A stretch of DNA of 64,000 bases from Galdieria sulphuraria (taxonomy: Eukaryota > Rhodophyta > Bangiophyceae > Galdieriales > Galdieriaceae): NCBI RefSeq assembly GCF_000341285.1, contig NW_005178430.1:62001-126000 (forward strand). The letters are read 5' to 3'. How positions within the stretch are numbered: position 1 is the first letter of the stretch; the number at the start of each line of letters is the position of its first letter. This document shows positions 1-64,000 of the stretch, one piece after another. The position numbers were made by a program, and so were the translations under genes. The notes under the pieces were generated by a model. The model was not told where the DNA came from. It saw only the letters and a list, made by a program, of their open reading frames with translations, and made no database searches.

Positions 1-1159
1 TATAGCATTCTCTTTGATAGCATTGTAGATATCTGGCTCCGATGAAGGATCAAGATTAATAACCTTTGCATAACAACTAGACAAACTTTAGCAAACGTTC
101 TTGTCATGTTCTCCAACAGCTTTTCATACCCTCCTTCGAAATTGAAAACACCATCGTCATCCCATCTAACAAAGCCTATCAGCAAATAAAGATGAATGAT
201 GTGAAATACTAAAATTACCCATGTTCATCATCTCCAATAAGGTTTCTTTCTGGGTCAGCAGAAAGAGTAGTCTTTCCAGTTCCTGATAGTCCAAAATATA
301 AAACAGATTCTTCTACTGGTCCTCTGCCACGTGTAGCAGAACAGTGCATTGGTAGGATTCTCTCTTCCGGAAGCCAGAAATTCATCAATGTAAAGCAACC
401 TTTTTTAACCTCTCCACTATATTCCGTTCCTATCATAATATATATATGTATATATTCAACGAAATGAAAGCTCGTTTCATAACAAATTACCCGCAATAAG
501 GCCCATCTTTCTCTCCAAATCGATCATTACGAAAACATCTGAGTTCAAACTCTGTTCTCGCCACTTGGGATTATGAATAGAAGGAGAATGAATCCAAGTA
601 AACTCAGGTTGAAAGGATTCCAGTGTGGGATAAGTTTCACCAAACTTATCAGGTGTCAGCAACATATTGAGACAGAAGTGATGAATCCAAGCCCTCTCTG
701 ATATCACTCTAACCTTCTTTCTGCTTCGTTTGCTTGAACCAATATAGCCATCAAAGACATATACGTTTTTCTTTCCGAAATACTTTGGAAAGAGTGCAAA
801 GGCTTCATCAAATATAGCAGGAGATACTGGTTGGTTGAAGCCACCCCAGTCAATTTTAGAACGTGAAGGCTCTCTCTCAACGAAATATTTGTCTCTGGGT
901 GAACGTCCGGTATAGATACCTGTATCAACCCTAAGGTGAGTTTAGTAGAAAACATACAAAGTAACTTGAAAACACGTACACAACTGCTCCGTTATCAGCT
1001 AATGCAACTTCTCCATTATCAATTTCATGCTTTCTCACTTGTTCAAAGGACAAGTTACGGAAAACTTCTGCCACCCCCTGCGGCCTTGAAGTTAGTTATT
1101 ATATGCAAAATACCAAAACAAAGCCATACCAATTCTGCTAAAATATTCACTGTTGACAT
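1..1159 (-). CDS. PCK1: Phosphoenolpyruvate carboxykinase (ATP), 3-prime end outside window
   Basis: Converts oxaloacetate plus ATP to phosphoenolpyruvate, CO2 and ADP, the entry step of gluconeogenesis. Exons on the minus strand: 1130-1159, 980-1077, 491-930, 219-429, 130-165 and 1-76 (cut by the window edge), giving 297 codons of the roughly 530 usual in the family. Visible landmarks in order: [20 protein letters not shown] across the second junction, RSPRDKY, the kinase P-loop [13 protein letters not shown], then [18 protein letters not shown] with the metal-binding acidic residues. All five introns are 43-56 nt and phases close. The start ATG at 1159 is the only ATG after an in-frame upstream stop. 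The N terminus is short, which suggests a cytosolic enzyme. The gene is divergent from the phosphate translocator. I am sure of the family; only the C terminus is unseen. Confidence 0.95.
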
Positions 1160-1953
1160 AGTTTGGTGGCTCAACTTGTTTCCACTATTAAAAGAACGAG
1201 ACAGTCGACGTTCAAACACACAAGTGCCCAATTCTAAATGAGATGTAAATGTCTAATTGTCATATTGAGGGATTCCACGAGAAATTCTGCGATGGTGTAG
1301 AAAAAAGCAAACCCGGCGCGGAAGAAGGGAAGGATTTTCGTAGAGTAGTAATAATGAGATATCTGCCTCTTATCCTGGTTTAAGAAACTCCTAGTTTCTC
1401 TAACCTTTTATTACATGTTATTCTAGATATAAAACTTGACCTATTTTGAGATAGTTCAAAGGAATCTTTCTTTGGTACTCAATACTATTTTGTCATATTC
1501 TTTTCAAGTGGAACAATTGACAAGTTTTTTAGCGACACAAGCCTATCTATCTATCTATCAATAGAAGAGTCTTTAGAAAGCAAGGAAATGAAGCGCTGTT
1601 CTTCTTCGACAATTCCTTCCTAACTTCATCCTCTTCTATAACCAATTTCAACCTAAAGAATTTGAAAATGCAATAGTTGGCAAAACATTCAGGAAAAGTT
1701 TTCCCTATGAGTTGGTTATTGAAAAACTAGAGACCCAAATGAGTTATTTCCATGTAAAAATAAAAATGGACTCTTTACCCCATTTGGAAAACGTATCAGC
1801 TTTCATCTCCAGTTTAGAAGGGTCTTCAGTCTTGTAGATATATCGGTAACTGCGTTTCAGTTACCACTAGAATGGGTTTCTGATTGTTGTTGATGCTTTA
1901 AGACGCGATGCATATTCAATCTCTCTGAAAATTCCCCATCTCCCCTCTCTGGA
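1160..1953. promoter_or_regulatory. Divergent intergenic region, PEPCK / phosphate translocator
   Basis: About 800 bases separate the two start codons, long for this window. It holds a short CTAT-type tetranucleotide run near 1543-1560 and no open frame with family features. It presumably contains both 5-prime UTRs and promoters. I see no defined motif. Confidence 0.4.
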
Positions 1954-3239
1954 ATGATGATAGAAGCCGCCTTTGTTCCTCTTTCTTGTTCACTTTTCTC
2001 CAAACAACACAGATGGACAGTTGTGTCAAGAAACAAGAACAAAAACAGCATTTCAAGCCACATGGAAGGTTCGTGTAGCCTTCGCAATCTAAATATATCA
2101 ACTAAACTTATTTAAAAGGCTCGAAAAAGCTCCTGGGAACTCCACGCTTTACTTTATCTAGATCGCAGTTCCTGAACGTTTCATATCTCAGAACAAAATA
2201 CAATAACGTTGCTTCTTCTTCCAAAGGAGAAAAGGATATCATAAGAGCAGCTGTAGACAAGTCGGAGAGTGGTGGCTCTCCTCAAAAGTCCAGTGTAGGA
2301 GTGAGCCCAACCTTGGTACACACTTTGAAAGTGGGATTTTACTTTTTCTTGTGGTATTTCTTCAATTTCATCTTCAACATAGCAAATAAGAGAACGCTGA
2401 ATATGTGGAAATATCCATGGGTATTATCTACCATCCAATTGGGAGTGGGCGCTCTCTATTGTACCTTCTTATGGGTCCTAGGTCTCAGAACAAAGCCAAA
2501 CGTCTCGAAAAAGTTAATCAAAGCTTTGATATGGCCATCCTTAGGCCATACGTTAGGTCACGCAGCTACTTGCATGTCTTTTTCTTTGGTAGCTATTTCT
2601 TTCACTCATGTTGTGAAATCAGCAGAGCCAGTGTTTGGAGCAGTCGGTTCAGCACTAGTGTTGGGTGAATTCTTTCATCCACTTACCTACTTAACGTTGG
2701 TTCCTATTGTATCAGGTGTAGCTCTTTCCGCAGCAACTGAACTGACTTTTACCTGGACCGGATTCATCACCGCTATGATTTCTAATGTGGCCTTTGTGAC
2801 TCGCAATATTACGAGCAAATTTACTATGGTTGACTTTAAGAATGAGAAGACTCTGATTGCTCAGAATACATATGCATTGATCACTATCATATCATTTTTC
2901 ATGGAGTTACCTTTTGCTTTGTTGATGGAAGGTTTTCCACCTCTGGTGTCTGCAATTGCGGGAGTTTCCAAAGCCAAGTTATTTGGAAGTATTATGTTTT
3001 GTTCCTTATTTTATCACCTTTATAACGAGGTTTCTTATCTTTGCCTGGATAACGTTTCTCCGGTATCCTTCTCTATTGGCAATACTATCAAGAGAGTGAT
3101 TATTATCTTTGGTTCCATTCTAGTGTTTAGGACTCCCGTTACGAGGCTCAACTTTATTGGCTCGACTATTGCTATTATTGGTACTATGCTTTATTCACTG
3201 GCCAAAGCTAAGCTACCATCGAAGCGAGAAAAGCAGTAG
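1954..3239 (+). CDS. Plastid triose-phosphate/phosphate translocator family protein
   Basis: Antiporter of the plastid inner envelope that exchanges phosphorylated C3 (or related) sugars for phosphate. Exon 1 1954-2068, intron of 50 nt, exon 2 2119-3239; 411 residues. The first ~90 residues are rich in Ser, Arg and Lys and act as a transit peptide; ATG 1954 follows an in-frame stop. The rest is a hydrophobic carrier of the drug/metabolite transporter fold. Family signatures are FSLVAISFTHVVKSAEPVFG, ALSAATELTFTWTGFITAMI and the C-terminal Lys-Arg pair in NTIKRVIIIFGSI; in the crystallised Galdieria TPT the equivalent residues bind phosphate. The HVVKS form resembles TPT more than the PEP or glucose-6-phosphate members, but substrate choice is inference. 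Confidence 0.9.
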
Positions 3240-3976
3240 TGGATGACTAGTGATAACAGTGTTTCTTCCCTTGTTTACTTTTCGCAGGAATACCATATGA
3301 TCCCTTGTTTTGTGTGAAATCTAAAGTTTTCTATATTGTTGCCCTTTTTGCTCATCTTTGCCGTTGTCACTTGTGTTTTTTGTTGTTGTGACGTTTCAAT
3401 CAACTGCGGACCCAAGAAAAGGGGCAAGGAGAACAAGAACTACACTTTATCCACAAAACAACGACAACTTTCTAATGTTGGGAACCATGAGAATCTTTCA
3501 AAGCACCTCTTCCAAACCTAGGATTGGGAGAGTTTTTGTAGTTTTCGTCTGTAAAAAGACGGGTCAAAACACAGCACAGCAACCTTGGGATCACACATAC
3601 CAGTGGGTTTAAACGCAAACCACGAGAAAGTCAAGACAATAAAGTAACCGAGGTAGAAACTAGGCGAGGTAAAACGCGACGAAAGTGCAAAACGCCTACT
3701 TACGGAGTGGACTCTGGTCTACGTGCGTCGTTCCAAAAAATTTTCCAAGTAGGAAGTTTTGCCATATTCACAACTAATGAACGAAGAATGACACACAATC
3801 ATTCAATTTTTGCTCACTAGAAGAATGTATCCATTTCAACAAAGTATTTCTAAGAGAGTATCGATACAGGTTACTTTGGAAAAAGATCTTCAACTTGACA
3901 CAACAAACTATATGAAACATGTATGGAATAAATGATTGGAGTTATCCCATTGTTGCGTTTCTAAGTAACCTGTCGA
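3240..3976. other. Intergenic, no supported gene
   Basis: About 740 bases between two plus-strand genes. Two overlapping frames of 60-84 codons (3336-3612) lack any recognisable domain. A short inverted pair TAGGCG / CGCCTA sits near 3662-3699 with a 28-base spacer. Probably the 3-prime UTR of the translocator and the promoter of the WD40 gene. Confidence 0.4.
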
Positions 3977-5433
3977 ATGACTTCGATGTATGCCAATACT
4001 TTGGAAGCAAGTGATGGACACCCAGAGAAGTTCGAAGAACTGCGTATATGGAGACTAAACTCTTGTTTCCTATATGACCTACTGATATTGAAGAGAAACA
4101 GTCTTGGGCTTTACAGTTGCCAGTGGCTTCCAGTAAGTTGTGGAGGAACCATACAAGATATTCGACGATGATACAAGTTAGGAAACAGATGTGGCTTTAC
4201 GCCCTGGCTTCTTTTCACAAAAGATTTTATTAGGAAGAGCAGGGGATGGAAATAGTGCGTTCATGGTGATACAAGTGGATATGCCAGATTCCAAGGAACA
4301 AGGATATTCAGATGATTTAAAGGAAGAGTTGAAGAGTGGTATGAGTTGGCTCCATTCAGGGTATATTCATGTTCATCCGTTGGTTAGTAAAGGAACTCAG
4401 TTTGACAAAGCTACGGGTCTGTTATATAGGCTCGTTACGACAGGATATTCACCGAGTAAGATATTCCCCACAACAAAATAATATAGTAGCTGGAAGAACT
4501 TCCGTAAGGTTTTTATACTATTATACTTTTCAGTCTTATAGTTATGTCATATAGAAAGCAAGTGTTGTGTTGTTCGATATATCAGAGACATCGACATCGA
4601 ACAAGCTTCAAGCAGAACCCTTAGATATTCTTGATGGCCCACCGGAAAAGAATAACTGGTAAGAAGTTGTCTTGTTGATGCCCATTTCACCACTCAATAA
4701 CCGATTGGAAAGTTTTTCCTTAGCTTGGGATCCCGTTCGTAAAGGAGTGCTTGGAGCAGGTGGTCCAGATAATGGTATTTATCATTGGGATGTGAACGGT
4801 GGCAACGTTAGAGCTTTAAATTGCTTGAGAGATCCGCAACAAGAGACTATAAATGATATTCATTTTCATCCAACTGAATCTATTGTAGGTGCTGCCGGTG
4901 AACAAAAGAGATTCACTTTATTTGATAAGACTAGTCACAGCGTGATTGAATCGAGGGTGGCACATAAGAAAGGAGTCAATTGCATAGAATTTCATCCTCA
5001 AAATGCAAATTTGTTTCTCACTGGTTCTGATGATACGACTATTGCATTATGGGATAGAAGGAAGACTCATCGTGAGTTGTATAGGTTTACTGATCATCAT
5101 ACATCAGTAACCGAGTTACACTGGAATCCAATATCTCCTAGTCTTTTTGCTTCTGCTGCTGACAGCAAAGTATTTGTAAGTTAACCTCTTTCACTTGCAA
5201 TGTGTCCCTCTTATCTTTCGTAGTTGTGGGATATGACACGTATTGGAGCTTCTTTGGATACGAAAGATCTGGATGGTAGTTCTCCAGAATTACTATTTAT
5301 TCATGGTGGACATATCAAAGGAGTGGAAGGTTTTGATTGGAATTCAGAAGTCCCGCGTATGATCGCTAGTGTTAGTCTTGATGAGTTTATAGAAATATGG
5401 TCTCCTGGTTTACACGTTTTGGATGAGCTTTGA
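3977..5433 (+). CDS. RBBP4/MSI1-type WD40 protein, divergent tandem paralogue
   Basis: Histone-chaperone-type beta-propeller related to RBBP4/MSI1. Exons 3977-4132, 4182-4386, 4430-4503, 4555-4658, 4713-5175, 5224-5433; 403 residues, all phases close. The N-terminal helix aligns with RBBP4 (EELRIWRLNSCFLYDLL against [17 protein letters not shown]) and later blades are clear (TGSDDTTIALWD, SAADSKVFLWDMTRIG, PELLFIHGGH). It is much more diverged than its neighbour: blades 1-2 are weak, the negatively charged loop before PELLF is altered (DLDGSSPELLF instead of [10 protein letters not shown]) and the C-terminal acidic tail is missing. Four of five introns sit where they do in the adjacent copy, so this is a local duplication. 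Whether it still binds H3-H4 is uncertain. Confidence 0.8.
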
Positions 5434-7353
<1,920 letters not shown>

Positions 7354-7655
7354 ACTGGTTTAAAATACCCTATTGCGTATTAAGGTTTTGGAATAGATGA
7401 ACCTTGATTTGAGTTACTTTGTTGTGTCTAGAAACACACATGATAAAGAATCATTCTTTTCCTTGTTCCATTCTGTTATTTGATACTCTTTCAAGACCAC
7501 TATAAAAAGAGAATGATGTGAAATGTTTGCAAGTCTCTCATCTGCAAGACAATGTCTGATAAGGTGTCTTTTGCTTTATACTTCAATGGACTCAAAGTCA
7601 GTGAAAGAAAATGAAATCAAATGGATAAAAATGATACAAAATAATGTACTCGTGA
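7354..7655. other. Convergent 3-prime intergenic region
   Basis: About 300 bases between the ends of the MSI1 and ARMC1-like genes; no supported gene, presumably two facing 3-prime UTRs. Confidence 0.4.
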
Positions 7656-8810
7656 CTACCAAAATCCAAAACCAGAGACAAAACTCTAAAGAAATTTCAA
7701 CTCATCGATGCTATCTTTTCCTTTTATGACATTTGGCTTACCTTTCCAATTCGATTCACGAGACGAGTTGCTCTAGCTCTCTTTTTGGCTTCTTCTTTCC
7801 TTTGTGCTTCTAATCTTTCTGCCAAAGTAACACCGCCGTTACCAGGTACAATTATTTTGTCTCCACGTTGCCAACTCCAAGAAAGACGAGAACGACTAGG
7901 CATCTCATCCAAATATTTGGGTCCATCACTAGAAAGATTTAAATACACAAGTGCATAAACGAGAGAAAGACCGAGAATCTACCTCGAAATATAAAGAGCC
8001 TCATTCGAACGAAGTTGATTATTCTCTTTCTCAATATATACTTCTTCGTCTATTATCTCTGCGGGAAACCCACCACGCAATTCAATGGCTTTACGAACAT
8101 ATTCTGCAGCAATTCTGGACCTTACAATGACAGTCTCCGTTCCAATTTCAAAGGATACTGATACGACTCCACGTGTCATTACCAACAGACGCTCTACTCT
8201 GTACTGTACATCTTCATCACTAACATTTCGAACATAAAGTCGAATGGTTAGTGTTTGAGGAAGAAAAGGAACATCTACAAGGTCAGCGTGGTTTTGTTCT
8301 GAAAGACAATTTTGAGCCTTGGGCTTCAAAACGGTTGAGAGAGATGAGTCAAACGCTTCCTTTCCTCCTAATCCACCTTTATTGGCCAATGATGCCAACT
8401 CTTCTGCGATAAATGCCTGACTCTCTTTGGAATTTCGGACCAAAAGATTAACCAAACAAGCATGTGCTGATTGCCTAGTACCAATATCCGCTCTATCAAA
8501 GTCGGTAACTAGAGCTTTCAATGCTGATACTAGTCCCCTTTCTGATTTCATCACTTCTGCATTATCTGGGTGACTAGTCAGATCCAATATTGCTTCTACA
8601 GCTATTCTAACGATCTCGGAATCGTTGCCTTCGATGAATCCAACTAAAGCTGCCATGCAACTAGGACCCGAGATATTTACGAACGTGTACAAACTTGGAA
8701 GTTATAACTTACCCTTCTTCCCTAGCTATGATAGGTTGGTTTTCGGTGTCTGCAGATAATGAACGAAGTTGAACTGCAACATTTCTTATACTCGTGTATT
8801 CTATGGACAT
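7656..8810 (-). CDS. ARMC1-like armadillo protein
   Basis: Exons on the minus strand: 8713-8810, 7983-8660, 7742-7928 and a last 30-nt exon 7656-7685; 330 residues. The first ~110 residues form armadillo-like helices (CMAALVGFIEGNDSEIVRIA, AVEAILDLTSHPDNAEVM); the middle (residues ~170-230) resembles the heavy-metal-associated-like fold of ARMC1 (TLTIRLYVRNVSDEDVQYRV, GVVSVSFEIGTETVIVRSRI). The last exon adds SFVSGFGFW and a stop, which matches the aromatic SFYW end of animal ARMC1 and supports splicing there rather than reading through to VSQMS. Animal ARMC1 is linked to mitochondrial distribution through the MICOS/MIB bridge; a role here is inference. Family fairly sure, last exon likely. 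Confidence 0.75.
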
Positions 8811-9196
8811 GAAAAGAGAGACAACGGTTTCTCAAGCGCCAAAATTTTTCAAATGCAATGGGATTCAAATAGGAAGAAGGCCCTCCACTGGCCAACCCAC
8901 ACCACTTTTTGAGACACTTTTCTCACAAGGGATGAAAAAAGTTTCCAGTAAATTTATTCTCCACTGCAACTATCAAACAATTATGTGAAGTCTACAAGTT
9001 ACTTGGAATGGATCTTGCTTTCTTGACACATATAATAAGAATATCTCATACTCTATCTCCACTGGTCAATTAACCTCTCGAATAAAGCGATTTTACTCCT
9101 TTTCTCTTCCTTGTTCCACTAGTCCATCGACCATACAAGCCCACAAGGGTAGAAGATATTCAACAACACATCATCAAACGGAAAGTCAGTTTGTCT
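8811..9196. promoter_or_regulatory. Upstream region of the ARMC1-like gene
   Basis: About 390 bases between the BCL7-like stop and the ARMC1-like start, both on the minus strand. No coding signal seen on either strand. Confidence 0.35.
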
Positions 9197-9574
9197 TCAT
9201 TCTCTGCTTTGCTCTTCCTCTTCAACTTTGTTTTCTTCTTGGTACAACGTAATGGGTTGCCTTTCGGGTGGTTGTTCAGGATAATATATGGCTTCGAAAC
9301 CAATAAAAACTTCATCTTCTCCTTCCTTTTGTTTATTACTGGAGTTACGTTCTTTAACCGGAACCCATTTGGGAACCACTACGTTGCCAATAGTGACAAG
9401 TTTCTCTTCCCAATACTTCGTTGGTGCTTGGTTATTAGAGTATCCACGTTCCGCAAAAAACGTGGACAAGTCAACTACAGTGTCTTTATTTCTTTCTCCA
9501 CTTGCAGAGAACCCCTCTACTTGTCGTCGGATATCACCTCGAGTGGTAAACGAAGCACGTGAAGAGGAATGCAT
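9197..9574 (-). CDS. BCL7-like N-terminal domain protein
   Basis: Single-exon gene, 125 residues from ATG 9574 (two upstream in-frame GTG/TTG codons are not needed). Residues ~12-65 match the BCL7 N-terminal motif in order: RGDIRRQVEGF (compare the KDDIKKV helix of BCL7), then KYWEEKLVTIGN and PKWVPV (compare RKWEKKWVTVGD and FKWVPV). The C-terminal third is acidic and of low complexity. BCL7 proteins are accessory subunits of SWI/SNF (BAF) chromatin remodellers. The match is to a short motif, so the family is likely rather than certain. Divergent from GAR1 across 304 bases. Confidence 0.65.
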   Translation of the reverse strand: MHSSSRASFTTRGDIRRQVEGFSASGERNKDTVVDLSTFFAERGYSNNQAPTKYWEEKLVTIGNVVVPKWVPVKERNSSNKQKEGEDEVFIGFEAIYYPEQPPERQPITLYQEENKVEEEEQSRE

Positions 9575-9878
9575 CAACACTTCCCAACCCTAAATGAACC
9601 CCGTTGAGTCCTTCGTCACCATAGCAACCAACTCATCTTCATAATGGATAAAGTAAGATATGCAACTGCATCGAATGACTATAGAGTTGTATGAGACTGA
9701 ATAGATATCAGAGCTATCCAACAACTCATCGAAGAATGATCACATGTCTTAGTCCCAAGTTGTTCTTGATCACATTGCATCCGATACCTACAATAATAAA
9801 CAGTCATATTGAACTTTAGTGTCTATAAAAGAAAATTGTATTCGATTCCTTATGTGTAACTCCCCCTATTTATTTGTA
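9575..9878. promoter_or_regulatory. Divergent promoter region, BCL7-like / GAR1
   Basis: 304 bases between two divergent start codons; no recognised motif. Confidence 0.35.
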
Positions 9879-10500
9879 ATGGCAAGTTGGGGTGGCTTTC
9901 GAGGAGGACGATCACGTGGACGGTTTTCGCGTGAACCGAACAACCATCGGTTCGGTAGTTCTTACAGCAATGAAACACCTTCGCAACTAGTTGAAATGGG
10001 TATTTTCCAACACCCTTGTGAAAATGAACTAGTTTGTAAGAGTACCAACGAAAAGATCCCATTTTTTAATGCTCCGATATTTTTGGAAAACAAGACACAG
10101 ATCGGCAAAGTCGAGGAAATATTTGGTCCCATTACAGACGTACACTTTACTATAAAACCAGTTGAAGGTGTTTTGGCTACTTCTTTTGGCATAGGAGAGA
10201 AATTCTTCATTGGGACGGAGAAGTTGCTGCCCCTTGAAAGGTTTTTGCCCAAACCCCCTGGCAGTAGTAGTGGTAGTAAAAGTGGAAGAACGCCACAAGG
10301 CATACGAAAACCTAGTGCTTTTGGAAGAGGAGGTAGAGGAGGAGGTCGTGGTAGAGGAGGAGGAGGAGGAATGGGTAGAGGAAGAGGAAAGTAAGATATA
10401 CTTATTACTGACTTGAAGACATAAGTTTTGACAGTTTTCTTTTCAAAGCTTTAGAGGTTCTTCTCCTTTCCACAGAGGAGGAAGGGGACGTCGAAACTGA
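9879..10500 (+). CDS. GAR1: H/ACA snoRNP protein GAR1
   Basis: Core protein of H/ACA ribonucleoproteins that pseudouridylate rRNA. Exon 1 9879-10390, intron of 85 nt, exon 2 10476-10500; 178 residues. An N-terminal GAR stretch ([13 protein letters not shown]) precedes the conserved core ([47 protein letters not shown]) and a C-terminal GAR domain ([14 protein letters not shown]). The intron lies five codons before an alternative in-frame stop: retention would give a protein ending GRGRGK, splicing gives GRGKGGRGRRN. The donor GTAAGA and the acceptor TTTCCACAG are good, and the extra residues continue the Arg-Gly pattern, so I favour splicing. Confidence 0.9.
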
Positions 10501-10758
10501 TCATATTTTAAAGATAGTATCATAAGTGTTATTAGCCTTTAGAACTCTATGGAAGATACCCAATTCTAAGGCTACTAACCTCTAGTATTCCTTGTTTCAC
10601 AACCACTATTCAGATTTGAATAGTATTCGAACTAGAAAACCGAGTAAAGTGCGTAGCTTCCATGGAATATCGCCCTTCTTTGTTCCTCGTATGAAGTATT
10701 AAAGTGCCGTCAAGCAATATCAGCGATAATATTTTACAAACATCAAACACTGCACTAG

Positions 10759-11901
<1,143 letters not shown>

Positions 11902-12155
11902 GAAAGATAAGAAATGCAATCTAACTCATTCGTTGAACAAAAGGCTCTCTGTTGGATATCGGACACAGTTGTCAATATTCATTCTCTCAAAAACTAAAAA
12001 TATCTACGAAATATTGGTAAATGATGAAAATGGATTGTATGGAAAAAGGAACTGATTCGTTCATTCTTATGCAATCATATCTGTCTCATCTATTAATTAA
12101 TTAGAAAAGCATTTCGACCGGGACTTGATAATAGACAAGATTGAAGAAGAGGGAA

Positions 12156-14243
12156 ATGACCCTGGCAACCTTGACATATATCCATTCCTGTTCAGTACGA
12201 AACGAAAGAAGCAACACTTTTATGGCATTCCACGCAACACCTTCTATTCTACATAGTAAACAGGGACTGTTGGAAAACATTGGAAAGCCTTTATCCATCG
12301 ATAGAACTGCTTTCAGTATGAGAAGGAGTTGCTTCGTTGAGAATCAACTTCATAAGAGAAGACTGGTGCAGAGTTGGGGAAACAAAGAATATACCAAAGC
12401 AGCCAACGGTTTTCGATCTCTTCAAGGTTCCAACAATGGCTATAAGGAATCTTCTTCAAGCCATTCCTGGGATGATGAACCACCACTGCCACCACCCATC
12501 TGGAAACCTACAAAACACGGTAAGTTAGCAACATTCCACGATTATCAGTTTTCAGACTCTTGCTAGACCTTGTCACCGGAAGAGATCCCACAAGGGTCAA
12601 ATTCTTTGACACTACTCTACGTGACGGCGAACAATCCCCTGGCGCAACTTTGACTGGAGAAGAAAAACTAGTCATTGCTAGACAATTAGCAAAACTGGGA
12701 GTGGATATTATAGAAGCAGGATTTCCTGTGGCCTCTAACGGAGATTTTGAAGCTGTTCGTAACATTGCTCGCACTGTAGGAACCAGAGAAAACCCTCCCA
12801 TCATTTGTGGTTTGGCTAGAGCTGTTGAGGTAAATATGGGTTATTTTATAAATCAATATATTCTAAACACTATTGTAGAGTGATATCGCCCGTTGCTGGG
12901 AAGCTGTAAAAGACGCTGCCTTTGCTAGGATTCATACGTTTATTGCCACCTCGGATATCCACATGGAGCATAAGTTGAAAAAGTCGCGTTCTCAAGTATT
13001 GGAAACGGTGACTAGAACTGTACAATATGCCAAGTCTTTGTGTGAAGATATTGAATTCTCAGCAGAGGATGCAACTCGTTCAGACCCAGAGTTCTTATAC
13101 GAAGTGTTTTCTAGAGCTATTGAAGCAGGTGCTACAACCATCAATGTCCCAGATACTGTAGGTTATACAACCCCTGCAGAATTTGGCTCTCTTATGCGTG
13201 GAATACGGAGAAATGTTCGTGGCATAGAAAATGTATGTCTTTCGGTACATGGACATGATGACTTGGGCTTGGCTGTTTCTAACTTTTTATCGGCTATTGA
13301 AAATGGAGCACAACAAGTAGAATGTACAGTGAATGGTATTGGAGAACGTGCTGGTAATGCTTCTTTGGAAGAAATTGTCATGGCGCTTTACGTTCGTCGT
13401 CAATATTATAATAACAAGTTGGGAAGACCTGATCCGAATGCTTTGCTTACATGTGTGGATACTCAAGAGATATGGAAAACTTCCAAATTGGTTTCGAATC
13501 TCACTGGCATGATAGTTCAACCCAACAAAGCTATTGTTGGTTCGAATGCATTTGCACACGAAAGTGGTATTCACCAAGATGGCATACTGAAGAATCGACT
13601 TACTTATGAAATAATGGATGCTAGGCTGATTGGTATGCAAGAAAATCAGTTGGTGCTTGGAAAGCATTCTGGTCGTCATGCCTTTAGGAAGCGTCTTGGA
13701 GAACTAGGTTTTGACCTTACAGAAGATGAGCTTAATCGTGCTTTTGTTCGATTTAAGGAACTTGCGGATAAGAAGAAGGAGGTAACCCTTTGGGATTTGG
13801 AGTCTATTGTAAACGATGAAGTTCGTTTGCAAGGTACAGAATATCTTAAATTGGAGCGAGTTCAGGTTCAATGTGGCGACAAGTTGATATCCACAGCGAC
13901 TGTCACAATCATGCATATGGAGTTGAGTCGCGAACTGACTGCTGTATCTATTGGCACAGGACCTGTGGATGCCGCCTTTAAGGCGTTGAATTCTATCGAA
14001 GGAGTTCCTAAAGTTGTTCTACAAGAATATATGGTCAATTCGATAACACAAGGTATTGATGCTTTAGGGGAAGTGACAGTTCGTATTCGTGGTGAAACAG
14101 ATAGTCGTTCTTTTATTGGTAGTGCAGCCAATACCGATATTGTTGTAGCATCTGTACAAGCATATGTGAATGCTCTTAATAGGTTGGCGCGTTATGCTCA
14201 ATATCCCAAGTCAGTTCATCCACAAAAAGATGCCGTAGTGTAG
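12156..14243 (+). CDS. leuA: 2-isopropylmalate synthase, plastid-targeted
   Basis: First committed step of leucine synthesis: 2-oxoisovalerate plus acetyl-CoA to 2-isopropylmalate. Exons 12156-12519, 12567-12829, 12879-14243; 663 residues. The first ~125 residues are Ser/Arg/Asn-rich, consistent with a plastid transit peptide. The catalytic barrel follows ([50 protein letters not shown] with metal-binding His residues, [14 protein letters not shown]), then [10 protein letters not shown] and a full C-terminal LeuA regulatory dimer domain (residues ~530-660), which in plants and bacteria senses leucine. Upstream TTG in the same frame is not used; ATG 12156 is the first ATG. Confidence 0.96.
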
Positions 14244-14542
14244 AGATAGTTGTTGGTTTGTTACATTTGTTATATATGGAAGATATCGTTTATTTACTCG
14301 ATAAATCTTTGCTTCCATAGTATTTAAGACAAGTTATCGATCTATACCTGTAGAGAACGCTTCCTTTGAGTCTCTACGGTAGAATGTGTTTTCCACCACA
14401 AATAGGAAATGAAATTCCCGTCGAGAGAAGAAGATGTGGTGATAATAAGAAGAAGAATGCTATGGCAATCTGAGGCTTTGGTGGAATCAGTAGACTTGGG
14501 TGGTATTGAGTTGACCTCCGGTGTTTGGATTGCTAGTCTTCA
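14244..14542. other. Intergenic, leuA to gapA
   Basis: About 300 bases; 3-prime UTR of leuA and gapA promoter. No motif recognised. Confidence 0.35.
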
Positions 14543-15897
14543 ATGGCCTTTCTTTCTACAAGTTGCGTAAACCTCGTTGGTTCTCATCGTTGTTATAAGG
14601 ATAAAACTAGTCAGGTATGTCGATAATTGGGTTGATGGATGTGCTTTCTTGATTGACGTCTATTGGGTCAGGCGATCTGTCAACGTTCCTTTTTGAAAAG
14701 ACGGTCGTTCTTATGTGGCAGTGACTCGACGGGCTACTCTTTGTTTACGAGTTCTTTTGTTTCCTATCACAACAGGGACCTTGATCTTTCATCGAAAACA
14801 AATGCCAATCAAGTAAGCTTCCATTGCTATCAACTCGTTTATAGGAATTGAGTGTATCGTCATAGAGATGGGTTATGCAAGCCAAAGTACGAGTCGCTAT
14901 CAACGGTTTTGGAAGAATTGGTAGAAACTTTTTGCGGTGTTGGGCTACTCGACCTTCCTCACATCTAGACGTAGTTGCTATTAACGACACTACCGGAGCC
15001 AAGACTGCAGCACATTTGTTGAAGTACGATTCCATTTTAGGAACTTTTGAAAAGGATGTGAGGGCTGGAGAAGACTGTATCACTGTAGATGGCAAAGAGA
15101 TCAAGGTTGTTTCTAACAGAGATCCTTTGCAACTCCCATGGAAGGACTTGAACATTGACCTAGTAGTAGAAGCTACTGGGGTATTTGTCGACTCAAAAGG
15201 AGCGGGAAAACACTTACAAGCAGGAGCTAAAAAGGTTCTCATAACGGCTCCAGGGAAAGGAGAAGACGTTGGCACTTTTGTTATCGGTGTTAACGAACAT
15301 AGCTATGACCATCAAGTACATCATATTGTTTCCAATGCATCATGCACTACAAATTGTTTGGCTCCTTTTATTAAAGTGCTACATGAGGAATTTGGCATCG
15401 TGAAAGGCACTATGACAACAACTCATTCATATACTGGTGACCAGCGACTATTGGATGCTGCACATCGAGACTTGCGAAGAGCTCGTTCTGCTGCTTTGAA
15501 TATTGTTCCCACTACTACAGGTGCTGCACAAGCAGTAGCTTTAGTTATTCCAGAATTGAAAGGAAAACTAAATGGTCTGGCTTTACGAGTTCCTACTCCA
15601 AATGTCTCTGTAGTGGATATGGTTTGTCAAGTAGGCAGGAAAACTTTCAAAGAAGAAGTTAATGGTGCATTTTTGAAAGCTTCTCAGGGTTCGTTAAGAG
15701 GCATTTTACGATATTCTGATGAACAACTGGTGTCCTGCGACTATCGCAAAACAAATGAGTCATCTATTATCGATGCGTCATTGACAATGGTTCTAGGAGA
15801 TGACTTGGTTAAAGTTGTTGCTTGGTATGATAATGAATGGGGTTACTCACAAAGAGTTGTTGACTTGGGTGAATTGATGGCTTCCAAGTGGAAGTAA
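14543..15897 (+). CDS. gapA: Plastid glyceraldehyde-3-phosphate dehydrogenase, GapA type
   Basis: Calvin-cycle enzyme reducing 1,3-bisphosphoglycerate. Exons 14543-14614, 14672-14812, 14866-15897; 414 residues. Exons 1 and 2 encode a ~75-residue transit peptide starting MAFLSTSC, with the Phe near the N terminus typical of red-algal plastid import signals. Mature part: [13 protein letters not shown], catalytic Cys in [55 protein letters not shown]. The HRDLRRAR and [16 protein letters not shown] stretches are characteristic of the cyanobacterial/plastid GapA lineage. There is no GapB-type C-terminal extension with the paired Cys, so light regulation would depend on CP12 rather than an internal tail. 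Confidence 0.95.
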
Positions 15898-16086
15898 CCA
15901 TTATTTCTTTTTTTAATATGTTGCGACTGTTTTCATCATGTTACCGTTGCGAAATTAAAAGATTCCAGTTGGTTGCTCATTTTATATCACAAAAATTATT
16001 CACTAATTCTCTACTGCTATTTACAAAAATTCCAAGCAGAATGAAGCCCAAAAAAACATATTCACATAATCAGATGAAAAACATTC

Positions 16087-16981
16087 CTAAATTGACAACC
16101 GATGATGTTGTCCAATCCCACTGTTTGTCCACTCTCTATGCTCTACAGTATTATTTCGACTCCAAAATTGTTCCAATCTTTTCAATTCCTTCTTCTCTAT
16201 TCGGTTTAAATGTGCTTTCTTCTTCGGAATATCGGCAGTATGTTTGCAAATAAGCCCCAAATAGTCAAGAGAACGACTCCAGTCATAGTCAGTACCATCC
16301 AATACTACCATGGCTTGTTCATAACTGATTCCATTTCTTTCAGCCAATTCTTTGCCAGCTAAGGACCTTACTTCATGAGGAACTTCTCTATGCTTTGCTG
16401 GAAGATTGGAAAATAAGTTACGCAACCTTCGTACACTGGAATAGTGTCGATAGTCATGGAAAGCCAAATGAATCCATTCAGCATCATCAAAATTGCAAAT
16501 GTCATACCACGGCTCTTCCAGTTGATGAATACGAATGTTCACATGAAAAGCCAGTGAAACAGCTTGCAACTAGACATAGATATGAATAAAGAGCGCAATC
16601 TTCAGTGAGTCTTTTGCTTACTTCGATATTTCCAGCCCAAGTACCGTCCTTCCTCATATCTTGAATATATTGGGCAAAGGGTCTTTCAGTTGTTAGAAAA
16701 TTGCAAAAAAAGTGACCATTTGCTTGCATATAATCACAAACTTTGTTTCTAACGTGCTCATGATAGTCTTCATTCCCATATAGTTGGTCTGCTACGGCCC
16801 TGAAGAGACAATTACCGTCCTCCTCCACAGTACGAATTCCTAGTCCATGAAGCAACAAAGTTTTTCGGTATTGCTTTATTTGTGTATCATTTTTGCGAAG
16901 CCATTCTCTTTTATTCTTCAACATTTCTTTTGCTTCTCCCTTTTCTGTTTTATGAAACCACGAAAACTGCAACGATCGCAT
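16087..16981 (-). CDS. OTU-domain deubiquitinase (OTUD3-like)
   Basis: Cysteine protease that removes ubiquitin. Exon 1 16622-16981, intron of 52 nt, exon 2 16087-16569; 280 residues. The catalytic Asp and Cys lie in EEDGNCLFRAVADQLYG, and the catalytic His in HDYRHYSSVR. GNIELQAVSLAFHVNIRIHQ spans the splice junction and is the conserved OTU core. Residues ~205-245 (GKELAERNGISYEQAMVVLD) look like a UBA-type ubiquitin-binding helix bundle, as in OTUD3-like proteins. The C-terminal ~40 residues are basic. The partner is not deducible. Sits 113 bases downstream of the plastid RRF gene on the same strand. Confidence 0.88.
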
Positions 16982-17094
16982 TCCAGAATTATATTTTCAT
17001 TAGCCGCATTCTGGAACGATGGCTTACTTCAAATCCCCCAATCAGACTTTGTTTTTATTATGACTCGACGAATAGCCTATTTTGAATTATCCAA

Positions 17095-17841
17095 CTAAAA
17101 ACTCATCAAGTCCTTTTCTTTTTCCTTTGCCTTTTCTTCCATCAACTTTATATATTTATCTGTTAGTTTCTGTATGTCGTCTTGTATGGACTTCATTTCA
17201 TCCTTTCCCAATTCACCATCTTTTTCAAGTTTCTTCAACTTGTCCATAATATCACGTCGAATATTTCTCACAGCTACTCTTCCTTCTTCCGTCAACTGCT
17301 TCACTGATTTGATAAGTTGCTTCCGTCTTTCCTCGGTAAGAGGAGGAAGTTCCAATCGTATACTTTTCCCATCATTATTCGGTGTGAGTGCTAAATCTGA
17401 CTCTGCTATGGCCTTTTCAATATCTTTCACATAACTCCTATCATAAGGCTCTATTGTCAACGTTGTTGCCGAAGATGCGGTAATTGAAGCCAACGATTTC
17501 AACGGAGTTTCCGTTCCATAATAGGACACCGTTAGTCTATCCAAAAGTGCAGGATTGGCTCTTCCTGTTCTTAAAGTTGACAAGTTATTCTTCACAGTTT
17601 CAAGGGACTTTTTCATCCTTTCTTCGGCCTCTTTTTGTGCTTCAGAACTGGATACCTTGGCTGTACAAACTTGTGTCAAGACACGCCTCGATAAACTTGC
17701 ATTTTTTTTCAAAAGAAAACCAGAAAAAGAGGACTTTGATACTTTACAAGCGTGACAATTGCGTGAGAAAAGGATTCTATTGCATCCATAACCTCGGTGT
17801 ATTTCTATAAAACAACAGGAAGAAGAAGAAGCTAACAACAT
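17095..17841 (-). CDS. frr: Ribosome recycling factor, plastid
   Basis: Splits post-termination ribosomes together with EF-G. Intronless, 248 residues. The first ~60 residues are Ser/Cys/Arg-rich (targeting peptide); then the complete RRF fold: a helix starting RMKKSLETVKNNLSTLRTGR, ANPALLDRLTVSYYGTETPL (domain II), IRLELPPLTEERRKQLIKSV and the closing coiled coil ending in DKYIKLMEEK. Arg residues of the LRTGRA motif needed for ribosome binding are intact. Plastid rather than mitochondrial location is inferred from the leader and similarity to plastid RRFs. Confidence 0.94.
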   Translation of the reverse strand: MLLASSSSCCFIEIHRGYGCNRILFSRNCHACKVSKSSFSGFLLKKNASLSRRVLTQVCTAKVSSSEAQKEAEERMKKSLETVKNNLSTLRTGRANPALLDRLTVSYYGTETPLKSLASITASSATTLTIEPYDRSYVKDIEKAIAESDLALTPNNDGKSIRLELPPLTEERRKQLIKSVKQLTEEGRVAVRNIRRDIMDKLKKLEKDGELGKDEMKSIQDDIQKLTDKYIKLMEEKAKEKEKDLMSF

Positions 17842-17972
17842 CCTCCGTCAGAGATCAAGAAGAAGAGCAATCACGGAAATTATTATAGAAAACATATTTA
17901 TTATTCATCGGTACATAGTTTTTCATTCCATTGCAATTCTGCCATTTCATATTACTATTGGTTGATAGTTTG

Positions 17973-18007
<35 letters not shown>

Positions 18008-18168
18008 TATGAGACAATATATTTCTCTCATTTGGTGATTTTTCATTCATTGAATGGGAATGTGGGACGTGGATCAACTTTGCGCTCGTTGGAAAAGTAG
18101 ATAGTGAGCAACTTGGTTGAGAAAGTCAGTAGCTATTGATCCTTGATACCTTTATTTTTGCTGTTTTT
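17842..18168. promoter_or_regulatory. Divergent region with (AT)n tract, RRF / RAD9
   Basis: About 330 bases between divergent starts; contains the AT microsatellite listed separately. Confidence 0.4.
17975..18010. repeat. (AT)n microsatellite
   Basis: An almost pure run of AT dinucleotides of about 30 bases followed by AATATAT, in the divergent spacer between the RRF and RAD9 genes. A simple repeat, likely length-variable. Confidence 0.9.
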
Positions 18169-19359
18169 ATGACCTCTTCTTCCAAAACTAGTTTTTGGAG
18201 GGATGAAAACTCCTTGGCTCTGTTAGAGTTGTCCAGTGGCGCCGCCATCAAATCGTTGGGAAGAGTGGTACAGTGCTTCTCAAAACTGACAGAGTTTGTT
18301 TCGTTGAGGTTAAAACAAGATAGTTTGACTGTTCACTCTTTGAGTACTGGCAAATCTATTGGAATGGAATGTACTTTCTTGTCCAGTTTTTTCCAGTCTT
18401 TTCAAACCTTTCCAGTGGGCTACCCGGTATCTTCCAAGTTGCAAGAGATTGAAGTTCTTACTGTATCAACCAAGAATCTTTCAGCAGTATTTCGAATGTT
18501 ATCCAATATCCATTGGCTTCAATTGCATTTAAAGCTGCATCCTTCAAACCTTTTGATAGTGACAGTATCACAGTCAAAGCTTCGAAAGTGTTATACTATA
18601 CCACTTGAACAAAACGTAGTATCTCGTGTTGTATATTCTATAGCTACTTGTTCTTGTCGTCTTTCCGCAAGACCAAAAATGTTCCAAGATCTTCTCCATA
18701 ACTTTGAAAGCAAGTTGGAAGAATTGAAGATGATTGCGGATAAAAAGAGACTATACTTCTATTCCAGTGATAGGACAAGATTAGTTACACGGAAAAGTAT
18801 CCGATTTCATACCCTAGTCGCTGTAGATGCTACTGAGTTTGATGAATATTGGATACATTCACTCGATGAAGATTCGATTCAGTTGGGGTTTCCATTTGCT
18901 GTCTTTCGACATGCTTTAGAATTAGCGGAACAACTGAATGCTTCCTTTTATGTACATTTCGATCAAGCAGGAACTCCAATGATTCTCGCCATAAGAACAA
19001 GAGGTGAATGCTTATTGGATATTGATTTTATACTTTCCACTAGAAAGTTGTCCCAGGAGGAACAGAGTCATATGAATACTAGCTCATTAACGGAGAAGGA
19101 ACATTTTATATCGAATTTATCGCCATCAAAAGACTCTAATAACCACTATGTTCCTCTCCGAGATGAAAGTACTCATCTCTTTTCATCCAATTCTTATTCT
19201 GTCGGTGTTGATTCTTTCCATTTTTCACGCAACTTATCCATGGGAGGTTCCTTTATGAGAGGGCAACAAAGTGAAAACAACTGGATCCAAACAGAAGTGA
19301 ACAGCAACAGTGAGGAAGACGAAAAAGAAGAATATGTCGAAGGCACACCTCCCAGATAA
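18169..19359 (+). CDS. RAD9: DNA-damage checkpoint clamp subunit RAD9
   Basis: One of the three PCNA-like subunits of the 9-1-1 clamp that signals DNA damage to ATR. Intronless, 396 residues from ATG 18169 (an upstream in-frame TTG adds only 11 residues). The N-terminal PCNA-like half matches Rad9: AAIKSLGRVVQCFSKLTEFV, LTVHSLSTGKS and the F-rich TFLSSFFQSFQTF segment. The C-terminal ~100 residues are a disordered Ser/Glu-rich tail (NSNSEEDEKEEYVEGTPP) like the phosphorylated RAD9 tail that binds TopBP1; acidic Ser sites would suit CK2 (inference). RAD1 lies 35 kb away in the same window. Confidence 0.85.
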   Translation: MTSSSKTSFWRDENSLALLELSSGAAIKSLGRVVQCFSKLTEFVSLRLKQDSLTVHSLSTGKSIGMECTFLSSFFQSFQTFPVGYPVSSKLQEIEVLTVSTKNLSAVFRMLSNIHWLQLHLKLHPSNLLIVTVSQSKLRKCYTIPLEQNVVSRVVYSIATCSCRLSARPKMFQDLLHNFESKLEELKMIADKKRLYFYSSDRTRLVTRKSIRFHTLVAVDATEFDEYWIHSLDEDSIQLGFPFAVFRHALELAEQLNASFYVHFDQAGTPMILAIRTRGECLLDIDFILSTRKLSQEEQSHMNTSSLTEKEHFISNLSPSKDSNNHYVPLRDESTHLFSSNSYSVGVDSFHFSRNLSMGGSFMRGQQSENNWIQTEVNSNSEEDEKEEYVEGTPPR

Positions 19360-19684
19360 GGAGTGAGTATATATATGTTAAAAGTGAGTGGAAAAAGAAG
19401 AGGATCAACTGTAGACAACAACACTCCAACTAAACGAAGAATTTGTACAACAGGGATATTTTTCGTACAGAAACCCAACGATAAAAAGGCACAAGGTACG
19501 TTACAATAGAAATAGGCAGTTCTTATTTGGAATGACGAAACACAAACTTTGTAAAACGACTTCTCTTTCCACTGAAAAAATATAATGTGAAAGAAAGTGT
19601 TATTCTGACCAAAACAAGCAAACACTAGGCCTGCTTCTTTGCTGCTATTTCTAACCTTTGTCTAGGTTGACCTAAACACTACAC
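19360..19684. other. Convergent intergenic region, RAD9 / RBX1
   Basis: About 325 bases. A 40-codon frame from ATG 19376 is present but has no homology I recognise; treated as 3-prime UTR. Confidence 0.35.
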
Positions 19685-20116
<432 letters not shown>

Positions 20117-20167
20117 AGGTACGGCAGTTGAGGATTCCATTTGAGTCCAATAGTAGACAAGAATGGA

Positions 20168-20874
20168 TTAATGCAATTGTGGTGGGAATGTTTTCCAACA
20201 ACGATAAACACGAATACTTTCCCAACCAACTCTACGGTGCACCAGTTGTAAAGTGACAAAGTTACCTTTATCTCGTAAAAACTGCAACACTTGAGAAGGA
20301 CAATTGGTATCCACCAACAATAAATACAGTAAGACACGATGGCTGTTTGTAGTTGTTTCCTACAACCTTGAGTAACAAGTTTCCAAACCTACCAGCGACT
20401 ACTTACACACAATTGTTCGCAAAAACGGTCAATCACTTGCCGTCCTAGAATACCACCAGCCCAAGTGGCAACACCCGAATGTTCAGTTTGCCCTCGCTTG
20501 TATTCTTCTTCATCAGTTGAAACGTAAGGAGGATTGAAGATACACATCCAGTCGTCAGTTGGACGTAAAGACGTCAACAAATCACTTTGAATAACTTCAA
20601 AAATATGACCCGTCGCTTTCAACTTGAAGCTATGCAACGCAGTATATTGAATATCTGTTGCCAAGTAAAGAATGGACTGACTCTCATCATAACTGGACGA
20701 AACTTCCGTCGTCACTGTTCCACTACCCAAACCTACCTCGACAACAAGTGATGGAAACGGTTGAAAATAACTCTGCACAAAGCGTTTGTCACTCAAAACA
20801 GCATCCACAAGTAAAAACGTGTCTTCTGAAGGTGGATATATCTCATTCCATTCCAAGCAACTCGTTTTATTCAT
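20168..20874 (-). CDS. HemK2/N6AMT1-type methyltransferase (eRF1 glutamine methyltransferase)
   Basis: With TRMT112 as partner, this family methylates the Gln of the GGQ loop of release factor eRF1. Exon 1 20407-20874, intron of 47 nt, exon 2 20168-20359; 219 residues (human 214). Motifs: YPPSEDTFLLVDAV at the N terminus, SAM-binding VVEVGLGSGTVT, the catalytic NPPY in CIFNPPYV and TWAGGILGRQVIDRF. The second exon adds a conserved C-terminal beta-hairpin half (LLYLLLVDTNCPSQVLQFLR). Start ATG 20874 is the only possible one, because an in-frame stop lies ten codons upstream; it overlaps the end of the NBAS reading frame. Confidence 0.92.
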
Positions 20875-23800
20875 AAGAGTATTTTTCCAAATATTTAAGT
20901 CTCATCAACAAATGTTTTCTAAGATCAGGAGGATTGCTGTTCGTGCCCATTTCCTTTAAACGCGTAATATAATAGCGTTTCATCAATGCAATCGCTGAAT
21001 GCCTATTGCGAAACGCAGGATGAATAGCTTCTTTTTCCATATATAACAATCCTAAGACCTCAACTTAAAAAATACTCAAAATGATATTAACAAATAATAC
21101 AAACCTGCTTGTTCCATAAGACCGGCATCCACCAAGATGCCCAGAATATTATCCAAAATTTCTTCCTTTTCCTGCAGTAAACTAGGCACCAGAACTGCAA
21201 ATAGCCAAGAACGACCAACACAAATCAACCTATGAGAAGTATCCTCCAAGACCCACTTTTTAACTAAAGGCAATATAGAAAGATCAACGGGCTCCTGAGG
21301 TGCCAATCTCTCCAACTGTGATACATAATATTTGCAAAGCGATGGATAACCACTAACAACGCCCAAAACGGATGCCAACAAAGGTCTCTTCTCAAAAAGA
21401 TTGGCAAGCATTCTTTCAATATGCTGTTGTTCCAAACCCATCTTTGCAAAGTTTCCTAAATACTGTGTAATGGAAATGATCAAGGAGGACCCCTCTGCAT
21501 TGTCTGGATCCTGACAAAGTTGAATCAATTTCTCCAACCATACGAAAACAACTTGACGAAAATGACTTTGCTCTTTGGTAATAAAATTGCCTACATGATC
21601 GAGAGTTATTATAAAAGCATTCAATATACGATAATCATGTATAGTTTGACATAAAGGAAACAATTCCTCCATAATAGCATTTGCTGCATCGACTTCATTT
21701 TCCACAATATTTCGGTCTAAATTGGAAAGATGCTGCAGCAAACTAACAGAACTACTATCATTCTCTTGTGAAGATAACATCTCCGTCATTTCATTCATTA
21801 GTTTCCACCACTTCCACTGTTTCGAATCGGTTTCCTTATTCTCCAAATCATGCAGTTGTTCCAACTGAATTGCCAACTCCATTAACTCCAAAATGAGACT
21901 ATTAAAATGCACCCATTCTGATTCTATGACTGTTTGACGCAAATTTTGAACCCAAGAGCGAACTCTTTCTAAACATTTTTCCAACGTTTGTTTGTAAAGC
22001 AAAGTATTTTGTTCTAATGCTACGTCTTCCTCTTCACTAGGCAACAAAGATTGTTCCCATGCGGTTGAGGGACTGGAAGACATAATAGGATCTTGATCAT
22101 TTTGCTGTCCTTGTTGCATCAAAGCTTTTGATAATATGGATAAAAGATGTTTACATCTTCCTATCTGCCAAGGAGTCCATCCCTTATGTTGCTCCGCATG
22201 TTCTACGGACATCATCAAATCATTCAGCAATTCAACGACTGCTGAGCTAAAAACTTCCTTAAACAACTCCTCCGGTGTAACTCCATCCGAACTTAACCAT
22301 TCGCTATCCAGACATTTCATTCCACGATAAACGCTATCGACCGAAAGTTGTATTTGACTGGTTGTCTTTAACAACTCTACAAAAACTCTCTTTGAGAGAG
22401 AATAATCCATATCTTCCCTATCCAATTGCTCAAATAAATATTCTGCTAGGTCCGTTCGTTCTAACCATAGCCATTCTGATATTCTTGCAATTGTCTCCAG
22501 TGTCGAACGTTCATTTTGAAGCTGTTTCCAATGTTGATAATATTGACTGTTTTGATCCATAGTTGCCACTTCTGTTTCAGAAATACTGTGAAACGCACAC
22601 ATCACGATATCCAAGCGTACCGAAATACCTGGCTTTACCTTTAAACTTCGTAATCCAACGCGTATAAATGGAACCAAATCCTGCAACTCGCACGTTTGCA
22701 ACCATTCTACCTTTTCGTACAGTTCTTCCTCCAATGCTATCAACGGAGATTCTGAATGTTCGCATATAAACTGTAATCTAAAACGAATCCACATAACTCT
22801 TATCCAAGACGAAGAAGGTGTGACATCCAAAGTTGCATGTAGTTGATTTGCTAAGCCACACAATTCGTCAAGCAACTTTGACTCTTCATCTCTTGAAATA
22901 TTATAATCCAAACCTTGCATGAACAATAACCACTCCTCCTGACAAGCTTCTTCATGCAATGCTATCAACTTCTTAAAGTTGAATTTTCTCTTGTAATGTA
23001 GCGCAAACTTGTCAAAGAAATCTTTCAAGGCATCCAATTCCAAGTTCCTCTTTAAACACCAATTCTCTTTGGAACTAAATCCTGCATGCAAAAATAACAT
23101 GGTGCCTATCTTAAACAACATTTGCAAGGCACCATAGTCATCTCCCGAAACTTGCTCCAAAAATGATTCAAAACGTTGCTCCAATTCCTGTCCATCTTCT
23201 TGACGTACGAGTATATCCTTATAATTCTCCACAAAACTAAAAATCGATTTCTCCAGAGACTTGTCAGGTTTCGTGCAATATCTTTTGATGGCAGCTCTTA
23301 ACAATTCTGTACGACAGCAACATTCGGAAACTCCAAATTTGATGGCACGAGAAACCACCTGTTGTGCTTCATCTAACGAAGTTGACTCACAAAGCTTGAG
23401 AATGGCAGTCTTTCCTGGTTGTTTCGATGAAGAATCAAGTTCATTCTCAAAATTCGACTCGTTAGCCTCTCCTGAAGAATCAAAAGTTGCTTTCCATACT
23501 TGATAAGAATCCCATTCTTCGACAAATTCACTCCATAAGTTCCATGCTGTTTGCTGTTCCTCACAATAACTCATTACATCTGCAAACCTCAAATGACACC
23601 AATCATCTATACAATAATGTTCCAATTGACTTTGGAAAGAAACATCTTGCTTAACAAGACATAAATAACGATAACCATCAGCAAATGCAATCAAGCCTTT
23701 TCCAGCTTTTAGCGGAGACTTTATAGAAGCATCATGCATTTGATCAATTATTGCATTCCAAGTTTCATCACAAGTCGAAGAAGATATTTTTGACAGTATA

Positions 23801-26800
23801 CTTAACGCCGTAGAAGCTCCAGCCAATCCATTCTCCAGAAATTCTCGACAAACTGAAATAAAAGGAGCAATTTCGTTGAGATCTCCTCCGCATGGGTTCA
23901 ACATGTTTGAGTTTCCGATATTCACACCGAACAATGGTTTTTCATATCTTCCGTCATAAGGACCTAACTGTTCTAACGATTTGTAACCAACTTCATGATC
24001 CTCGGTCTCATAAAATATACAGGACCAACTGTTGTTCAATAATTCTCTAGCATCGGGATTGATGGAAAATGATATATGTGAAGAGAAACTTGAAGATAAT
24101 TTGGCTTGGTCGTTGTTTGCTTGTCTCGACTGGTTCGGAAACTCTCCGTCTATATACTCTTCCAAGTGTTCAGACCAGGTAACAAGTTCTTCATCCGGAC
24201 AATTACAATAAGCAAAATATGCTAACATCTTCAAGTCACTGCCCGTTATTCCTTCTGGAAGTACACGCATCGAAAGATATGAAGCGACAATTGCGTTACA
24301 AAGTTCCCAACAATCTTCATATTGTCGCTCTACCAACATTCGAAGGATCGCAATGGTCCATTCCATCTTACCTTGCTTGAAAGAGCCTGTTGCTAATGCC
24401 AACTGACTCAACTCCTTCGGAAGTTCTAAAAGAGAACCAAGCCGAACCATCTGCTGTTCTACATACTCAAAACTTTGTCTTTTCCACTTGTTTATCTGAG
24501 CACATATAGAATCAGCAGCTTGAAAAAGAATATTCTTTTTCATCTCTTCATCTGTTGCAAGAGACAACAAATTTGAAGGCACTAAACCAAAAGTTTCATT
24601 GAGAAGGTCATGAACATCACAAAGATTGTGCAAGACCCGATAATGTTTTGTTTGTGCGTCTCTGGACTCTGAAAAACGCTCTTTTGCAATAAATTGCAGC
24701 CAAGAAGATATCCATTTTCGTGCTTCAACAATAGATTGGTGTTGTAGCTTTCTCATGATGTGACTCTCAACTAACTTTTCTTGTTCTTCTTGTCTCAATA
24801 AAATCAGGAACTTGAAACATACATCAACAGGAGACTCTGAAATCAATAATGACTCACAAATCCAATGGAGAGGTTCCTCAGGATCCACAAATGCCAAGCG
24901 TTGACAAACATCCGTTAGGCTTTCATAACATGATTGTACCTTTTGCGTCAAATTTTCCTCATCCAGGTGAAACGAAATAGAAATTTCTTCAATCTCTCGT
25001 AGTGGAATATTCTTTAAATTATTCTTCAACAGCTTTAGTGCATCCGAATTTGGATGATCGCCAGTGACATTGAGGAGAAACTGCAGTGAAAATCTTCCGC
25101 CGTACTTCCATAAATAGTCCAGTACAATAAGATGATCCTCAAACATTCGTATCTGGCTTTCTATCTCAGTCGGTACTCGAGTAGGCAATGCTTCAAACAA
25201 AATACCCAAAGAGTCAATTATTTCAATATCCCAATCACATTCCCAGTGCCGAGGATCTTCTAAACGAACAATAGAAGAATTATCTAACGAAGTAAAGCCA
25301 TATTCTTCTACAAAAAGTGGATCACGACAAGTTGCTTCGTACGAGACCTTCAAAGCGAATTGTACATTTGTTCTATTTCGCTTCAGTAGTGAATCATCTG
25401 AGACATTACTCTCCAAATGGACAGTACTAGAAATGATTTCATCAAATGTGACTGAGAACTGTAAGAATGTGGCAACAAAGTTAATGCCAACAGGGCCCGT
25501 CCTTACAACAGAGAGAGAAAGAAAATGAAATAAGAGTTGTTCTAAAATATCCTTCATTTCGGAGTTCTCCTCCAAACGGTTTCTTATAAACATCCGGAAA
25601 GTGCTTCCATATAGTCTCTGCCTGAAGTATTCCACGCAGTCCTCACTAAGGTCTTGAAGGATAGCTTCTCTAGGTCGCGTATCATGGAATAATATAAATA
25701 ACATTTGTTGTTCCATATTCATCTGATCACAATAAGCGGAGAAAGAAACATTATTTGGCGCACCTTCTACTTTGACTGCATTCATCAGTTCCTCCAGACG
25801 ATGCTTTTCCTTTACAAACCAATTGCCAAATATTCTTTCATTAAAAATTTGCAACCATTGAGCAACATTATCAAAATCACCATCTCGCTCTTCTATCTGA
25901 AATGCTCGATGACGAACAAGTTGAAATAATCTTGCTCTCTCGTTCTCTACTTGCATTAAACGTTCCATAATAAACTCTAGTAAATCAGCATATGTTTGTG
26001 GAGGTATGACTTCCGGAATATATCCAATAATTGGCCAGAAAGTATCCGTAATAGGTGTAGCCTCTGTAAAGCAAAACTTCAGTATGGACTCTGTTTTGAG
26101 AAAACGATAAATAATATCAGTCAAGCCTAAACATGCAATTCTCTCTAGAAAAGACGGGATACGATAAGAAAAAAATTCAGTCATTTCCAACAGGTCAGAA
26201 AGCCTTTCATCTTGATACAATTTCAATAAGGAAGACCAAAACTCAAGTTGGTTCTTCTTCTTGTCTACGTCTTCTATTTTCGAAGCATAATGAGGATCTT
26301 CTATTACCTCCATTGCACGTTTCAGAAGTAGCTTCAAAGCAGCAGGTGATGACGCAAATCCTTGGCAGCATTCTTCCACAATCACACAAGGATTTGTTAC
26401 GTTTTGAATGAGACTTCTAGCAGCGTCCGCATCGCCATCTGATATACGCCACAAGGCAATAATGGAATTGTCATCAAGTAACTTGTGAAAATGTGATATA
26501 TTCAGTGCTAAATCATAGTTTTTTTCTTCAATAGCATTGTAAAAAGCATGCTCTGCAGTGCTCTTCTCCAATGTCCATCCTCTCCACTCCAACGCATATT
26601 CCACTCCCTTATCATGACTACTACGTGACTCTAATGCTGCAAGTTCTACAACAGCAAGTTTACATAATGGTGATTGGATATCAAAGAGCGAAGTGCTATT
26701 TGTCGTCATAATGGCAACTACGGGAAACACGGGGGCATCTCCTTGACCAAGTTCTACGTACAGTCCAATCAAATCTTCATTCATCCAGCGAAATGAATGT

Positions 26801-28051
26801 GTCTCTGAATCCAAATAACAAATGTTGTGCTGTTCTAAGCTTATCAAACGTTCACAGTTTTCGATAGTAATTTTCGGCGCATTCGACTGTAGACGTGAGT
26901 CACTCTTGATATTCTTAGACCAACTGCTTTCCTTATCCCAATGCCAAACATAAGCAATCTTTTGGAAAACATCACGAGCAACTAGAACTTTCGGAGAATA
27001 CGTAATCCATATCTCTTTGAAACTATCATCAGAAACCTCTACTTTTCCCAAAAAAGTTACAAAGTTTCTCACTAAGCAGTGAAAACTCACCTTGAGGAAA
27101 ACCATAATTTGCACCAAGACTTTGAGTCGAAATTGAAAAAGATGATAAAACGTTATTATCCAACTGATCATAAAACTATCAGAACGGTATAATTTACTAC
27201 AAATGTATAGTGTTCTTACCTGTGAAGACATGACTAGATGCAACAGTATGACATTCTTATCAAGGATTAAAGCTAATATGATTTGATTCTCTTCATTGCG
27301 AGAGAATCTGGCACCAAGTAGTCTCTTGTATTTCATCTTCAGATTTACACAAGTCTATGCACATTTCTACAACTTAAACCACTTTAACAAGTTAATCTCT
27401 ACTTACACTTGAAAATTTTGGATTCTTGCCAGAATTTTCACTGGCCAAAGATACACAATATACGTCTAAGGAGTCACTTAACAAAAGGATATTCAAAGTA
27501 TCTCGAAAGTAAACCACAGTCATAGCTATGACAATACCATTCTTCCATTGTATATCATTTGCTTCAATGCGACAATAAAGCTCATGATTTTCCAAGGAAT
27601 AGGCTCGCAGTAGCATTGAACACGGATCGATCAATACTAAAAGCTTTCTTTCCTCTGCAAGTAAACACATCAATCCTACTTGTAATTCCTTTGTTTCTGG
27701 CCATTCTGGTTTCCAAACTTCTGAGGAAACCTCAGAAGTTTTCACTTTCTTGATAACGTGACAAGGATCACTTGACAAATTAGCGGTCACAACCAAAGTT
27801 TCCTCCTCCTCTGAATCTGTATAGGCAGCTCGAAAGTAGAAAGGATGTCCACTACTATACAAGGCAGCCAAAGAGTAATTTTGCTTTTGTTTCCTTTCAG
27901 AAGCTCTTTTGAACCACTGGAAGTAACCTCTTTTCAAGTCTTTCTCATTCTGTGACTCACTGCCCTGCCACGTAATGGAGCTATAAGATACCCTCTGACG
28001 ATGTAACAAGTCTAGTTTACACACTTCTGAGAGTCTTTTGTTAGCTTCCAT
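20867..28051 (-). CDS. NBAS/Sec39-domain giant protein of the Dsl1/NRZ tethering complex
   Basis: Member of the NBAS (animal) / MIP2 (plant) family, which tethers Golgi-derived COPI vesicles at the ER. Exons 27407-28051, 27220-27336, 27091-27175, 21105-27041, 20867-21063; 2326 residues (human NBAS 2371). N-terminal ~430 residues read as a beta-propeller (VWKPEWPETKELQVGLMCLL, ILLLSDSLDVYCVSLASENS); the rest is an alpha-solenoid, with the Sec39 core around residues 1150-1300 (LKMLAYFAYCNCPDEELVTW). Two introns inside what looks like one long frame (27042-27090 and 27176-27219) are supported because removal turns a hydrophobic stretch into SSQFYDQLDNNVLSSFS. The solenoid is low in similarity; family assignment rests on length, architecture and the Sec39 block. 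Confidence 0.8.
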
Positions 28052-28149
28052 AATACTTTATGTGGACAGTATTCTCTGCAAGCATAAAATGACTAGGTGG
28101 TCCGACTCTATCAAGAAAATTCGAAGCGCCTTTCTATAACTTGTCAATT

Positions 28150-30216
28150 ATGAATGATTCATTGGTGGTCTTGGAGGTTTTCGTCTTGTCTATCATACTT
28201 TCATGTTTAGCATTTTTTGTATATGAGTTTCGTGAAAAAAGAAAGTCTCAAGTCCAGCTCATTCAGTATAAGCGTCGTACTGCACGTGAGGGAATTGTCG
28301 ACTTTGGTATCAGCAGGGAAGAAGCTGATCAAGTTACGAGGTATTTATCACTTTTATTTGTTTGAGTACTTTTTGAATTCAAAGATAGATAGGTTGTGCA
28401 CTTCACATATATTAGATACTGTCAAAAGCCATCAGCTTAGTGTGGAGAAAGTAGTTCGTTCCTTTTGCCAAAGATGTCGTTGGGCTGCGTCTCTGACAAG
28501 TTGCTGTATGTTCTTGAACTCTCTTCCAAGCTTAATTTTTACTTATTTTCTAAGGTAGTAACTAACGAGCTATTTCTAGAAGCCATTCTTGAGGCGAAAT
28601 CATTAGATGCGCATCTACAGGAAACTGGTCAGACCAAAGGTCCTCTTCACGGACTGACATTCTCAGTAAAGGACAACATCGATGTCAAAGGCTCAGACAG
28701 CACAATGGGCCTTATATGCCGTTGTTTCCGTTCAGCAGAAGAAGATGCAACTGTAGTTTCAGTCTTGAAAACTGCTGGTGCTATAGTGATTTGCAAAACC
28801 AACGTTCCTACTACACTTTTAACACCATATGAGACTGTCAATCCCATATTTGGAGAGACTAAAAACCCTTGGTCTACCATTCGAGTACCTGGAGGCTCTT
28901 CAGGAGGTGCTGCTGTGTTAGCAAGACTTTATGGTGCCCATTTCCACTTAGGAACAGATATCGGTGGTTCTTTGAGGGCTCCTGCACATTTTTGTGGAGT
29001 TTGTTCTCTCAAGCCAACTTGTGGACGATTACCTTCTAGAGGAGAGGCTTCCATCAATCCAGGTCAAATAGGCCTTGAGTCCACCATAGGATTTATGTCT
29101 TGTGATGTGAATACCTTAGCTTTGATACTGAAAACTCTTTCGGACCCTCGATGGTGGAACAGCAAGGTTGATCGAGGACTTTCTCCACCGTTGCCATTTG
29201 ATGAGGCACTATATAATTCTAGCAGTATGTTACGCATTGGAATTATTCACTATGATGGTTGGCTTGTTCCTCATCCTTCCATTGAGAGAGCACTTCAACA
29301 TGTATCGAGGCTTTTGAAAGAAAAGGGCCATCGCGTCATTGATTGGACTCTTCCTGTAGATCAATGGGAAGTTATTGCAATATTTTCTTCTATCATGACA
29401 TCCGATGACATGGAAATGATACGAAGAGCCATTGCGGGAATAGAACCCTCTTCCTTTTCCAAGTCTTTATTATCAAGAAATGGCAAACTCAATTCTTTCT
29501 CGCTATCCTCCTTTTTCGGCATGCGAAATAATAATCCTTCACAAGAGAAGGACAGGTTTATTTCCGAAATGTTGTTGTTATCTTGTGTTCCTCGCATTGT
29601 ACGTAAAATATTGGCATTTGCCTTGGAGCATATTTTCGGATCCAAGAAGGCTGCACATATTTTACGGAGTTTTGGTTGTTGTCAAAAAGTTATCGAGTTA
29701 GAACGAGTAGTAGCCAGACAAAGAGCACTAAGAGAACAGTTTGTTGATGCCATGTCTCGCGATCGTCTAGACGCTGTCATATTGCCAACTTGCGCTATTC
29801 CAGCGGGTAGATCTTGTATAAGTGGCTTTCGTGTCCTTGCTGCCTTCTCTTATTGTTTTTTATGTAATGTATTGAATATACCAGCTGGAGTCGTTCCTAT
29901 AACTTTAGTAAATGAAGAGGAAGGTAGAAACGCTTGGCTTGAACCTTGTAGTGACCTACTGGAAAGAGAAGTGCAAAACTGTGTTGTTGCAGATAATATC
30001 AGCTGCGAAGGTCTTCCAGTTGGGTTACAAGTAGTATCTTACCCTTGGAGAGAAGAAACCTGTCTTCGAGTAATGAGAGAAATGGAGGAACTTGCAAAGT
30101 TTTCGGAGGAGCCTCATATTTTGACAGATTTTTTGAAAATGGCTTCCGATCAAGAGCCCAGAAATAGTCGAGAAGTACTGATTTTGGATGAAAATTCTCC
30201 ACTCGTAGGTCTCTAA
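28150..30216 (+). CDS. FAAH-like membrane-anchored amidase
   Basis: Amidase-signature serine hydrolase of the fatty acid amide hydrolase type. Exons 28150-28340, 28393-28505, 28559-30216; 653 residues. Residues ~5-28 form a single hydrophobic helix (VVLEVFVLSIILSCLAFFVY), the N-terminal anchor known from animal FAAH. Catalytic triad visible: Lys in SVKDNIDVKG, Ser of the PGGSSGG motif, Ser in GTDIGGSLRAP. GLPVGLQVVSYPWREE closes the domain. The middle (residues ~330-400) carries extra hydrophobic segments, as expected for a lipid substrate. The natural substrate (N-acylethanolamines or other lipid amides) is inference. Start codons of this gene and NBAS are 98 bases apart, divergent. Confidence 0.9.
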
Positions 30217-30261
30217 AACGGTTGTTTATATAATCATTGTTTTGTATAAGCAGTATTAGTA

Positions 30262-32038
30262 TTACAGGTTGTCCAAGTTATCCTTTGCCTTTATCATCTG
30301 CTCGATTTCATCGTCGAGATTGGCCTCCTCAAAATATTTTCTGTTCCGATACTTTTTCAATTGGATGATTGCCATGTCATAATATCGGCTATTCCAAACA
30401 CGGTTGGAACTCACTTCACCTATAACTTCCAGAGGACCACCTTCACGAAATGATGGTTGAGTCGATTCTGCTTCATTTGGGTTGCTAACAGAATTCACAA
30501 TTCTTCGAAATCCAAAAGGCTCTGTATGAATAAATGACTCTTCCTGTCTACCTGTTGCATCTAATAACAACTGTTTTATCTCTGGAAGAGAAGAATGTGT
30601 AGTTCCTTTGATTTCCGAAAGTAATGTTTGGCTCCATTTCGTTCCACGCACTATCCACATCGCCATGTCTTTGGTATTCTCTTCTTCCGACGTGTATCTT
30701 TGAAATGGCAACTCAACAGTATATAATGGCGGAGATTTTCGCTGAATAAAACTTTCTGTTATAAATTTTTGTACTCGCCATTTTTTGTTTGAACTCTGAG
30801 TAGAACAAAGTGGCAATAGTGAAATTCTGCTCATTGTAGAATGCCTATTTGACTGTAGAAAATAACCTAAAGTGACATTTTTAGTAGCAGCATCCGGAGC
30901 TATTAGTAATGTATAAAAACAATCTAAAGCAATCGCGCTCAAAGTGCAGGTTCGTCCATGTATTGAGCACTCTGCAAGATCTGGAGCCCACTTCGGCCAA
31001 ATGTCTTTTGTTCTATCGGTGCTGCGGACTGAGAAAAGGATCACAACTGTATGCCACTCAAATGACAATTATCTCGTACCTTTCCAATAATGCAATGGTA
31101 CATAATGTACATTGTTCTCTAAAAGAGATGGAAGCAACTTTGCTTCATTGTAAGCCTTCGATGGAACGATGTGCGAATTTTCAGCACTACATCCAAATAG
31201 TATAGATGGAACTTTGCAGTGAAATTCGTCTTTCAATCCGTAAAAAAGCTCACTTGCAAATCCACAAAGTCCGGAAAAAGTGTCCACTATGAACTGGAAT
31301 CCTCCTAAACGACTATTCAAAAGTGTAAAAAATACTGAGAATGGTGAACTTCAAAAAAAACTGACATACTCGCTAAACTCCAACTCTCTCCTTATATGTT
31401 CCAAAAATTCTTCACCCAGTTTGTCTTTGTACGCTTCAACTCCCTTGAGCACTTACAACTGAGACCCTGACATCATATAAAAATACCACAAAGATACCTG
31501 AGAAAAGTATTGTAAACTCTGCACAGCACTAGGAGGATTTATCAAGGACTTGCGGTCAAAACTACAAACTGAGTTTTCACAAAAGTCTTTCCTGCTTTTC
31601 CCTTCACAAAATGTGTCAACGCATTATCTTCAGAAACCACATAAGAGTACCTGAGCTGCGGCGAATTTTCTGTATTGGTCCACTCCAAGAAGCCAATCCT
31701 AAGCGAAACATGATATGGCAACAAGAGACCAAAAGAAATAACCCAAGTCACCTTCTGAGTCTGAGATTGAGTACTTATGTGGGTCATTTCCAATCCTGTC
31801 AACTCCAAAAGGACCCCAATCAAACGAAACGAGTCGTGCAACTACACCTGCATCATAACTTTCACGAAATAAAGGACTATAAAAAAGGGAATTCTTCAAA
31901 GAAGGATTGAGACTCAGTAAAAGCAAACAAATGATCCGTTACTTGTGATAAACATCGCGAATTCCAAAACTGAGAACCCACACAGTTTGCTTCCTGTCCT
32001 AGCTGTATCGTTATCCACGCATCTGCTTCAGCAGTCAT
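30262..32038 (-). CDS. Misato/DML1 family tubulin-like protein
   Basis: Tubulin-related protein implicated in mitochondrial distribution in yeast and animals. Seven exons: 31943-32038, 31752-31893, 31651-31698, 31498-31601, 31370-31443, 31080-31312, 30262-31028; 487 residues with all phases closing. The N terminus has the tubulin/Misato signature AWITIQLGQEANCVGSQFWN. Later, LASWSGPIQKIRRS matches the AWQGKLTTHK region of human MSTO1 and DRLGGFQFIVDTFSGLCGFA matches its [28 protein letters not shown] and RTCTLSAIALD are conserved in the C-terminal half. Some junctions between 31370 and 31700 rest on short exons, so the middle is the least certain part. Confidence 0.8.
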
Positions 32039-32066
32039 TGTCTGTTCTGAAATAAATTATTGGAAG
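32039..32066. promoter_or_regulatory. 28-bp divergent spacer, Misato / FNR-like
   Basis: Only 28 bases separate the two divergent start codons, so the 5-prime UTRs are tiny or the two transcripts overlap in their 5-prime parts. Confidence 0.6.
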
Positions 32067-33232
32067 ATGCAGTTTATTTGTCAATGTCCGACTAGAAGCA
32101 CTTTTTTCAACTCTCGCAATAAGTTTATAACTGGCTCTTTATTAAGATTTTGTAGAGAAGCCAACGTTGTTTCCTACAGTAGACTGAATAGTAGCAAGAC
32201 CTTGAAGTGGAAGTTACGGAAAAGAGTTCTCGTTTCTGAATTGGAAGGCTGGTATAAAGTATTTACTCGTTGTTTTCTTACAACTGTCGTTTTGAATCCC
32301 TTTGTTAAGGCTCGTGTTATTCACAATGTATACGAATCTGAAGGCCATCGTACCCTATGCCTAGAACCACCTTCCATTGTTTTGGAACAGTACACGAATC
32401 CTGGAATGTTCGTCAAACTTTCGGTGAGTTCAACATATTCCCATAGTTTTTAGTAATACTTTGTCGTAGAATGGAAAGGAAAAACCAAACTTTTTTGCTG
32501 TAGCAAGTGCTGTAAATTCCCCTTTTTTGGAGTTTTTAGTGAAGAGAACACACTCAACTGCTTGGTTGTGTGAGTTGGAAAAAGTATGTGAGAGTTGTGC
32601 TTTAAAGAAAACAAGTGAGAATGTTGTCTTTAGGGTGGTCAGATATTCATAAGTTCCGTTATGGGAAAAGGTTTTCAACTTTCACGTCTTCACGATGTGG
32701 AACACATCTATTTGTTAGCTACTGGTTCAGGTATTTCTCCACTCAAAGCAGTTATGGAAAGTACAGAGTTTCTTCAGTTGTCAAACAAAAAAGTTGGTTT
32801 TTATTTTTTTTATGGAGTACAAATAATTATTGTTATTGATAGGATTTGCAACTTTATTATGGTGTTCGTACGCCTGAGAGATTCTCTTATCAAAATAGAT
32901 TCTCAGTATGGCAGCAGACTGGAATTAGAATACATAAGATTTGTTCAACGTTAGTATACCAAGTTTGCTTGTTGAAACAATTATGAGAACGGTTCGTGCT
33001 TAGTGATGCCTCAGGGAGGTGGACTGGTAGGGTAGGTTATATTCAACACTGGTTGAGAAAGGATGGCATTCCGAATCCTGAAAAAACGGGTAAGTGTTTT
33101 AGCTTGTATTCAAGCTTTCACTTATGAGGATTAGGAGCACTATTATGCGGGGTCAAAGGAATGATAGAAGAAGTAACTCAGTTATTACAAACGCAAGGCG
33201 TTCCTTCCGATAAGATCTTGACCAACTTTTGA
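32067..33232 (+). CDS. Organellar FAD/NAD(P)-binding oxidoreductase, ferredoxin-reductase-like
   Basis: Member of the plant-type FNR-like flavoprotein group exemplified by Arabidopsis At1g15140. Six exons: 32067-32423, 32470-32583, 32634-32792, 32843-32949, 33004-33089, 33135-33232; 306 residues. The first ~75 residues form a basic targeting leader (MQFICQCPTRSTFFNSRNKF). FAD domain: QYTNPGMFVKLS, NFFAVASAVNSPFLEFLVK, FISSVMGKGFQL. NAD(P) domain: IYLLATGSGISPLKAVMEST, LQLYYGVRTPERF, TGRVGYIQHWL, ALLCGVKGMIEEVTQLL and the terminal KILTNF. The electron partner is unknown in this subfamily. Tail-to-tail with the selenoprotein H gene. Confidence 0.88.
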
Positions 33233-33324
33233 AAAACGTCTACTTTATGAAGTAAAATAGACAACTATTTGATAGTCGTGCGATCCCTTTCCACGAGGAG
33301 GCCTTTCTTCCGACTGCAAGAAAA

Positions 33325-33400
33325 AAGACAACCCGTTGTCAGACCTATACTAGAATCAATGATTCTTTTTGGTATTAAGTCGTCATAAGAGCGAAATTGG
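33325..33400 (-). promoter_or_regulatory. Candidate SECIS element, type II, in the selenoprotein H 3-prime UTR
   Basis: Read on the minus strand, 5-prime AUGAC (positions 33386-33382) and 3-prime UGAC (33341-33338) can form the tandem G-A quartet. Above it, GACUUAAUAC pairs with GUAUAGGUC as nine base pairs with one bulged A. Then comes an A-rich internal bulge (CAAAAA, positions 33371-33366) holding the required AA, and a five-pair ministem GAAUC/GAUUC closed by a three-base loop. The quartet-to-AA distance of 11-12 nt fits the SECIS rule. Helix I below the quartet is weak (UU/AA plus a few wobble pairs), and a competing hairpin GACAAC-GG-GUUGUC overlaps the 3-prime side. Located 38 bases past the stop codon. 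Confidence 0.75.
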
Positions 33401-33423
33401 CGACCGAACGACTTTCCAAGTAT

Positions 33424-33852
33424 TTACTTGTTTAATGCTTCAATAATAGTCTCGACCTCAGGAAACTTGAGTTTACGAGGTGGACCTTTGGACTTGCCAT
33501 CCCAGATAAGAGTTTCCGTCTTGTCCTTTACCAAATAGACGTTGAACGTGCCTTTACCTGTTCGAGGTTTCCCATAAGGTTGAATGGAAACTGTCAAGGA
33601 GGGCTTTTGTTCTTTCAATGCAGCCTCTAACGACTTTGCTTGTCTTTTGTACGTTCCTAAAGGGGTTGAAAGTTACGTGACATCACAAGGAATCCAATTA
33701 TGGTTACCTCAGCTAGTACAGTGCTCAATGATAATACCATTTTCTAAAGCTTCAACATTTTTATCACTATTGAAACTTTTTGGTGTATCTTCTTCCTGAG
33801 TTTTCTTGGCAATCACCTTCTTCTGTACGCCGCGAGCTTTCTTAGGAGCCAT
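33424..33852 (-). CDS. SELENOH: Selenoprotein H (TGA read as selenocysteine)
   Basis: Nuclear Rdx-family thioredoxin-like redox protein. Exon 1 33708-33852, intron of 51 nt, exon 2 33424-33656; 125 residues including Sec48, encoded by TGA at 33709-33711. The N-terminal ~40 residues are Lys-rich and of AT-hook type (MAPKKARGVQKKVIAKK). The redox motif reads IEHCTSU, exactly where human selenoprotein H has IEHCTSU; it is followed by TYKRQAKSLEAALKEQ, a VSIQPYGKPRTGKGTFNVYL strand and the family hallmark KGPPRKLKFPE. The frame stays open on both sides of the TGA and the C-terminal part alone would lack the active site. No other donor removes the TGA without destroying the motif. A SECIS-like fold lies in the 3-prime UTR. 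Confidence 0.85.
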
Positions 33853-33911
33853 TATTTCACAATGGGGAATAATGAATCTGCCAAGGTTAATTCCTATTAC
33901 TGATCTTCCTG

Positions 33912-35029
33912 ATGGAGCTTAGTTTTGTGACGAGCCCTTTTAAGTTAAGCAGACACTTGAGTCGAACGATTTATGGACGACACAGAAAGTGCAGGAAGTA
34001 TTGTGTTGTCGTTGCGAGTTGTAGAAAACGTCGGCAGGAAAACGTTGCCGGGAATATTTATGTGGACACTAGTTGCATCGACTGTGATACGTAAGAAACA
34101 CTAAATTGTCTGATAGTTGGACTCTCAACTTGAAAAGTTGTCGTTGGTTGGCTCCTAATATCTTTTCAAGGAAGGATGGTCAAAGCTATGTGCATAAACA
34201 ACCCGAGTCAACTCAAGAAGAGGAAGCAGCTTTTAAAGCTTTGGTGTCCTGTCCTACTGGAAGCATAAGACTCGAAAGGCCTTGTAAACTTGTGAAGCAA
34301 ACACAAGATTCTTTTCCTTATCCAGTTCATGCAGATTTACCCAACATTTTCTATATGGGATTTGCCTCTGCAAAGTCCTTTGGTGCCCATTCATATCTTT
34401 GGCTGAGTTCTGCAGACTCTCCAACTTTTTCTTTTCCCAATTCTATTTTGGTAGACTCTCCAAGGTTCTTTACACCGTTGGCCAAAAATGTCCAAAATCG
34501 TATTGCTCCAGGAAACTGTGTTGACTGGATGTTCCTTACTCACCGAGACGATGTTGCCGATCATGAAAAGTGGTCTTCTTACTTGAAAGCACGTAGAATA
34601 ATTCATTATGCAGATGCTGTTGGTTCTCTTCAGTCAGTAGAATGGATTCTGGAGGGTGATGGTCCTTGGTATTTATCGGAGGATCTTAAACTAGTCCATG
34701 TTCCTGGACACACAAGAGGGTCAACTGTATTAATAGATAAACGAAATGGAGTTGCTTTTACTGGAGATCATTTAGCGTTTGATATGGAGATTGGTGAACT
34801 TTGTGCTTTTCCTGAAGTATGTTGGTATAGTTGGAAAGAACAAAGGTCAAGTGTAGAGAAACTAATGGATGAACCGTTTGAGTGGATTCTTCCAGGTCAT
34901 GGCAGGTAAGCTTTGATAATTTTCTTTAGATTTTGTATTTCATATTTGGCATATTTCAGGCCTTTTCACTTTCACAATGAGAAGGAGCGTAAAGAATTAT
35001 TAGGAAGAATTGCCAAGGGAGGAGTTTAG
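33912..35029 (+). CDS. Ferredoxin-domain plus metallo-beta-lactamase-fold hydrolase
   Basis: Cyanobacterial/plant-type fusion of a single 4Fe-4S ferredoxin-like domain and an MBL-fold hydrolase. Exons 33912-34090, 34138-34905, 34960-35029; 338 residues. The first ~45 residues are Arg-rich and look like a plastid transit peptide. The cluster motif is CIDCDTCRWLAP plus a later ALVSCPTGSI; the usual C-x2-C-x2-C and distant C-P are all present. In the hydrolase part, FLTHRDDVADHEKW gives the THxxDxxxH-like metal site (with Arg where the second His is usual), then VPGHTRGS, TGDHLAFD and ILPGHGRPFHF give further metal ligands. Substrate unknown. Its ATG is 59 bases from the selenoprotein H ATG, divergent. 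Confidence 0.88.
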
Positions 35030-35220
35030 GTTGTATTTGGGCTTACAAGGATGCATATAGAGTTTTAATAAAAATGAATCAACCTTAAAATTTCCAAGAT
35101 GGAAAACAATTTGTGGCTAATCTAAAAAATCGTGTTGACAGAATGATATATCCAATCAGTCACCTATCTCTCTGTACATTTTCCTCTACAGCTTGGACGT
35201 CAATGATAGTAATAATACTA

Positions 35221-37573
35221 TTACAGTTGCTCCAATGTCTCTTTTAGTTTTTTCAAAGTATCCATTTGAACTCCACAAGTAATTCTACTCACGGAGGAGG
35301 AATCCGTAAACTCGGAAAAGACATTGTCATGACTTGGACTCATTGTCCTTTCGTTAGCTTTCTGTTGCCATTCTTCCACTTGCCGGATAACTTGTCTTTG
35401 TTTCAATCTAAAATGTTCCTTCAATACTTGCTCAAAGCCTTTGTAGGGTTTCTTAAGAACATCCAACATGGCATATTTGACCTAACAAAAACAAACAGTT
35501 AAATACTATCAAGCTGTATCATGAATGTATCACGAACAGTATAATCTTCGACATATAAATTATATGTTCTGGATTTTCTCTTTCCTCTAATAGTGGATTG
35601 AAACTCTTCAAAGCCAGGTTCGTTAAAATAAGGTTCTCCAACAAAAATGAAACTCTGAATGGACACTAAAACCTACTCAACAAGAATCTAAGCATCTAAA
35701 GCAAATGCTACCAATATTAACGTCACTTACCTGTAATAGAGTACATTGACTTGACCAGCTTGGACCTGGCCATGTGCCAAGTAGAGAAAGACAAATCTAT
35801 AAACATCATATGTGAGAATCAATATAAAAAACGTATGCTATACGACCTTGCCACAATTGTATAGATTAGGATTGCAACGAATTTCTCCACGTCTTGTATT
35901 CAAAAAGCGTCCTACAGGAGGCTTCTCAGGATATTCTATTGGTAATAAAAAGTCAAAGAAAAACGCTCCATTTGCATAAGGAGTACCTTCAGGTCCAAAA
36001 ATAAGTACTCGGAAAACATCAAAATTTTCTTCATCTACACGGACGATAATACTTGAACCATAAAAAAGTGGAAGATCATTTCTGAGACTTGAAATTTCTT
36101 TGGCGAGACGAAATGTACGACCTTTGCTAGCATTCCATTCTTTACGCATATTGCTCTTGTTTGTAATTGAATGAACCCGTGAAAGACCTTCCAAAGTCTG
36201 GAACTAGACACGAAATTATTCGAAACTATCTCTAACAAAAAATTATTTACCTGCAAATCTTTTAGACGATTACAATACTCCAGTGACAAATCCTTATCAC
36301 TTCTTTCAGACTTTGGAATGGATACTTCGGTCCTGTCTTGCACATTATTCATAAAACGTTCATATAAAGTTTTTATGCCTCGTACTCGAGCACAAGTCTC
36401 AGCAACCATATTGATGAGGAATATTTCAGCGCGAGGAATGTCTAAATTGACGTTCAAAGTTGATTTTTGCAGAAAATAAACACTTCTCTCAAACTCTCCC
36501 AACAGTTCTGCCAAGCACACATTTGCGGACTCTTTCTCCGATCCATTATAGTCATACGTACAAGAAATAGGGATGAAGAGAAACAACTGCAGAGTGAAAT
36601 CCTCAGCAAGCAGTCTTAGAAAGTAAAATAGGCTCATATACAAATCCATTCGAGAACAAACATCATAAACTGAATTATTTCTCAAAAGATTGGCAACAAT
36701 TTGCGACAAAACACTATGATGTAAAAAGGACCAAAGAAACAGAGGATATGGTCCTAGTCTTCGATCGAGCACTATTACTAAACAGTCGAAAACAGAAGAT
36801 ATCAAGGAATCATCATAGTCAGACTTTCTTTTATGACTTTCGTTCTCTGAAAACTTTTCATGACTACTTCCACCAAAACCAACTCCTGAAGAATAATATC
36901 TTGTGATGCGCTTTGAACAACGCAATGATTTCTTGCTTGTGAATGCGGAATCTTTCTGCAATATTAGCCTTGGCACTTTCTTTCTAAGAGTAGTTGTTAT
37001 TCTCTCAATTTGGAGATTAATACTTAAAATTCTGGCTAGCCCACAGTGAAATCTTGCTAAAGAAAGAAGTGTACTGGGTTCTGCACTCCATTCTACTGCA
37101 CAAGCGTCAACAGAATAACCACAATAACATAATTTTGGTTGTGAAATAGTCAAATTAGAAGATAACGAAACCAGACCGCTTCTGCTGTCTCTTTTTTCAA
37201 GCTTGCCTAATTTCTCTATTTCTTCATCCCAGTACTGCAACCAAGTCTTGTGTTCACCCAAGCTGAACAAATGAATAAAGAGTTTGAGGCAATCTCGAGT
37301 CGCCAATTTCTGTAAACACAACTGCAAAGGACAATTGAAGTTATTCAGCAAGTTACCCGAGTCATCTGCCAAAGCTCGTAAACAACAACTTTTACAAAGG
37401 TTGTGTCCACAACTTAGCTCTAAAAGCTTTTCAGTTTGTAAATGCTTACAATTATCGCAACTGGTTCCTTGAAAGTTAAGCTTGCATTGGTAACTTTCGC
37501 CTTTTTGCGTTTGCTTTCGATGGCTCTTGACTGATACTATCTCCACATCTGAGTCATCGGATCCGACATCCAT
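35221..37573 (-). CDS. RING finger plus BIRC6-type ubiquitin-conjugating enzyme
   Basis: Exons 36251-37573, 35847-36203, 35731-35796, 35538-35672, 35221-35481; 713 residues. Residues ~35-85 form a RING-type zinc finger (CDNCKHL, LSCGHNLCKSCCL, NCPLQLC). Residues ~220-400 resemble the helical region that precedes the E2 in BIRC6 (VYDVCSRMDLYMSLFYFLRL). Residues ~460-650 are an E2 of the BIRC6/UBE2O class: RLAKEISSLRNDLPLFYGSS, LIFGPEGTPYANGAFFFDF, CNPNLYNCGK, the active-site Cys in ICLSLLGTW, SSQCTLLQVLVSIQSFIFVG, EPYFNEPGFE. The C-terminal VKYAMLDVLKKPYKGFEQVL also matches BIRC6. No BIR domain is seen. One polypeptide would therefore carry both E3-like and E2 modules. Start ATG 37573 chosen over an upstream GTG. 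Confidence 0.82.
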
Positions 37574-37697
37574 ACAAATGAATGCTGATGATAAGACGAC
37601 GGCGTTTCTATTCACACAGTAAACGCAGTATAGTTATCTATTACAGCTATTATAGTGAATTGCAGTTTTTAGTTTATGTTTAACTCTACTTTTTGGA

Positions 37698-38684
37698 ATG
37701 TCTACAGATTCTGTGGATTTTACTCTTTGGGATCATCTCTTTGCTGGTGCGATCGCTACTTCAGCGGCAGTATCTACCATGCACCCTATGGATACTATAA
37801 AGACAATACTTCAACATTCTCAAGGAAAGAATCCGAGTTTCAAGGCCGATTTATCTGTTGACTCTGTACTGCATAGTCGTTCAAGTGCTCTAACAGTTGC
37901 TGGTCAACTATTTAGAAAAAGAGGAATATCAGGTTTCTATCAAGGTTTAGGCGCAAATGTTGGTGCTCAAACTCCTGCAGGTGCAATCAAGTTTGCAGTT
38001 TATGGTATTCTGAAACAGAAGTCAGAACGTGTGTTTGACCCAAAATGGCGCTCCTTTGTAGAGTTTGGATGTGCAGCTTTGGCTTTCATTGCTTGTTCCG
38101 TTGTTTTGGTACCTGGAGAAGTTGTTAAACAGCGTCTTCAGTCAGGAATGTATTCATCTATGAGAGCAGGAGTTGTAGAGACTTGGAGAGCACGTGGCAT
38201 TTCAGGGTTTTATGCAGGTTATGGTGCGACATTGTTGCGTGATATTCCATATACTATGTTGGAGTTTGGTTTATATGAACAATTCAAAAGGTTGTTTCGC
38301 GGCAGTTACAAGAAGGATATTCTTCCGCCTCATATAGAATGGTTCCTTGGTGGCTTAGCGGGAGGCTGTACTGGTTTTCTTACAACGCCTTTCGATGTTT
38401 TGAAAACGCATTTGATGACGGGACAACATTCGCAAGGTATTTGGCCCTTGTTTCATAATATTGTCCAACGAGATGGTTTATCTGGACTCTTTTGTGGAGG
38501 CCTTACGAGAGTGCTTTGGTTGATTCCATTCACAGCTGTATTTTTTGGAGTTCACGAGGCAAGTAAACGAGCCATGATTGGTTTGAAACGGCATCGATTG
38601 TTTTCAATCCATACCCGTTCTGTTGTTGGATTCTGTCAACCGATGAAGTTGAGGAAGAGGCGGACTCCATTTTTTATTCTTTAG
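37698..38684 (+). CDS. Mitochondrial carrier (SLC25), S-adenosylmethionine-carrier-like
   Basis: Intronless, 328 residues, three carrier repeats. The PxDxxK signatures are HPMDTIKT, VPGEVVKQ and TPFDVLKT; the second with Gly-Glu-Val-Val-Lys-Gln is typical of the SAM carrier group (human SLC25A26 has PSEVVKQ). Other carrier features: FYQGLGANVGAQTPAGAIKF, GFYAGYGATLLRDIPYTMLE, GGLAGGCTGFLTTPFD and a basic C terminus. Membrane of mitochondrion or plastid; SAM as substrate is inference from the signature. Divergent from the RING-E2 gene with 124 bases between starts. Confidence 0.82.
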   Translation: MSTDSVDFTLWDHLFAGAIATSAAVSTMHPMDTIKTILQHSQGKNPSFKADLSVDSVLHSRSSALTVAGQLFRKRGISGFYQGLGANVGAQTPAGAIKFAVYGILKQKSERVFDPKWRSFVEFGCAALAFIACSVVLVPGEVVKQRLQSGMYSSMRAGVVETWRARGISGFYAGYGATLLRDIPYTMLEFGLYEQFKRLFRGSYKKDILPPHIEWFLGGLAGGCTGFLTTPFDVLKTHLMTGQHSQGIWPLFHNIVQRDGLSGLFCGGLTRVLWLIPFTAVFFGVHEASKRAMIGLKRHRLFSIHTRSVVGFCQPMKLRKRRTPFFIL

Positions 38685-39155
38685 ATTCGTTTGTTGTATA
38701 CAAAATTTTTGAATATTGAAGATATATTGGTTGGTAATGGTTAAGGTTCTGCCATATGAGAAGTTGTGTTGGCGAAAGTTCACATAAACCCACTTTTCAA
38801 ACTGTTTTTAGGAGCACTTTTGAAAGTCAATAGCACTACTCGTAGACATAATAGAAGCTATGCAATAGAAGTATGTAATACAATAAACGGCTTTATTGCT
38901 ATTGAAATGAAAACTTTGGACTAGTGTCTGTTATGATGCAGAATAATAAACTATATACATATCAGAGACAGAAAGGATATACCTATCGCATAAAATTCAA
39001 AGGCAACTTTAAACACATAATATCTTTCACATTGGCTTATTTAGGTATAAAGGTTCGATGAAGCTAACACAGAACTGCTCGTTATTGTTTTGAGTGTTAC
39101 TGGATATAGTTCTACTGAACTAATGGTTCGTCAATGACTCTTCTTTCTCCTGTCT
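38685..39155. other. Convergent intergenic region
   Basis: About 470 AT-rich bases between the SLC25 gene and the LSm-like gene. No coding signal recognised. Confidence 0.35.
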
Positions 39156-39689
39156 CTAACTACTCTCATATGCAACTTCCCCATCTTTCGACTTTGCCTT
39201 GGGCAACTTTCGAACAGGTCTTGCTTGTTCCAAAGACACCTTTCTCCTATGCTGATACAAACAGATAAGAGAAACAGTTATGGAATCTAGCACTGCTCAA
39301 CTTACCCAACTTTCGGTATTAGCAACGACAGCCACATCTTTCAAAAAGTGAAAAAAGAGGATCTGCCTTGCTCGAATGTAAAGCACTTTGTTGTTGGTGC
39401 AATTCATATGGTCTTTTTCTTTGTTTTTTTGATTATTCTATTCACTCTCAAGTCTAAACTCAAAGTCGATGGCAGTTGACATACCTCATCAAGGCTAACC
39501 ATATGTGTCAGATAAACACTATTTAGAAATTGAGCCCAACCAACGACTTTTCAGAAAAGTATACCTCATATCTGGTTCTATCTCCTCTAAGATGCCTCTC
39601 ACTTTCTTTCCTCCTCGCAATAATATCTCCACCGGTTTTCCACATTGAGCTTCCACAACGTTAACTAAACTGGGTTTTGAATGTCTCAT
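39156..39689 (-). CDS. LSm/Sm-fold protein, SmD-like
   Basis: Small multi-exon gene: 39565-39689, 39481-39518, 39306-39412, 39156-39251; 121 residues. Sm motif 1 reads VEILLRGGKKVRGILEEIEP followed by DMSVYLTHMVSLDE; Sm motif 2 reads LYIRARQILFFHF, with Ala where the usual IRG has Gly. A basic tail (RRKVSLEQARPVRKLPKAKS) ends the protein. Length and tail resemble SmD1/SmD3-class spliceosomal proteins or their LSm relatives; I cannot say which. The donor of exon 2 is uncertain: the phase closes only if exon 2 ends at the less typical GTCAAC donor. The other junctions use good sites. Confidence 0.55.
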
Positions 39690-39793
39690 GAGAGAGGAAT
39701 GGGTCCCTCTCCAATGTAAAAAAAGAAAGTTGAAGTCACAACCAACACAATCATGAGGGGAGTTTTATTCATGAACAAATAGATATATGACTA

Positions 39794-40410
39794 TCACAAA
39801 TCTTTCAATATCGTCTCTGCAGATGAAGCACCACTGAATCCGGTACCTTCCTCCAAATGTATCTTTTTGACAACAAAGTTATCAATCAAGCTCGAGAATC
39901 TGCGACAACGGATACCACCAAAGTCACCAGTATCTATATCAAGACCAAGTTTCTTAACCGATTGTGCACCACCGTCAGCGAGCATCAAGATTTTTCCAGC
40001 CACTCCTTGTGACTCTGCCCACTGCTGCAACACGAATGGGTCGTTGACAGCTAAACAAGCAACTGTATCTACTCCTTTTGATTTAATCTCATCAACTTTT
40101 TGTCCAAAACCAGGAAGATGCTGTCTGGAACAAGTAGGAGTAAAAGCACCAGGTAGCCCGAACAGAACAACCTTCTTTCCAGAAAATACTTGATCTGAAG
40201 TTATTACCTATATAAAGATAAACGGAAATAGATTTCAAGAACAATATTTCATACTTGTGGTTTTCCTTCTTGAAGAATCTGAAACTTCAAGTCTGATAAG
40301 ATACGACTTCCTTCTTTCAACATGGTTGTCGATGATAGATTCCCACAGAAGAAATTGTGTAATCCAATACACTTTTTATTAAGATGATTCATAGAAATGG
40401 GTTTCTTCAT
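39794..40410 (-). CDS. Type II/PRX5 peroxiredoxin, organelle-targeted
   Basis: Thiol peroxidase that reduces H2O2 and alkyl hydroperoxides. Exon 1 40255-40410, exon 2 39794-40207; 189 residues. Peroxidatic Cys in LPGAFTPTCSRQHLPGF; VACLAVNDPFVLQQWAESQG and the FGGIRCRRFSSLIDNFVV segment are typical of PRX5/PRXII. A second Cys (GIRCRRF) could be resolving. The first ~30 residues (MKKPISMNHLNKKC...) precede the core by more than in cytosolic forms and could be a targeting peptide; an in-frame stop lies directly upstream of the ATG. Plastid or mitochondrial location unresolved. Confidence 0.92.
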
Positions 40411-40445
40411 CTTCTATAATAAAGACGCCTGTTGGAATCCTATTG

Positions 40446-40799
40446 TCATTGTCGAACAATCAACACCACCAAAAGAAGGGCCACTAGTGCAGCAGCTAAT
40501 ACCGCACCCATAAGCAACCACAAGTTCAAGTCTATGCTTTCAAGTAGACCACCTGTCGTACTTCCACCAGCCAACTTGTCAAACAACTGAGAACTCGCAA
40601 ACAAAGGTGTGTTGACCAAACTGGAAGAGAATACTGCACTCAGTCTGCACTTGGAACTCTCACACAAATATGCCTTTCTACAAACAACTTTCGAAAACAC
40701 TTTTGAAGTTATCCATTTGGGTTTATTTATGTTGACAAGGAAAGCAACACAAGTGTCCTTATCCGAGCTCATGGAACATCTCCTCCTCTTCCGTGCCAT
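40446..40799 (-). CDS. Small protein with targeting-like leader and C-terminal membrane helix
   Basis: Single exon, 117 residues, no family recognised. Starts MARKRRRCSM; residues ~20-65 are basic and Ser-rich with no acidic cluster, like an organelle leader. After ASSQLFDKLAGGSTTGGLLE comes one hydrophobic helix, LNLWLLMGAVLAAALVALLL, ending VVLIVRQ. The layout (leader plus a roughly 50-residue mature part with one helix) resembles nucleus-encoded small thylakoid subunits, but no specific one can be named. Starts 75 bases after the next upstream gene and ends 35 bases before the peroxiredoxin ATG on the same strand. Confidence 0.6.
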   Translation of the reverse strand: MARKRRRCSMSSDKDTCVAFLVNINKPKWITSKVFSKVVCRKAYLCESSKCRLSAVFSSSLVNTPLFASSQLFDKLAGGSTTGGLLESIDLNLWLLMGAVLAAALVALLLVVLIVRQ

Positions 40800-40874
40800 T
40801 CTATTTTGTACAATTTCAAAAAGAATTCAGTTGTGTATTTGAATATGAGTTTTCACAACATCTCCATAGCCAAA

Positions 40875-41416
40875 CTATTTATTTGTTCTTTTCAGTTGAC
40901 TTTCATCCACTACGAAACCCTCGTCTACCAATTTATGATAAGAAAGCTTGACACTTTCTTCTCTCTAAAAAAATACTGAGAAAGAAATTCTTGACGACTC
41001 TGAGATATTAACAACTTACCTCTTTTAGCAACTTGGCCAAGTACTTTGTCTTACTTTGTTCACATTCTTCATTAAAGTACAAAAGGATTCTCAAAAAATA
41101 AACTCACTGAAACCAAGTAGCATAATAAAAACTTCCGAGTGGGTCGTGTTGCGTAACAAACCAATCGTGAGTGATTCTCTCTTCAATCTTCCTCATAAGC
41201 CATTCCTTCACAGGAAACTCACCAGTTTCTACGAATATTTTAAACAACCAGCTGCCAAAGAGTTTCCTTCTCCTTACCATAACAACAAAAGTAACGAATA
41301 ATGTATCGGGGTCTCAAATGGAGCACAGCCGATTGAGAGTTGACTAATTTCAAAGGAAGACTTGTCATATTTCTTTCCAACAAACTGAAAAACCCACAAG
41401 TCCCTGTGGATAACAT
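40875..41416 (-). CDS. Small protein of unknown function
   Basis: Exons 41278-41416, 41108-41228, 41020-41053, 40875-40964; 127 residues with closing phases. The first ~45 residues (MLSTGTCGFFSLLERNMTSL...) are Ser/Arg-rich and could be a targeting sequence. The conserved-looking middle is EFPVKEWLMRKIEERITHDW followed by FVTQHDPLGSFYYATWF; the C terminus is charged (KLLKEREESVKLSYHKLVDE). No family recognised. The small third exon and its acceptor are the weakest part of the model. Divergent from the alpha-galactosidase with 51 bases between start codons. Confidence 0.5.
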
Positions 41417-41467
41417 TTCTCTATTATTATTATTATTCGACAATCAACAATTCTCACAAATGTCATA

Positions 41468-44400
41468 ATGAATATGCATGTGCCAGGCGTATTTTTTGAG
41501 CCGTCTACCCGAAACTTTCGGTTACGAACTAAGCAAGCAGCTTATGTATTCAGAGTCAACGATAGCAGAGTTTTAGAACACCTTTACTGGGGACCCTTTC
41601 TTCCTCTAGAAGATGGTAATCAAGCTTATATCATTTGTTGTTAATCTGTCCACTAACAGATAGAGGAAGATTTGTCGTATCTTTCACTATCCAATGTTCC
41701 TGGTCCTTTTGATCCCAGAGGCGTCATCTCAGTGGCAACTATGATGGGCCTGAATGAACTTGAAGACTTGGAAGACGAAATGGACTTGAGAGAGAGGTGG
41801 AAAGTGTATACAAAGGCAAAGGATTCTGCTGAAGATAAAGTGAAATCGAGAAGACTAGAAAATGCAAGGTATGTGGAGTCTTCTTCTGAAATAATTCTGT
41901 AAATAGTGACTTTGTATTCCAGCTGGAGATTGTGGAGTATGGAGCGTGTTCGTGGTGGAGATCTGAACAAGGATCTGAGTGAAGGTGTGATGTTGAGAGC
42001 TCTAGGAGAGTCAGAATCAAGAGAAGCAAGTTCTGTGGATGTCAATTCAAAAGTAAATGACAACGGAAATAATTTGGAAAGTTTGAACCTTGATATGTCT
42101 CACGTACCTCGAGGAAAAGAAAGGCCTCCTTCTCCACTGTTGATTCCTGGACAGAGAATTGTTTCTAAGGAAACTAAAAAGACTGTTTCACCTAAAGGAT
42201 CACCCAAGAAACGTGGAAGTGCTGGCAATTATGATATCGTTCATGTTGATGATCCTACAGAAGTAACTAATTGGCAGAAACTAGATCCTGATGTAATTGG
42301 AAAGAATACTCAACTGTTGGAGTTTGCTGACCAAGGAACAGGTGACTATCGCTCTCCTTCTTTCCAGGTTCGTTATGAAGATGGAAGTACGCTGAGTCCA
42401 GTTTATTATTTTCGTCATCGCATTCTGAAAGGGAAAAGTTCGATGCCTGAATTCTTTCCCAACATTTATTTGACCAACCTTTCGGAAGCGACTACTCTCG
42501 TTCTTGAATTGCATGACTTTGTTACAGGACTTGTCGTTGAACTTCATTATACAGTGATGCACGATTATAATGCAATATGTAGACACGTCGTATTTATCAA
42601 TAATGGAGACTCGTAAGTCTTTTTTTGTTGCATACAATAGTAGGCCTACTGATATACTATTCAAGTTCGGTTTCCTTACAACGAGTAATGAGTAGTACTG
42701 TAGATTTTGATACAGATGAGTATTTCTTGACGCAGTTGAGTGGAAGTTGGGCTCGCGAACGCCAAGTAGTTCAGACGCGGTTGTTGGATGGAATTACTGC
42801 ATTTCAAAGGTTCGTTTATGCCATTTCTATTCTTGTTAGATATGAAGTTGATGATTGTCATAGTGGAAGAGGTGCTTCTTCACATCAACATAATCCATTT
42901 GCTATCATATCTAGTGGAACACCTAATGAAGAACATGGAGCAGCCTTTGGTTTTTCGTTGCTATATTCAGGAAATTTCCAGTTGGAGGCAGAAATAAGCG
43001 AAACTGGAAGACTTCGCGTCAATCTTGGAATTAATCCTCAAGGCTTTGCTTGGAACTTAGAACCTGGAGAAAGTTTCTGTTCTCCAGAGTGTGTTCTTGT
43101 GTTTAGTGATGAAGGCATTGGTGGCATCTCGAGAGAGTTGCATCGGCTATTTTGTGAACATTTGATACCTCAACGCTGGAGAAATTTTGTTCCTCCCGTG
43201 TTAATCAATACTTGGGAAGCTGTTTATTTTAATATTAGTCATGAAGTAGTTATAGAATTGGCGTCGAAAGCCAAAGAATTGGGAATTGAATTGATTGTTT
43301 TGGACGATGGTTGGTTTGGTCATCGAAATGATACAACAAGTTCGTTGGGAGATTGGTATCCCAATCTTCAAAAGGTATTAAAGCTTTTTTGTATTTGTTG
43401 GTTTTTACAGAACTTGGCTTATATATATATATATAGCTGCCTTATGGTTTGGCAGGTCTTTCGAAAGAAATCCATTCCATGGGTCTGCAGTTTGGTTTGT
43501 GGTTTGAGCCAGAAATGGTTTCTCGTGACAGCGAATTGTACAGTTTACATCCTGATTGGTGTCTTCACATTCCAGCTAGAGGAAAAACTGTGGGAAGGAA
43601 TCAACTAGTGCTGGATTTTTCTCGTTCAGTTGTCCGAGATTATATATTCAGTCAGTTATCTAATATACTGAGTAGTTGTCCAATTGAATATATTAAGTGG
43701 GATATGAATCGGCATCTGACGGAAGTATTTTCTCAGGATTGGCCTGCAAGTAGGCAAGGAGAGATTGCTCATCGTTATGTGTTGGGTGTTTATGAGTTAT
43801 TGGGACGTATTACAAATGCCTTTCCTCATATAATATTTGAGACTTGTAGCGGTGGTGGAGGAAGATTTGATGCCGGAATGTTATATTTCGCACCACAAAT
43901 ATGGGCCAGTGATAATACCGATGCTGTTTCACGCATTTATATTCAGTATGGAACAACTCTTGCCTATCCTATTTGTTGTATTGGGTCTCATGTTTCCACA
44001 GTTCCTAACCATCAAACTTTACGATCAACCTCCATGAAAACACGTTCACTAGTAGCCATGTGTGGTACATTTGGTTATGAATTGGACCCACGGCAGCTAT
44101 CAGAAGATGAAAAGGGAGAAATTGCGGCCTATATTCAGTTGTATAAACGGCTTGCGCATCTGATTCGAAAAGGTAATACAAAAAAGACGTAATGTGCTTT
44201 ATGAGAAAACGGAAATCTAATGTAGATATGTGTTTGTGGTATATTTAGGCAATCTTTATCGTTTATGGAACCCTTTTTTGTCTTCCAGTGCGGCTTGGAT
44301 GTTTGTTAACAATGATGCCAGTCAGGCTCTTGTTTTTGCCTTTAATATTCGTAGAGAAGTTGGACGTCTATTACCTCGTTTGCTGCTCCGTGGACTATGC

Positions 44401-44640
44401 TATGAAACTGTTTATGAAGTAGAGGAACTTTGTCCCGGAAAGCTAGTACGGAATATTGATACCGGTGCTATAATGTTGGATCCTCGAGGAGTTTATCAAT
44501 ATGGAGAAAATAAGAAATTACTACTATCTGGAAGAACTTTATGTTGCGCTGGTCTTCCAGTAAAATTTTTATTCGATGCAGATAGTGTTTTATTTGAACT
44601 CAAGGCTGTGACCTCTGCTTTGTCTTTGTCAAGTTTCTGA
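41468..44640 (+). CDS. GH36 alpha-galactosidase with a long internal insertion
   Basis: Hydrolyses terminal alpha-galactosides. Seven exons: 41468-41615, 41664-41868, 41923-42612, 42666-42809, 42864-43374, 43437-44172, 44249-44640; 941 residues against about 730 in bacterial GH36. N-terminal supersandwich: VLEHLYWGPFLP, TGDYRSPSFQVRYEDGS, GRGASSHQHNPF. Barrel: LIVLDDGWFGHRND, GLQFGLWFEPEMVS, nucleophile Asp in YIKWDMNRHLTE, FETCSGGGGRFD, acid/base Asp in ASDNTDAVSR. About 150 extra, mostly charged and probably disordered residues (~55-205, with SPKGSPKKRGSAG) sit between YWG and TGDYRSP. No signal peptide seen. In red algae floridoside (galactosylglycerol) is a plausible substrate; that is inference. 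Confidence 0.92.
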
Positions 44641-47600
44641 GTAACGAATGGCGATCCCTTCTTTGGTAAGCCATGATAAAATAGGTTCTGAAAGGTGTTG
44701 TGGTGATGGACGAATTACACCCAATCCTGAAATTTTCTTTTCTATGACAAGTTTGACTGCCATAGCACATGTTATTCCAACTGTCCTCGCCATTGCTGTA
44801 TATTTGTATGCTTCTCTATTCCACTGCATGTCTCCCACTTCACTTAAAGTTGCTGTAACCGTATGCATTGCATGAGAGTTTTTCAGTCGATACTGAACTT
44901 GCACAAGCATAAACACGGCATCTTGTTCATCTCCATCAAGTGTCAAATACTTTTCCAATATCGTAGCCAAAGCATCGACAGGACTTTCTGTGTCTTTCAG
45001 TAGTTGACAAAGTTCGCCATCAAATAAGCCAAGCCACTCCAAGGCCTCCATGGCTTTGTCTGCTTGACAATCGGATAACTGATGATCCTCCAACAACTGT
45101 CTTCCGTATTCCCAGTGAGAAGCAATCAAGCTTCTAGCTTCTTCTCGTAAATGTTGTTGATCAACGTTTCCCACAACACAACGCAAAAGAAAGTCATTTT
45201 TGGTAGTTTCTAATAGGCCTACTGCTGTGCAACCATGCATCACCTGACAAAAGCCTTCGTATCGCAATGTGCCTCTTAATACTGTTTCTGCTTCCGGTAT
45301 TTGATACTAATATGGATATAAAAAAAGCCTATATATATCTCTCTCTATGGATACGAAAAGAAAGTTGCCCTTACCTCTTCGATATACAGAGTAGAGTCAC
45401 GATTAGGTAAAACTTCCAATGGAAGAGGAACATCTGGAAATACATCGCTTCCAACTGGTCTCGCACAAGTCATCAAATATTTTCCTGAAACTTGAATCAG
45501 TTTACCATCTTTTTTGAATTTCGCATCCGCTTGGCTAGCAACTAAAACACCCTTTGGACTCCAACTGAACTTGTAAAGAAATGGATTGGAATGTGCACAC
45601 TGAGGCGCAGGTAAGCCTCCACACCAAGAATGAAAAGATACTATTTCTCCATTTTGGGAACGAACATGTGCAATGAGCTTATGTGCAAGCATATGATCGA
45701 TTCCTGGATCTAAACCCACTTCATTCACGAGCATAACATTTCTTTCCTTTGCAGTTGGATCCAATTTCTGAATTTCTGCGGATACATAGGAAGCTGTTAC
45801 AAAGTGTTTCCCAATTTCAACACATAAACGGGCAATATTTGCATGAAATTGCGACGGCAATAGACTAACCACCACATCATGATGCTCAATCAACTCCTTC
45901 ACGACTTTCATATCTTCCATAGTCAAGTACTAACAAACATGAGGAAATGAAATGCAACCAAAGATGAATACATACCATCGTCTGAATATTGGGTCTATTT
46001 CTGGCAAGTTGAATAGCTGCCTGAGGTTCGTTACTTGCAATAGTCAATTCATATCCTTCCTTATCTGCTAAATAATCTATCAATGGAGCAGCTACTCTTC
46101 CAGAACCCAAAACGAGTACTTTTGGAGAACATGAATGACTCTTCTCGTATACATCCTTGACTTGTAGTGTTGTCTGAGATGTTTCTTTTAAGATATTGCT
46201 GTCTTTTACAGATACTATTTCCAACTTCTTCATAACCAATTCTGCTTGTTCCTCAGAATTGGCGTCTAAACGTAACAATAAAGTGGATGGCATATTCCTA
46301 GTTTGTCCTATTGACCAACGGAGAATTTCAAAACTACAATGCTCTTCCTCAATAATATCCAATGCTTCGTTAATAGCTCTAGAGTCAAATAAGTGTCCTT
46401 TAAGTAACACTTGTCGGTGAAACCTTTGTGACTCGCTTGGTTTCGCTTCATGAATTTCTCGCAAACGAGATATATAGGAAAAGTGAGGAGTTAATTTACC
46501 ATTTGTGGCTATACAAGCTCGTTGCAACTCTAAAGGTAAGTCGTCAAAATTCAATTCTGTGGACTTGTTAGGCACATGAGTTGCCAACTTAGGTAAAAAG
46601 GACATAAGAGAATTACTAAAATGTTCCGAAGACTCTTTTGCTAACTCTGCAGGTAAGTTATCTGTTGCATGAAATAGAATACCCCGATCCGGAAGACTAC
46701 TCAGGTCATCCAAACAATCCTTGCTGATAGGATCATATATATAAAAGGGATCTTCAATACTTGTGAATTTCTTAAGAGATTCAATGGCACCCTCATGATC
46801 ACAAGTAATATCACATATTCCAATCAATTTTCTCTTTCTTTGTTGAGATTGCAAAGTTACAATGCTTTGTAGTTGGTTGTCAGTAAGTAAACGACAAAAA
46901 GACCTTTTCAATGCACACAATATTGAGTATATACAGCTACATACCGATAAGTCAACTTACATATCCCAATAAGAACCATGTACAATAACTGAGACATAAG
47001 GTGCAACTACTTCGTGAAAAATGGGTTTATAGCGGGAAGGATTACAATAATAATCAGACTTGGAAAACTTCATATTAGAATCTACTGGAGTCACCATATG
47101 TTCAGTTGTGACAACACAATAATATATTCGACGTCTCATATCTTCCGTTACTGATGAGCATGAAAGAGTTGCTAAATCCTCCACATTCACTTTCATACAA
47201 GGCAACAAAGTCAATATTTCTTGGACCCCTTGACTAACTCTGCCGTTTCCAGTGACTGCAAAAATAAATGGACACAACTCTTTTGGTAGACCTCTCTCTT
47301 CTATCATTCTTCCAACACGTATAACAGCATCTTTGGCAGTTTCCAAGTCTGGATACATATACGCTGATCCCATATGAAGAAATGCAGTGTTGTATCTCAG
47401 CGCCAACAGACGTTCACCAAGACCTCTTAAAAAGGTTATAGTTCCTGCCAAACCTGCGAATCTTCCAAAAGCAACAAGCCTCTTCCCTGGAAGTTTTCCT
47501 TCAGAAGGATCAAGGGAAACTTCAACTATGGCTTCGTAATCAATGAGACGAACTTTCCTCTCTAATACTGCATCTAGTAAAGGCATATTTTCTGGCTGTG

Positions 47601-47892
47601 CTTTGATAGTATGACTAAACATACAAAAAGTTCTTTGAGGAAGCAGCGAAGCAACTGAAACCTGCTTTACTCCCAAAATTGTCCCACAAACACTCAAGTC
47701 TTCTGTTACAGTAGCTCCAGCCTCTTCATATGCCTCATCAGGAAAAATACGAAGCTTCGAGGGTTGAACATAAACTTTTATTCCTAACTCTACCAATTTC
47801 CTTACATGATCTGGAACGATAGGAGTCCTCCTTTCCCAGTGACTTCTAGTTTCTCTAATAATACCAAGTGATAAGTATTTTTCATCCGACAT
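44629..47892 (-). CDS. LKR/SDH: Bifunctional lysine-ketoglutarate reductase / saccharopine dehydrogenase
   Basis: Catalyses the first two steps of lysine degradation: lysine to saccharopine, then to aminoadipate semialdehyde plus glutamate. Exons 46961-47892, 45976-46903, 45375-45929, 44629-45306; 1030 residues (plant LKR/SDH ~1060, human AASS 926). LKR half: LSLGIIRETRSHWERRTPIV, FGRFAGLAGTITFLRGLG, AVTGNGRVSQGVQEIL. Linker and SDH half: KVLVLGSGRVAAPLIDYLAD, DVVVSLLPSQFHANIARLCV, NEVGLDPGIDHMLAHKLI, GGLPAPQCAHSNPFLYKFSW, LRGTLRYEGFCQVM. No organelle leader is apparent. The acceptor of intron 1 was placed to give YWDMSFCRLL; nearby alternatives are possible. Head-to-head with ALDH7, tail-overlapping with the alpha-galactosidase. 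Confidence 0.94.
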
Positions 47893-47978
47893 ATTTTGCT
47901 ATCGGTCTCCAAAAACTTCACAAATACTCAAAATATTTGTGTCTCAGGACAAACAGGAAATGTCTAAAGGACTTGATA
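47893..47978. promoter_or_regulatory. 86-bp shared divergent promoter, LKR/SDH and ALDH7
   Basis: The start codons of two consecutive lysine-catabolism genes face away from each other across 86 AT-rich bases, so both promoters and both 5-prime UTRs must fit or overlap here. No known motif recognised. Confidence 0.6.
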
Positions 47979-49701
47979 ATGGCATTGGAATATGAGCAAC
48001 ACTTGTTTCTTAAGGAGCTTGGCATAGAACCAGAAAACTTGGGCTGTTTTTCAGGTGAATGGAAAGGATCAGGGGAAGAGATTCTTTGTTATAATCCTAC
48101 AAACAATAAAGTTATAGCCAAAGTAAGAGCAGCAAGTGAAGAGGACTATGAGTGGTGTGTCAAACGTGCCCTTGATTGCAGGAATCTTTGGTCTTCAGTA
48201 AGTATTAAAGTTGGCTGTTGGAGAGTTTTCACAATGTTTCAAGTTGCCTATGCCTACAAGGGGAGAAATAGTGCGACAAATTGGTGATGCACTACGTGAG
48301 AAGAGGCTGTTACTTGGAAAGCTCATTTCACTGGAAATGGGTAAAATTCTTGCAGAAGGCATAGGTGAAGTTCAAGAGTTTATTGATATTTGTGACTTTG
48401 GTGTGGGTTTATCTCGTCAATTATCTGGCAAGTGCTTACCTAGTGAAAGGCAAGATCACGTTATGTTCGAGATGGTAAGCTCCTATATCGGTTTCGTTGA
48501 TTCTATTGAAGCAATCTATTTCAGTGGCATCCATTAGGAGCTGTTGGATATATAACTGCCTTTAATTTTCCTTGTGCTGTGTTTGGTTGGAATAGTGCAA
48601 TCTCTTTGGTTTGTGGAAATGTGCAGATTTGGAAGCCAAGTGAGACCACTCCTTTGGTAGCCGTTGCTTTGACCAAGATAATTGCTCAAGTCTTAAAAAG
48701 TAATGGATATCCTCCAGAAATCGCTTCCCTAGTAATAGGATGTGGTGCTATTGGAGAAAGACTGGCTAAAGATAGTCGATTGCCACTCATATCCTTTACA
48801 GGATCTACCAAGACTGGACGAAAAGTATCCAAGTTAGTACACGAAAGATTAGGAAAGACCATTTTAGAGTTGGGTGGAAATAATGCTGTTATTGTTGATA
48901 AGGATTGCAATATGGACATGGCACATAGAGCTGTTTTGTTTGGTGCTGTTGGTACCGCAGGTCAACGTTGTACATCCACCCGAAGACTTTATCTTCATCG
49001 TTCCATTTATAATAACTTTGTGGAGAAATTGGTGGATTCTTATCGACAGGTATTCTAGGCCATTCCTATCATTTTTTGTCATGTATTGAATTGGAAATAG
49101 GTTATTATTGGTGATCCTTTAGATGAGAAGACGTTGATGGGTCCTTTACATACAAAAATGGCGGTAGAAATGTATCAGAAAGGTATCGAAGAAGCTGTTT
49201 CTCAAGGAGGTAAAGTCCTCTATGGTGGTAAAGTGATTAGAGACAATTTTGTGGAGCCTACTATTATTGAAGTGAAGCCACATGCAAAGGTGCGATTGAA
49301 GTTATTTCTTTACCCATTCACTCATTTTTCATTCTTTTTAGTGTGTGCAAGTGGAGTTATTTGCTCCCATTTTATATGTAATGCCCTTTGACACTCTGCA
49401 AGAAGCGATCACGCTCAACAACTCAGTCTCACAAGGTCTAAGTAGTTCACTTTTCAGTAGTCATATGCAGCATGTATTTGAATGGCTAGGCCCTTGTGGC
49501 TCAGACTGTGGCATCGTGAATGTCAATATTGGAACGAGTGGAGCAGAGATTGGCGGTGCCTTTGGAGGTGAAAAAGAAACGGGAGGTGGTCGTGAAAGTG
49601 GAAGCGATGCCTGGAAACAATATATGCGTAGAGTAACAGCTACCGTTAATTATGGAAATGCTCTTCCGCTTGCTCAAGGAATCCAGTTTGGAAGTAGTTG
49701 A
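47979..49701 (+). CDS. ALDH7: Aminoadipate-semialdehyde dehydrogenase ALDH7 (antiquitin)
   Basis: Oxidises alpha-aminoadipate semialdehyde, the product of LKR/SDH, to aminoadipate. Exons 47979-48197, 48244-48474, 48525-49049, 49101-49289, 49342-49701; 507 residues. Very close to human ALDH7A1: [50 protein letters not shown]-type motif ([12 protein letters not shown]), [13 protein letters not shown], catalytic Glu in LELGGNNAV, catalytic Cys in [59 protein letters not shown]. No targeting leader from ATG 47979; the frame is open further upstream but has no ATG. Confidence 0.95.
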
Positions 49702-49819
49702 ATTTTTCGTAAAATCAATTTCTTTTTGTTAGCAAATTCCCTCTTCGCTATTCAAGCAGCTTTGCCATGACTTATCTTCTGCAAATATAACACATAGGAA
49801 ACCCAAATTCTTTCCAGTT

Positions 49820-50776
49820 TCAGTTGTTTGTTGTCTCTTGTTGAGAATTGTCTACATTTCCAAAAAGCGACCAAATATTCCAGTGACATAAAGGACAGTG
49901 GATACCTCCACGAATCATCCACCGCTGCATACAGGCTGTGTGATATACGTGACCGCAATTAAGTTTCAATAATCCCTTCTGTCTACTTTTCTCCTCTTCA
50001 CATTCGACAAAACTATTGGTGGAACGACTAGAACACAATTCCTCTAAACAAATAGCACATACTGCTTGTGAAACAAGCAAATCTGGAGAGAACTGACACA
50101 GATTGCATACATATTCGATCTGTTGTTTTGAAAGAGTAAAAGCTGGATTGTTAGGTCTCCGAAGTGGATGCGATGCCCCATTCTCACTATCAATACCTCG
50201 ATTCATTGCACGGTCTGCATCCATAGTATACATAAACAAATTGGGATGGTTGGGCAAGATCCTCCTCTTATCCAAGTAACACAAACCAAAACCAAAAGTC
50301 ATAAGAATAATTACAACCAATGCAGTTCCAATAGCTGCTCCTGCAGTATCCACTGCTGGAATACCTTCCTGTTCAGTTACGACTTGCGAGATATTAGCAG
50401 GGTTGAAATAGCAGTTATACGAAGATCCAATCGAAAATTGGGAAATATACGACTGAGCTTCTTGCTTAGTGTCTAAAAATGAAGCGCTTTTCGTTTGATA
50501 AGCATACTCTATATTTCCGGATATATTAACTTCAACAACCGGTCTATAGAGTGTACCACTTTGTTCGATAGATGTATTCAACACGGTACAAGACGTTTCC
50601 GTCCAATATTGAGTGGAATCCTTTCCCCTTATTCAGTAATCGTCCTTAACTGACTTTTTTGAACGTACCCTTATTTTTATCCAACTGATGGTCATCCAGT
50701 AGGCAGCTCCAGCCAAAGCTCCTAACAAGAAAAAGGCTCCCAGGCCAATAAATAGTCTCTTTCTTGTCAACAACAT
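49820..50776 (-). CDS. Membrane RING-H2 protein with a DUF3592-like lumenal domain
   Basis: Exon 1 50669-50776, intron of 48 nt, exon 2 49820-50620; 302 residues. Two membrane helices (LFIGLGAFFLLGALAGAAYW at residues ~8-27 and GTALVVIILMTFGFGLCYL near ~125-145) enclose a ~95-residue domain with two Cys (TETSCTVLNT, SSYNCYFNP) and the layout of DUF3592. A cytosolic RING-H2 closes the protein: CAICLEELCSS, LNCGHVYHTACMQRWM, HCPLCHW. Likely a membrane-bound E3 ubiquitin ligase; the DUF3592 link is by pattern only. Confidence 0.75.
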
Positions 50777-51070
50777 ATTGTTACAGAGTTTAAAACGGTA
50801 GCAACTTCCTTTCTCAACAAAAACAAGAGGTCAACTCAAGTTCCATACAACAAAAACTCACTTCCTAAGGAGGTTTTAAGACTCCACTTGCGGGGACGAA
50901 ACCCAAACAAGAAATCCTAAGCCTTATGAGATAAAATGCGCGCCGGTTCAGTTTCCACATTACGTCCATTGGACAATGGTGGGCCACCTCAGGAAAGCTC
51001 CATATTTTTAACACTTTTATTGTATTAGACGAGATAAGTGTCCAGTATTGCTAGTATCATTATTCAGCTA

Positions 51071-51885
51071 TCAGTGTGATCGTTTTGAAACATGTTTTGC
51101 TACATGGGAAATAGTTGGCATCATATAATGTGCTTCACCAATATGGACAGGTTTGGAACGACGCACATGGTTTGGTTCTATATTCCGTCAAGTGAAACAA
51201 ATTTTTATAAAGAAAATGAAGACTTACCACGCTTGAAAGCTTTCACTTGTGAAGATTCTTCCTCTTTCTTGGCCTTTCCCTTTTCTTTTGCTATCCAACT
51301 GGCAGTTGGTCTTTTGTATCCTATTTCATAAGTATTCATAAAGTTTGTTCTATTATATTTCATATCGGAGGTATATTCTAGCTTCTCTTGGAGCTTTTCT
51401 CTTTCTTCTCGAAGTGAACAGTTTTCAGAAAGAATGTTACTGATATTTTCGATACTTTCTTCCTTTCTATCCACTCGTTGAGTATTATGGCTATCTATAC
51501 AAAAATGAACAAATAATTATCACAGCTTCCTTTTAGTTTGTGTTAATTTCGTTCAACAGTGCTGCTTACTTTCTTCAACGGTTTCAGCTTTCAAAGTCAT
51601 AGAAGAGAACATTTCAAAATCAAGATTCTTTTTCGGAGTTCTCTTCTGGTTAGCAATGATACCGAGTGCTACAAGTTCTCTTGTCAATTTGTTACCGGTC
51701 GTCTCTGTGGAACCTTTTTATAAGAGTAAAACAAACTCTGTTGAGATCTAAGAAAGCTTACTATCGTTTTTGATGAAAGATTCCTTATGAGGTGAGTCAA
51801 ACTCGTTGGTTTCTGGAGTCTCATTTTCCTTCTCTACCCGAGAACGACTTTGTAACTTCTTTGAAGAGCTTCGAGTAGTCACCAT
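51071..51885 (-). CDS. Basic coiled-coil protein of unknown function
   Basis: Exons 51762-51885, 51570-51713, 51228-51494, 51071-51177; 213 residues. N terminus is Ser/Lys-rich (MVTTRSSSKKLQSRSRVEKE); residues ~95-130 predict a coiled coil (SIENISNILSENCSLREERE); the C-terminal part is strongly basic with conserved-looking KRPTASWIAKEKGKAKKEEE and RRSKPVHIGEAHYMMPTISH. No family recognised. The last exon depends on splicing at GTAAGT (51227) to an acceptor at 51178; otherwise the protein ends KSSFSL. Charge pattern suggests a nuclear protein (inference). Confidence 0.55.
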
Positions 51886-53360
51886 TTAAAAGGCGGGAAG
51901 GAATTCAAAAATGAGGCAAACCAGCATGTTGGATGTAAAAATGATGGAGTATTCGAAACTATGGAAAACGATAACTTGTCCGAGTTATGTTTCAAACTAT
52001 ATCTGATGATATGCTAATGAGTAGTTGATAGAATGTTTCATCTTCTGTCAGTAGAAGACATTAATAAAATAACCCCGCACGAGTTTGTCGTGCAGTTATA
52101 GAGTCGATATAAAGGAGATCGTTCATTCGAACGGAATCTTCTAGGATGTCTTGTTTTCTTTGTTTCGTAAAATGAGAAACTGAGCTGATAAGAGAAAGGT
52201 TGAATTTGTGTTTACAGACTTCCAGCACCAGACTTGAAAGAATTTGCAAAAATCAAAAGTAACTTGTTCGATTGGTACAAGCAGAGAAAAGTACTTGCAT
52301 ATCATATTGCAGTTGTCTCAAATAATTGAGTTTGTAAATTTTGCAAGCGCAAGACCAAAAATTTCGAGCAACTTGTGACCCTGAAAAGTCATCTTCCCTC
52401 AAAAGATAATAAAGTCCAATTGTGTGCAAGTGGAAACTACTCTCTTTTTCACAAAAGCCAAACCATTCGGTTTCTATAGTTTAGAGATTACCCTCTTAGT
52501 ACAAATTCATCAACGTATCGTGAAAGCTACAAAATGTTTGAAGTGCCAGCATATTCCAAGTCAACTTATCTTCCAAAATCTAACCTGTCTTATGAAAATA
52601 ATTCATTCAAAATGATTCAAACAGTCTGAAAAATTCAATTCAGTCATAATTGCAAGTGATTTTCCTTCTTAACAGTCACTCCTTTTTCAATCTCCACTGA
52701 AACCAAATGAAGCAGTCTTTCTGACTTCAACAAGTAGCTTTCTTCCAAACATTTCCTAAGACATTCGGAATGATGCGTTGCTTCAACAATGTTCTAAAAC
52801 GGGTTCTCGGTGTTTGGATTCTTTTCACTAACATTCTGATGAACATGTAGCTCTTTGAGAAAATATCCTTCGCAACTCTCAGGATATTCCCTCATTCGGC
52901 TCTAATAACGTTAAACATGGAAATATATAAGATGTCAGTGTCTCCTCAATCCGTATCTGCTGGATATTCTTTTTGTGACTAGAGACTTGTTCCCGACACA
53001 CCATGAAATGAAAAGGGCAAAAAACAATTCACCTAAACTTAGCTACTGCTGATTTCTATTATATGCAAAAATTATCAAGCGAGCGAATCATGAAAGTTCA
53101 ATAGAATATCTATATTCATTCTAAAATATTGAATAGCCTTCGATGGCTGGTGATATCTATAATTTCTTCATCGCAATTGTCAATTAAGCCAAGAAGAATT
53201 ACAGACTCGAATATATAGACAGGTTCACCAGTACTAGTTCTAAAAAACCATTCTTTGATAGATAAATCATGTGAATGTATGAAATAATTAGTTTTGTAAT
53301 GAACAGTCCATTATTATTGTAATACCGACTAAAAATGTGCAACAAACGGTTTCTCCACTA
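51886..53360. other. Gene-poor spacer
   Basis: About 1.5 kb of AT-rich sequence without a supported gene. Contains a perfect six-pair hairpin GCACGA-GTTTG-TCGTGC at 52077-52093 and short frames of about 60 codons with no domain. It separates two minus-strand genes. Confidence 0.35.
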
Positions 53361-54305
53361 TCAACCTTCCAAAGAGCGAATCAAATACTCCAGAAAACAG
53401 TAACTCGAAGCAACTTCAATCCATTGTTCTGGGGTTTTCGAACCAGTTCGGAAACGAATGACAAGAGAAAGAACACCAGTTTGGTTTACGCGAAGTCGAC
53501 AAGTGTCAGAAAAGGCCAAAGCTCGCACACATCGACGGATAAAATGCATAGGAAACACAACTCCACCAAACTCATCAGACACATGAAATTCGGCAAAGAC
53601 ATCGGAAGAAGATTCTGTTGGAGATGGAAATTCGATACATACGGATATCCCAATAAAGCCTCCGTACGTATCTGTTGTCCCATCTCTGCCAACACCCTGT
53701 AGGGTTATGGTCGGCATAGGACCTTCCCGCTTCACTGAAACTTTTAGAGCTTCTGTGCCCGCAACATCAATTTCTTGGAGAGCTTCACGCAGCAAATCAG
53801 ACGCTAAAATTGCAGAACAAACTACGGATGATGCAAAGAAAGAAAAGTCAACAGGAGGCTCAGCTTGGATTGTTTTCAAACGACACTGCGTCACAAAATC
53901 TGGATCGTGCAGGATTAGATAAATCGGTTCATTTTCCATGACTTGAACAACTCGAAGAACATTGGCTCTTGAAGTTGACATATTATTGAAGCTTTGTGAG
54001 GTTTGTGTGACGCCCAAAACACTTAGCCCATCTATGAAATCGGTTAGAAACACACAGAATCCTTCAAAATTTTCCGAAACCTCCAACGTCGCAAAGGCAT
54101 TTTGACGAACAAGAATAGAAGCTTGGAAACTCAACTCTTCTTCAACCACCAACTTCAAACCTCCACGAGCAGCTTGTGACACCCATAAAACTTGTTTCTT
54201 GGTCTTTCCAAAATTCTTACATAAACAGGTTAGAGCATCAAAAAACACTCGGGGGGTTTCACCAGTAAGCGAAAAGTTCAAATATGCTTCTTTCTCGCTT
54301 TCCAT
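53361..54305 (-). CDS. RAD1: DNA-damage checkpoint clamp subunit RAD1
   Basis: Second PCNA-like subunit of the 9-1-1 clamp. Intronless, 314 residues from ATG 54305 (upstream GTG in frame not needed). Rad1 features: internal SSVVCSAILASDLLREALQE followed by IDVAGTEALKVSVKREGPMP (compare LREAFSELDMTSEVLQITMS of human RAD1), SDVFAEFHVSDEF, a RRCVRALAFSDTCRLRVNQT strand-helix and the closing FLEYLIRSLEG (compare CFVEYYCCP). Similarity is modest overall but the order of elements is right. Confidence 0.8.
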   Translation of the reverse strand: MESEKEAYLNFSLTGETPRVFFDALTCLCKNFGKTKKQVLWVSQAARGGLKLVVEEELSFQASILVRQNAFATLEVSENFEGFCVFLTDFIDGLSVLGVTQTSQSFNNMSTSRANVLRVVQVMENEPIYLILHDPDFVTQCRLKTIQAEPPVDFSFFASSVVCSAILASDLLREALQEIDVAGTEALKVSVKREGPMPTITLQGVGRDGTTDTYGGFIGISVCIEFPSPTESSSDVFAEFHVSDEFGGVVFPMHFIRRCVRALAFSDTCRLRVNQTGVLSLVIRFRTGSKTPEQWIEVASSYCFLEYLIRSLEG

Positions 54306-54948
54306 ATGGCTGTTTGACACACATTCGATAAATCACTAAAAATTTTTGAAAATTCTTAAACGTCGATCTTCCGAACAATTTGCTTAAGTAATATTCTAGA
54401 TCCTTCTGGTTGCAAATTTTAACTTTCTTGGAGATAAGATACCCTTTACAGAGAGATATTGTTGCTTATAGTTTCTAAAGTAGGATTAGAAATTTTTGCT
54501 CCTACCGAAAAAAGAGTCCATATAATTTCCAAAAACTATTGCCTCTGATCTATTTCCGATGTAAATTTGTTTGCAGGCAGCATTTGAGAACTTTTTATAT
54601 AAAATGTGTGAGGATGAATATGGAAATTGTAATAAAAAAAATATTCAACTTTTATCATTTTGAAATGTCATAGAAGGGTGTGTAGACAAAATGTAAGGGA
54701 AAGTATTTTCATTTTGCAATTAAAGTGGTAAGATGATGACGATATAGTACAAGTCGTGGGTATACTTGATCGTCTCCACTTAAAAATGAAGCGAAACAAA
54801 CAGGGGCCCGCATACTACAGTTATATTATCTTCCTACAGAACTGGGCGAAAGTTGAATAACATTTCCTCGAGTGACTTCATTGAAAAGAAAGTTTTATTT
54901 ATACACATTGTCGAACGAATTGAAAGAATTTAATATTGAAGGATTTTA
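54306..54948. promoter_or_regulatory. Divergent intergenic region, RAD1 / MetRS
   Basis: About 640 AT-rich bases; no gene recognised. Confidence 0.35.
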
Positions 54949-56872
54949 ATGTCGATCAGTCGAATTCATATCCACTTGTGTTTCGCACAACAAGCGCTTA
55001 CGTGCGTTCAGAAGACACATAGCTTTTTCAAACCCTGTCATTTCAATAGATCTTTGGGAAAGTTAGGTTCCCTATTCAAGAAGAGAGGCAAATCTGTAGC
55101 TGCTAGCCGTTCATACAAGGCCTCTCTGGACCGCCACCAAATTCTTAACAGAGAGCAGAAGACAAACTCCTTGTCAGACTTGTCGAAAATATGGAGAATA
55201 AGCTGTAACGATGAGGAAAGAGCAGAGCTAAAAAGTTATGAAGGCAGACGCGTAGTACTGACAACGCCACTATACTATGCTAACGCCTCACCACATATGG
55301 GAAGTGCTTATCCAACCATAGCTGTCGATGTGCTTTCAAGATTCTACAGATTACTCGGAGCAAAGCCAGTTTTCATCACAGGAACCGACGAGCACGGAGA
55401 GAAAGTTGCAACTGCTGCTGCGAAACACAAAAAGAGTCCTCTCGAACATTGCGACTCTGTTGTGGAGCAATTTTTAAATCTATGGAATAAGTTTGGCATC
55501 CGTTTTGACAGATTTATCCGAACAACAGAAAAAGGTCACGAGGCATTGGTTTCACAATTTATTCAAAGGTAATTTGTATTTTTGGTTGTGTTCTCCTGCT
55601 TGATATTATGTCAGAGTTTATGACAACGGAGATATTTACAAAGATACTTATGATGGTCTTTATTGCGTCGATTGCGAAGAATATAAAGATGGCGAAGGCT
55701 TAACAGAAAATAACCTTTGTAAGATTCACCGTAAAGAATGCGTGCAGCGTTCGGAAGAAAACTACTTTTTTGCACTTTCCAAGTATCAAAAAAAGCTAGA
55801 GAAGCTATTAGATGAGAATCCCCTCTTTGTGCAGCCACCTGAAAGACTAAACGAAGTAAAAGGTTGGTTGAGACAAGGTCTACGAGATTTTGCTGTTTCA
55901 CGTGCAAACAATGTTTGGGGAATTCCGGTTCCCTTTGATCCAACACATTCTGTGTATGTTTGGTTTGATGCATTGAGCGGATACCTTTCAGCATTGTTTG
56001 CTTGTGAGGAAGAAGGCATCTCCTTGGACAGGTTGTCAGATTTAGGCTGGCCAGCAGAAGTACACATTATCGGTAAAGATATACTACGCTTTCATGCTCT
56101 ATACTGGCCAGCAATGCTAATGAGTGGTGGATTACAACTTCCTAAGCGAGTATTTGGACATGGTTTCTTGACAAAGGATGGCATGAAGATGGGAAAGTCA
56201 GTCGGAAATACACTTGATCCTGTTGAACTAGTGGATTCCTATGGGAAAGATGCAGTTCGATTCTATTTTATTCGGGGAATAGTTTTTGGAGATGACGGAG
56301 ACTTTTCGAGAGAAAGGTTTATTCAAGTTGTCAATTCAGAATTGGCCAACAATATAGGCAATTTGCTTCATCGCAGTTTGAATCTATTAGGAAAATATTG
56401 CGAGTTTAAAATCCCGGTATCTTCGTCTGCTGTAGTGTCAGCAACACATCCACTAAGGCTAACTGCAGAGTCCATGGCTGAAAAGGCGAAAGTTTGCTAT
56501 CATCGTTTGGATTTTGCCACAGCCTGTGAAACTATGATACACTTAGCAGCGGAAGCAAATCAATACATTGCATATGAACAACCATGGGCTTGCTTTAAAA
56601 GTGGAGAAGCGAACAAGGCTGTCCAGTGTCTCGTCGCTTGTTTAGAAACTGTTCGAATTGTGGCTACGGGCTTATCTCCTGTAACACCCGAGTTTTCTAA
56701 ACAAATTTATTTGTCTCTAGGTTATCCTGAAGAATATTTCAAAATGTTATTCTGGGATAGGGATATGAAGTGGGGTGGTTTGAAAGCAGGTGTTTCGTTC
56801 GATCGACCGAAAGTTATTTTTCCTAAGATTGTATCTTATGAAGAGACTTTGAGCAGCTCATTGAGTCATTGA
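54949..56872 (+). CDS. metG: Methionyl-tRNA synthetase, organellar
   Basis: Charges tRNA-Met. Exon 1 54949-55568, exon 2 55615-56872; 625 residues. The first ~95 residues are a basic leader typical of organelle import. Class I signatures: TTPLYYANASPHMGSAYPTI (HIGH motif as HMGS), TGTDEHGEKVA, and KMGKS in DGMKMGKSVGN. A zinc-type knuckle is visible (YCVDCEEY, LCKIHRKEC). VYVWFDALSGYLSA and HIIGKDILRFHALYWPAML are canonical. It ends soon after the anticodon-binding helices without the C-terminal dimerisation domain of bacterial MetRS. Bacterial/plastid type; probably dual-targeted as in plants (inference). Confidence 0.94.
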
Positions 56873-57816
56873 CCAGTGATGACAATGTTGCTGATAATTT
56901 GGATTTTTTTGAGAACGCTAGTGACGTCCATACAATATGGATAAGTAAACCGTCTTGTTGCTGTATATACTTTGTGGACCTTTTTGTCTGTTAGCTTAAG
57001 AGGACATGACAAATAAAGATAAATATGGAAGATGATCGAAGTAAATGGGGTTTTGCGGATTTCGACAAAATCTAATTTAGCCACTCACTCAGAGAAGACG
57101 ATCTCGACTATCGTCGCGTTGTTTGTGCAGACTCGTATAAGAGTGAATAAGCTTTCAGGTTCCTTCATCTTGAAAGCTGGTATTGAAGGTGATTCTGGAG
57201 TTGCAGTCCCGATGTTTATTCGGAGCGTGCATTTATCGTGAAGTTGCTTCATTGCTATCCATCACATTCTTTTTGCAGACTTCATAGCTTTTTCCTTTTG
57301 ACCAAAGCAACATCCGAATTCTTCAGAAAAGCCTTCAATTTCTCCAAGTTTACGTATCCACGTTCCCTGATTATTTAATTTGCTCACTGAAATCTGAAAT
57401 GTATGAAGATTCGACGATTTAGTAATGATTGAAAGAGCATCAAAAGTGCCTTGCTCTTCACATTAGGCGATACTTCCTTATCTAGAAACAGAAACTAGCA
57501 TCTAACACGAGTTGTCTAAACTTTGAAGAGATATAGTGAATTTCGGCAAAGCAAAAATATTAGTTAATTCTAAAACAATGGAAAACATCAGTATCAGTAG
57601 TTGAATAACAGAAACAGGAGAAAATTCTGTGGAGGTATCTGTATTTTATCAAGTATCGCATAACAGTTCAAGTTCTGTTTCATGCAAAGAACAGTATGAT
57701 TCAAAGTTACAACACAGCAAAGTACGAAAGCTGACAATATAAAACACAAATTGAACAAAGGCAAGCAATATAAGCTCCATAGAAAAGATGCACGTTGGAT
57801 AACACAGACAAATATT
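56873..57816. other. Intergenic with weak coding-like segments
   Basis: About 940 bases. On the plus strand an ATG at 57027 (MEDDR) could splice into an open stretch to 57241; on the minus strand 57262-57462 is open with a coding-like composition (NNQGTWIRKLGEIEGFSEEF) but has no clear start or upstream exon. Neither matches a family I know. Confidence 0.3.
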
Positions 57817-58330
57817 TCATGGAACCCCTCTTTGGATTGCATCGTCAATATCCGCTAGGTAAGACTTCAACTTCTCATACTGCTCAATGGAAAGAGAAAT
57901 TCCTATTATGCTCAACTCCTTAGCTTGATAGCTTATTAGAGGCTTCATCACATACCCTTTCGTCCAGGTGCTAAGGTTTCACCATTGTTGTAATATTCAC
58001 GAATATCCACCAACATCTTTCCAGAAAACTTTCGAACAGTGACTCTTCTTGTTTTAGAGAGCTACCAAACTAAGAAAGGAGAATCAAAGAAAAAGTAATC
58101 TCACCTCAAAAAAGGGATATCCATCGCAGTCTCTAGTCCAGCTATCCTTCTTGTATACCTTAGTAGGCGGCTCTTCAATTGTTTCGTAGCTTGACTCCTA
58201 TTTTATTTCAATGACGCATAGGATAGTCACTAGTCTTAATATTACTTACAGACGAATTTGAAGGTTCTGGAGAACAGTCCTTTCTTGGTTTGTGTCCAGG
58301 TTTCATTCCAAAAGAGGGGTTTTGTGTCAT
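57817..58330 (-). CDS. SUB1: Transcriptional coactivator PC4/SUB1
   Basis: Single-stranded-DNA-binding coactivator of RNA polymerase II. Four small exons: 58250-58330, 58105-58197, 57956-58061, 57817-57902; 121 residues, all phases close. The C-terminal PC4 domain is plain: FFELSKTRRVTVRKFSGKML, VDIREYYNNGETLAPGRKGI, SLSIEQYEKLKSYLADIDDA, matching human PC4 (YVSVRDFKGKVLIDIREYW, MKPGRKGISLNPEQWSQLK). The N-terminal ~50 residues are Ser/Pro/Lys-rich as in yeast Sub1. No exon is longer than 106 nt, so it is easily missed by open-frame scanning. Confidence 0.9.
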
Positions 58331-59285
58331 TTGAAATTTTTGTTGCTCTCTCTCTTTCTCTTTCTGGCGGTCAAATAGAATACACCAACACGAGGGCTTG
58401 AAACGTTTCCTTGTGAATTGAAGTGAGAGGATAATATAACGTTGTTATTTGGAGACAAAGATCAATGTCTTCTTGTGGTTGTGTATTTTGAAAACAACGA
58501 AAGCATTCGCCCATTCGTTCGTTCTACAGCCAGGATTTTTTAACTAAGAAATCTGTCAGTAGTTATTTCATATATGCTTTATTTTTTTCATTTTCTCTTT
58601 AGTATATTTATATGTGTAGCAACGTTACTTTCTTCACTATAATAGGACGGATTTGGAACTTTGATTATATCTTTGTGTGAGAACAGAGTATAATGCCCTC
58701 CTATCTAAGGTTTAGAGTGCGATAGCTTCTGTTTCCTTATGTTGCATACAAAAGGAGAGAAGAAAAAAGGCTGAGTCTGTAATACGTGTCAAAGACTATT
58801 ATTATAGGACTGGAGGACACAGCTGGGCAAAGAAATTTCCTTCTACTAGACAAAGGCCGTTACTGATTATGAAAACAATTGTAGCATAAAGCTGAACATG
58901 TTATTTGACAAAATTATTCCTATACTATATAAGGAAAAGATGTCCTAAAGTTGCATTGCTTTGTTAGAACGCTCCAGTTTGCAGAGATGACCCATCTGAG
59001 TAGATGAGTGTCAAATTTAGTTTTGGCCTGATCCATGTTGAATTATCAACTTTTTTGAAACAGTTAAGAAAGCAGGAAAATTATATTAATGAGTATTTAA
59101 AGAATGGAACATAAGGAAGTCTACCTAACAAAGATGAAGGACAATCCTAATAAATCATACTACATTTCTAAGTTGAACAATAAAACATCCTGTAGATATC
59201 AAAGCAAAATATAACAAAGCAAATTTTTATTTAAATGGACTTTGGAAAACGGTTTTCGGGAAAGTATCTACTCAAATACAATGCT

Positions 59286-59315
59286 ACACACACACACAAA
59301 TAAATACATAAATAA

Positions 59316-59390
<75 letters not shown>
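59286..59390. repeat. Compound microsatellite (CA)n-(AAAT)n-(TA)n-(GA)n
   Basis: Four simple repeats follow one another without spacer: CA units (about 59286-59298), AAAT-type units (to ~59320), TA units (to ~59353) and a pure GA run (to ~59390). The longest simple-repeat block in the window and a likely length polymorphism. Confidence 0.95.
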
Positions 59391-59393
<3 letters not shown>

Positions 59394-60448
59394 GATCAAC
59401 TTTTTACCTTTGAGGATCGGAAATTTCACGAAATAACAACTGAAAATACAGATGTAACCTTTCTGTAAAAAGCAGAAAACATAACAAAGAACCTAGAATA
59501 CATTCTGCCTATGTCGTTGAAAGACAAAAACGAATTACTGTTTCAGTTCAGTCGGATTGAAACGCTAGAAAAAAAGGAAAAACGTTCTAAAGATTTTCTA
59601 GATGCGAGTGATGATCCAAGGAATTAGAAAGAAACTTCAAAACTAATAGAATCAAAGGCTGAGGTGGAGTTGGATCAAAGTATATGCTTCTATACTTGAA
59701 ACAACAAATATTCAAAAGCATATCATAATATGTATAACATGAAAAGCTCTATTCACGGCAAAAATTGACAACATTCATTCTTTCATGTTTGACAGCTGCA
59801 ATGCATTAAAGGAAAGCTTTCAAGACGAAACAATCAGCGCGCTTTGTGAGATCTAAGATGGCTGCATTTTTTATCTACGACATTTCTTCGCATCTTGCTT
59901 GTTATTGAGTATCTTAGTTAGTACTGCCATTTAGCCAGAAACTTCTGGAAAGAGAGGATTCCACATGAATTCTCAAATACCTTGACAACAAGATAACTGA
60001 ATGTGGGTTGGTGTACGAAAACAAAGGTTGTAGTCAGGAAAAATCTCAACATAAATGGCAATACCGTCGTTGCAATGTATGCACGAGAAATTTACTATTA
60101 AAAATTTCCAGTGGAAAAAACGTGCTTGAATTCATGACTATGTTACAAAATGCAAAAATATCGGTTGAAGAATCTCGAAGATAATTTTTATATATTTTCA
60201 CTTCCAAACGAATGCTAAATTGTGACACTTTGCACTAAAATGGGCAAAATAGTGACGAAACGAGCAAGTTAAAACAAAGCGATTTTAAGATGAGTCCTAT
60301 AGAGATACTCAAAGAAATTCCTCAAGAAATTTTCAAGTGACAACGGGAATAGACACTTACAAAGTAGAATTGCGACTATTGTTTTTCTTTGAGTAGTACT
60401 TATGTCGCTTGAAAATAAGAGAAAAATAGTAAACAAACATTAATTAGC

Positions 60449-60937
60449 ATGATTACAAATGTCGCTAACGCGAATAAAAAAACAAGAGACAGAACTATGT
60501 CCAAAAGCAGTCAATCAAAAAGAAGAAAAATACATTACAAAAAACTCACGGAAAACGGCATCAGTAGGAAAGAAGCGGTTGATGAATGCTTTTGTAAGAC
60601 ATGGTATAGCACAATGAAGCCAAAAGCAACAAGGAAAAAAGGTAAGAAATTCAGGAAAAATTGTTTAGGCGAGTTAATGCAGATGATCTTTTTGGACAAA
60701 ATATATGAATACAGAGTTATTACAAAAACAGTTCTATATACAGACATGGATAATATTACAAAGAGTTTTTTCTCAGAGAAGACTCTCTCCAAAATTTGGC
60801 TATTCATTGTGCTTTTGACGTTAACTAGTCTTTCTTTAGGAATCTTTTTTTTTTTATTGAACAGTCTTTTCGTACGTATGGCATTGGACATGTCATTTGG
60901 CCACAACCTGCTGGACCGTGTCAACCTCTATCACTAA
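60449..60937 (+). CDS. Possible orphan open reading frame
   Basis: Uninterrupted frame of 162 codons in the gene-poor region. The first ~75 residues are very Lys/Arg-rich (MSKSSQSKRRKIHYKKLTEN), followed by one long hydrophobic segment (LWLFIVLLT-type helix, TLTSLSLGIFFFLLNSLFV). No homology recognised. A 129-codon frame on the opposite strand covers the same DNA, so base composition alone may explain it. Confidence 0.25.
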   Translation: MITNVANANKKTRDRTMSKSSQSKRRKIHYKKLTENGISRKEAVDECFCKTWYSTMKPKATRKKGKKFRKNCLGELMQMIFLDKIYEYRVITKTVLYTDMDNITKSFFSEKTLSKIWLFIVLLTLTSLSLGIFFFLLNSLFVRMALDMSFGHNLLDRVNLYH

Positions 60938-61956
60938 ATTGAGCTCGATTATTGTAAGTCATCCATAATTAAGTGTTATTTCTCATTTGTAAGAAGAAAA
61001 ACAACATGGTTATCAACAAAACAATAATTATGATGCGCACTTCGAGAAAATGAAATAACAAATCCAGCATTTTACTAATGAGGCCAAGACAAGAAAGACC
61101 ACCCAAAACAAGTGTTGACAAGGTATTTACAGTTATGTTGAATTCGATGGCAAAAAGAACCAGTGCGACAGAGAAACAAATTCGGACCATAGTTGTGTTG
61201 TATTTCAAAAAGGAAAAAAACTAATTCTCCTTTAAATATAGAATTGGGATGATATTTACGAAGATAGTAGAGTACAAGGACAAGAAACTAGACCAAAGGA
61301 TGAAAACATATTAAGAAAGTTGAGCCAAAGAAAAACAAGACAGTAAATTTGTTGCTAAAAGCATCCTTTGAACGATAAAAACATTGAAAAGCTGTAAAAA
61401 TTTTTCATATGAGTAACTATCAATAGCAAGAAAAGGAGTCATAAAATGAATAAAAAGCCAGCAAAGCAAAGGAAAAAGGTTAAAAGCAACAACGGACAAG
61501 TGTATTCTTCACGGGTCAACTCAATGACCTTCGAGAAAACCCGAGAAGTCGGGGTATGGAGGCTTCTTTACGACTGATTCGTCGATAGAAAGCTTTGACT
61601 TTACATTCAATTCGATGTGGCCACAAGGAAACTACAAGAGAAACTTTCCAAAACCTGTCTATGACCTCTGCTATCGGCTTCTTATTTATAGCCAAAAACT
61701 TATGGGCCTTCTTTAATGAAGATACTCATGCTGAGCAGTTCTTTGAAGCTTCCACGTAGTACTGGCTGGTATTCAATGCCCATCCCACAATGGATATCTC
61801 CTGACCCAAGTGTAGATGTGCACCGTTCATTCTTAGATTCGTGAACTCAGATACGGTTGATTATCCGAACACCATTCAAAAAAAATGAACCTTTGCCTTA
61901 TAATATCAACTTATTTCTTTTTACTCTTCGGTTGAGTGACCATTCTTCTGACTAAT

Positions 61957-64000
61957 ATGGACCACGGTGAAGGCAGTAGAGAAGGTTCTTCGGGAGAGAA
62001 TTTAGTTAGTGTAGAGAAACACTTGAAGAGTGCTGTATTGGATGTTGCAGAAACTGGACTTGACGGGACAGAAAATAAAAGTTCCGAAAGTCAATCCTTA
62101 AAGTGGAGTCCTTACAGAAAACAGGTTTGTTCTGGGGTTCGTCTATGTCGCGTTGATTGAATTCTTCCAAGATGGTTCTTGAATGGCATAACGTAACTTA
62201 CTCAATAGCGTTTTTGGGAAAGAAAAACTGGAATTTTTTTCAGAAAGGTGAAATACAGGAGTCGAACAAGTTTACCATTTTAAAAAATGTTTCTGGAATT
62301 GTGCGACCAGGAGAGTTACTTGCTGTAATGGGTCCAAGGTACGTTATTTATTTTATCTTTTACACTGAAACTTCTAAGACTGCTTTGTAGTGGAGGAGGG
62401 AAGACAACTTTGCTCAACGCCCTTGCCGGAAGGGCTAATTTTGTTTCAGAAGGCGTTATACTGTTTGATAAGAGGCCTAGAGTTGCTGACACCAGAAGAA
62501 AAATTGGCTATGTCGTGCAGGATGATGTATTCTTCACTCACCTCACAGTGAGACAAACCTTAGAAATAACTGCACGTTTGCGTCTACCAAGAGACGTTTC
62601 ATACAAGGACAAAATGGAAAGAGTGGAATATATTCTTCAGAGGTTAGGGCTTTTGCGTTGTCAAAATACTATTATTGGCGATCAGTTCAAAAAAGGAATT
62701 AGTGGAGGTGAACGGAAGCGAACTAATATCGCCGACGTGCTACTGGTAGAACCGTCGATTCTTATTTTGGATGAACCTACTTCAGGTCTTGACTCGAATA
62801 CAGCCCTTACAGTTGTTCGACTCTTAAGGGAGCTAGCCAGCGAAGGACGTACTGTTATAACCACGATTCATCAACCTAATTCTATGATGTTTGCTGAATT
62901 TGACAAGTTATTACTACTTGCAAGTGGACAAACAGTATACTATGGCCCTGCGAAAGAAGCAGTTGTGTATTTTAGTCGTCTAGGTTATGAATGTCCTTAC
63001 GGATTCAATCCAGCGGACTATTTCATTGCTCTATTGACAAATGAAGACTTTGGTCAAAGTGAACCCATAAGGCAGAAACTAATAGATGCCTGGAAAGAGT
63101 ATGAAATAGACGCTGATCTCGACTACAAGTTATCTGAGGAGAAGCTTGCATTGGAACAAGCAGAAGCAGAGCGACACAGGTCTCTTGGTTGGATAGTGAA
63201 AGATTATTTCGCAGATGTACGTTCTGAGTTTGACACATCCTCTGAAACTGGGAAATACCCGACAACCTTTTTCGAGCAGCTTCGTGTCCTTGCTTGGAGA
63301 GCATATCTTCAGAAGAAGGGAAAGATGTTTGAGTTGCTTACAGTCTTTCAGGTTTCGTTCATTGCATTAATAGTTTCTTTTATTTGGTTCCGAATCCCTA
63401 ATGATATTGACCATCTGATAGACCTCATGGGTGCTCTCTTCTTCGCTGGCCTATTTTGGGGATTCTTTACTTTGTTCCAATCATTGACGACTTTGCCAGC
63501 AGAAAAGCCCGTTCTCTCAAAGGAACGGGCATCCGGTGCCTACAGGTAAGAGGAAAAGCCCTGGAGTCAATGGAAATTGAACGACGTTAGGCTTTCTGCA
63601 TACTTTCTTGGGAAAGCGCTTGTGGAAATACCTTTGGATTTGATCTATCCTTTCTTTTTTAGCGTTTATATCTACTGGTGAGCCTTTGTCTCATTCATAT
63701 TATTTTCGCGTAAATAATTGTTGTAGGATGTTGAATTTGAATCCCCAAGCTAGTCGTTTTATTCTTTTCTTGGTTTTCGTTGGGATAACTGTTTTCACGG
63801 CTCAGTCCATTGGTATCTTTATCGCTGCAGTATTCATGGACTTCCGAAAATCACAGACACTTGCAGCTGTTTTTATGTTGACAAGGTGAGCATGCACGTA
63901 GTTTAGATTGCACAATATTGAGAATTACGAAGTATGTTAACGGGAGGCTTCTTCGTCAGTGACAATCAAATGCCTGTTTGGATACAATGGATTCAATACT
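61957..64000 (+). CDS. ABCG (white-type) half transporter, 3-prime end outside window
   Basis: ATP-driven exporter of lipids or hydrophobic compounds, with the nucleotide-binding domain before the membrane domain. Exons 61957-62124, 62172-62338, 62391-63545, 63591-63677, 63727-63885, 63933-64000 (cut). Walker A is rebuilt across the second intron (GPSGGGKTTLLNALAG); signature GISGGERKRTNI, Walker B ILILDEPTSGLD, H-loop TTIHQPNS. Membrane helices begin near VFQVSFIALIVSFIWF. The ~600 residues seen correspond to the first NBD and most of the first membrane domain, so a half-size or full-size (PDR) protein cannot be told apart; the N terminus is short, favouring half-size. Substrate unknown. Confidence 0.93.

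Follow-up and report, generated by a model that had tools for sequence, protein, structure and literature searches.

Does the hot-spring red alga Galdieria sulphuraria read an in-frame TGA as selenocysteine (Sec)? The question arises from a minus-strand frame in the window, the stretch of 64,000 nucleotides analyzed here, which runs from ATG 33852 through MAPKKARGVQKKV...NGIIIEHCTS to a TGA at 33711-33709 and then on to a terminal TAA at 33424. The initial annotation assigned this frame to selenoprotein H, and we consider it very likely that the gene (hereafter SelH) does encode a eukaryotic selenoprotein H of the thioredoxin-like Rdx/SelWTH family, with its in-frame UGA read as Sec.

The TGA had been described as the only interruption between the ATG and the terminal TAA. 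This holds after splicing, since joining 33708 to 33656 across a 51-nt intron gives a 378-nt frame of 125 residues in which the TGA is the sole internal stop; in the unspliced frame it does not hold, a second stop, TAA 33675-33673, being present inside that intron. The IEHCTS-TGA and KGPPRKLKFPE motifs, as well as the TGA itself, lie exactly where they had been placed. Exon 1 ends with base 33708, which opens the Gly codon that follows the TGA, and the intron starts one nucleotide after the Sec codon. The coordinates of these and of the other features discussed below are collected in the Table. On the plus strand of the window, a frame at 34106-34909, divergent from SelH, encodes a 4Fe-4S ferredoxin domain together with a segment of the metallo-beta-lactamase fold; the two genes may share a promoter region.

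Table. Features of SelH (positions in the window) and of the other loci discussed (positions in each locus or contig).
Feature	Location	Strand	Details
SelH exon 1	33708..33852	minus	ATG at 33852; basic N-terminus MAPKKARGVQKKVIAKK
SelH redox box, TGT ACT AGC TGA = C-T-S-U (CxxU)	33709..33720	minus	TGA, predicted Sec codon, 33711-33709
SelH 51-nt GT-AG intron	33657..33707	minus	donor GAG/GTAACC, acceptor TTTAG
SelH exon 2	33424..33656	minus	ends in TAA; KGPPRKLKFPE encoded at 33489-33457
SelH candidate SECIS	33338..33386	minus	begins 37 nt past the stop
Alternative 81-nt intron of public model Gasu2_17890 (P0001)	33657..33737	minus	donor ATG/GTATTA at 33737, acceptor unchanged
SPS2	L016 (G000:C19:149790-153590)	minus	TGA 2274-2272; SECIS-like hairpin starts at 1159
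GPX	L030 (G000:C61:17811-20948)		TGA 1573-1575; SECIS-like hairpin starts at 2013
PSTK candidate	L014:1393-2442 (G000:C40)	minus	single 349-aa frame

SELENOH carries a CXXU box, and its animal forms have Sec there (PMC13088273). When the SelH protein is read with Cys at the TGA, it scores 40.6 bits against the Rdx family of Pfam (PF10262, cut-off 22.6) and 47.5 bits against the NCBIfam profile CXXU_selWTH (TIGR02174, cut-off 34.2), and no Pfam family besides Rdx is matched up to E = 10. The TGA, codon 48, occupies the U of the CxxU box, and the proposal that this is the right family, with the TGA at the redox position, is thereby borne out. Animal SelH has IEHCTSU at the position of this TGA, and the KGPPRKLKFPE C-terminus distinguishes SelH from its relatives. 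Eight relatives were found at E <= 0.001 among 5.8 billion proteins: two are Galdieria proteins with a species name, three are fragments lacking one, two come from cods and one from a lizard. KGPPRKLKFP is invariant in all nine aligned sequences (SelH and its eight relatives, two fish and one lizard among them), and none of the eight relatives carries a clear Sec or Cys at the position of the SelH TGA, their models lacking the stretch, being garbled there or starting downstream of it. A six-frame search of the whole genome with PF10262 gave no match and missed SelH itself, split as it is by the intron and the TGA, so that this search cannot exclude further SelW, SelT or SelH genes.

Reading a UGA as Sec requires a dedicated machinery, which the initial annotation had expected this alga to possess, staking its reading on tRNA-Sec and eEFSec in particular. 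Both were found when the whole genome was searched (12.05 Mb in 102 contigs, with a G+C content of 38% in the 128 kb sampled), and SPS2, SecS and SBP2 are equally clear, PSTK being probable. The tRNA-Sec reaches 67.9 bits, where the gathering score is 47, and carries the anticodon TCA (UCA), while eight other matches to the same model all fall under the cut-off. SecS is represented by five matches inside 1.4 kb of contig C1, the best at 2.3e-33, two of which contain stops that we take for introns; a sixth, weaker match is located on C35. The eEFSec gene reaches 85.5 bits with PF21208 and has 5izk, a Sec-specific elongation factor, as its top PDB match (394.6 bits), and the only PDB match of the SBP2 gene at E <= 0.001 is SBP2 itself (7zjw_B, 110.9 bits). 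The weakest link of the machinery is a 349-aa frame that, judged by its sequence, is probably PSTK: its scores of 61.4 bits with TIGR03574 and 48.8 bits with TIGR03575 are both far under the curated cut-offs, and its top PDB matches are L-seryl-tRNA(Sec) kinases, at 37.3 and 35.7 bits.

Furthermore, two other genes of this genome present a TGA at a place where Sec is known to occur. In SPS2 the surrounding residues are SRLKG-TGA-GCKIPQ, and in the alignment with human selenide, water dikinase 1 (3fd5) the TGA falls on the Thr of LKGTGCK, a position occupied by Sec in SEPHS2. In GPX they are VVLVTNVASL-TGA-ALRNKNY; with Cys at the TGA the product reaches 131.3 bits with GSHPx, and the alignment with the plant enzyme glutathione peroxidase 5 (2p5q) puts the TGA on the Cys of NVASKCG, the following residue being Ala where the aligned protein has Gly. 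The genome-wide GSHPx search detected one locus only (two exon matches). By this logic, and as far as sequence can tell, the genome would have at least three selenoprotein genes, SelH, SPS2 and GPX. Other families were also considered. MsrA was rejected as a selenoprotein, its first exon reading Cys (GLGCFWG), and a search of the genome for Sep15/SelM gave no match. Thioredoxin/glutathione reductase gave ten matches, two of which (L033 and L036) seem to be parts of a single gene; the best locus, L033, was rejected, its end having no GCUG motif.

A Sec codon would also call for a SECIS element in the 3′ UTR. Past the stop of SelH lies a hairpin with an ATGA quartet, a 9-bp helix with one bulged A, a CAAAAA apical stretch, a GAATC/GATTC mini-stem and a TGA 3′ quartet adjoining the helix. 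SECIS-like hairpins begin shortly past the stop in all three TGA genes, at 37 nt in SelH, 28 nt in SPS2 and 21 nt in GPX, and on the spliced mRNA the distance from the UGA to the SECIS would be 274 nt in SelH and 390 nt in GPX. The scanner pattern consisted of ATGA, a helix, an apical AA and a 3′ GA. An earlier version missed the GPX hairpin, and the distance allowed for the apical AA was then widened from 8-12 to 8-14; the final one left the base ahead of the 3′ GA free and took the SelH value as its energy limit. It also lets the 3′ GA stand off the helix, and its best solutions for SPS2 and GPX end at a GA further on; for these two genes a GGA adjoining the helix was spotted by eye and used for the folding energies. 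In total, the scanner gave 22 hits in 302,222 strand-bases, the three hairpins of the TGA genes included. None of 88 control frame ends (taken from mechanically called frames of 150 codons or more, some perhaps non-genic) had a hairpin starting within 60 nt, a count that is supportive but no clean test, since the limits were partly set post hoc and a 3′ GA away from the helix was accepted.

The folding energy is mildly unusual for the SelH hairpin (z -2.0, with 7 of 200 shuffles as good) and not unusual for that of GPX (z -0.8, 33 of 200); the SPS2 hairpin has a z of -2.3 (6 of 200). The Rfam model SECIS_1 (RF00031) found nothing around SelH at E <= 5 and none of the three hairpins in the whole genome at E <= 10; its single match elsewhere, on C76 (17.5 bits, E 8.4), has no frame of at least 100 aa around it and was taken for chance. 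An alignment of two of the SECIS-like hairpins failed to follow their structure. Another SECIS-like hairpin of the window, at 23141 on the minus strand (-15.5 kcal/mol), is located within a 2086-codon frame that has no Pfam match, and was likewise taken for chance.

Taken as a selenoprotein gene, SelH would work as follows, its splicing, Sec insertion, redox function and cell location being predictions made from the DNA. The pre-mRNA would be spliced at 33707/33657; SBP2, bound to the 3′ UTR hairpin (33386-33338), would recruit eEFSec with tRNA-Sec; the tRNA-Sec carried by eEFSec would read the UGA as selenocysteine; and this residue would complete the CxxU redox box.

The main alternative is that real splicing uses the donor at 33737, removing the TGA and leaving a protein of 115 residues with no redox box, the Sec form being absent or minor. 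This donor drops IIIEHCTSU and one Gly in frame, ten residues in all, the intron keeps GT-AG at both ends, and the result is exactly the public G. sulphuraria model Gasu2_17890, identical in 115 of 115 residues. The initial annotation had anticipated that standard gene models would lose the Sec site, and this one does omit the ten residues around it; it is not truncated, as had been foreseen, but reaches 115 aa through the other donor. The same join is carried by the counterpart of this model in G. partita, GpartN1_g6754.t1 (P0002, with the UniRef name Selenoprotein H), which again omits the Sec stretch. Moreover, the stretch around the TGA is absent from all seven named or labelled Galdieria models compared for the three genes, as would also be expected if it were truly spliced out. 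These are P0001 and P0002 for SelH (from the eight matches), P0009, P0010 and P0013 for SPS (from the best 120 of 5350) and P0129 and P0133 for GPX (from the best 120 of 457), P0013 and P0133 being assigned to G. phlegrea by their label, Galph1/GphlegSOOS. Eight close fragments without species (P0003-P0005, P0011, P0012 and P0130-P0132) start downstream of the TGA stretch.

Nevertheless, the codons removed by the 33737 donor spell the diagnostic IEHCTSU, Pfam gives no match at E <= 0.01 for the 115-aa product, and the SECIS-like hairpin would be useless under such splicing. The donor at 33707 also scored above that at 33737 in all seven settings of self-trained donor models, by 1.0 to 5.2 bits where chance sites were few (four settings). 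One setting was noisy (91 training sites against 59 in the control) and six used cleaner sets (60 against 25, 41 against 4, 22 against 1); the 33707 donor is itself merely average, outscoring 15 to 18 of 41 chosen donors, and 11 of 22. The corresponding omissions in the SPS2 and GPX models delete conserved active-site stretches. When a 57-nt stretch is left out of GPX, the translation agrees with the public G. sulphuraria protein (P0129) in 143 of 143 residues. The full-length identities of SelH and GPX to proteins of this species point to a G. sulphuraria strain as the source of the genome. In the public SPS of this species (P0010), a 51-nt join reproduces the first 27 residues, which end in QSVGCKIPQ, and the model then omits another piece; it differs from the genome SPS2 by Ile/Val in the common part. 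Each of the three Sec codons stands in a stretch delimited by GT and AG whose length preserves the frame (51 nt in SPS2, 57 nt in GPX and, through the choice of donor, an additional 30 nt in SelH). More simply, these introns would be artefacts of gene finders steering around the TGA, and we regard real splicing at 33737, with a Sec form absent or minor, as very unlikely. It is also conceivable, though very unlikely, that Galdieria splices its selenoprotein mRNAs in two ways, giving a Sec form and, when selenium is short, a Sec-less form that would escape decay but have no active site.

Reading the TGA as Sec would equally be mistaken if it were a sequencing error for TGC or TGT, or the mark of a decaying gene that it has killed. 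A single base separates TGA from a Cys codon, but the remaining SelH frame is intact, the genome has the Sec machinery, and the codon found at the Sec sites of three unrelated genes is TGA, never TAA or TAG. Furthermore, the models of other Galdieria omit the same stretches, which would be hard to explain if Cys codons stood there, an argument drawn from models and not from DNA. Altogether, an error or a decaying gene appears highly improbable. That the UGA is decoded as some other amino acid, or acts as an ordinary stop through which some ribosomes leak, has a practically negligible probability: DNA alone cannot separate readthrough from Sec insertion, but the TGA stands at a known Sec site in a genome endowed with Sec machinery, and a general reassignment of TGA is contradicted by GPX and SPS2, whose terminal stops are TGA.

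How does a Sec-containing SelH fit with what has been described for red algae? According to a survey of Archaeplastida, some red algae possess a complete Sec machinery, and the number of selenoproteins in G. sulphuraria is one (in the discussion) or a few (in the results), unnamed in the text (PMC6627142, 2019). SelH could be the selenoprotein credited there to this species; against the count of one given in that discussion, three genes are proposed here, SelH, SPS2 and GPX. Another work reports no selenoproteins in Cyanidioschyzon merolae and Chondrus, its main text not naming Galdieria (PMC7539508), and the main texts of two recent papers on Cyanidiophyceae (PMC13353863, PMC13200283) contain neither "selenium" nor "seleno-"; the first of them describes genetic manipulation in haploid G. 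partita. Among the matches listed for the literature on Galdieria and red-algal selenoproteins, in which few subscription journals figure, no title or abstract opening describes a Galdieria SelH. What the analysis adds is the identity of SelH, the further genes SPS2 and GPX, the candidate SECIS elements and the omission common to the public models.

With these results an acidophilic red alga would have a defined set of selenoproteins encoded by at least three genes, one of them the sole GPX locus found, which would weaken the view that acid life nearly removed selenoproteins here. They also point to a repeated annotation error, models from three Galdieria species omitting the active-site stretch.

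A further comparison is with C. merolae, a related acidophilic red alga in which, as reported in PMC2375036 (2007), tRNA-Sec, SBP2, EFsec, SecS and SPS2 exist but no selenoprotein was found, and which according to the results of PMC6627142 has no PSTK, the discussion of that survey being worded less clearly. As far as these sources describe it, C. merolae would keep the machinery without selenoproteins, whereas the Galdieria machinery has clear clients, and the old puzzle of a machinery without clients becomes testable. With respect to the family itself, SelH differs from known SELENOH in its red-algal host, in the 51-nt intron one nucleotide past the Sec codon and in a SECIS unmatched by Rfam SECIS_1, but it shares with SELENOH the CxxU box, the basic N-terminus, the KGPPRKLKFPE C-terminus and the combination of a UGA with a candidate SECIS in the 3′ UTR.
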